From Gammaproteobacteria bacterium (GTDB taxonomy: Bacteria; Pseudomonadota; Gammaproteobacteria; SZUA-229): a stretch of 37,565 nt of DNA. Location: positions 1-37,565 of the forward strand of contig QIHT01000097.1 of NCBI GenBank assembly GCA_003229115.1, read 5' to 3'. The notes under the pieces were generated by a model. The model had not been told where the DNA came from. It searched no databases and saw only the letters and a program-made list of their open reading frames with translations. A program made the translations under genes and the position numbers. Below are positions 1-37,565 of this stretch, in pieces. The first letter of the stretch is position 1; each line of letters opens with the position of its first letter.

Positions 1-91
1 GAAGAATGAAGAATGAAGAATGAAGAATGAAGAATGAAGAATGAAGAATGAAGAATGAAGAATGAAGAATGAAGAATGAAGAATGAAGAAT
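1..91. repeat. Heptanucleotide tandem repeat (GAAGAAT)13
   Basis: Thirteen uninterrupted perfect copies of GAAGAAT fill the first 91 bases and run off the left edge, so the true array is longer. The unit is 7 bp, so inside a gene a copy-number change would shift the frame. Here it lies 96 bp upstream of the next start codon, so any effect would be on transcription or spacing. The perfect identity suggests recent slippage. Confidence 0.97.
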
Positions 92-186
92 TTTAAGAAA
101 GCAGTTAATAGCTAATAGTCAAGTAATAAAGATATAGGGAAAGTTCTTTTTTTTGGCGAAACATTTTTTATAGTAAGAGACATCAT

Positions 187-1002
187 ATGAAAAAAATCAT
201 TTTCGGCATTGTGCTGGTTATCATTTTCGCGGTTGCTGGTGGGGTTTATTATGTGCTCAATAATCTCGACGATCTGGTTAAAGCGGCGATTGAAAAGTAC
301 GGTAGTGAAGCCACTCAAACCAGTGTGCGTGTCGATAGTGTGAAAATTAATCTCACCGAAGGTGCTGGAGGAATTTCTGGCTTAACCATTGCTAACCCCG
401 GTGGTTTCGATGTGCCAAATGCTTTTTCACTAGGCAAAGTACGTATTGGAATTAACTTACAGTCTCTGCAGGAAGAGCCATATATTATTGATGAAATTAC
501 AGTTTTGGCACCGCAGGTGTTTGTAGAAATTAATAAAGATAATAAAACCAATTTGAATGAGATAAAAAACAACCTCATGGCTGGTATGCCAGATAAATCT
601 ACGGCTAAAACTGAAGTGGCTCCTGTTGAATCCGGTTCAAAGCAACCACGACTGATTATTCGTCGGATTACTTTTTCCGATGGAACCATTCAGGCCAGAA
701 TGGCAGCGCTGAATGATAAGGAATATCAGCTTAAATTACCGAGCCTCAATATGACCAATCTCGGTGGTAACAAAGGTGCTAGCCCCAGCGAGCTCGCGAG
801 CGAAATATTAACCCGTTTAACTGATCTCGCTAGCGAAGAAGTTAAGAAAAAAGTCATTGACGTGGAGCTGGATAAACTCAAAGCCAGGGCCAGGGAAAAA
901 GTTGATGCAGAAAAAGCCAGACTTAAAAAGAAGGCTGACGCCAAAATTGATGAGCAAAAAAATAAAGCAAAAGACAAGCTCAAAGGTATGTTTGGAAGAT
1001 AA
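187..1002 (+). CDS. AsmA/DUF748-like membrane-anchored protein
   Basis: This 271-residue protein begins with an uncleaved-looking N-terminal membrane segment (about residues 4-26, after MKK). A periplasmic beta-rich region follows, with the recurring pattern GISGLTIANPGGFDVPNA, a signature I associate with AsmA/DUF748-like proteins of Proteobacteria. The C-terminal 60 residues are a highly charged Lys/Ala/Glu helix, probably coiled coil. The start at 187 is preceded by AAGAGA at a normal distance. AsmA-like proteins act in the envelope and some take part in lipid transport, but no specific function can be given here. It reads toward the isocitrate dehydrogenase gene, with a separate promoter-like -10 between them. 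Confidence 0.75.
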   Translation: MKKIIFGIVLVIIFAVAGGVYYVLNNLDDLVKAAIEKYGSEATQTSVRVDSVKINLTEGAGGISGLTIANPGGFDVPNAFSLGKVRIGINLQSLQEEPYIIDEITVLAPQVFVEINKDNKTNLNEIKNNLMAGMPDKSTAKTEVAPVESGSKQPRLIIRRITFSDGTIQARMAALNDKEYQLKLPSLNMTNLGGNKGASPSELASEILTRLTDLASEEVKKKVIDVELDKLKARAREKVDAEKARLKKKADAKIDEQKNKAKDKLKGMFGR

Positions 1003-1036
1003 GTCTTCGGGTAGTGAACCTGTGTCCAATCTGCCA

Positions 1037-3309
<2,273 letters not shown>

Positions 3310-3315
3310 CATTTT

Positions 3316-3337
3316 GTGCGAATGAATTCGCACCTAC
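3316..3337 (-). repeat. GTAG-REP palindrome, copy 1 (inverted)
   Basis: The 18-bp palindrome GTGCGAATGAATTCGCAC has 8-bp arms and a 2-bp centre. CTAC follows it, so on the minus strand it reads GTAG plus hairpin, the layout of bacterial REP elements. It lies 6 bp after the isocitrate dehydrogenase stop and could also act as a 3' hairpin for that mRNA. Confidence 0.85.
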
Positions 3338-3359
3338 AGATAATATTTAAAATGGTTAG

Positions 3360-3381
3360 GTAGGTGCGAATTCATTCGCAC
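3360..3381 (+). repeat. GTAG-REP palindrome, copy 2
   Basis: GTAG is followed directly by GTGCGAATTCATTCGCAC, the same palindrome as copy 1 in the opposite orientation. Copies 2 and 3 share extra flanking bases on their left (GTTAGGTAG), so the repeated unit is longer than the hairpin. Confidence 0.87.
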
Positions 3382-3410
3382 AATATACGCGGGATGTTAA
3401 AAATAGTTAG

Positions 3411-3432
3411 GTAGGTGCGAATTCATTCGCAC
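3411..3432 (+). repeat. GTAG-REP palindrome, copy 3
   Basis: This is the same GTAG plus 18-bp palindrome, identical to copy 2. It ends 29 bp before the chosen RAYT start codon, so it lies in the transposase 5' region. Confidence 0.87.
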
Positions 3433-3461
3433 AAATGCATAGGATATACAAGGATGTTAGT

Positions 3462-3911
3462 ATGAGCTACAACAAACTACGAAAAGGACGATTTTCTGAG
3501 GCTAGCAGGGTCTATTTTGTAACAACTGTTACTCATGAAAGATGTAAGTATTTCCTGAATCTCTATTCTGCCCGCATTGTCATTCAGGTAATGAAGCAAC
3601 TAAATGATACCAATTACGTGAATTCGTTAAGTTGGGTTGTAATGCCAGATCATTTGCATTGGCTGTTTCAATTGGGAGATAGAAGCCCTTTGTCTGTAGT
3701 CATGAAACAGATGAAGGCAACGTCTGCACGCAGAATTAACCAGGAATTAAACAGGCAAGGTCAAGTGTGGCAAAGATCTTATTATGATCGTGGCTTGAGA
3801 GATGATGAAAATATCAAGCAGCTATCGCGTTATATCATTGCGAATCCATTGCGAGCGGGTTTAGTAGAAGATATTGGCGTATATCCACATTGGGATGCAG
3901 TATGGTTATGA
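3462..3911 (+). CDS. REP-associated tyrosine transposase (RAYT, Y1/HUH family)
   Basis: This single-strand DNA transposase belongs to the TnpA_REP group, which is thought to bind and mobilise REP hairpins. The 149-residue protein has the HUH-type motif MPDHLHWLF (His64-x-His66). It also has the downstream WQRSYYDRGLRDDEN segment holding the candidate nucleophilic tyrosine (Tyr107 or Tyr108), and the typical family ending (IANPLRAGLVEDIGVYPHWDAVW). The start at 3462 follows AAGGATGT at good Shine-Dalgarno distance. An ATG at 3435 would add nine residues. RAYTs are usually single-copy chromosomal genes flanked by the REPs they act on, and three GTAG palindromes lie directly upstream here. The reading frame is intact. 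Confidence 0.93.
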   Translation: MSYNKLRKGRFSEASRVYFVTTVTHERCKYFLNLYSARIVIQVMKQLNDTNYVNSLSWVVMPDHLHWLFQLGDRSPLSVVMKQMKATSARRINQELNRQGQVWQRSYYDRGLRDDENIKQLSRYIIANPLRAGLVEDIGVYPHWDAVWL

Positions 3912-3934
3912 ATCTTCAGTCGCCGGCGCTTGCT

Positions 3935-5128
3935 TTATACAACTTGCCCAGCGCACCAACCCGACGACCAGGCCCATTGGAAATTGTAACCTCCCAGCCA
4001 GCCAGTGACATCAACTACTTCACCGATAAAGTACAAGCCTGCTATTTTGTTTGATTCCATGGTTTTGGACGATAATTCATCACAGTCAACGCCACCTAAG
4101 GTAACCTCAGCAGTACGGTAACCTTCCGTGCCATTAGGTTTGATTTGCCACTGTTTCAGTTGTTGGGCTATCTTTCCAATAAGTAGCTGTGACAATTCCT
4201 GCAAAGGTTTATCTGTAATTTCCTGTCCAAGTAATGTGGGTAGAAGCCGCTTGGGTAATACTTCGGAAAGTACTGTTTTCAATTTGCTGTTCGGGTGTTT
4301 TGATTGCTGTGTTTTTATAAAATTCACGACATCAAGATCGGGCAGCAGGTTTATGTTAATAATTTCACCAGCTTGCCAGTATGATGAGATTTGTAAAATA
4401 GCAGGGCCGCTCAAACCTCTGTGTGTGAACAGGATGTTTTCTTTAAATTGTATATGCTGGTTGCTAACCTCGCTGCCAACAGAAATGCCTGAAAGCTCTG
4501 ATAGCAACGTTTTATCATGAGGCTGCAGGGTGAAGGGTACGAGACCTGCACGAGTTTGCCAGATATGATGCCCGAACTGCTCAGCTACTTGATAGCCTAG
4601 TGGGCTGGCGCACATCTTCGGGATGGACAGGCCTCCACTGGCTATGACCAATGAGCTTGCCTGGAAATTGCCTGATGACGAATCTATATTAAATATAGAG
4701 TTTTCTGTTTGGGTAATTTGCTTGATATCACAGTTAAGGCGAAGGTTGACATTTGCTTTTTTGCACTCTTCGAGCAACATGTTAAGAATGTCTTTGGCGC
4801 TATCGTTGCAGAATAGCTTGCCAAGATCACGTTCATGGTAGGCAACGCGATATTCGTTCACCAGGGCAATAAAATCCCACTGGCTATATCGACTTAAAGC
4901 TGATTTGCAAAAGTGCGGGTTATGAGAGATAAAGTTGCTCGCGCTGACATTTGTGTTCGTAAAGTTACAACGGCCACCACCCGACATGAGAATCTTTTTA
5001 CCGGGCTTGTTGGCGTGATCCAGTACAATAACCTTGCGCCCACGTTTGCCTGCTTCAATAGCACACATTAGACCGGCTGCGCTGGCACCGATGATTAAAA
5101 CGTCTATTTGTGTGATTTTATCAGGCAT
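3935..5128 (-). CDS. HI0933/YhiN-family FAD-dependent oxidoreductase
   Basis: This is a flavoprotein of about 397 residues from the HI0933 family; the physiological substrate of the family is not established. It shows an N-terminal dinucleotide fold (VLIIGASAAGLMCAIEAG), the family signature KKILMSGGGRCNFTN near residue 50, and FTHRGLSGPAILQIS in the middle. The C-terminal FAD-contact stretch is GLYFIGEVVDVTGWLGGYN-like. I use the ATG at 5128; a TTG at 5140 would add four residues. The gene is convergent with the RAYT, with only 23 bp between stops. Annotators often call this a BaiN-like or NAD(P)/FAD-dependent oxidoreductase. Confidence 0.9.
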   Translation of the reverse strand: MPDKITQIDVLIIGASAAGLMCAIEAGKRGRKVIVLDHANKPGKKILMSGGGRCNFTNTNVSASNFISHNPHFCKSALSRYSQWDFIALVNEYRVAYHERDLGKLFCNDSAKDILNMLLEECKKANVNLRLNCDIKQITQTENSIFNIDSSSGNFQASSLVIASGGLSIPKMCASPLGYQVAEQFGHHIWQTRAGLVPFTLQPHDKTLLSELSGISVGSEVSNQHIQFKENILFTHRGLSGPAILQISSYWQAGEIININLLPDLDVVNFIKTQQSKHPNSKLKTVLSEVLPKRLLPTLLGQEITDKPLQELSQLLIGKIAQQLKQWQIKPNGTEGYRTAEVTLGGVDCDELSSKTMESNKIAGLYFIGEVVDVTGWLGGYNFQWAWSSGWCAGQVV

Positions 5129-5143
5129 ATTGATATACAAATC

Positions 5144-5209
5144 GTCATTGCAAGCAATAGCGGGGCAATCTTATGTCGCCATTATTGTAGCGCTATCATT
5201 CGCAATGAC
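5144..5209. repeat. Decayed GTCATTGC inverted-repeat element
   Basis: GTCATTGC at the left and GCAATGAC at the right are perfect 8-bp inverted ends about 66 bp apart. GCGGGGCAATCT lies inside. This resembles the widespread small repeat family of the form GTCATTGCGAG...GGCAATCT. The internal arms no longer pair well, so it looks like an old copy. It sits just upstream of the HI0933 gene start. Confidence 0.5.
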
Positions 5210-5312
5210 AGTATATCATTGTGCTTCAACTTCACGGAACTCACGTGAAAAACTATCACATACAGTTGGTTCGATTCTGGTCAGCCAGCTTGCTGGTAGT
5301 GGGGTTCCCGGG

Positions 5313-5783
5313 TTAAATACTTATCGGATATTTTTGCCGATAAATAGTTAGTACTGTTCCCATGGCAAGACCGAAAAGAACTTTTGAGGCTAGTGTTACC
5401 GTCAAAGGTAATAAGGCTATAAATTCAGGATTCCAGATGGGTAATATTAGATAGAAGTTGACCTTCCATACTATAGCTAGCATTGTGATCGAGGCGATCA
5501 TGGCAACAGTGCTGTGATGAAATATGCGCTCTATAACTGGCCAGATTATCGAACCAAAGATGAATGCCAGAATGACGGATAAAATCATATGTATCGCCAG
5601 CCCTAAAACAGGCGCCAGATAGAATTCTGTGCTGGGAGAATAGATTGTGGTAGCAATTGCACTGCCAATCTCCGTCACTTGAGTGCTAACAGTTAACGAG
5701 TAGAGACTAATCCATATAACCTCTATCAGCCCACCTGCGAGTCCGGCTATCAACAACCAGTAATATTTTGAATGAGTTCTCAT
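5313..5783 (-). CDS. Small polytopic membrane protein, unknown function
   Basis: This 156-residue protein has about four hydrophobic helices, near residues 8-28, 55-78, 92-112 and 123-145, separated by short loops. A good ribosome site (GAGGGTGA) precedes the ATG at 5783. I do not recognise a family. It contains no conserved catalytic motif that I can see. It is followed on the same strand by the HI0933-type oxidoreductase after a gap of about 185 bp holding a repeat relic, so co-transcription is uncertain. Confidence 0.7.
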   Translation of the reverse strand: MRTHSKYYWLLIAGLAGGLIEVIWISLYSLTVSTQVTEIGSAIATTIYSPSTEFYLAPVLGLAIHMILSVILAFIFGSIIWPVIERIFHHSTVAMIASITMLAIVWKVNFYLILPIWNPEFIALLPLTVTLASKVLFGLAMGTVLTIYRQKYPISI

Positions 5784-5955
5784 AGTGTCACCCTCTTGTT
5801 TATTATGTTATTTCTAACATGTATGGTGATGTCAATTGTATGCTTTAGATCAAGTTTTTAACTGATGAGAGGTAGTGGGTAAATTGCCATATAATTGGCC
5901 GGTGGTTAATAAGTGGCAATCCTGCTGTTACAATATGCGTAACTTTGGCGTAAAC

Positions 5956-6807
5956 ATGAAAATTATAAAGGCACATAATCTGGCTTGCCCGATAGACGGA
6001 AAGCGGCTTGAATCCCATGAAATGCAAATGATTTGCGGCAATGGGCATGCTTTCGACATGGCTCGACAGGGATATGTGAATTTGTTACTAGTACAGCACA
6101 AGAGATCGAAACAGCCTGGTGACAGCAAGGAGATGGTTGACGCCAGGACTGATTTCTTAAATTCAGGCGCCTATGAACCAATTGCCAGTAAACTGGCTGA
6201 AATTATTTTTGCACAAACTTCGGATGGTAATTCCACCTGTATACTGGATGCGGGGTGTGGTGAGGGGTATTATTTAGATGCTATTATCAATGAACTTAAA
6301 GGCGATAGTCGTGCTCTCTCATTTATTGGCCTTGATATATCAAAAGATGCCATCATTGGTGCATCAAAAAGAAACAAACAAATAACCTGGATTGTTGGTA
6401 CGAATATCCATCCTCCGGTTGAGGAGGCAAGTGTTGATATTATTTTGTGCGTTTTTGGTTTCCGAAGTTTTGATGGATTTAAAAAAACTTTAAAACCAGG
6501 CGGTAAAATTATTCTTGTAGATCCCGGCCCCGATCATTTGAATGAGCTTCGAGAAATTATCTACCTTGATGTCAAAAAGTCTGATTCACAAGACTCTTTA
6601 ATGCTTATGCCTGAAGGGCTATCTTTACTTGATAGTAAGAAACTTCAATTTAAAATCAGTGTTAACAATAACCGGCAGCTCCAGCATTTGTTTTTAATGA
6701 CGCCGCATTTTTACAGGGCTAGCAAGAATGGTAGAGAAGCGGTGGAAAATATACAAGAGCTGGATTTAACGGTTGATGTTGTGTTTAGGGTTTTGCAGAT
6801 GCAGTAG
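5956..6807 (+). CDS. rlmA: 23S rRNA (guanine-N1)-methyltransferase RlmA-type
   Basis: This SAM-dependent methyltransferase is expected to modify a guanine in helix 35 of 23S rRNA (G745 in E. coli). The N-terminal zinc-finger region is recognisable (CPIDGKRL, then CGNGHAFDMARQGYVNLL) and is followed by the strongly conserved QHKRSKQPGDSKEMVDAR. The SAM-binding motif I is LDAGCGEGYY, and the late motif KPGGKIILVDPGPDHLNEL is present. The second zinc cysteine of the E. coli form is Asp (CPID). I recall CPxD forms in other gammaproteobacteria. The ATG at 5956 gives a 283-residue protein of normal family length; the longer frame from 5875 lacks homology. It is convergent with the NYN gene. Confidence 0.92.
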   Translation: MKIIKAHNLACPIDGKRLESHEMQMICGNGHAFDMARQGYVNLLLVQHKRSKQPGDSKEMVDARTDFLNSGAYEPIASKLAEIIFAQTSDGNSTCILDAGCGEGYYLDAIINELKGDSRALSFIGLDISKDAIIGASKRNKQITWIVGTNIHPPVEEASVDIILCVFGFRSFDGFKKTLKPGGKIILVDPGPDHLNELREIIYLDVKKSDSQDSLMLMPEGLSLLDSKKLQFKISVNNNRQLQHLFLMTPHFYRASKNGREAVENIQELDLTVDVVFRVLQMQ

Positions 6808-6830
6808 TATTTCCTGTATTGCGGGTTTGC

Positions 6831-7304
6831 TTATATCAACAAATCTTCTTTAATAGGATAAAAAACACTGGCGGCATCAATAAGCGAATTAGCTGTTAGT
6901 GCTGGTACACCATAAACTTCTGCGCATATATCGTGGTCGTTTTTTATTTTTTCCAGTAACAGGTCAAAATCCCCATCACCCGATAGCAATATTATTGTGT
7001 CAACCTTTTTTGCAGTATCCAGAATATCAATAGTAATGCCCACGTCCCAGTCGCCTTTGGCAGAGCCGTCACTGCGGGTGATGTAGGGTTTGAGTTTTAC
7101 AGAAAATCCTATGTGTTTGAGTGCATCCTGAAACTTTATTTGTTTGTCGTCGCCGCGATGTGTGGCATAAGCAGTTGCAGAGACAATCTCTCCTTTGGCG
7201 CTTATTTTTTTCCAGAATTTACGGTAGTTAAATTGACGACCATAAGTATCACGAGTTGTGTAATAAATATTCTGTACATCAACGAAAATGGCGATTTTTT
7301 TCAC
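6831..7304 (-). CDS. NYN (LabA/DUF88, PIN-like) domain protein
   Basis: This 157-residue protein consists of a single NYN domain, a PIN-like fold found in putative RNases. The conserved acidic residues expected of the metal site are visible: FVDVQNIYY at residues 7-15, KGDWDVGITIDI near the middle, and LLSGDGDFDLLL. It uses a GTG start with a weak ribosome site. Its targets cannot be deduced. It ends 23 bp from the convergent rlmA stop. The next upstream gene on the same strand (YdjM-like) ends 40 bp before it, so the two may be co-transcribed. Confidence 0.88.
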   Translation of the reverse strand: MKKIAIFVDVQNIYYTTRDTYGRQFNYRKFWKKISAKGEIVSATAYATHRGDDKQIKFQDALKHIGFSVKLKPYITRSDGSAKGDWDVGITIDILDTAKKVDTIILLSGDGDFDLLLEKIKNDHDICAEVYGVPALTANSLIDAASVFYPIKEDLLI

Positions 7305-7344
7305 AATATTATTAAGTGTAAGGATATTGTATTAAATATGGATG

Positions 7345-8349
7345 TCAAAATACTATATCAATGAATTCGTTTCTTGTTTTTTTGTCCAGCTTTTTCCCTA
7401 ACTTGTATTTAACATGTGTACCTGGTTCGCTTTCGCTAATATTATCCTGATTGACTTTGATGCCCCACATCAGAGCGATGCGATTAGGGATAAACGAATA
7501 GCGGATATCCATAATAATATCTGAGTTATTCGGGTAAACAGCAAGAAAATCATCAGAGAACCAGCGGAACCGTTCGATATCTTTTGCCTGCTGACTATTT
7601 AATGGCAGTGCTGGAAAGTCCCGCTTAATATCCAGTTTTTGTATTGATGTTCCCGGAATGTATTGGGTGTCTAATAAAAGTTTTACCGCATCCACGTAAT
7701 AATGTGCATCATATTCATATATTGTTTTCCAGATATGGCGGTTGGCAAAGCTTGGTTTAGACAGGATTCGCTCCGGTTGGTGTCCTCGTTGTTCAGCGAG
7801 CGCGTAAACAGCTTTTTCTGCCCGGTAGTTCTGAACTATTCCCAGGCATAAAAAAATAACTGCGTAAACGAAAGCTGTTTGTGCAAAACGGATGTTTTTT
7901 CTAAAAACTGCCAGCATTATAAAGATAGCGATGGGTAAGGTGAATAGTGGATCTACTATAGACACTACGCTCCAGGCAATTCGCTCGTTGGAAAAAGGCC
8001 AGTACAACTGGGTACCGTAAGATGTGCAGGCGTCCAGCAAGCCATGTGTGGCATAGCCTAAAAATGAAAACAGGTAAACCTGAGAAAATGTTAATTTCTT
8101 TTTGGCTAATGGATAAAATACCAGCGCACAGAATAACGCGCCTAAAGGAACAAAAACTAACGAATGGGTAAATTGCCGATGAAATTCCAGGAATAATAAT
8201 GGATCATCTGACGATTGAATGAGCATATCAAGGTCAGGCGCCATGCCGGCGAATGCGCCAATCAACAGGGCGCTTAGCTGCTTTGTTTTATCACGCGCAA
8301 ATGACTGCGACAGGCTGGCGCCGAAAACTGCCTGTGATATGGGATCCAT
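7345..8349 (-). CDS. YdjM/DUF457-type inner-membrane protein (putative metal-dependent hydrolase)
   Basis: This 334-residue protein begins MDPISQAVFGA and has the family histidine/aspartate pattern. That includes GMAPDLDML near residue 37, FHRQFTHSLVF near residue 56, and YATHGLLDACTSYGTQL near residue 99. Several transmembrane helices lie in the first 175 residues and a soluble C-terminal domain follows. Family members are annotated as metal-dependent hydrolases, and E. coli YdjM is LexA-regulated. I see no obvious LexA box here. The gene lies 27 bp after the rhlE stop on the same strand, so it may be read as part of the rhlE transcript. Confidence 0.85.
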   Translation of the reverse strand: MDPISQAVFGASLSQSFARDKTKQLSALLIGAFAGMAPDLDMLIQSSDDPLLFLEFHRQFTHSLVFVPLGALFCALVFYPLAKKKLTFSQVYLFSFLGYATHGLLDACTSYGTQLYWPFSNERIAWSVVSIVDPLFTLPIAIFIMLAVFRKNIRFAQTAFVYAVIFLCLGIVQNYRAEKAVYALAEQRGHQPERILSKPSFANRHIWKTIYEYDAHYYVDAVKLLLDTQYIPGTSIQKLDIKRDFPALPLNSQQAKDIERFRWFSDDFLAVYPNNSDIIMDIRYSFIPNRIALMWGIKVNQDNISESEPGTHVKYKLGKKLDKKTRNEFIDIVF

Positions 8350-8376
8350 TAGTTTTCTATACTAATGCACATTGTA

Positions 8377-9711
8377 TTAGCGGTGGCGTGTGCGGTTCTG
8401 GGTATTCGATCGTTTATTACTGGATGTGCGTTTGTTCCAGGGTGAAGAGGATGGTGATTTTCCGGGGGCTTTCCTTTTGCCTTTATTTTTGTTTCCGGTT
8501 TTTTTGCCATTTCGTTTTCCGCCGCCTTGTTGCTGCCGGCCACGGCCTTTGATCGGTTCTGGTTTTATGGTGGGATCAACTTCAAAACCATCGATCTCCT
8601 GTTTGGGGATTTCACGTTTAATAAGTCGTTCGATGTCTTTAAGCAGGCCCAGTTCATCGACACAAACCAGCGACATGGCTTCGCCTTCATTGCCTGCACG
8701 TCCGGTGCGACCAATACGGTGAACATAATCTTCTGCAATATTCGGTAAATCAAAGTTTACGACGTGAGGCAGTTGATCAATGTCCAGTCCACGGGCAGCG
8801 ATATCGGTTGCAACCAGTACACGTACTTTGCCAGCTTTAAAATCCGCTAATGCACGGGTGCGCGCACCCTGACTTTTATTACCGTGAATTGCAGACGCCT
8901 TAATACCGTCTGTAATTAATTGTTTAGCGAGGCGGTCAGACCCGTGTTTGGTACGTGCGAACACCAATACCTGTTTCCAGTTATTTGAACCAATCAGGTA
9001 GGAAAGCAATTTACGTTTAAGATTTTTATCGACCGGGTGAACGATTTGCGTAACACTGTCTGCAGTCGTATTCTTGCGTGCTACTTCAATCAGTGCAGGC
9101 GATTTGAGTAAACCATTGGATAATTTTTTTATCTCGTCCGAAAATGTGGCTGAGAATAATAATGTTTGTTTATTCTTTGGTAACAGGCCGATGACTTTGC
9201 GAATGTCATGAATAAAGCCCATATCAAGCATGCGATCTGCTTCATCGAGTACCAGGATGTCAACTTTTGAAAGATCTACTGATCGCTGACCAACGTGATC
9301 CAGTAATCGACCCGGCGTAGCAACCAGAATATCGATACCTTTGATGAGTTTCTGTTTCTGCGGATTGATGCTGACTCCGCCAAAAATCGCAGTGGAGCGA
9401 AGTGGCAGATTCTGACCATAATCGCGTACGCTTTCGGCCACCTGTGCAGCCAGTTCACGCGTAGGCGTTAATACCAGTGCACGAACAGGGCGACGACCTT
9501 TTCCCTGATGTTCAGTCGCCATTAGTCTTTGTAATAATGGCAGGGTAAAACCAGCGGTTTTGCCGGTACCCGTTTGCGCACCTCCCATGAGGTCACGGCC
9601 TTCTAGAATAATGGGTATCGCCTGTTTTTGTATTGGGGTGGGGGTGTTGTAACCTTTTTTAGTTACAGCAACCACCAGTTCGGCCCTGAGACCGAGGGAT
9701 TGAAATGACAT
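8377..9711 (-). CDS. rhlE: DEAD-box ATP-dependent RNA helicase RhlE
   Basis: This RNA helicase of 444 residues probably acts in ribosome assembly and RNA turnover. All helicase motifs are present in order: Q motif (GYNTPTPIQ), motif I AQTGTGKT, Ia PTRELA, Ib TPGRLLD, II DEAD, III SAT, IV-V ([11 protein letters not shown]) and [12 protein letters not shown]. The last 70 residues are a Lys/Arg/Gly/Asn/Ser-rich tail, as usual for RNA binding in RhlE. The start MSFQSLGL is the family norm. A leader of about 150 nt with several hairpins precedes it, suggesting post-transcriptional control such as cold response or autoregulation. Confidence 0.95.
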
Positions 9712-9867
9712 CGATGATGTTCTCCAGATTTTTCAGGAATCGACCTACCCAAAACACGTGTCTGGGTCGGTCCAGGCGGAAACGTAATTATGTATTTCGA
9801 GGTAAATCGGCAAGGATTACCTGATTGAAATCAGGTACAGACCGAGGTGTCCCTGAATTAGGGTTTG
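9712..9867 (-). promoter_or_regulatory. Structured 5' leader of rhlE
   Basis: Between the start codon and the proposed -10 (9868-9873) there are three inverted repeats. They are GACCtACCCA/TGGGTcGGTC (9742-9772), TACCTGA/TCAGGTA (9818-9837) and CCCT/AGGG (9851-9863). No reading frame is credible here. A long structured leader on a helicase gene is consistent with cold-shock-type or autogenous control. That role is inferred. Confidence 0.45.
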
Positions 9868-9873
9868 ATTATA
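9868..9873 (-). promoter_or_regulatory. Likely -10 box for rhlE
   Basis: On the minus strand the sequence reads CCTATATAATC and contains a perfect TATAAT. The -35 region is poor. Transcription would begin near 9861. Confidence 0.45.
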
Positions 9874-9897
9874 TAGGAAAATTAGCCAAAAAGGGGA

Positions 9898-10152
9898 TTA
9901 GCTTGCAACGCTGTGATGGTGTGGCGCTAACATCAGGATAAGTGCCTGTGCGTGCTCAGCCGCTTTTCGGCCCAAATCAGTGAGATAACCACCATCGACC
10001 TGAGTAACAAGACCCTTGTCAAAAAGCCGCTCAACGGCATCAATTTTGTCTTCTGCGGCATCGGAATGGACTTTCAGGCCCTGTTGCGTCGAATCGAGGC
10101 TGTAATGAATCAGAATGTCGAGTTCAGCCATTTGATCTTTTGTGTATTGCAT
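9898..10152 (-). CDS. TIGR02647-family conserved protein
   Basis: This 84-residue soluble protein matches the small TIGR02647 family common in Pseudomonas and relatives. The recognisable stretches are STQQGLKVHSDA near residue 17 and LVTQVDGGYLTDLGRKAAEH in the second half. The fold looks like a winged-helix-type domain, but the function is unknown. A strong ribosome site (GAGGTGG) lies before the ATG at 10152. It is upstream of rhlE on the same strand but has the rhlE promoter between. Confidence 0.85.
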   Translation of the reverse strand: MQYTKDQMAELDILIHYSLDSTQQGLKVHSDAAEDKIDAVERLFDKGLVTQVDGGYLTDLGRKAAEHAQALILMLAPHHHSVAS

Positions 10153-10278
10153 GATTCCACCTCGCCCGCTTATTGGGATTATTGTCAGCGTGAACCGCCG
10201 ATATTACATGATTTTTGTGCCGTGTTCACGGAGGCATCAGAATCGGAGGTCACACCAGTCCAGGTGGATTTGACTGCC

Positions 10279-10734
10279 TCAATGTTTGATCCGGTAACGC
10301 AGTACCTGTGTAAAGGTGCCATCGCCGTTGTTAGTGGAGTCCATTTCGCCTGTGATGCCTGAATATTTCCCGCTACCACCGATGATGCTGAGGTTTGATG
10401 TGCCCTGGTCGAATTCACGTCCGGCAACCTGAATACTGCCGTTATCGAAGCTTAGCGTCCATTGGCACTGGAAGCTGTGCTGGACACGAGTACGTATGCA
10501 TATGCCGCTATTATTGCCCAGTTTCATCATATCTTCATCCAGTAACGGTTGATCAAATGTCAGAACATCACCGACCGAATCACCTGGATCGCCGTTGTCG
10601 ATATAACGGGCAGGCTTGTCGCGGGCATCGGCGATGGTGACGAGAGTTTGCGGTGATTGTTGTGTGCAGGCTGTTATTACTATAAGACTTGCAGTGAGCA
10701 GGGCAATTTTTACTGAAAATGAGTGTCTATTCAT
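10279..10734 (-). CDS. Predicted lipoprotein with an allene-oxide-cyclase-like barrel
   Basis: This is a 151-residue exported protein. Its N-terminus is a lipoprotein signal (Lys, hydrophobic stretch, then the lipobox-like VITAC with Cys about residue 23). The mature part contains LSIIGGSGKYSGITGEM followed by a short strand ending the chain. That pattern is seen in dirigent/allene-oxide-cyclase-like beta-barrels. The function in bacteria is unknown, and the barrel call rests on this one pattern. The gap of about 126 bp to the TIGR02647 gene holds no credible gene. Confidence 0.65.
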   Translation of the reverse strand: MNRHSFSVKIALLTASLIVITACTQQSPQTLVTIADARDKPARYIDNGDPGDSVGDVLTFDQPLLDEDMMKLGNNSGICIRTRVQHSFQCQWTLSFDNGSIQVAGREFDQGTSNLSIIGGSGKYSGITGEMDSTNNGDGTFTQVLRYRIKH

Positions 10735-10886
10735 TGGCTATCAATTATGTGCATGACAAGAATCAAAAAAACAATATCACAATATCTTCAAAAGCAGTAA
10801 ACATCTGAAGCTGAATAAAGCTGATAAGGAGGCGCACTTTCCTGTGAGATGAGAGTTTTGGGCATCACATGGCAGGTGCCTGAAGC

Positions 10887-10916
10887 TTGACAGCTAGCGA
10901 TTGTCAGCTATTTAAT
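10887..10916 (+). promoter_or_regulatory. Probable sigma-70 promoter for the FIST / GGDEF-EAL operon
   Basis: A perfect TTGACA (10887-10892) is followed after 18 bp by TTTAAT. TGACA/TGTCA also forms a short inverted repeat over the -35, a possible operator. The start of transcription would be near 10923, leaving a 5' UTR of about 60 nt. The rest of the 240-bp gap from 10735 to 10976 shows nothing else I can support. Confidence 0.55.
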
Positions 10917-10985
10917 AAGGTGTAATATTTCCCAAAGATTGTACATCGAACCATTCTCTGGCAATGCCTTAAGCAGGTGGACTAT

Positions 10986-12167
10986 ATGAAACTTGAAATC
11001 TACCAGTATTCAGCGGATTCAGGTTGGGATGCTAATCCTGATACATCAATGGACTCATCCCAGACTTTGTTATTGTTTTTTGGATCTCCGGATAGCAAGC
11101 TGGTTGAGCCTCGTCTGGATGAGCTCTACCGGTCTTTTCCTTTATCGGTTTTGGCAGGTTGTTCGAGTGCGGGTGAAATATTTGGCGATGATGTTTATGA
11201 CAATAGTATTTCACTGGCGGTAATCCAGTTTGAGCATACGCATATTCAATTGGCCACGGGGCGCATTTCTGAAAATAACGATTCACATTCAGTGGGAAAA
11301 AAAATTGCTCACATGTTGAATAATGACAATCTGCGCTCGGTATTTGTATTGTCCGATGGATTGGTCACCAACGGCTCAAAGTTGATTGAAGGTTTAAGCA
11401 GTGAATTGCCACCACAGATAGTTATTACCGGTGGGCTGGCAGGCGATGGTGACCGTTTCGAGAAAACCTGGATATGGGCTGATGGCAGTTTGCACGCAGG
11501 TGGCGTGTGTGCGGTTGGTTTTTATGGTAAACATATAGGTGTTGGGCATGGCTCACGTGGCGGTTGGGATTTGCTGGGGCCGGAACGTGAAGTTACCCGT
11601 TCAACGGATAATGTTTTGTATGAACTTGATGGTCAGCCGGCTTTGCAGTTATACAAAAAATATCTGGGTGATCGCGCCGATGGTTTACCAGCAACAGGGC
11701 TGTTGTTTCCACTGGCTATTACTAATGAGGAAGAAGAGGACGGCAATACAGTTAGAACTATTCTGTCTGTAGATGAAGAGAATAATTCGATCACATTTGC
11801 GGGTGATATTCCGGAGGGCAGTTATGTGCGTTTAATGCGAGCTAATTTTGACCGACTTATTGATGGGGCTGGGGACGCTTCCGGAGCCATTAAAATAGAT
11901 GATTACCATGATGGCCCGCTATTAAATATTTCGATTAGTTGTGTCGGCAGGCGGCTGGTACTCGGCCCTCGCACTGAAGAAGAAATTGATGCGGCACTCA
12001 GCGGTTTGCCCCAGAGTACAGAGCAAATAGGTTTTTACTCATACGGTGAAATATCACCGCTGGCAAGCGGCAAGTGTGACCTGCATAATCAAACAATGAC
12101 GCTTACGCTTATTTGGGAAAACACCCAGGAATATTACGATGCATCGCCTACTGGCAAGACAGCTTAA
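10986..12167 (+). CDS. FIST domain sensory protein (FIST_N plus FIST_C)
   Basis: FIST domains are predicted small-ligand-binding sensory modules, often partnered with c-di-GMP enzymes or chemoreceptors. The 393-residue protein shows the FIST_N pattern SVLAGCSSAGEIFGDDVYDN near residue 55, VITGGLAGDGDRFEKTWIW near residue 145, and GVCAVGFYGKHIGVGHGSRGGW. FIST_C follows, with a C-terminal QIGFYSYGEISPL stretch. No signal peptide or membrane helix is seen, so it is cytoplasmic. The start at 10986 has an ideal ribosome site (CAGGTGG); the GTG at 10977 lies within that site. Its last 29 bp overlap the next gene, so translation is probably coupled. Confidence 0.93.
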   Translation: MKLEIYQYSADSGWDANPDTSMDSSQTLLLFFGSPDSKLVEPRLDELYRSFPLSVLAGCSSAGEIFGDDVYDNSISLAVIQFEHTHIQLATGRISENNDSHSVGKKIAHMLNNDNLRSVFVLSDGLVTNGSKLIEGLSSELPPQIVITGGLAGDGDRFEKTWIWADGSLHAGGVCAVGFYGKHIGVGHGSRGGWDLLGPEREVTRSTDNVLYELDGQPALQLYKKYLGDRADGLPATGLLFPLAITNEEEEDGNTVRTILSVDEENNSITFAGDIPEGSYVRLMRANFDRLIDGAGDASGAIKIDDYHDGPLLNISISCVGRRLVLGPRTEEEIDAALSGLPQSTEQIGFYSYGEISPLASGKCDLHNQTMTLTLIWENTQEYYDASPTGKTA

Positions 12168-14388
12168 AAAACTCAAACTTGGAGATTTAAATTCTCCAGA
12201 AGTTACCTCATGGCAGGAATTTCTTAAGCACGTTGAAACCAGTTACCAGGCTTCTGATCAGGATCGCTACACACTTGAACGTTCTCTCACCATTTCATCG
12301 GAAGAAATGCAGGCAATGCATAAAAGCCAAAAAGACTCTTATGAAGTCAGGCTGCATTCTATCCTCGCTGCCATACCTGATGTTCTTTTTCTGGTAACAG
12401 AAGACTGCAAATGCATTGAAGTTATGTCTGGTAGTGGACGTTTGTTGAACGAACAAAGAGATAAATCTTTAGGTAAATATATACACGAAGTTTATACAAA
12501 AGAACAATCCGAATTTTTTCAGAATGCAATTACCCAGGCTCTCGAAACAGAACAACTGGTTGTAGTGAACTATGAACTGGATATCAATGACAGCACGCAT
12601 CATTTCGAAGGTCGTATAAAACCAACTGATCATAAAGTCGAGGGTAAGAGAACCGTTGTTTTTGTTGCTATTGACGTTACTAAACGCATTAAAACAGAAG
12701 TGCAGGGGCAACTGATTTCTACGGTTTTTGAAAGTTCAAAAGAAGGCATGATCATACTCGACAATAAGCTCAGGCTGGTTACGGTGAATATCTCGTTTTG
12801 CGAGATGTACGACGAATCCATGGAATCGATTCCAGAAACTATTCCGAGCTTAATAAAAGATTTTATGAGCAATGAAACCAACCAGCAGATATTGAAGGCT
12901 GTAAGGAAGGAAGGGCACTGGATAGGTGAGATTGCAGGGAAATACAAAAACGGGAAGTCTTACCCTCTTTGGTTAACAATAAATACCGTAAAAAATACTT
13001 TAGGGCAAGTTATTAATTATGTGATTATGCTAACCGATATTTCCGAGATAAAACGTTCCCGGGAAGAATTAGAACATGTTGCCACTCATGACTCGCTGAC
13101 CAACTTACCTAACCGGGTTTTATTTCATGACCGCCTGGAGCAGGCCGTAAAGCGTACTCAGCGGACGAACAGTCTTGGCGCATTGTTTTTTCTTGATCTG
13201 GACAGATTTAAAAACATTAACGATAATCTGGGTCATCAAGTTGGCGATGATCTGATTATTCAGGTTAGCCAGCGCCTGTCTACCGTAAAGCGTGATTCCG
13301 ACACCCTGGCTCGTCTTGGTGGTGATGAATTCACGTTAATTATTGAGGGATTGTCGAAAACTGAAGAACTGGCAATGATTGCTGAAAAAATACATGTCGT
13401 TTTCAATAAACCTTTTTTGCTAGGCGGGTACAAACTGAATATTAGCGTCAGTATTGGTATCAGTGTCTTTCCTCGTGATAGCGGTGATCCTGATGAATTG
13501 ATCAAGCACGCCGATACAGCTATGTACTCTGCTAAGGATATGGGAAGGAATACTTATCAATTTTATACGCAAGAACTGACTTCCAACGCATTTGAATATT
13601 TCGCTATTGAAATGGCATTACGAAAATCTCTTGATCGTAAAGAATTGTTTTTATTGTATCAACCTCAGTATGATATTAAACGTGATGAGTTTATTGGTGT
13701 TGAAGCGTTAATTCGTTGGCGTCATCCCGATATGGGTGTGGTGTCGCCAAACATGTTTATTCCCATTGCAGAAACTTCGGGACAGATTGAAGAAATTGGT
13801 GAGTGGGTGATAGGTGAAGTATGTAATCAGTGCATATTGTGGAAAAAAGACGGTTTACCTGAGTTTCCGGTTTCAGTGAACCTGTCACGAAAGCAATTAG
13901 TGATACCCAACTTTTTTGAGCGAGTACAAAATATTTTATTTTCCAAGAATATTGATGGTAAAAGGCTGGAATTTGAAATTACCGAAAGTTCGATTCTGGA
14001 AAATGAAGATGTTGTTTACAACAATCTTAAGGAATTGCAGAAGATGGGTATAACCATGGCGATTGATGATTTTGGTACAGGTTATTCATCTCTGGTTAAT
14101 TTAAAACAATTTCCGCTTTCACGCTTGAAAATTGACCAGTCGTTTGTTCGTGATGTGACTAAAGATACTAATGATGAAGCTATTATTAGAGCGACGATTG
14201 CTCTTGGAAAAAGTTTACAGCTAAAGATCATTGCTGAAGGTGTGGAAACTGAAGAACAGCGGGCTTTTCTCAATAAAGAAGGCTGTGATCAGGCTCAGGG
14301 TTATTTATACAGCGAACCAGTATCGCCGGATAAAATTGCAGATTTGCTGGTGGCAGGCCAAAGGCCAGCCAACAAGTTGGCAGACTGA
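12139..14388 (+). CDS. PAS-PAS-GGDEF-EAL c-di-GMP cyclase/phosphodiesterase
   Basis: This 749-residue cytoplasmic enzyme makes and/or breaks cyclic di-GMP. Two PAS-like domains (about residues 70-185 and 190-305) precede GGDEF (about 310-475) and EAL (about 490-740). The cyclase motif GGDEF is intact at 394-398. The product-inhibition I-site RxxD (Arg385, Asp388) sits exactly five residues before it. The EAL core is also intact (EAL at 522-524, DDFGTGYS at 643-650, QGYLYSEP at 720-727). Both activities are therefore possible. The gene overlaps the FIST gene by 29 bp, which suggests that FIST supplies the input signal. No transmembrane segment is present. Confidence 0.95.
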   Translation: MHRLLARQLKKLKLGDLNSPEVTSWQEFLKHVETSYQASDQDRYTLERSLTISSEEMQAMHKSQKDSYEVRLHSILAAIPDVLFLVTEDCKCIEVMSGSGRLLNEQRDKSLGKYIHEVYTKEQSEFFQNAITQALETEQLVVVNYELDINDSTHHFEGRIKPTDHKVEGKRTVVFVAIDVTKRIKTEVQGQLISTVFESSKEGMIILDNKLRLVTVNISFCEMYDESMESIPETIPSLIKDFMSNETNQQILKAVRKEGHWIGEIAGKYKNGKSYPLWLTINTVKNTLGQVINYVIMLTDISEIKRSREELEHVATHDSLTNLPNRVLFHDRLEQAVKRTQRTNSLGALFFLDLDRFKNINDNLGHQVGDDLIIQVSQRLSTVKRDSDTLARLGGDEFTLIIEGLSKTEELAMIAEKIHVVFNKPFLLGGYKLNISVSIGISVFPRDSGDPDELIKHADTAMYSAKDMGRNTYQFYTQELTSNAFEYFAIEMALRKSLDRKELFLLYQPQYDIKRDEFIGVEALIRWRHPDMGVVSPNMFIPIAETSGQIEEIGEWVIGEVCNQCILWKKDGLPEFPVSVNLSRKQLVIPNFFERVQNILFSKNIDGKRLEFEITESSILENEDVVYNNLKELQKMGITMAIDDFGTGYSSLVNLKQFPLSRLKIDQSFVRDVTKDTNDEAIIRATIALGKSLQLKIIAEGVETEEQRAFLNKEGCDQAQGYLYSEPVSPDKIADLLVAGQRPANKLAD

Positions 14389-14488
14389 AATTAGTATGTC
14401 GGTGATTTAATGTTTATTCTTTTGTTTGTATCGTTAAAAAATCTATCAGTATGATAATAGTTATTTTGTTCCTGTTCCCCATAAAAAA

Positions 14489-14515
14489 GGCAGAACTCAA
14501 TATTTGAGTCCTGCC
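14489..14515 (-). terminator. Intrinsic terminator of the 5'-nucleotidase gene
   Basis: On the minus strand, 12-bp arms GGCAGGACTCAA and TTGAGTTCTGCC (one mismatch) are followed by TTTTTT, the classical intrinsic terminator layout. It lies about 120 bp beyond the stop of the minus-strand gene. For the plus-strand GGDEF-EAL gene it could stop transcription only as a hairpin, because no T-run follows on that side. Confidence 0.75.
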
Positions 14516-14592
14516 AAAATCATATCAGAAAAAAATTATGTAACCTGGTTTGCACTTGAAAGTAGTGCAGGCCTTTTTGTATACAACTACAA

Positions 14593-14631
14593 AACCTGTG
14601 GCAGTTGATGGTTTTCAGACTGCCACAGGTT
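14593..14631 (-). terminator. Strong hairpin just after the 5'-nucleotidase stop
   Basis: Perfect 12-bp arms AACCTGTGGCAG and CTGCCACAGGTT enclose a 15-nt loop, 8 bp beyond the minus-strand stop codon. Only a short T-stretch follows. It may be a first terminator or an mRNA 3' stabiliser ahead of the stronger one at 14489-14515. Confidence 0.55.
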
Positions 14632-14638
14632 GTAAGTG

Positions 14639-16771
14639 CTAGTCGTCATCAACTCCCAGCGGTGCTGAGTGCGGTAGCAACACTGGACCCGCTCCCTGTA
14701 TAGGTTGTATGAGCGTAGCGTCAACTGCAGAGACCGGCCCTGCTGATGGCGGGTTACCCGGTTTTGTTGAATCGACGGTTTGAATTCTGCCAAGGCCAAA
14801 TTCCACTTCGCTCACAGTACCATTTGTATCAAGAAAACGTCTCAGTGCATGAACCGGATGCAGGAAGGCATCGGGTGCAGTCTGTTTGATGACAACAGGT
14901 TGCCCCAACGTTATCAGACCCTCAGTATTAAGAGGTGCGGTCAACGAGATAACGCTGTTGTAGTCATCAATATCCGACAGTTCAAAGAACTGGTGACCAG
15001 AACCACCATTGGTACGGCAAACACGGTCTACTGCATCACCGTGAGGGAAACAGGAAGCAAATATGTAACGCTTGCTGGTATCCAGTGGTGCACCACCGAT
15101 GGTAGTTTGAACAATACGGCCACCCGATGTGCTGAAGGGTCGGTTGTCGAGGTCTATCTTCTGGGTCATATTAGAAAGGCCCAGGTACCAACCACCGCGC
15201 TGCAGGTACGGATTGCGGTCAAACACGGCACCTAATACTTCGTCCAGACCGTTTTCTATCGATACACCCGAAAATTCGGCAACGGCTACCGCTGGCCCTA
15301 TGGGGAAGTGACTGTAAAGATCACGCAACAGGATATCACCAGTAGCTCCTTCAGCAGGCGACAAAATATCAGTACCGAAGCGGAAACCATTCGTCATTGA
15401 AATATCAACAGGTGTCACCGAATTAGCGACATTGCGTACTGCATCTGCAATGAAGTTGTTCCAGACATCTTCCAGTACGTGAGCACGGTGAAGTAATACA
15501 TCAGTTTGGCCAACTACAGTATCCAGACTCTCGGTAAGTTGCAGACCTTTTTTGGTAATGTCACCACACTTGGCTGAAACTGGCACACCGGGTGGTAATC
15601 CACCGGGAGCACAGTATCCGCCTGGCATAAAGGTGTGGCGTACTGTGGTGTCACCGGTGAATGGTGCCTCAGCAGCATCAACCAGCACCTGCATTGCAGG
15701 ATCCGGGTCAACATTTTCATCAGCAGGAATTGCTTGCCAGGAAAAATCGACCACCTTGCCACCGGAGTTAACGGTGATATCAAGACGTCCCAGGAAAGCA
15801 TCTTCACTGGCTTCGACAACGATGGCTGCACCGTGGCGCAACATTTTGCGTTCATGGCCATTCAGATGATCGCCTGGTGTTGTGGCAACCACTTCATCTT
15901 CGTTGGCCAGAAGTGCGCCCAGGGTAACTTCATGAGTGTGACCGGAGAGCACAACATCCACGTCCTTAAAGTCACGGCCAATCTGAACGTTTTGCGATAG
16001 ACCCAGTTCGGAGGCAACAACGATAATGTCAGCACCTTCAGCCTGTGCTGCTTCGATATTACCTTCCAGTTCTTCTATGCCCTGGCTAAAACGCAAACCA
16101 ATATTGAACACATCAGCTTGCTGTGGAACGATCGCAGCAGTAATACCAATCACAGCGACCTTCACACCATCAACATCAAATATTTTGTAGGCTGGTAATA
16201 CCGGAGTGCCGGTAGCTGGGCCTAAAGCATTATAAAGATTGTTCGCAAGTGCCGGAAATGTAGCTTTGGTAACACAGGGGCCGTCAAACGAATCAGACAT
16301 AACCCGAATATTGGCGGGCAATGCACACCGGTTAGCCGCGGTAAAGCGTCCACGGAATACCGCAGGGCCATAACCAAACTCCCAGTTGCCCGGAACAAAT
16401 GCGTCGATATCAAAGGCATTCAGTGCTGGCATGATGGCATCACCAACGGTAAACATAACCTCGGCGCTACCATGAGTGGTGTCACCAATAGCAATCAAAA
16501 GATTGTTCGGGTTGTCATCACGGATATCGTTTACCAGCGTTTTCAGTTTGGCAACACCACCGCAGTCCGTGCTATATCGTTCGGTTCCGCCAGGTTCAGC
16601 AATCACACAACCATGAGGTACCAAAGTGCCGTGTGTATCGGATAACTGGATCAGGGAAATAACAACATTATCTGATTTATGAGCAAATACTGAAGACGCA
16701 GCACCCGCCAAAACCATCGAGAGGGTTATCGCCGAAACAGCGGCTATGCCCTTATGTGGATTTATGTTCAT
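14639..16771 (-). CDS. Exported 5'-nucleotidase/SoxB-like metallophosphoesterase
   Basis: This exported hydrolase of 710 residues has a Sec signal peptide (hydrophobic stretch about residues 9-28, then SSVFAHKS). An N-terminal calcineurin-type metallophosphoesterase domain and a C-terminal 5'-nucleotidase domain follow. Metal motifs seen are SDTHG (Asp45, His47), GDTTHGS (Asp97), GNWEFGYG (Asn129) and SGHTHE (His278, His280). Two usual histidines are changed: the catalytic His of GNHE is Trp130, and the His of the (S/T)HLG motif is Glu255. The GNWEF form recalls SoxB-like members. GAGGAAA before the ATG at 16771 sets the start. It is divergent from the PhnD-like sensor operon. Likely substrates are periplasmic nucleotides or another phosphoester or sulfo-group, not resolved. 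Confidence 0.85.
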   Translation of the reverse strand: MNINPHKGIAAVSAITLSMVLAGAASSVFAHKSDNVVISLIQLSDTHGTLVPHGCVIAEPGGTERYSTDCGGVAKLKTLVNDIRDDNPNNLLIAIGDTTHGSAEVMFTVGDAIMPALNAFDIDAFVPGNWEFGYGPAVFRGRFTAANRCALPANIRVMSDSFDGPCVTKATFPALANNLYNALGPATGTPVLPAYKIFDVDGVKVAVIGITAAIVPQQADVFNIGLRFSQGIEELEGNIEAAQAEGADIIVVASELGLSQNVQIGRDFKDVDVVLSGHTHEVTLGALLANEDEVVATTPGDHLNGHERKMLRHGAAIVVEASEDAFLGRLDITVNSGGKVVDFSWQAIPADENVDPDPAMQVLVDAAEAPFTGDTTVRHTFMPGGYCAPGGLPPGVPVSAKCGDITKKGLQLTESLDTVVGQTDVLLHRAHVLEDVWNNFIADAVRNVANSVTPVDISMTNGFRFGTDILSPAEGATGDILLRDLYSHFPIGPAVAVAEFSGVSIENGLDEVLGAVFDRNPYLQRGGWYLGLSNMTQKIDLDNRPFSTSGGRIVQTTIGGAPLDTSKRYIFASCFPHGDAVDRVCRTNGGSGHQFFELSDIDDYNSVISLTAPLNTEGLITLGQPVVIKQTAPDAFLHPVHALRRFLDTNGTVSEVEFGLGRIQTVDSTKPGNPPSAGPVSAVDATLIQPIQGAGPVLLPHSAPLGVDDD

Positions 16772-16874
16772 TTCATTTTCCTCAATTTTTACTGGGCAGC
16801 CACTAATTCGACAGGGTGCCAATGATTATTTAACGATTGTCAGGCCATAAAATGACCGTTGCAGGATGGTAGCA

Positions 16875-16896
16875 ATAGGTGAACTCGCTTACCTAT
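16875..16896. promoter_or_regulatory. Inverted repeat, possible operator between divergent genes
   Basis: ATAGGTGA and TTACCTAT are inverted (7 of 8 positions) around a 6-bp centre. The site lies between the 5'-nucleotidase gene and the PhnD-like gene, about 65 bp before the predicted start of the latter transcript. TACCTAT fits the NarL-type heptamer TACYYMT, although the arm orientation is opposite to the classical 7-2-7 site. Binding by the response regulator encoded at 19319 is a guess. Confidence 0.35.
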
Positions 16897-16939
16897 AGGG
16901 AAACTCCTGATTCTGGCTCAGTACATTACTGCGTAAAAA

Positions 16940-16945
16940 TATAAT
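16940..16945 (+). promoter_or_regulatory. Likely -10 box for the PhnD-like sensor operon
   Basis: A perfect TATAAT lies about 60-100 bp before the possible start codons. No good -35 is visible, which would fit a promoter needing an activator. Confidence 0.4.
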
Positions 16946-17045
16946 GAAATTATGATGTATATTCGATCTGCCGTTTCGAGAGCACCCGAAGCGTATCTTT
17001 ATGGCTATACTTGTATCTGGATTTTTCAGGCTTCATCAATATTGC

Positions 17046-17921
17046 ATGTATTCACATTACAAACCTGTCAGGGCTTTCAGAAAACTATGGCTTGCGGTTT
17101 ATTGCGCGATAGCACTGTGTTACCCATTAACATCGTTAGCCAGCGAAAAATTGGCCTGCAAGGATATCAGTCCGATCATTTTTGGAATTCTGCCTTTTGT
17201 CAGTGCAGAACAACTTGTCATTCGATTTTCGCCAATAGCGCGTTATCTCACTAAAAATCTTCAGCTTCCGGTTCGAATTGAAACAGCACCCAATTTCGCA
17301 GAATTTGCTCGACGCACCAATGAAGATAAACGTTACGATATTCTGTTTACAGCACCGCATTTTTATCCACAGGCCAATAGCAGGGCGGGTTATCGTTTAA
17401 TTGTTAGTGTTGACTCACCGGGCATGTGGGCCGTTATCGTTGCACCCCGGCAAAGTCAGATTCATACTCTTGACGACCTTGTGGGAAGAAAACTGGCGAC
17501 GGTTCATCCTGCTGGACTGGCGACACTCCTGGTTAGAAAACATTTATCTGATGCCGGCATCGACCCCGATGTAGATATCACAATGATCAGCACACCGTCA
17601 CATGATGCTTCTCTGTTATCCTCATATCATGGCGTCACAGATGCCTCTGCTTTAATGTCACCGCCTTACGAAGCCGCAAACATCAAGGTGAAAAAAAACA
17701 TGCGGATTATCGCTAGAACAGAAAGCACGCCGCATATTCCAATCAGCGTAGGTTCTAGAATTAGCGAAAGTTGTGCGGCTAAAATATCCGAACTATTGTT
17801 AGGCATGAAAACAACACCAGAAGGTGTGGAAGCGCTAAGTCATAATAGTTTTTCCGGATTCAAAAAAGCAAATCCTGAGGATTACGAAAAAATTAAACAC
17901 CTGTTACCTGCTAAGCCGTGA
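17046..17921 (+). CDS. PhnD-like periplasmic binding protein (sensor partner)
   Basis: This substrate-binding protein of the phosphate/phosphite/phosphonate (PhnD) class lacks any adjacent ABC permease or ATPase. Family features are FGILPFVSAEQLVIRFSPIA after the signal peptide, RYDILFTAPHFYPQA, and LDDLVGRKLATVHPAGLAT. A signal peptide is clear if translation starts at 17046 (basic KPVRAFRK, hydrophobic LWLAVYCAIALCYPL, then SLASEK). A start at 17001 would add 15 residues. The stop overlaps the kinase start (TGATG). PhnD-like proteins coupled to a histidine kinase usually present the ligand to the kinase. The ligand here is unknown, and phosphonate or phosphate is only a family-based guess. 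Confidence 0.85.
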   Translation: MYSHYKPVRAFRKLWLAVYCAIALCYPLTSLASEKLACKDISPIIFGILPFVSAEQLVIRFSPIARYLTKNLQLPVRIETAPNFAEFARRTNEDKRYDILFTAPHFYPQANSRAGYRLIVSVDSPGMWAVIVAPRQSQIHTLDDLVGRKLATVHPAGLATLLVRKHLSDAGIDPDVDITMISTPSHDASLLSSYHGVTDASALMSPPYEAANIKVKKNMRIIARTESTPHIPISVGSRISESCAAKISELLLGMKTTPEGVEALSHNSFSGFKKANPEDYEKIKHLLPAKP

Positions 17922-19306
17922 TGCTTGAATCGGCATCTCTATTTCGTTCTTTGCGTTTTCGGTTGATTGCAAGTGTAGTGACTATTGAAATCATCATGCT
18001 TTCGTTATTGGTGTGGAACAATATCTCCATTATCCACACCACACATACTGACCGACTCAGAGACACAGCCAAAAGCATGATCCAGCAAATTGCTAACACT
18101 TCGGGTAATCATATGTTAGCGGTAGATTATGCAACGCTTGAACAGTACCTCAGCAATATTATTAATTATAAAGAGTTGTCGTATATTGCTATTGTTGATA
18201 GAGATGAAAATACTGTGATTGCGCTGGGCTCAATGGTGCCAGATGCCAGGCCTGTCGTAGATACGCATCCCGCGCAAGTTAGCGATGGTATTTATGATAT
18301 TTCACGGGATATCCAGGTTGCAGGCCAACCCATGGGTCGAGTGTTACTGGGTTTTTCGCTTTCACTGATGGACGATGCTATTTATAAATCACGTAATCGA
18401 GGTATTACGATTGCCCTGATTGAAATTGTACTAACCATCATCGTTACCATTTTCATTGGTTTGGGGCTTACTCGAAGATTAGGTATGCTTTCAAAAGCTG
18501 CAGGGGAAGTTGAAGCAGGTAATTATTCGGTAACTGTGCCCACAGAAATAGATGATGAGGTGGGTAAGACAGCCGCTGCATTTAATAGCATGGTGGCTAA
18601 AGTCTCAAAAAGAACCCGGCAATTATTACAGGAGGAAGAAAAAACACAACAATTACTGAGTGAAAACAGATTACTGATACAAAAATCACTTGAAGTTCAG
18701 GAGGAAGAGCGAAAACATCTTGCTCGTGAACTTCACGATGAACTGGGCCAATGCATAACTGCCATTCAGGCGGACGCAGAGTCCATCAGGGATTTGTCAC
18801 CGCAATCCGACAAACGGGTTATTACCAGTGCCGATGCCATTTTAAATGTTTCATCACATATCTATGATGTTGTTCATTCAATGATACACCTGCTTCGCCC
18901 AAGTGTTCTAGATAATCTTGGCTTGATAGAAGCTTTGAAAGAAGAAATTGATACATGGAACCAACGTAATCCTCGCACAAGTTGCATCTACACTTTTGAC
19001 GGTGATTTATCCGAGCTTGGAGAGAATATCAACATAACCATCTACCGTATAATCCAGGAATGTCTGACAAATATAAGTAAACATGCCTCTGCCAAACACG
19101 TCAGCATCGAATTGAATCACCACGGAGAAAACCTTCGGCTTACCGTTAGTGATGATGGTGTTGGTATGGATGCAAATACATCAGGCCATATGGGGCTTGG
19201 CCTTATTGGCATGCGTGAACGCATTCAGGCATTAAATGGATTATTTTCGCATGAAACATCCAGTGGTAATGGTTTCCGAATTAATATCCGTATCCCGAAA
19301 AAGTAG
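17921..19306 (+). CDS. NarL-type sensor histidine kinase (HisKA_3)
   Basis: This membrane sensor kinase of 461 residues has TM1 at about residues 15-33, a periplasmic domain of about 125 residues, and TM2 at about 161-183. HAMP (about 183-235) and a coiled coil follow. The HisKA_3 dimerisation domain has the phospho-acceptor His272 (ARELHDELGQ), and a HATPase_c domain closes the chain (QECLTNISKHA, SDDGVGM, GLGLIGMRER). It overlaps the stop of the PhnD-like gene and is followed by its response regulator after 12 bp. A GTG three bases upstream is an alternative start. The kinase probably senses the state of the PhnD-like protein through its periplasmic domain. Confidence 0.93.
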   Translation: MLESASLFRSLRFRLIASVVTIEIIMLSLLVWNNISIIHTTHTDRLRDTAKSMIQQIANTSGNHMLAVDYATLEQYLSNIINYKELSYIAIVDRDENTVIALGSMVPDARPVVDTHPAQVSDGIYDISRDIQVAGQPMGRVLLGFSLSLMDDAIYKSRNRGITIALIEIVLTIIVTIFIGLGLTRRLGMLSKAAGEVEAGNYSVTVPTEIDDEVGKTAAAFNSMVAKVSKRTRQLLQEEEKTQQLLSENRLLIQKSLEVQEEERKHLARELHDELGQCITAIQADAESIRDLSPQSDKRVITSADAILNVSSHIYDVVHSMIHLLRPSVLDNLGLIEALKEEIDTWNQRNPRTSCIYTFDGDLSELGENINITIYRIIQECLTNISKHASAKHVSIELNHHGENLRLTVSDDGVGMDANTSGHMGLGLIGMRERIQALNGLFSHETSSGNGFRINIRIPKK

Positions 19307-19318
19307 GGGAATAAGCTT

Positions 19319-19963
19319 GTGGTGATAAATAACATCAGTGTATTGCTGGCAGATGATCATGAAGTGGTTCGTGCAGGTTATTGTCGATTACTGGAAGCCA
19401 CTCATGACATAACGGTTGTGGCAGAAGCCGAGGACGGTGAGTCGGCGTATACAAATTATTTTGAACACCAGCCTGATGTGCTGGTCATGGATATTTCCAT
19501 GCCGGGTATTGATGGTCTGGAAGCCAGTCGTAAAATTCTCGCCAAGGACAAGAATGCAAAAATACTTATTTTCAGTGTTTATGAAAATGAAGTCTATTTG
19601 ACGCGCGCGCTGGATCTTGGTGTGCTGGGTTATATATCCAAACGCAGTGCTTCACAGGTAATGATTGACGCTGTTCGACAAATTGCCTCCGGCACATTAT
19701 TTGTCGGGCAGGAGATGATGCCTTTCCTGGTGAAATCCAGAAACTCTAATGATGGAGATCCATTGTCGACTTTATCTCCCAGAGAATTCGAGGTTTTCCT
19801 GTTGCTGGCAGACAGCAAATCGGTAAACGAGATAGCCGAACTGCTAAACCTGAGCCCTAAAACAGTAGGTCATCATTGTACCCATTTAAAAAACAAACTG
19901 GGCATCAACGATATTACCGGCTTAACACGGCTTGCCATACGTCAGGGCCTGATTAATGCGTAA
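19319..19963 (+). CDS. NarL/FixJ-family response regulator
   Basis: This 214-residue DNA-binding response regulator is the output of the kinase just upstream. The receiver domain has Asp12/Asp13, the phosphorylated Asp58 (VMDISMPG) and Lys108 (SKRS). The LuxR-type helix-turn-helix (about 148-208) has LSPREFEVFLLLADSKSVNEI and LSPKTVGHHCTHLKNKLGI. Translation starts at GTG after AGGGGAATAA. An attractive target is the divergent region between 16772 and 17000, where an inverted repeat is found. Its regulon, perhaps including the 5'-nucleotidase, is inferred from position only. Confidence 0.93.
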   Translation: MVINNISVLLADDHEVVRAGYCRLLEATHDITVVAEAEDGESAYTNYFEHQPDVLVMDISMPGIDGLEASRKILAKDKNAKILIFSVYENEVYLTRALDLGVLGYISKRSASQVMIDAVRQIASGTLFVGQEMMPFLVKSRNSNDGDPLSTLSPREFEVFLLLADSKSVNEIAELLNLSPKTVGHHCTHLKNKLGINDITGLTRLAIRQGLINA

Positions 19964-20002
19964 CTCTGCTTTGGCAGTTTAAAAACAAAGTCAAAAACTT
20001 TC

Positions 20003-20104
20003 ACCACAGAGGCACAGAGTACACAGAGGTTTTTATTGCTAGCTACGCCGTAGGCGTTGCTAGCAATAAAAAGCTTTTCTCTGTGTACTCTGTGCCTCTG
20101 TGGT
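20003..20104. repeat. Palindromic MITE-like element A (26-bp arms)
   Basis: Perfect 26-bp inverted arms (20003-20028 and 20079-20104) begin ACCACAGAGGCACAGAG. A second inner inverted repeat (TTTTTATTGCTAGC and its complement) forms most of the centre, so the whole unit can fold into one long hairpin. It lies between the convergent response regulator and vWA genes, where it could also serve as a two-way terminator. The same outer arms occur at 23432-23520 and 37281-37425. Confidence 0.88.
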
Positions 20105-20138
20105 AAATAGCTTTTAAAGCCCTTGGCAGATTGTTTTT

Positions 20139-20789
20139 TTACCCTTTGAGAATACGCTCCAGCCGATCCATATCATTAATCACACGCCAACTACCACCAC
20201 CTTCTTCAATACGGCGTTGCCAGGCTTCAAGCCTGTCCATGTATTCGCGTGGGTCAACGTTATCGCTGCGTAGTTTGGTGACGTTAAGTGCAATAACGTC
20301 AAAGCCTTTAAGTTGAAACGGGATATCACGGACATAACCTTCGGGCAGCTCTTCTTTCAAGTCTGAATAAATCAGAATGGTTTTCCTGCCTGTACCTTTC
20401 TCATTTAAATACTCAACTGCCTGTAACAAACCGCCGGTAATGTCTGTAAATTTTGAAGGCTTAACCTCTTTGATAAACTGATTCATGGAGTCACGGAAGT
20501 GGCGTTTCTGTCGGTTGGCTTCACTTGGGCGGTCATTAAATGTTACCTTGGTGATAATATCTTTTTCACTGAAGCTGCCAGTGTCTATACGTGCCACAGC
20601 GAACGAATCGTTGGGATCCATTTTCACCAACAATACGCTGACCAGTTTCTGTGCATTGGTCAGTTCTTTTGTATACGTGCCTGAAGTATCCAGCAACAGG
20701 TAAACGCCGCTGTTAGTAGGGCCATTATCCGAGCAACCTGCTAGCAGTAACAGGCTGGCCACTAAGGTCGTTGGAATAGAATATTTCAT
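20139..20789 (-). CDS. vWA-domain lipoprotein
   Basis: This 216-residue lipoprotein has the lipobox LLAGC with Cys19, so it should be acylated and held on a membrane. The mature part is a von Willebrand A-like domain with a MIDAS-type metal site: DTSGT at residues 34-38, a Thr in KFTDITGG, and Asp in LIYSDLKEE. It ends in a charged helix (DRLEAWQRRIEEGG). Its start overlaps the end of the upstream membrane-protein gene by 4 bp (ATGA), so the two are almost certainly translated together. I do not recognise a named system. vWA proteins usually mediate metal-dependent protein contacts. Confidence 0.85.
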   Translation of the reverse strand: MKYSIPTTLVASLLLLAGCSDNGPTNSGVYLLLDTSGTYTKELTNAQKLVSVLLVKMDPNDSFAVARIDTGSFSEKDIITKVTFNDRPSEANRQKRHFRDSMNQFIKEVKPSKFTDITGGLLQAVEYLNEKGTGRKTILIYSDLKEELPEGYVRDIPFQLKGFDVIALNVTKLRSDNVDPREYMDRLEAWQRRIEEGGGSWRVINDMDRLERILKG

Positions 20790-22246
20790 GCTGCCTCCTG
20801 AAAGTCAGAATTAACAGAGTGTGAAGTTGAGTCTGACTCTGTTTTTCCTGTGCCTAATTTTTTCGTAATCGTGTTCTCCAGCCACAGAGGACCGAAGATG
20901 ATTAGATCGTAGAGATTAACCACGATCTTGCCACTGTAACGTGCAATATTTCCGATCAGTCGCAGTATGAAAGCTATGGCACGCAGCAATGCAACGCCGA
21001 TAACACCAACCACGGTACGAGTAGAATGCACAAAAGTTTCCAATGGAATCGCAACAAAGACTAATGCAAACGGTAGAATAAAACCCATGCCCATTTGTGC
21101 GGCCGTGGTAATCCATGCAAACTCAGCAGTAGCGATAGTACTTGCAGCATCACCGCGCAGTAACGCGCTGGTGGCGAGTTCATCTTCCATAAGAATCTCA
21201 CGCATAAACGCAAGGCCGGCTTCAACACTGGCGAGTATGAACAGGAAGCTGAAGGTAATCCAGATCATGCGTACACGCAGCTTGTCGTTGAGTGCGCCGA
21301 TGACCGGGAACAGTCGTGTAATGCGCAGTGATTCCATCAGGAACAATCCCATGGAAACCTCAACCAGTATGATTACGATGGCGGAGATTTCCGATACCTT
21401 GAAACCACCGATGAAGTCTTGTCCGCCAACCATTTCTGCCATTGGCCGCGCAATCAATGTGAAGTTGACCATGGCACCGCCAATAGCAATGGCTAGTACA
21501 AAGGCAGATACGAAAAACTGGCTCATGGCTGAAGATGACAGCAAGCGTGTGGCGCGATCGCTGCCCTTAAGAATTTCCTGATAATCGTCCATGTAACGAC
21601 CAATCTTGGTGGCGCGTTCCAGAATGCTGGAAATATTACGATCCACTTCACCGAGTACATGTTTCACCGAACGCCAGTGCGGCATCATACGTTTCAGAAC
21701 ACCGTGGCGTTCCCTGCAGGCACGTCTATGTTCCTGAATAGCTATATCCTGAGCCTTGACCATCGATTTGTGAATGTCTTTCAGAATATGCGATACCATG
21801 GCATCGCCTTTACTATCAATGTTGGCGACGGACTCCACCACCTTGCACCAGTCCGGTGGATTCGGTGGCACTTCCGTACTCAGTTTATAATCTTCATCAA
21901 TACGGGTAATTTGTTCACTCAGCTTGCGTTGCAGGGCAGGGTATTGCGACAGGTCATTCATCACCGTGTTCTCGACACGCTCGAACTCGCGTTCAATCAT
22001 TCGCTCACTCGCTTCGCGACCCGCTTCAAGCAGTACCTCGCGATTGCGCGCCTGTAAACGCGCATCGGCTGACTTTACCGAAGTAGCCGCCAGGCGTAAG
22101 GCATTATGAATCACTTCACTGAATGCGAGGATGTACCTTTGCGCAGGCAAACGCGCTAAATACAGGACGGCAGAAAGTCCAAAGAACCAGATAAGTCCGG
22201 AGATAACCGGATTCGGGACAATGAGATAAATTTCGGATAACGGCAT
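20786..22246 (-). CDS. Polytopic membrane protein with a large cytoplasmic or periplasmic helical domain
   Basis: This is a 486-residue protein. One membrane helix lies near the N-terminus (about residues 10-30). About 220 residues of charged, helix-rich, probably coiled-coil sequence follow, then five more membrane helices from about residue 240 to 450. The C-terminus is a short polar tail. AGGAGG at ideal distance sets the ATG at 22246; the frame could extend 11 codons further without support. No enzyme motif is visible. Coupling to the vWA lipoprotein suggests a membrane complex. The function is unknown to me. Confidence 0.8.
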   Translation of the reverse strand: MPLSEIYLIVPNPVISGLIWFFGLSAVLYLARLPAQRYILAFSEVIHNALRLAATSVKSADARLQARNREVLLEAGREASERMIEREFERVENTVMNDLSQYPALQRKLSEQITRIDEDYKLSTEVPPNPPDWCKVVESVANIDSKGDAMVSHILKDIHKSMVKAQDIAIQEHRRACRERHGVLKRMMPHWRSVKHVLGEVDRNISSILERATKIGRYMDDYQEILKGSDRATRLLSSSAMSQFFVSAFVLAIAIGGAMVNFTLIARPMAEMVGGQDFIGGFKVSEISAIVIILVEVSMGLFLMESLRITRLFPVIGALNDKLRVRMIWITFSFLFILASVEAGLAFMREILMEDELATSALLRGDAASTIATAEFAWITTAAQMGMGFILPFALVFVAIPLETFVHSTRTVVGVIGVALLRAIAFILRLIGNIARYSGKIVVNLYDLIIFGPLWLENTITKKLGTGKTESDSTSHSVNSDFQEAA

Positions 22247-22537
22247 AAAACCTCCTGGGGCGATTGAGAAACAAGCCAAAATGTTTGGTGAGAATAAATG
22301 GCCTACAAGCGACCGCCGGAATTTTTGAGCATTTAGGTACCAGAAAAGGTATCTGACAGTGTAGCGTAAAATGACAAATTATTCGACATATGTGATAAAA
22401 AATCCGACATAGTGCAAGTAATTGATAAATATAATTATATTGTTTTATTTATCAGTTATATGGGTTCGATAACTCGGGGTTTTAAGAGGAGTGTTTTCTA
22501 TTTATTTGATTACTAAGTAGACAGATAACAGGGGCAA

Positions 22538-23128
22538 TTATTCGAGAACATCCAGTCCTTCAAACTTCAACATGGTTATTAACTTGATGAGTGGCAAGCC
22601 GATTAATGCATTGGGGTCTTCGCCTTCAAGTTTGTCGAACAGAGCAATACCCAGGCCTTCCGATTTAAAACTACCCACACAATGGTAGGGCTCTTCCCTT
22701 TTAAGGTAGCGCTCGATGGTGGCTTGCGATAATTTCCTGAACTCAACGGTATACGGCTCGCAGATGGTTTGTTTATGCCCCGTAAGCGTGTTTAGCAGGC
22801 AAAGCCCGGTGTGGAATACGATACGCTGACCCGATGCTGCCGTGAGTTGTTTGACCGCATTTTCGAAGTTGCCGGCTTTGCCGAGTACTTCTCCATTGAG
22901 CACAGCACTTTGGTCCGAGCCGATGATTAGCGCGCCGTCGGTGTCATTTTCACAGGTTTTGGCGACGGCCAGGGCTTTTGATTCAGACAGGCGAACCACC
23001 ATGTCCTCGATGTTTTCTCCTGCTATGGGACTTTCATCTACCTCGGGCGAGGCACATGTAAAATCAACGCCCAGGCGTTGTAAAAGCTCTTTTCTGAAGG
23101 CGGATGTGGAGGCTAAAACAAGTTTCAT
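22538..23128 (-). CDS. yceF: Maf-family 7-methyl-GTP pyrophosphatase (YceF-type)
   Basis: This house-cleaning nucleotide pyrophosphatase belongs to the YceF subgroup, shown in E. coli to hydrolyse m7GTP. The 196-residue protein carries LVLASTSAFRKELLQRLG at the N-terminus, PEVDESP, LIIGSDQSAVLNGEVLGK, and the YceF-specific CVGSFKSEGLGIALFDKLEG and DPNALIGLPLI. The catalytic Asp is that of GSDQ. It is divergent from yceD-rpmF-plsX-fabH, the conserved gammaproteobacterial arrangement. Here the gap between yceF and yceD is enlarged to 562 bp by repeats. Confidence 0.93.
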   Translation of the reverse strand: MKLVLASTSAFRKELLQRLGVDFTCASPEVDESPIAGENIEDMVVRLSESKALAVAKTCENDTDGALIIGSDQSAVLNGEVLGKAGNFENAVKQLTAASGQRIVFHTGLCLLNTLTGHKQTICEPYTVEFRKLSQATIERYLKREEPYHCVGSFKSEGLGIALFDKLEGEDPNALIGLPLIKLITMLKFEGLDVLE

Positions 23129-23234
23129 AAGGTCATATCAAGCTGTCTGAGGTGTGATTTTAAACTATTTGTTGTTACGACCATAATCTGGCTATTTTTC
23201 TCATAGTGCCAGTTTAAAAATACAGTCAAAAGCT

Positions 23235-23260
23235 TTTGCCACAGAGGGCACAGAGGAAAA
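23235..23260. repeat. Half element of the CCACAGAGG family
   Basis: This is a single arm, GCCACAGAGGGCACAGAGG-like, preceded by TACAGTCAAAAGCTTTT as in the full elements (which have AAAGTCAAAAA). No matching right arm lies close by, so it is a truncated or decayed copy. Confidence 0.65.
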
Positions 23261-23310
23261 CCATTTGTTTTATTACACCCTGTAATTATTCAATTATTTT
23301 TAACCATTAA

Positions 23311-23342
23311 GTAGGCCGGGATAAGGCTTTGCCGTTCCCGGC
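23311..23342 (+). repeat. GTAG-type REP hairpin (BIME left unit)
   Basis: GTAG is followed by a hairpin with GCCGGGA and TCCCGGC as outer stem and GGC/GCC inside. The sequence GTAGGCCGGGATAAGGC is strikingly like the E. coli REP consensus. It differs from the GTGCGAAT palindromes next to the RAYT. Confidence 0.75.
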
Positions 23343-23355
23343 ATTTTTCGCCATT

Positions 23356-23383
23356 GCCTGCAACGTACCTTATGCAGGCCTAC
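23356..23383 (-). repeat. GTAG-type REP hairpin (BIME right unit)
   Basis: On the minus strand GTAG is followed by GCCTGCA...TGCAGGC with TAAGG inside. It is inverted relative to the unit at 23311, giving the head-to-head REP pair called a BIME in E. coli. The spacing between the two hairpins is 13 bp. Confidence 0.7.
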
Positions 23384-23431
23384 TTCTGATCCTTTTGCTC
23401 AAATTATAAGTTCAAAAACAAAGTCAAAAAT

Positions 23432-23520
23432 TTTTACCACAGAGGCACAGAGGGTTTTGTTTTTAACTGCTCCGCAGGCTAGCTTGAAAACTCTGTGTCC
23501 TCTGTGCCTCTGTGGTAAAA
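23432..23520. repeat. Palindromic MITE-like element B
   Basis: Inverted 21-bp arms begin TTTTACCACAGAGG and end in its complement, enclosing a 47-bp centre with its own CTGCTCCGCAG hairpin. The left flank AAAAACAAAGTCAAAAA and right flank TTTTTAAAGC match those of element A, so the mobile unit is longer than the palindrome. It lies in the yceD upstream region; 23521-23690 otherwise shows no gene. Confidence 0.85.
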
Positions 23521-23690
23521 GTTTTTAAAGCTTTTGTTCCATCACTTGCGGTCATATTCGGCTGCAACCGCATATTCACTGTGACTCTGATACAAAGACA
23601 ACCATATGTTCTTGAAATATGGTGGAATATTCGAGGCTTTTACGAAGGCTTATATACAGAAATGCGGAATTGCTTTAAAATAGGTCGATT

Positions 23691-24197
23691 ATGTCGCAGC
23701 CATTGCCTGAAACCGCTGATTTTTTGAAGCAGGCCGAAAGGAATGTGGGTTTGGAGGGCAGTTTGCCTCTAGCCAGACTCGAGAGGTTGAGCGCGACATT
23801 GTGTGATACCACTGGCGAATTGCATGCCAGGCTGAATTTTGGTTCCAAAGCGGGTTTTAGTCACTTGCAGGGCACGGTGGAAGCAGACCTTAAACTGGTT
23901 TGCCAGCGTTGTATGTGTGCCATGGAACACAGGGTATCGGGGCGTTTTAAGTTCGGCCTGGTGCTGAATGAAGAAGAGAGGCAGGGGTTACCCACTGATC
24001 TTGAGGCTTACCTGATCGAAGGTGACGAACAGTCGATTATTGATCTTCTGGAAGATGAGTTGTTGTTATGCTTGCCGATTGCGGTAATGCATGAGAATGA
24101 ATGTTCTGAGTTTCTAAAGAAACACAATGAACAGAAGCAGGCTGAGAAGGAAGCTTCCAGCCCATTTGCTGTACTTAAAAAAATGAAAGTAGATTAA
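23691..24197 (+). CDS. yceD: YceD (DUF177) protein, 23S rRNA accumulation protein
   Basis: This 168-residue protein of the YceD/DUF177 family has been linked to 23S rRNA maturation or accumulation in E. coli and plants. The family cysteine motif is present (LVCQRCMCAMEH near residue 80). The acidic segment IEGDEQSIIDLLEDELLLCLP and the C-terminal SSPFAVLKKMK are also typical. The start at 23691 gives normal length. It is the first gene of yceD-rpmF-plsX-fabH; rpmF follows after 54 bp. Confidence 0.92.
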   Translation: MSQPLPETADFLKQAERNVGLEGSLPLARLERLSATLCDTTGELHARLNFGSKAGFSHLQGTVEADLKLVCQRCMCAMEHRVSGRFKFGLVLNEEERQGLPTDLEAYLIEGDEQSIIDLLEDELLLCLPIAVMHENECSEFLKKHNEQKQAEKEASSPFAVLKKMKVD

Positions 24198-24251
24198 AAA
24201 GTATCTGTAAGATGCTAATTACAAACAGATTATATATTTTAGGAGAGATCC

Positions 24252-24440
24252 GTGGCAGTTCAAAAAAGCAGAAAAACACGCTCAAAACGCGGCATGCGTC
24301 GTTCACATGATTCACTGACCGGCAAGGCATTATCAGTCGATTCAACTTCAGGGGAAACCCATTTGCGTCACCATGTGACAGCCGACGGCTACTATAAAGG
24401 CCGTAAAGTGGTTGAAACTAACGACGCATTTGAAGACTAG
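24252..24440 (+). CDS. rpmF: 50S ribosomal protein L32
   Basis: This 62-residue protein begins with the classical [19 protein letters not shown] and matches L32 through its central and C-terminal parts (YYKGRKVVE). Gammaproteobacterial forms without the zinc cysteines are usual, and none are present here. It starts with GTG after an excellent ribosome site (AGGAGAGATCC). Confidence 0.97.
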
Positions 24441-24450
24441 ATTTAGCTTA

Positions 24451-24480
24451 ACCAGCTGCTTGTTTGATCAAACAGGTGGT
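24451..24480 (+). terminator. Hairpin between rpmF and plsX
   Basis: ACCAgCTG...CAgGTGGT arms flank the palindromic TGTTTGATCAAACA, 10 bp after the rpmF stop. No T-run follows. It may attenuate or mark a processing site so that rpmF is made in excess over plsX and fabH. That role is inferred. Confidence 0.5.
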
Positions 24481-24489
24481 CTTTAGGCC

Positions 24490-25515
24490 ATGCCCATTAA
24501 GGCAACCATTGCGCTAGATGCTATGGGAGGCGACTTCGGAGCCGAAGTCGTGATACCCGCTGCTGCTCAGGTCATCAGCAAACACAGAAATTTAAGCATC
24601 ATCCTGGTCGGTGATGAGGCTGTCCTACGTGCCTGTGCCAAAGAAAAAAATATCACGCTAGGTGGCCAACTCGAAATTCAGCACGCTTCTGAAGTGGTTG
24701 AGATGCACGATGAACCAGCGATGGCGATTCGTAAGAAAAAAGATTCATCCATGCGCGTCGCTATCAATCTTGTTCACGAAGGTAAGGCGCAGGCAACGGT
24801 TAGCGCTGGCAATACCGGTGCCTTGATGGGAACCGCCAAATTTGTCCTCAAAACCGTGCCTGGTATTGATCGGCCGGCTATTTGTACAACTATTCCTTCC
24901 ATGACCGGTCATACCCATATGCTCGATCTGGGCGCCAATGTTGATGTTAATTCCGATCACCTGTTTCAGTTCGCGGTAATGGGCTCAGTGCTTGCCGAAG
25001 CGATTGATAATACCGACAGCCCGCGGGTAGGTTTGTTGAACATCGGTCATGAAGAGACCAAAGGCAATGCACAGGTTAAAGATGCCCATGCCCATTTGGC
25101 TGCGAATGCACCCGTTAACTACATTGGTTTTGTTGAAGGTGACGATATTTATAACGGTAGTGTTGATGTTGTTGTCTGTGACGGTTTTGTTGGTAATATT
25201 TCCCTGAAAACATCGGAAGGTGTTGCCAAAATGATCAGCCATTATATGAAAGAAGAATTCACAAAAAGCCTGTACAACAAGCTTGCCGCGATAATTGCCA
25301 TGCCCGTGCTTAAAGCTTTCCGCAAACGCATTGATCCGCGTGCTTACAATGGTGCAAGTATGTTAGGTTTAAATGGTATTGTTATTAAAAGCCACGGCGG
25401 TGCCGATGTTTTTAGTTATGCCAACGCCATTGAAATCGCATTGCTTGAAATAGAGAAGTCAGTCCCCGAACATATTCGGACAAGAATGGAACCATTGCTG
25501 GAGAAAGCGATTTGA
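24490..25515 (+). CDS. plsX: Phosphate acyltransferase PlsX
   Basis: This peripheral membrane enzyme converts acyl-ACP and phosphate to acyl-phosphate for phospholipid synthesis. The 341-residue product matches PlsX throughout: [20 protein letters not shown] at the start, the [10 protein letters not shown] loop near residue 105, and [44 protein letters not shown] and [14 protein letters not shown] follow later. The stop codon overlaps the fabH start (TTGA). Confidence 0.97.
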
Positions 25516-26480
25516 GTTACGCAAGAATTGCAGGTACAGGAAGTTTTCTTCCAGAGAAGATCCTTACTAACAAAGATCTGGAAAAAATGGTGGATACCAC
25601 CCATGAGTGGATTCACAGTCGTACCGGTATTGATGAACGCCATATCGCTGCAGAGGATGAATTTACGGTTGATCTCGCCGAACAGGCTGCCATCAAGGCG
25701 ATGGCAGCCTCAGGTAAAACCAAAGATGATATCGACCTGATTATCGTTGCAACCACAACGCCTGATCGTGTTTTCCCCAGTACCGCCTGTTTATTACAAC
25801 AACGTTTAGACATTCATGGTTGCGCTGCTTTTGATATACAGGCAGTTTGCACCGGTTTTGTTTATGCGCTGGGTATTGCGGATCGTTTCTTCAAAGCTGG
25901 AACTAACCAGTGCGCTTTGATTGTTGGTGCCGAAACACTGTCACGAGTCGTTGACTGGACAGATCGTGATACCTGCGTCCTGTTTGGCGATGGTGCGGGT
26001 GCAGTTATCCTGGAAAAAAGCGACGAACCTGGCATTATTTCTACCCACTTGCATGCTGATGGTGCCTACGAAAGTCTGCTGTCGGTACCTTATGGTGTGT
26101 CAACAGGTTCCAGGCAGTTGCTTGAAGGCAATGGTGGTATTGAAATGAAAGGCAATGAAGTTTTCAAAATGGCGGTGAATACTCTTGGCCGTATCGTTGA
26201 CGAGACACTGGCACATAACAATATGCAGAAATCAGATATTGACTGGCTGGTTCCTCATCAGGCAAATATCCGCATTATTAATGCCACAGCAAAAAAACTG
26301 AAAATGTCGACCGATCACGTTGTGGTGACCGTCAACAAACACGGCAATACTTCGGCAGCTTCAGTGCCGTTGGCATTAGATACAGCAGTACGCGACGGAA
26401 GAATTAAACGTGGCGAAACATTATTGCTGGAAGCCTTTGGTGGCGGTTTCACCTGGGGCTCTGCATTAGTTAAATACTAA
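25512..26480 (+). CDS. fabH: 3-oxoacyl-ACP synthase III (FabH)
   Basis: This enzyme starts fatty-acid synthesis by condensing acetyl-CoA with malonyl-ACP. The 322-residue protein has the full catalytic triad in context: Cys113 ([12 protein letters not shown]), His in VPHQANIRI and Asn in [10 protein letters not shown]. The dimer loop [17 protein letters not shown] and the C-terminal [16 protein letters not shown] are also present. It starts at a TTG that overlaps the plsX stop by 4 bp. In most relatives fabD, fabG and acpP follow; here a VOC protein does. Confidence 0.97.
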
Positions 26481-26482
26481 AT

Positions 26483-26860
26483 ATGCAGCTTATCGGCAGC
26501 GTGCCCGTTCTCGCCTGTAATCATATTGAACAAACGCTGGATTTCTATCAGCAAGCGCTGCAATTTATTATCATCAATCAACGCAAATCCGATAAAGGGC
26601 CTGAGTGGATCTACTTAAAGTCGGGACAAACCTTATTAATGCTTGAAACTAACCACCGGTCTGATGAAGACGCCGGTGGCAGCCGACTCTATCTATATAC
26701 AGACGATGCAAAAGCCTTGCATCACTATCTGAATGCCAAAGGTTACGCCCCCGGCAAACTGACAACCACAGCCTACGGTATGCAGGAATTTGATCTCAAT
26801 GACCCTGAAGGCCATTGTTTGACTATTGGACAACAGCCGGCAGAAAAACAGGATATTTAG
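26483..26860 (+). CDS. VOC-superfamily (glyoxalase/bleomycin-resistance-like) protein
   Basis: This single-domain protein of 125 residues has a VOC fold (two beta-alpha-beta-beta-beta units). It shows VPVLACNHIEQTLDFYQQAL at the start and a C-terminal MQEFDLNDPEGHCLTIGQQ, including the Glu (PEGH) that is often a metal ligand. The substrate cannot be deduced. It starts 2 bp after the fabH stop without its own ribosome site, so it is translationally coupled to the lipid operon. Confidence 0.85.
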   Translation: MQLIGSVPVLACNHIEQTLDFYQQALQFIIINQRKSDKGPEWIYLKSGQTLLMLETNHRSDEDAGGSRLYLYTDDAKALHHYLNAKGYAPGKLTTTAYGMQEFDLNDPEGHCLTIGQQPAEKQDI

Positions 26861-26905
26861 AGCTAGAATATAGATAGATCAATCATGGGACGTTCGGAGG
26901 CTGTA

Positions 26906-27274
26906 ATGATTAAACAAATTCTAAGTTATTTTCCCTTTAAAACTGCTATCGGTAATATTCTTGCCATTTCAGCGTTACTGGTGGTTTCCGCATGTACCAT
27001 CACTGACATAACATCGAGCACCAGTTCGACACTTGATACAGTAACCCCAGATGTAAGCTTGAACCGTTTTGTCGATGTGCGCATTGCTTCCATCAAAAAA
27101 GAAGCAGCGGCTGGTGAGGGCGAGAATCTTAATGCTTTAGCTAGCCTGATGGGTAAAGAGGACAAAGCCGCTTTTTCGGGCTGGATGCAGACAAATTATG
27201 ATGAGCTGTTCAATAATCTGCAACAACCGACTGAGCTTATTTCGCGAATAGAAGTACTCTCTGAACAGTCGTAG
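26906..27274 (+). CDS. Small lipoprotein, DUF3015-like
   Basis: This 122-residue protein has a lipoprotein signal (hydrophobic stretch about residues 13-29 and the lipobox VVSAC). GGAGG five bases before the ATG at 26906 fixes the start. The mature part includes a Ser/Thr-rich linker and the pattern AAAGEGENLNALASLMG followed by WMQTNYDELF, which reminds me of DUF3015 proteins. Its function is unknown. It follows the VOC gene by 45 bp and could be the last gene of the fabH transcript. Confidence 0.75.
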   Translation: MIKQILSYFPFKTAIGNILAISALLVVSACTITDITSSTSSTLDTVTPDVSLNRFVDVRIASIKKEAAAGEGENLNALASLMGKEDKAAFSGWMQTNYDELFNNLQQPTELISRIEVLSEQS

Positions 27275-27348
27275 CTAACTAGTCGAACCTGAAATAAACC
27301 TTCCCTGGCTTATTCAGAAGTCGCAACTAAAATGCTTAAGGTAAAAGT

Positions 27349-27447
27349 ATGATTTTACTTGCCTTATTTGTTGCTCCCATTGGCCTACTGGCAAAGGTGG
27401 GTACATCCATGTACCCAGGGTCATCCAGAAAAACGCTGGGGCAGTAA
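27349..27447 (+). CDS. Possible small hydrophobic protein (32 residues)
   Basis: An ATG after AAGG (8 bp spacing) opens a 32-codon frame. It encodes a hydrophobic N-terminus (MILLALFVAPIGLLAKVG) and a short polar tail ending GQ. A perfect 8-bp stem hairpin (GGGTACAT/ATGTACCC, 27399-27416) lies inside it. It could be a small membrane peptide or chance. The remainder of the 356-bp gap from 27275 to 27630 shows nothing else that I can support besides the palindrome at 27604. Confidence 0.2.
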   Translation: MILLALFVAPIGLLAKVGTSMYPGSSRKTLGQ

Positions 27448-27603
27448 TAAAACGGGGCGAAATAATGCGTGTTTTTTAATTTAGCACTTTGTTTTTATTG
27501 CTCGTTAGCGTTTTTCAGGAGCGACTATATAAAAGTGTCACTTTTAAATTAGTTAAAAATACTCCTCTAATGTACGCTTAATTTTCTTTCTGGAGGGTTT
27601 GCC

Positions 27604-27629
27604 AAGTCTCTGAATTAATTCAGAGACTT
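27604..27629. terminator. Perfect 26-bp palindrome after the sigma-54 regulator gene
   Basis: An exact palindrome centred on TTAA, with 13-bp arms beginning AAGTCTCTG, lies 1 bp beyond the minus-strand stop codon at 27631. There is no long T-run, so it is either a weak terminator, an mRNA 3' hairpin or a protein-binding site. A terminator is the simplest reading. Confidence 0.5.
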
Positions 27630-27630
27630 C

Positions 27631-29010
27631 TTAATTTTCCATTTCGGATTCTTCGTCCTTATCTGTGGGTGAGGTCAGTTCATACTGGCGGATCAGTCGT
27701 CGAAGACGTGGCCGTGAAATACCGAGGATTTCACATGCTTTACCCCGGTGCCAGTTGGTTGACTCAAGGGTTGCTGCTATGTGTTCTTTTTCAACATCTT
27801 GTAAACTAAGATTTAGTGTTGAGTTGCATGGCTTGCTTTCTGGTTGTTCAGCGTCTTTTATGTTTGTTGGTAGAAGATCCAGTGTTATGGTTTCGCCATG
27901 ACATAAGGCAACTGCTTTCATTAACACGTTTTCCAGTTCGCGGATGTTTCCCGGCCAGGAGTATTTGTAAAAGGATTCTATGACATCAAAAGAAATGCGT
28001 GTAACAGTGTTATGCATCTCCTTGTTGATGCGTGCCAGTAATGCCTGTACCAGTGTTGGTAGATCATCCATGCGTTCACGCAGAGCAGGCATATGTATAG
28101 TGACTACCTGCAGGCGATAAAAAAGATCTTCACGGAAAAGCCCATTTTTAACACTTTCCTGAAGATCAGCATTCGTTGCAGCAATAACACGGGCATTGGT
28201 CTTCTGAATCTGGCTGCCGCCAACAGGTATGAATTCCTTTTCCTGTAGTACACGAAGGAGTTTTGACTGAACGGTGGGACTGAGCTCGCCTATTTCATCC
28301 AGAAAAATTGTGCCATTATCGGCCATGGCAAATTTTCCTGCCTGGCGGTTGGTGGCACCGGTAAATGCCCCCTTCTCATGACCGAACAAGTCCGATTCAA
28401 GCAGTGATTCGACCAGTGCTGCACAATTAATCGCGATGAATGAACCCGATGCAGATTGGCTGGCCTTATGGATTGCACGCGCAACCAGTTCCTTGCCGGT
28501 TCCTGATTCTCCAGTAATTAATACGGTTACTGGTTTTTGAGCAACCATACCAATGGTTTTATAGATCTCCTTCATCTCGTGACTACTACCCACCATGGTA
28601 TCGGGCAGTAATCCAGCATCCTCCAGTTCCATATCTGTATCCTCGAGACTGGATCGCATCAGGGATGAAGCTATCGCGTTATCGAGTTCATCAATATTGA
28701 TTGGCTTGTGAATGTAATCACTGGCACCAAGTTGCATGGCTTTAATCGTACTGTTCATGTCGTGAAATGCGGTGATCATGATTATCGGAATATCAGGCAG
28801 CAGCTCTTTGAATTCGGGCAGGCCTTCAAGTCCGGTACGACCTGGCATATGAATATCAAGAATAATTAAATCCGGTTTTGTTTTACGTGCTGACTCAAGA
28901 CCGTCATCTATATTGTAGGCAAGTTGCACATCAAATCCCTGACTGCGAAAGTGAAGTTGCAGTGTTCTGCAACTGGCTGTGTCATCATCGATAATCAGGA
29001 GATTGCTCAT
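27631..29010 (-). CDS. NtrC-family sigma-54-dependent response regulator
   Basis: This 459-residue activator has a receiver domain (Asp8-Asp10, phospho-Asp52 in LDIHMPG, Lys102), a AAA+ domain and a Fis-type helix-turn-helix. The AAA+ domain has Walker A GESGTGKE (167-174), the sigma-54 contact GAFTGA (214-219), Walker B TIFLDE (234-239) and the arginine-finger region FREDLFYRL. The HTH is at about 420-445 (GKACEILGISRPRLRRLIR). All elements for activation of RNA polymerase with sigma-54 are intact. It lies 6 bp after the kinase gene on the same strand and is the last gene of the radical SAM / hemG block. I could not find a clear -24/-12 promoter nearby, so its targets are open. Confidence 0.95.
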   Translation of the reverse strand: MSNLLIIDDDTASCRTLQLHFRSQGFDVQLAYNIDDGLESARKTKPDLIILDIHMPGRTGLEGLPEFKELLPDIPIIMITAFHDMNSTIKAMQLGASDYIHKPINIDELDNAIASSLMRSSLEDTDMELEDAGLLPDTMVGSSHEMKEIYKTIGMVAQKPVTVLITGESGTGKELVARAIHKASQSASGSFIAINCAALVESLLESDLFGHEKGAFTGATNRQAGKFAMADNGTIFLDEIGELSPTVQSKLLRVLQEKEFIPVGGSQIQKTNARVIAATNADLQESVKNGLFREDLFYRLQVVTIHMPALRERMDDLPTLVQALLARINKEMHNTVTRISFDVIESFYKYSWPGNIRELENVLMKAVALCHGETITLDLLPTNIKDAEQPESKPCNSTLNLSLQDVEKEHIAATLESTNWHRGKACEILGISRPRLRRLIRQYELTSPTDKDEESEMEN

Positions 29011-29016
29011 AATTTT

Positions 29017-31638
29017 TTACAGGGCTGATTCAATGGAGTCGGGTTCGGTTGAATTAACCTGCTCCATAGCAGTTGCCTTTGACTCTTCCAGAGGGCTAGT
29101 GGGCAATATTACAATTGCACATGTGCCACCTTCGTTCGTTGGTTGCAAATGAACATTGCCATGGTGTTGCGTGATAATACGCTTGACGATGGCCAGTCCA
29201 AGGCCGGTTCCTTTTGTGCGGGTAGTAAAGAACGGCTCGAATATTTGTTGTGCTTTTTCTGGTTCTATGCCATGTCCATTATCACAAATTTCAACACGTA
29301 TTTTGGGACGATCATTGCCGAGCTCCAGACTCGCTGTGATAGAAATCCAGGGTGATTCGCCGACAAGTGATTCAGTTGCCTGTGCTGCATTGATGATCAT
29401 GTTGCCAAATGCCTGGCGCAGTTTGCTGCTGTCTCCATGCAGGGTCGGCAGGCCAGGTTCACACCAGGGCCTGATTTCAATACCGTGATCTCTGATTTGT
29501 TTCTGGGCGAAAATGATGGCTGTATTGAGTAATTTGTCGATGCTAATCCATTCCGGTTTTAATGCTTCAGGACGTGAGTATGAAAGTAGATCCTCCAGAA
29601 TCTCTTCCATGTAACCGACCTGCTGCAGTGCGATTTCTCTGAGTTCCTGTTCTTCATCGCCCCATTTATGGCCGGGTTTTTTGCCGAGTATCTGCAGTCC
29701 CATCTTTATTGACGACAACGGGTTACGCAAGTCATGAGCAATCATGCTGGCCATCTGTCCTGTGGCGGCCAGTGCCTTGCTGTTGGCTATTTCACGGTTT
29801 CTGTTATCTACTTCTGTTTCAAGTCGTTTGCGTTCAGTAATATCTTCTTTTACAGCCAGGTAGTGCGAAATATTGCCGTTGCTATCCCGGATTGCAGAGA
29901 TACGGGCAGATTCCCAGTACAACTCGCCGTTTTTCTTTTTATTGTGAAATACACCGCGCCATTCTTTGCCATTAGAAATGGTGGACCATAGATCACTGTA
30001 TTCATCATTGCTGGTTTCGCCTGACTTCAGAATACGGGGGTTCTTTCCCTTGATTTCATCGAAGCTGTAACCCGTCAGTTCTGTGAATTTAGGGTTTGCA
30101 TATTCAATTTCGCCCTCGATATTTACAATCATGACGGTGGCAGGGCTTTGTTCTGCAGCTGAATACAGTTTGCGTAACATATCCTCGGTTTCACGTGCCT
30201 CGGTCACATCTTCGCCAATACAGGTTACGCCGATTACCTGTAAGTCAGCATTTTTTATCAGTGAATAATTCCACACCACCTGAATTTTTTCACCGTTGTG
30301 TTTCTGGATGGTGCTTTCATGCTGTGATGGTGAATTCCTGCTGGTTAGCAAGTTGTTAAATACTTCCAGGTTTTGAGTGCGTTGTTGCTGGGGGATAAAA
30401 AGTGAGAACCAGTCTGCACCGATAACATCTTTGTGTTGCCAGTCAGTTAGTTGTAGCAATGCATTATTGCAGAACTCTATTTTGTTCTCGGTGTTTATAC
30501 TGACAGCCAGCAGGTCTATGTTTTCCAGTGTGTCCCTGAATCGTTTCTCAAATTCTATCTGTGACTCTGCAAGGTGATGTTTGATTCTTGATCGTGTAAC
30601 TAGCACTGACCCTATCAGGATTAGGATGAACATGGTGCCGTACATAGGCAGATGCTGTCTGAACAGAGGGCCAACAGAAAGTTGTTCAGACGGTATAAAC
30701 GAAACAGTTCGCCATGTCACGGGTCTGGCGTTTTTATTTTTATTGCTGGTCTTTTCCTGCTGGAAAGGCCGTATTGTAGTAAACGTGAACATGCCCTGGT
30801 GATTGATGAATTGCCCACTTTCACTGGCATGTATTTTTTTCCATGCTTCTGGATGGGCGGTGCCGAATGTTGCCTTTTTGTCGAACATGAAGCCCCATTC
30901 TTCCTTCCTGTCTGGACTGCTTAGCCAGTAGCCGTCATTGTCTAGCAGTGCGACATGATCAGCAATATTTGATGTGGCCTGCCTGAAGTTGTTGATTAAT
31001 CGGTCGCCGAGATAATTCAGCAGTAAGACGCCTTTCTTTTTGCCTGTTGATTCATATACCGGTGTTCCAATCCGTAGCATTGATTTATAGGGGGATTGAA
31101 TTCGACCCTGTTCAACATTCAGATCCAGTGGTGATATATAAATCTCGTCCTTAGCCAGTTGCCATGATTGTCGAAAGTAGTAACGCCGGCTTTTGTTCTG
31201 TAGTTTTTCAGATGCAACGACATGTGGATTTCCATCATTGTAATTTACACGCACAATCTCAGTGCCCGATTTGTCCAGAAGACGAATCTGGTCATAGAGA
31301 GCTTTCTGGCGACTTAATATCTGAAATTCAATTTCGAGTATGGTGCGTCCACGAGGATTACTCTCGTCAACAAGGCCCTGCAGCTCAATATTGTGCGCAA
31401 GGTACATCAGGTCTGAAACAATACCGTTCAGTTCTCTGACTATGGACGATTGTCCCAGTGATATATTAAGGCGTTCCGATGATTCCCGTTTAACTTCTTC
31501 GGATTTGGCCATAGTGTAAAAATGAGCGGCTCCGGTGGTTACAAGAAATAGAAAAGCGATAGTAAATACGACTATAAAGTCCCTGCTGGTGCATAACTGC
31601 AGGCAGGATTTAATCATGTCACGTGAAATTACCCGCAT
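29017..31638 (-). CDS. Cache-PAS-PAS sensor histidine kinase
   Basis: This 873-residue membrane kinase has TM1 (about 21-41), a periplasmic double-Cache-like domain (about 45-325) and TM2 (about 332-349). Two PAS domains (about 362-480 and 487-602), HisKA with His635 (MIAHDLRNPLSS) and HATPase_c (GNMIINAAQATE, DNGHGIEPE, GTGLGLAIV) follow. It has the architecture of NtrB/ZraS-type partners of sigma-54 activators. The ATG at 31638 overlaps the previous gene by 10 bp; an ATG at 31617 is possible. The Cache domain suggests a small periplasmic ligand. The PAS domains show no residue that I can assign to heme or flavin. Confidence 0.93.
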   Translation of the reverse strand: MRVISRDMIKSCLQLCTSRDFIVVFTIAFLFLVTTGAAHFYTMAKSEEVKRESSERLNISLGQSSIVRELNGIVSDLMYLAHNIELQGLVDESNPRGRTILEIEFQILSRQKALYDQIRLLDKSGTEIVRVNYNDGNPHVVASEKLQNKSRRYYFRQSWQLAKDEIYISPLDLNVEQGRIQSPYKSMLRIGTPVYESTGKKKGVLLLNYLGDRLINNFRQATSNIADHVALLDNDGYWLSSPDRKEEWGFMFDKKATFGTAHPEAWKKIHASESGQFINHQGMFTFTTIRPFQQEKTSNKNKNARPVTWRTVSFIPSEQLSVGPLFRQHLPMYGTMFILILIGSVLVTRSRIKHHLAESQIEFEKRFRDTLENIDLLAVSINTENKIEFCNNALLQLTDWQHKDVIGADWFSLFIPQQQRTQNLEVFNNLLTSRNSPSQHESTIQKHNGEKIQVVWNYSLIKNADLQVIGVTCIGEDVTEARETEDMLRKLYSAAEQSPATVMIVNIEGEIEYANPKFTELTGYSFDEIKGKNPRILKSGETSNDEYSDLWSTISNGKEWRGVFHNKKKNGELYWESARISAIRDSNGNISHYLAVKEDITERKRLETEVDNRNREIANSKALAATGQMASMIAHDLRNPLSSIKMGLQILGKKPGHKWGDEEQELREIALQQVGYMEEILEDLLSYSRPEALKPEWISIDKLLNTAIIFAQKQIRDHGIEIRPWCEPGLPTLHGDSSKLRQAFGNMIINAAQATESLVGESPWISITASLELGNDRPKIRVEICDNGHGIEPEKAQQIFEPFFTTRTKGTGLGLAIVKRIITQHHGNVHLQPTNEGGTCAIVILPTSPLEESKATAMEQVNSTEPDSIESAL

Positions 31639-31952
31639 TGTATTATCAGGTGTTGTTTAACACGTTCAATGTAAACATGGTCGGTTTCGTTGGATTCGCG
31701 CGGCAACAGAAACAGAAGTTTTGCAGCTATGATGTAGGGCCTTCTGGATGCTTCTCCAGCTGGCCGGGTTTCAGAAATAATTTGCTGCAGATACACCAGC
31801 GCCTGATCAGGATCTTCACAGTAACGCGGTAATGTTACCTGTTGGGAGTACCAGCGCGCAGCAAAGGAGATTAATACCAACAACAGCACCACTGGCAGTA
31901 TTACCTGTAACGGATTAAAGGGTCTTGAGTTATCAAGTTCACTGTTTGTCAC
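31629..31952 (-). CDS. Small single-pass membrane protein in the hemG operon
   Basis: This 107-residue protein has one membrane helix (about residues 18-33, LQVILPVVLLLVLISFA). A soluble C-terminal domain follows, with the pattern PRYCEDPDQALVYLQQIISE and a basic/acidic end. A GTG start is used 12 bp after hemG, and the end overlaps the kinase start. I recognise no family. Its position between a porphyrin oxidase and a sensor kinase suggests an accessory membrane component or a link between them. Confidence 0.7.
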   Translation of the reverse strand: MTNSELDNSRPFNPLQVILPVVLLLVLISFAARWYSQQVTLPRYCEDPDQALVYLQQIISETRPAGEASRRPYIIAAKLLFLLPRESNETDHVYIERVKQHLIIQCG

Positions 31953-31964
31953 TTTTTTTCCGTA

Positions 31965-33386
31965 TCAGTTCTGAGGTTCCAGTTTTAGCTTATTCAGCGA
32001 ATAAGTGGTTGACGACGATTGAATATTACGAAGAATATTTTCTGACGAAAGCATTGCGCAAACAAGCCTGTCACGTATTGAGATACCGCCACGGTAATTG
32101 GCTTCAAGATGCAGGCCAGGCAGTTGCGTCAGTAATTTCTTCAGTTGCTGCATGCGAGAATAATAATCGCCATGATATAGAGGTAACCCCTGTTGATGTC
32201 GGTTAATGCGTACCATTTCAGGTTCACCATGAATGCTGAGTAAGGGTGCCAGAGTTTTCATGGTTTCATTGATCAAACAATCATCGCTCAATTTTATAGC
32301 TTCAGGATTTTTTGCGCCGCCGAAATAGTTACTCAACAAGGTTTTGCCAGGGGGGGCATGATTGCTGAATAATGAACTCATCCACAAACAGCCATTCAAT
32401 GATGTTTTACTGTTACTGCCACCCTTGCTCTGGGTCAGAAATCCATTGCCATCCAGTGGGTGTTTGATGGCTGTTTTATCGAACCCGGTGTGTGCTACAA
32501 CCAGAGAGGCATACTTTATATCATCCAGTAGTTTTGCCAGTTCAGCACTATGAGCTGCAAGCAGGGTAGCCGCAATGTTTGCCGGCACACTCAGCACAAC
32601 CTGTCTTGCATTAACTGAGCGTTCGCCGGCTGTCGTATCTGCGGTGACATGCCAGCCATTTTTGGTTTGTAATAAATTGGTCACTGTGTGACCGCCGCGA
32701 AAACAAACGCCATGATTGTATGCGAGTGATTTAACCAGTGTTGCCATGCCATCCTGAAAAGAGAAGGCTTCGGTTTCCGTGCCAGTTTTTCGTTTCAGGA
32801 TGCGATGAACAAAAACACCCATGGCGATACTGCCATAGCGTTTTTCAAGGGCGACCAGGCGGGGCAGAATACTGCTGGCGTTGGCGAGTTCCGGATCTGA
32901 TGCCAACGGCCCTGCTACGTAGGGTCCCATTGCCTTGTCGAGTACTTCGCGGCCTAGCCGTCGGATGATGAATTCACTCACTGTTTCATTGCTGGAACCG
33001 CCTTTTGGTATAAAAGGCTCTAGCATCATGCGCAACTTGCCGCGAGTACTCCACATACCGGAGGCCATCATCGGGCCCAGCTTCATCGGTAATTTATTCA
33101 GTTGGCCATGGTTAACAATGTAACGATGGCTGGTGTCAGCTCTTGGTTTCTTGCAATCATCCAGTCCGGATTCTGTAATAAACCGGTTTACCTCCGGGCG
33201 GAAATTCAGCACCATGGCAGCAGCCTGTTCGGTCAGGTAACCATCGCGATTATCACTCTGGATTTTGCCGCCAGGGTGGTCTTCCTTTTCCCAGACTTCG
33301 ACACAGGCGTCTTCGCGTGTCAGCCGTTGTGCGATTGACAGGCCGGAAATGCCGCCGCCGATGATGAGGACATCTAGCTCGCTCAT
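31965..33386 (-). CDS. hemG: HemY-type protoporphyrinogen oxidase
   Basis: This FAD enzyme of 473 residues is expected to oxidise protoporphyrinogen IX to protoporphyrin IX, or a related porphyrinogen. The FAD fold is VLIIGGGISGLSIAQRL at the start. Typical family stretches include KIQSDNRDGYLTEQAAAMVL, PFIPKGGSSNETVSEFIIRR, GREVLDKAMGPYVAGPLASD and the C-terminal HLEANYRGGISIRDRL. Its start codon overlaps the stop of the radical SAM gene by 4 bp (ATGA), implying coupled translation. The symbol follows the TIGR00562-style name; it is unrelated to the flavodoxin-like E. coli HemG. Carotenoid desaturases share the fold but are less similar to these motifs. Confidence 0.88.
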   Translation of the reverse strand: MSELDVLIIGGGISGLSIAQRLTREDACVEVWEKEDHPGGKIQSDNRDGYLTEQAAAMVLNFRPEVNRFITESGLDDCKKPRADTSHRYIVNHGQLNKLPMKLGPMMASGMWSTRGKLRMMLEPFIPKGGSSNETVSEFIIRRLGREVLDKAMGPYVAGPLASDPELANASSILPRLVALEKRYGSIAMGVFVHRILKRKTGTETEAFSFQDGMATLVKSLAYNHGVCFRGGHTVTNLLQTKNGWHVTADTTAGERSVNARQVVLSVPANIAATLLAAHSAELAKLLDDIKYASLVVAHTGFDKTAIKHPLDGNGFLTQSKGGSNSKTSLNGCLWMSSLFSNHAPPGKTLLSNYFGGAKNPEAIKLSDDCLINETMKTLAPLLSIHGEPEMVRINRHQQGLPLYHGDYYSRMQQLKKLLTQLPGLHLEANYRGGISIRDRLVCAMLSSENILRNIQSSSTTYSLNKLKLEPQN

Positions 33387-34636
33387 ACGCTGGGTCTCCG
33401 TGGCGTATTGTTGCCGAAACGCCGTGATGTCAGTGCCGAAAGATGTTTGGTTGTGACTTCGTATTCGCCCAGTTCAGCAACGTAGGCTTCGGCACGTTTT
33501 TTGATCATTTTGCGTAGAAACTGCGGTATTTTGCCTAACCGTTTTTCGGCTTGCTGGCTCCAGTAAATCCCGGCAGCGGCAGTTTCGATATAGGGTTCGA
33601 TAACGGCGCCGCCTTGCGGAACATAAGTGCACCACGGGTCAGCGTCCATCAGGTCATTTCCGGCCGCAACCGGTCGTGCCCGGCAACCGCCGCATAATTG
33701 TCGGTATTCACATTTGCCGCAGGCGCCGTTCAGTTCTGGTTTGCGTAACCTCAGGAAATCTTGCGCATGATTCCAGGTATCAGTAAATGATGTTTGCCGT
33801 ATGCTGCCAACTTCATCTTCGATATAGGGGCAGGCAGTAATACCGCCTTCCGGGGTAACGCGGCAGTAATGAGTACCGGCAATGCAGCCATCACCTTCCT
33901 GTCCGCTGATACGGTTGAGCAGGGAATCGGGATCCTTCTGCAAAGCAACACGTTTAAAGTGAGGCGCACATCGAGGCCGGATGATCAGATCGGGAGTGTG
34001 TTTTTGTGCTTCTATAATTTCTGCCAGTACCTGTTCGTATCGCTCAGGTTTAATGTCAGTAAACGATTCTCCACGACCGGTGCAGACCAGAAAAAAGATA
34101 TTCAGTACCCGGGCACCACTGCTGCGGGCAAAGTCGATCATGGCTGCTAGTTCGTCGGCGTTGTTGTCGGTGACTGTAAAATGAATCTGGAAACTCAGTT
34201 GCTGTTGACGGCATTGTTCAATGCCTGCCATGGTTTTTTCCCATGCGCCGGTTTGACCTCGAAAGTTGTCGTGTTTTTTAGCATCCAGGGAATCGACGCT
34301 GATACCGGCACCGAGCAAACCCGATTGTTTTAGCGAAGCCACGCGCCGTTCGGTCAGCATCATGCCGTTGGTGCCGACCACCATGGCCAGCCCGAGTTGT
34401 GTGCCGTGCGAGATAATGTCTTCAAGGTCACGCCTGACTAGCGGTTCGCCGCCGGTTAACACCACCATGGTGCCATCACCGCAATCAACCACTTCATCTA
34501 AAAGATGACAGACTTCTTCGGTCGTCAGTTCATTGTCATTGCCATGATGCAAGGTGTCCGCATCCAGATAACAATGTGCGCAGGCGAGATTGCAGCGTCG
34601 GGTCAGGTTTATGGCGAGTAAGAGCAGGTCGTTCAT
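33383..34636 (-). CDS. Radical SAM/SPASM protein with C-terminal PCP_red-like module
   Basis: This 417-residue protein has the radical SAM cluster motif CNLACAHC (Cys15, Cys19, Cys22). GGEP follows at residues 62-65. A SPASM-type auxiliary cluster region has cysteines at 251, 258, 269, 306, 309, 315, 318 and 336. The C-terminal residues 357-403 (WSQQAEKRLGKIPQF onward) match the PCP-reductase-like helical module repeated in the neighbouring stress protein. The closest known relatives by pattern are NirJ/AhbC/AhbD, which act on tetrapyrrole side chains. With hemG downstream, a heme-type substrate is likely, but which reaction is unknown. The start has almost no Shine-Dalgarno sequence because a repeat element begins 10 bp upstream. 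Confidence 0.88.
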   Translation of the reverse strand: MNDLLLLAINLTRRCNLACAHCYLDADTLHHGNDNELTTEEVCHLLDEVVDCGDGTMVVLTGGEPLVRRDLEDIISHGTQLGLAMVVGTNGMMLTERRVASLKQSGLLGAGISVDSLDAKKHDNFRGQTGAWEKTMAGIEQCRQQQLSFQIHFTVTDNNADELAAMIDFARSSGARVLNIFFLVCTGRGESFTDIKPERYEQVLAEIIEAQKHTPDLIIRPRCAPHFKRVALQKDPDSLLNRISGQEGDGCIAGTHYCRVTPEGGITACPYIEDEVGSIRQTSFTDTWNHAQDFLRLRKPELNGACGKCEYRQLCGGCRARPVAAGNDLMDADPWCTYVPQGGAVIEPYIETAAAGIYWSQQAEKRLGKIPQFLRKMIKKRAEAYVAELGEYEVTTKHLSALTSRRFGNNTPRRPSV

Positions 34637-34646
34637 TTTAAAAGAC

Positions 34647-34880
34647 AGTGAAAAGTGAAAAATGAAAAGTGAAAAATGGAAAGACCAACTGTCATCTCGA
34701 CCAGAGGGAGAGATATTGTTCTACAGCAGTATAAGATCTGCTCCCTCTGGTCGAGATGACGAAGAAACAAGCCAGAGTTACTGTGAAAAAATGAAAAATA
34801 AAAAAACAATAGAGCCATCACCAGCACAGCACCTTTTTGTTTGGCGTGCATTTTTCACTTTTCATTTTTCACTTTTCACT
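34647..34880. repeat. 234-bp element with perfect 32-bp inverted ends
   Basis: The ends 34647-34678 and 34849-34880 are exact inverted copies made of GTGAAAA/GTGAAAAATG-type units. Inside it is a second perfect inverted repeat of 20 bp (34691-34710 and 34741-34760, GTCATCTCGACCAGAGGGAG). It contains no credible gene. The right end overlaps the last codons of the universal stress protein gene and supplies its TGA stop. The left end is 10 bp before the radical SAM start. Confidence 0.88.
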
Positions 34881-37081
34881 TTGTTATTGCGTGGATCATC
34901 TGGATCCAGGTGAAAAACACCGCGTTCTGCCCAGATATTTTTAACCGCTTCAACGGCGATTTCGGTAACGCGTGGCAACTTGTTTCGTTTGGCCCAGCCT
35001 TCAATTTCCTGCTGCAGCATACCTCGCACCACATCCGGCGCACTGGCGATGCGGGCACGTGCCGAGTCATCCCAGGGCAGGGTTTCATCGGTGGCTTTAG
35101 AGCCGGCGGAAAACGTGGTGAGTACTGACTGGATGAAATCCCGGCCAATTTCAGTCATGCCTTTCTGGCTGGCAATGGTTTCTGCAGCCGTTACCGTCAT
35201 GTCCCGGCAATAACCCTGCGGGATGTTTTGCAGTTGTTGGCGCGCTTCTTCAGTCCAGAGTGGATTGGCGGCAGGCGCTGGCTGATCGGTTTCTGTTTTG
35301 CCCTCTGCAGTACCAGCCCCGAAGCCGGCAAACGGACATTTGCTGACTTTTCCGTTGTTAGCTATTTTGGCTTTACCCTCAACACCAAGCTGCGCCTCCA
35401 TGGCTTTGCGTGCAGCTGCCAGCCCGGCTTCAGCTGTTTCCAGGTAGATTTGTGTGTGGCCGTTGTTGTGAGCGTATTCTTCAATGCGTTTTTTCGACAT
35501 TTCACGCATGAAACCTTCCGGGGCTTGCATCAGACGCGCCAATGCAGGTGCCGTCCAGTGCAGCGGTGTATCGATTATAGGTGCCGAGCTTGCTGAAGAT
35601 TGTGACGCTTCATCAACAAAGGCTTCGATATGCGCCGGTTCAACGCTAAAAGTGCTGGCCGCCCGTGCTTTTTTCTCTGCACGCATTTTCAGGTTATTAC
35701 GCAGAGTGATGTCCTCGATGCTATCGAGCATGGCCTGTGCAGCCGCGCTCCATTGCATAGGCTGATCGGTGACACGAGTTTTGTTTTGTGTGTCGTCGAA
35801 GTTATCCACGATTTCCTGCATCAACTCTTCAGCGCGGTTGGGCATCAGTTGTGCCGTGGCTTCATCAACGATGCGTTCAGTGATGACTGTATGGCCGCGT
35901 TCCTGTGCATAACGCAGTATTGCCATGCGTGCCATGTTCTGCACAAAGTCCGGTGCTTTGGCGAGGCTTTTTTCTGCTTCGTGTGTCCACGAGATGGTGG
36001 CTTCGGCCAGTACATCAATGCGTGGCTGGAATTTGCGCTGACTGAGCAGTACGCAGCAACCAACATTGCGCATCAGGTTTTCTGCATTACCGCCGATATC
36101 CAGTTCATCGTCAGCATGAATACCCAGCTTGCCAATGACCAGTAACGAGGGATCAAGCTTGCGCACATACTGTTCAACGGCATCGTGTGCCTTGCCATCG
36201 AGTAACTGGGTGTGGATTTCGATGTCGTATTCATCGGCGATGGATTGGGCAACCATCAGGTGGCCTTCATAAATTTTTGCCAGTCCCGAGTCGATGATTT
36301 CTTCGTGCAGTTTTTCCTGCTCCTTGAAACGGAACACCTTGCCGGCTTCTTCGGAGAGTACGCCGGCAATGCGATTGAAGGCGACGTAGTGATAATAGGG
36401 ATCGAATGCCGAGATGACATGTAGTGGAACCTGCCATTCCTGTGCTAATGACATGGCCGTCAGCAGCCCACCAAATGCACGTTTAGAGCCATCAATGGCG
36501 GCAACAATCGGGCCGCTGCTTAAATCACGTTGCGGGTTTTTGATAACCAGGCTGTCGATATCAGCACGCCTGACGACCCGGTCACAAACTGTGCCGATAC
36601 GGCTGCCCTTGATAGCACCAAGGCCAACTGCACCGATGACCAGCAGATCATAGTTGCCGTTGTTGGTTTCATTGGTCAATGCGCGGTAGTTTTTACCCTC
36701 CAGCGGTCGGCCACTGTAGTGGACTTTATTTTCATTACAGACGCGTTCTACCTGATCCAGGTAGGAGTCGGTGATGATCGAAAGGCCGCGTGTTATCAAG
36801 CTGTCATGAATGTCGCGCTGACGTTCCAGTTCATTTTCTTCACGGAACTGTTCGGGTAAACCACCTTCCATTTGCCGGAAACGGAGGTCATGCATCTTTG
36901 CCGCATAGGCATGTGTGGCAGTTATGCTGGCATTCCACACGCCCGCAATTGCAACAGCTTCCACAATACCCCGGTTGGAATGATCTGAAGCATCGGCTGC
37001 CAGCAGGATATTCTGATAAACCGGTAGTGCCGGTGCCTTAGTACTGGCAGGTGTTGCTGCAGCTTTGCTCTGTGCGCTCAT
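34862..37081 (-). CDS. Tandem universal stress protein with five PCP_red-like repeats
   Basis: This 739-residue soluble protein starts with two Usp domains (about 21-182 and 190-348). The first has the full ATP-binding pattern G-x2-G-x9-GT (Gly150, Gly153, Gly163-Thr164). The second keeps the glycines but ends in Gly-Asn. Five helical repeats follow, beginning near residues 364, 443, 508, 608 and 669. Each opens with W-(T/S/D)-x-x-A and a later Pro/Met-rich helix, like the PCP_red module and like the end of the adjacent radical SAM protein. A lone KCPFAGF motif (Cys582) sits between repeats 3 and 4. The last six residues KVKSEK come from an inserted repeat. A role in tetrapyrrole binding or scaffolding is inferred. 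Confidence 0.85.
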   Translation of the reverse strand: MSAQSKAAATPASTKAPALPVYQNILLAADASDHSNRGIVEAVAIAGVWNASITATHAYAAKMHDLRFRQMEGGLPEQFREENELERQRDIHDSLITRGLSIITDSYLDQVERVCNENKVHYSGRPLEGKNYRALTNETNNGNYDLLVIGAVGLGAIKGSRIGTVCDRVVRRADIDSLVIKNPQRDLSSGPIVAAIDGSKRAFGGLLTAMSLAQEWQVPLHVISAFDPYYHYVAFNRIAGVLSEEAGKVFRFKEQEKLHEEIIDSGLAKIYEGHLMVAQSIADEYDIEIHTQLLDGKAHDAVEQYVRKLDPSLLVIGKLGIHADDELDIGGNAENLMRNVGCCVLLSQRKFQPRIDVLAEATISWTHEAEKSLAKAPDFVQNMARMAILRYAQERGHTVITERIVDEATAQLMPNRAEELMQEIVDNFDDTQNKTRVTDQPMQWSAAAQAMLDSIEDITLRNNLKMRAEKKARAASTFSVEPAHIEAFVDEASQSSASSAPIIDTPLHWTAPALARLMQAPEGFMREMSKKRIEEYAHNNGHTQIYLETAEAGLAAARKAMEAQLGVEGKAKIANNGKVSKCPFAGFGAGTAEGKTETDQPAPAANPLWTEEARQQLQNIPQGYCRDMTVTAAETIASQKGMTEIGRDFIQSVLTTFSAGSKATDETLPWDDSARARIASAPDVVRGMLQQEIEGWAKRNKLPRVTEIAVEAVKNIWAERGVFHLDPDDPRNNKVKSEK

Positions 37082-37109
37082 GTTCCCTTTACCTTTGCCT
37101 TAATAGAGT

Positions 37110-37238
37110 TTAGTGAAGCAGCCAGTAACCAACCAGATAGGTGATTACGATCAGATTCATTGCACCACCTGCGAGTACAAAAATATCAAAACCGTTAAAA
37201 CGGTTAAGGATTCGATTTTGTTTCGGACGTGCGGTCAT
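37110..37238 (-). CDS. Small membrane protein (42 residues) upstream of the stress protein
   Basis: A short minus-strand frame starts ATG at 37238. It encodes a basic N-terminus (MTARPKQNRILNRFNGF), a hydrophobic helix with GG (FVLAGGAMNLIVITYLVGYW) and the end LLH. Basic residues before the helix predict a cytoplasmic N-terminus. It ends 28 bp before the stress protein start, where AAAGGTAAAGGG forms the ribosome site of that gene. No strong ribosome site precedes its own ATG. The composition looks like a genuine single-pass protein rather than chance. Confidence 0.55.
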   Translation of the reverse strand: MTARPKQNRILNRFNGFDIFVLAGGAMNLIVITYLVGYWLLH

Positions 37239-37280
37239 AGTTGTTCAGCAAATGCTGTGGCTTAAATCGATATAATTTTG

Positions 37281-37425
37281 GCCACAGAGGCACAGAGAAC
37301 ACAGAGAATTCACTGATTGTGTTACCTCGACGAAAGGAGATTTCCCCCGTTGGTCAAAGTGACACGATTTTTTTTCACTGTTAGTAACCATTACAAATCC
37401 TCTGTGTTCTCTGTGCCTCTGTGGC
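37281..37425. repeat. Palindromic MITE-like element C, carrying a nested element
   Basis: Perfect 26-bp inverted arms (37281-37306 and 37400-37425) begin GCCACAGAGGCACAGAG, as in element A. The centre holds a second, imperfect inverted repeat at 37321-37363 (GTTACCTCGACGAAAGG and, inverted, GTCACTTTGACCAACGG). That repeat belongs with the GTCATCTCGACCAGAGG arms at 34691, so one small element appears to have landed inside another. Confidence 0.85.
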
Positions 37426-37461
37426 AAGTAATGTTTATTAATCACTGTGGGTGTAATACCC

Positions 37462-37475
37462 CGTGGCTTGCCACG
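37462..37475. repeat. Short hairpin CGTGGC-TT-GCCACG
   Basis: A perfect 6-bp stem hairpin follows GTGTAATACCC. It lies between element C and the REP-like palindromes at the window end. No adjoining gene is visible from 37426 to the window end. Confidence 0.5.
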
Positions 37476-37481
37476 TAATCT

Positions 37482-37503
37482 GTAGGTGCGAATTTATTCG
37501 CAC
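37482..37503 (+). repeat. GTAG-REP palindrome, distant copy
   Basis: GTAG is followed by GTGCGAATTTATTCGCAC, differing from the palindromes beside the RAYT only in the central base pair region. It shows that this REP family is dispersed, 34 kb away from the transposase gene. Confidence 0.82.
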
Positions 37504-37534
37504 AAAACGACCAGATAGTGACACCATAACCTTT

Positions 37535-37554
37535 GTGCGAATAAATTATTCGGC
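37535..37554 (-). repeat. Degenerate REP-like palindrome
   Basis: GTGCGAATAAATTATTCGGC is an imperfect version of the same palindrome, inverted relative to the copy at 37482 and lacking a clear GTAG. Together the two form a BIME-like pair. Confidence 0.55.
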
Positions 37555-37565
37555 ATGTCCTTATG

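Follow-up and report, generated by a model that had tools for sequence, protein, structure and literature searches.

USP5, a radical SAM protein that carries a PCP_red module (radical SAM-PCP) and a HemY-type protoporphyrinogen oxidase are encoded side by side in the window, by which we mean the whole stretch of DNA analysed (37,565 nucleotides). With modest confidence, we favour the view that the three proteins form a dedicated cassette which modifies a tetrapyrrole and delivers it to CydA*, in a cytochrome c-linked complex of the cytochrome bd-like kind. The association with CydA* is seen directly in gene order and in co-occurrence among genomes, whereas the chemistry of the cassette is what we infer.

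The PCP_red module is common to USP5 and its radical SAM neighbour

The original prediction held that two adjacent proteins share homologous helical modules, six in all. This was borne out, since a Pfam search identified the common module as PF08369 (PCP_red), with five stretches in the 739-aa USP5 (E = 1.5e-39) and one copy in the 417-aa radical SAM protein (E = 3.9e-11), and profile comparisons linked the copies to each other (below). Both proteins correspond to genuine long reading frames of the minus strand, and they and their modules are located as follows:

34862–37081, minus strand: USP5, 739 aa, two Usp domains and five PCP_red modules (Pfam Usp E = 1.8e-25, two stretches)
35849–35989, minus strand: R1, PCP_red module of USP5, 50.3 bits, the best conserved module
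35609–35752, minus strand: R2, PCP_red module of USP5, 19.1 bits, the most divergent
35414–35557, minus strand: R3, PCP_red module of USP5, 38.7 bits
35114–35257, minus strand: R4, PCP_red module of USP5, 30.5 bits
34934–35074, minus strand: R5, PCP_red module of USP5, 31.4 bits
33383–34636, minus strand: radical SAM/SPASM protein with a C-terminal PCP_red, short form, 417 aa (Pfam Radical_SAM, SPASM, PCP_red)
33422–33562, minus strand: sixth PCP_red copy, in the radical SAM protein, 47.2 bits

The five USP5 modules lie inside the span proposed for the repeats (34862–36000), but the sixth copy falls outside it. With module scores taken on the genome scale, the curated PF08369 cut-off of 32.5 bits was passed singly by R1, R3 and the radical SAM copy; R4, R5 and R2 remained below it and are backed by profiles of the orthologue families. 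In profile-profile comparison of these profiles (U1–U5, for R1–R5), U1, U3, U4, U5 and the radical SAM module were linked mutually and to BchB modules at probabilities of 95–99%. U2 was linked to U3–U5 and to the radical SAM module at 88–97%, and no link of U2 to U1 or to the BchB modules was found in this comparison. Having also the lowest score, R2 is the most divergent repeat, just as it had been singled out. In R1, 26 of 48 positions are conserved at 95% or more in the orthologue alignment, and its GHT motif contains the invariant His397.

Structure prediction had been named as a check on the homology, and no unrelated folds were seen among R1–R5: in the AlphaFold2 model of USP5 (mean pLDDT 80.5) they have the same helix-helix-helix pattern, mostly at pLDDT 80–95, and the secondary structure of R2 is predicted to be that of the other modules. 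Whole-model fold searches were uninformative on the modules, as the Usp and radical SAM domains dominated the matches.

To our knowledge, BchB/ChlB of protochlorophyllide reductase is the only characterised protein with PCP_red. The solved structures with PCP_red or the BchB-ChlB C-terminus include 2KRU, 2L09, 3AEK, 2XDQ and 2YNM. USP5 was rejected as a BchB/ChlB (DPOR subunit B), as it reached 70.7 bits with TIGR01278 and 75.4 bits with NF002789 against cut-offs of 490 and 509, and these matches are confined to the C-terminal module. The window's genome, which is about 82% complete, gave no further PCP_red except for one sub-threshold partial match (15.4 bits). The organism thus shows no sign of chlorophyll production, and a photosynthetic role was discarded: without another PCP_red over the cut-off, no BchB was found in this 82%-complete genome.

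It had also been suggested that the two proteins bind the same small molecule, or that their modules contact each other. By analogy, the first idea gains support, with tetrapyrroles as the candidate class of ligand, because BchB/ChlB holds PCP_red, the radical SAM core is nearest to AhbD/NirJ2, and a protoporphyrinogen oxidase gene is next to the pair. The modules may equally well contact each other, and within BchB the role of PCP_red could be structural.

USP5 combines two Usp domains with a five-module array

The remaining features of USP5 are these:

36533–37021, minus strand: Usp domain 1, ATP-binding pattern G-2x-G-9x-G-T (G150, G153, G163, T164)
36032–36514, minus strand: Usp domain 2, degenerate nucleotide motif G-2x-G-9x-G-G-N (orthologue alignments)
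35330–35338, minus strand: Cys-Pro-Phe (C582-P583-F584) in the R3–R4 linker, by likeness to the CP-type heme regulatory motif

The G-2x-G-9x-G-[S/T] motif is complete in Usp domain 1, with G150, G153 and G163 invariant and T164 conserved at 90% or more in the orthologue alignments, and it is altered in domain 2, which has a long conserved FDPYYHYVAFNRIAGVLSEEAGKVF stretch. Conservation of USP5 peaks in both Usp domains and in R1 and falls to very low levels in the linkers. C582 and P583 stand at 95% in the orthologue alignment, where the R3–R4 linker averages 31%, and the CP motif (nearly always CPF) is present in 61 of 65 orthologues within a linker that is otherwise variable. Similar Cys-Pro motifs are called heme regulatory motifs, e.g., in heme oxygenase-2 and ALAS. 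Judged by this resemblance, the motif in the linker is a putative heme regulatory motif.

The number of modules is also kept, five copies being detected in 75 of 93 USP5 orthologues. Five copies after two Usp domains are indeed unusual, as first supposed, but not unique, for the architecture recurs in many Gammaproteobacteria, in Gallionellales and in at least one Mariprofundus.

The ATP motif retained by Usp domain 1, the CP-type motif in the linker and the two-component system of the same operon (see below) would suit a USP5 that acts as a heme- or ATP-dependent stress sensor or regulator of the locus, with the PCP array as its sensory part. We consider this improbable: the operon already has a sensor kinase and a sigma-54 regulator, and such a function would leave the modules in the radical SAM enzyme unexplained.

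A MITE-like repeat with 37-nt terminal inverted repeats (34637–34885, no strand assigned) lies between the USP5 and radical SAM genes and parts them, the usual gap in relatives being about 6 nt. It contains a 20-nt perfect palindrome, encodes the final residues of USP5, and has about 40 partial matches scattered over the genome.

The radical SAM core is nearest to heme-modifying enzymes

The CX3CX2C cysteines (C15, C19, C22) and the SPASM cysteines (C251, C258, C269, C306, C309, C315, C318, C336) are present in the radical SAM-PCP protein and invariant in 12 orthologues. Its core scored 316.7 bits with NirJ2 and 300.2 bits with AhbD, both under the equivalog cut-off of 500, and in all 49 orthologues the core was nearest to these two families. 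For the two proteins scored in full, NirJ2/AhbD were ahead of the best peptide-maturase model by about 170–190 bits. Heme propionates are the site of action of both AhbD, a decarboxylase, and NirJ, which removes them (PMC7242693).

The partner carries one PCP_red module in 26 loci, as here, and three detected modules in 51 loci. For the long form, a possible divergent fourth module is suggested by the structure model and weakly supported by profiles. A very conserved tail, FRNRAMMKAVRRMKGFGMKELNFDA, was observed in the long form (L042–L044, L050 and most long-form loci).

Among solved structures, the radical SAM model best matches PqqE, SuiB and SkfB, all of them peptide-acting SPASM enzymes; the matches to PqqE and SuiB count against heme-type chemistry. 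They would agree with PCP_red modules that serve for protein docking and hold no tetrapyrrole, next to a radical SAM enzyme that modifies a protein or peptide, e.g., a CydA* subunit or USP5. The presence of one module in both neighbours fits docking, and R1–R5 have diverged mutually yet are conserved by position, as an assembly scaffold would be. Still, we find this explanation rather unlikely in view of the bit-score lead of NirJ2/AhbD over the peptide maturases, the HemY gene that comes next in nearly every locus, and the lack of any recognised short precursor-peptide gene in the loci, where the only conserved small gene is that of a 107-aa protein.

The operon is conserved in sulfur- and iron-oxidising bacteria

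Downstream of the gene pair, the operon continues in the window with the following genes:

31965–33386, minus strand: HemY-type protoporphyrinogen oxidase (TIGR00562, 230.1 bits, equivalog cut-off 97.85)
31629–31952, minus strand: 107-aa conserved protein, conserved at this position in 47 loci
29017–31638, minus strand: PAS-containing sensor histidine kinase with a PF21623 sensor domain (Pfam), conserved in 53 loci
27631–29010, minus strand: NtrC-type sigma-54 response regulator (Pfam), conserved in 42 loci

No Pfam or NCBIfam match was found for the 107-aa protein. Elsewhere in the window (10279–10734), a protein of 151 aa has matches to the plant dirigent and allene oxide cyclase-like barrel families (PF03018, PF18678), which is unusual for a bacterium.

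A single-sequence scan of genome contigs gave no relatives, and an alignment-based scan of named genomes gave 270 related stretches, the best 80 of which were kept for examination; these are best matches and not a random sample. Carriers among these 80 include the sulfur oxidisers and symbionts Sedimenticola, Thiodiazotropha, tubeworm symbionts, Beggiatoa relatives and Thiothrix, as well as Gallionella, Ferrigenium and a Mariprofundus. The hosts of the gene pair are non-photosynthetic sulfur- and iron-oxidising bacteria, and one carrier, Sedimenticola hydrogenitrophicus, is in culture. Among 40 relatives, the pair was found in only one other genome. In the 369 genomes of the class, any PCP_red occurs in 25, some of these being BchB and some small proteins, and Usp-PCP or radical SAM-PCP genes occur in 14. 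No account of a PCP_red array or of this locus was found in our literature searches.

All frames of 100 loci and of the window were clustered in order to compare neighbourhoods. The recurrent order is HEAT-repeat protein, cupredoxin-like protein, USP5, radical SAM-PCP, HemY, 107-aa protein, histidine kinase, sigma-54 regulator. The order of USP5 and the radical SAM gene is fixed in the 80 loci examined, the latter being on the strand of USP5 in 79 of 79 loci with a median gap of 6 nt, and HemY comes next on that strand in 72 of 73. The cupredoxin-like protein is named from its conserved His, Cys and Met, Pfam giving only a CarboxypepD_reg domain. In Gallionellales loci, a propeller-cupredoxin protein and a cytochrome c replace the HEAT and cupredoxin-like proteins; a beta-propeller related to nitrous oxide reductase, with a cupredoxin-like end, was observed there and at L090 595–2430.

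The cassette is associated with CydA*

Often, a divergent group of genes for CydA*, a cytochrome c and a cytochrome c/EB_dh protein stands ahead of the HEAT gene. CydA*, which resembles cytochrome bd subunit I, adjoins in 56 of 93 loci, even with the interruptions by contig ends. In the window, USP5 is encoded close to the contig end, and another contig of the same genome (C86) carries the genes for an EB_dh-type cytochrome c, a cytochrome c, CydA*, the HEAT protein and the cupredoxin-like protein, arranged and oriented as expected and ending where the operon of the window should begin. In an attempt at joining the contigs, the ends of C86 and C10 were found to have no stretch of at least 15 nt in common; their adjacency is deduced from the conserved gene order, between ends without overlap.

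Three CydA* orthologues match PF01654 above the cut-off, and CydA* retains the N-terminal His and Glu that align with a solved bd oxidase. The GRQPW motif is absent from the CydA* alignment and from the copy in the own genome. CydA* was therefore rejected as a canonical, quinol-oxidising subunit I of cytochrome bd, in spite of the PF01654 match.

We compared the occurrence of USP5 or radical SAM-PCP with that of CydA* in the 369 class genomes. CydA* is present in 15 of them, 13 of which also have a USP5 or radical SAM-PCP gene; one genome has such a gene without CydA*, two have CydA* alone and 353 have neither (Fisher p = 5e-21, uncorrected for relatedness, some genomes being of one genus). 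In a phylum-wide sample, which partly overlaps the class sample, USP5 was found in all four CydA* genomes, and there was one extra weak USP5-type match.

The exceptions are few. On one contig of genome G117, the CydA*, HEAT, cupredoxin-like and 107-aa genes are present but those for USP5, radical SAM and HemY are absent from their midst, and a search of this 90%-complete genome yielded no PCP_red. Since its CydA* locus lacks the cassette, the cassette may be dispensable. The region itself (L143, G117:C348, 2786–4152) is a CydA* locus with the cassette gone, a natural deletion. In G217, CydA* lies on a short contig and is not accompanied by PCP_red, and in G237 divergent USP and radical SAM genes occur without CydA*.

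Sigma-54-type promoters precede both halves of the locus

Sites of the sigma-54 type (−24/−12) were found at a median of 42 nt before the HEAT gene and 408 nt before the CydA* gene in 38 loci with divergent CydA* and HEAT genes, most of the loci having them near these positions, and for the most part they score above the top site of nearly all 50 shuffles, contig C86 of the own genome included. The divergent promoters are conserved, one for each half of the locus, and the operon encodes a sigma-54 activator; on these grounds the whole locus looks like one regulon. In most loci, the position of the CydA* site about 400 nt before the start codon (e.g., L141 4040–4801) gives a long untranslated leader, which may hold an RNA element.

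A possible function in tetrapyrrole modification and delivery

The HemY of the operon is the sole HemY found in the genome of the window, and likewise in each of 12 pair-carrying genomes. HemJ was found in 9 and ferrochelatase in 11 of these 12, so that most of them would not need the operon enzymes for ordinary heme synthesis. In G000, G371 and G237 no HemJ was found, and there HemY could be the ordinary heme enzyme. Proteins of the heme d1 family are missing in 4 of the 12 genomes, three of which are at least 97% complete. Because most of the genomes have HemJ and ferrochelatase and four of the twelve lack heme d1-family proteins, the cassette probably makes something other than bulk heme b or heme d1. 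That the genes simply make ordinary heme b or heme d1, through an AhbD or NirJ2 function, would agree with the finding that, of the named families, NirJ2 and AhbD are closest to the radical SAM protein. This possibility is largely refuted by the distribution of ferrochelatase and of the heme d1 family, the equivalog cut-offs of AhbD and NirJ2 being also missed by a wide margin, and we regard it as very improbable.

For the favoured cassette, the following steps can be proposed. HemY would oxidise a porphyrinogen, and the PCP_red modules may bind or hold a porphyrin-type substrate, given that BchB, the porphyrin-reducing subunit, contains them. The radical SAM enzyme would alter a side chain of the tetrapyrrole, as its AhbD/NirJ relatives do, and USP5, with its ATP-type Usp domain and CP motif, would ferry the product from this enzyme to the apo-cytochrome. 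The occurrence of PCP modules in carrier and enzyme alike would allow hand-over of the ligand or docking of both proteins. More tentatively, the locus might make and insert an undescribed tetrapyrrole (a heme modified at a propionate or in the ring, or a chlorin like heme d) specific to such bd-like, cytochrome c-linked complexes.

If this were true, the PCP_red arrays would be the first example, beyond chlorophyll synthesis, of arrays dedicated to carrying porphyrins, and PCP_red would gain a role outside photosynthesis. A 2023 paper (PMC10374445) called the modification and insertion of hemes in cytochrome bd-type enzymes unknown, and according to PMC10839748 the cytochrome c-linked bd-like enzymes have yet to be characterised. 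The conserved, co-regulated cassette of radical SAM enzyme, porphyrinogen oxidase and PCP_red array provides named genes and proteins for such study, in hosts that are important in sulfur and iron oxidation and in animal symbiosis.

Comparison with known systems

BchB/ChlB has a C-terminal PCP_red domain, the same 45-residue module (W..EA...L...P.FvR.......yA...G...IT), to which the modules described here are up to 43% identical. Unlike BchB/ChlB, USP5 and radical SAM-PCP are devoid of the nitrogenase-like catalytic domain, and USP5 has five copies of the module; a BchL/BchN partner was not seen in the locus, and the hosts of the array are chemolithotrophs.

AhbD (heme b synthase) and NirJ2/NirJ, the closest sequence families of the radical SAM-PCP protein, have the same layout of radical SAM and SPASM domains, but the present protein falls below their equivalog cut-offs and carries a PCP_red module, three being detected in the long form of other loci.

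The tandem universal stress proteins Rv2623, TTHA0350 and UspE have, like USP5, two Usp domains per chain. Rv2623 and TTHA0350, which are tandem ATP-binding USPs, are the best solved-fold matches of the USP5 model, and the ATP motif is present in domain 1 of USP5. What USP5 adds to these proteins is the C-terminal array of five PCP_red modules, together with very conserved Usp stretches.

Finally, CydA* may be set beside the cytochrome bd-type oxidase superfamily, with the cytochrome c-linked CydA of the OR-N/OR-C type (Murali et al. 2021, cited by PMC10839748) as a candidate subfamily: it matches PF01654 and keeps the His and Glu. What sets CydA* apart is its neighbours, i.e., cytochromes c, an EB_dh-cytochrome, the HEAT and cupredoxin-like proteins and the PCP cassette.
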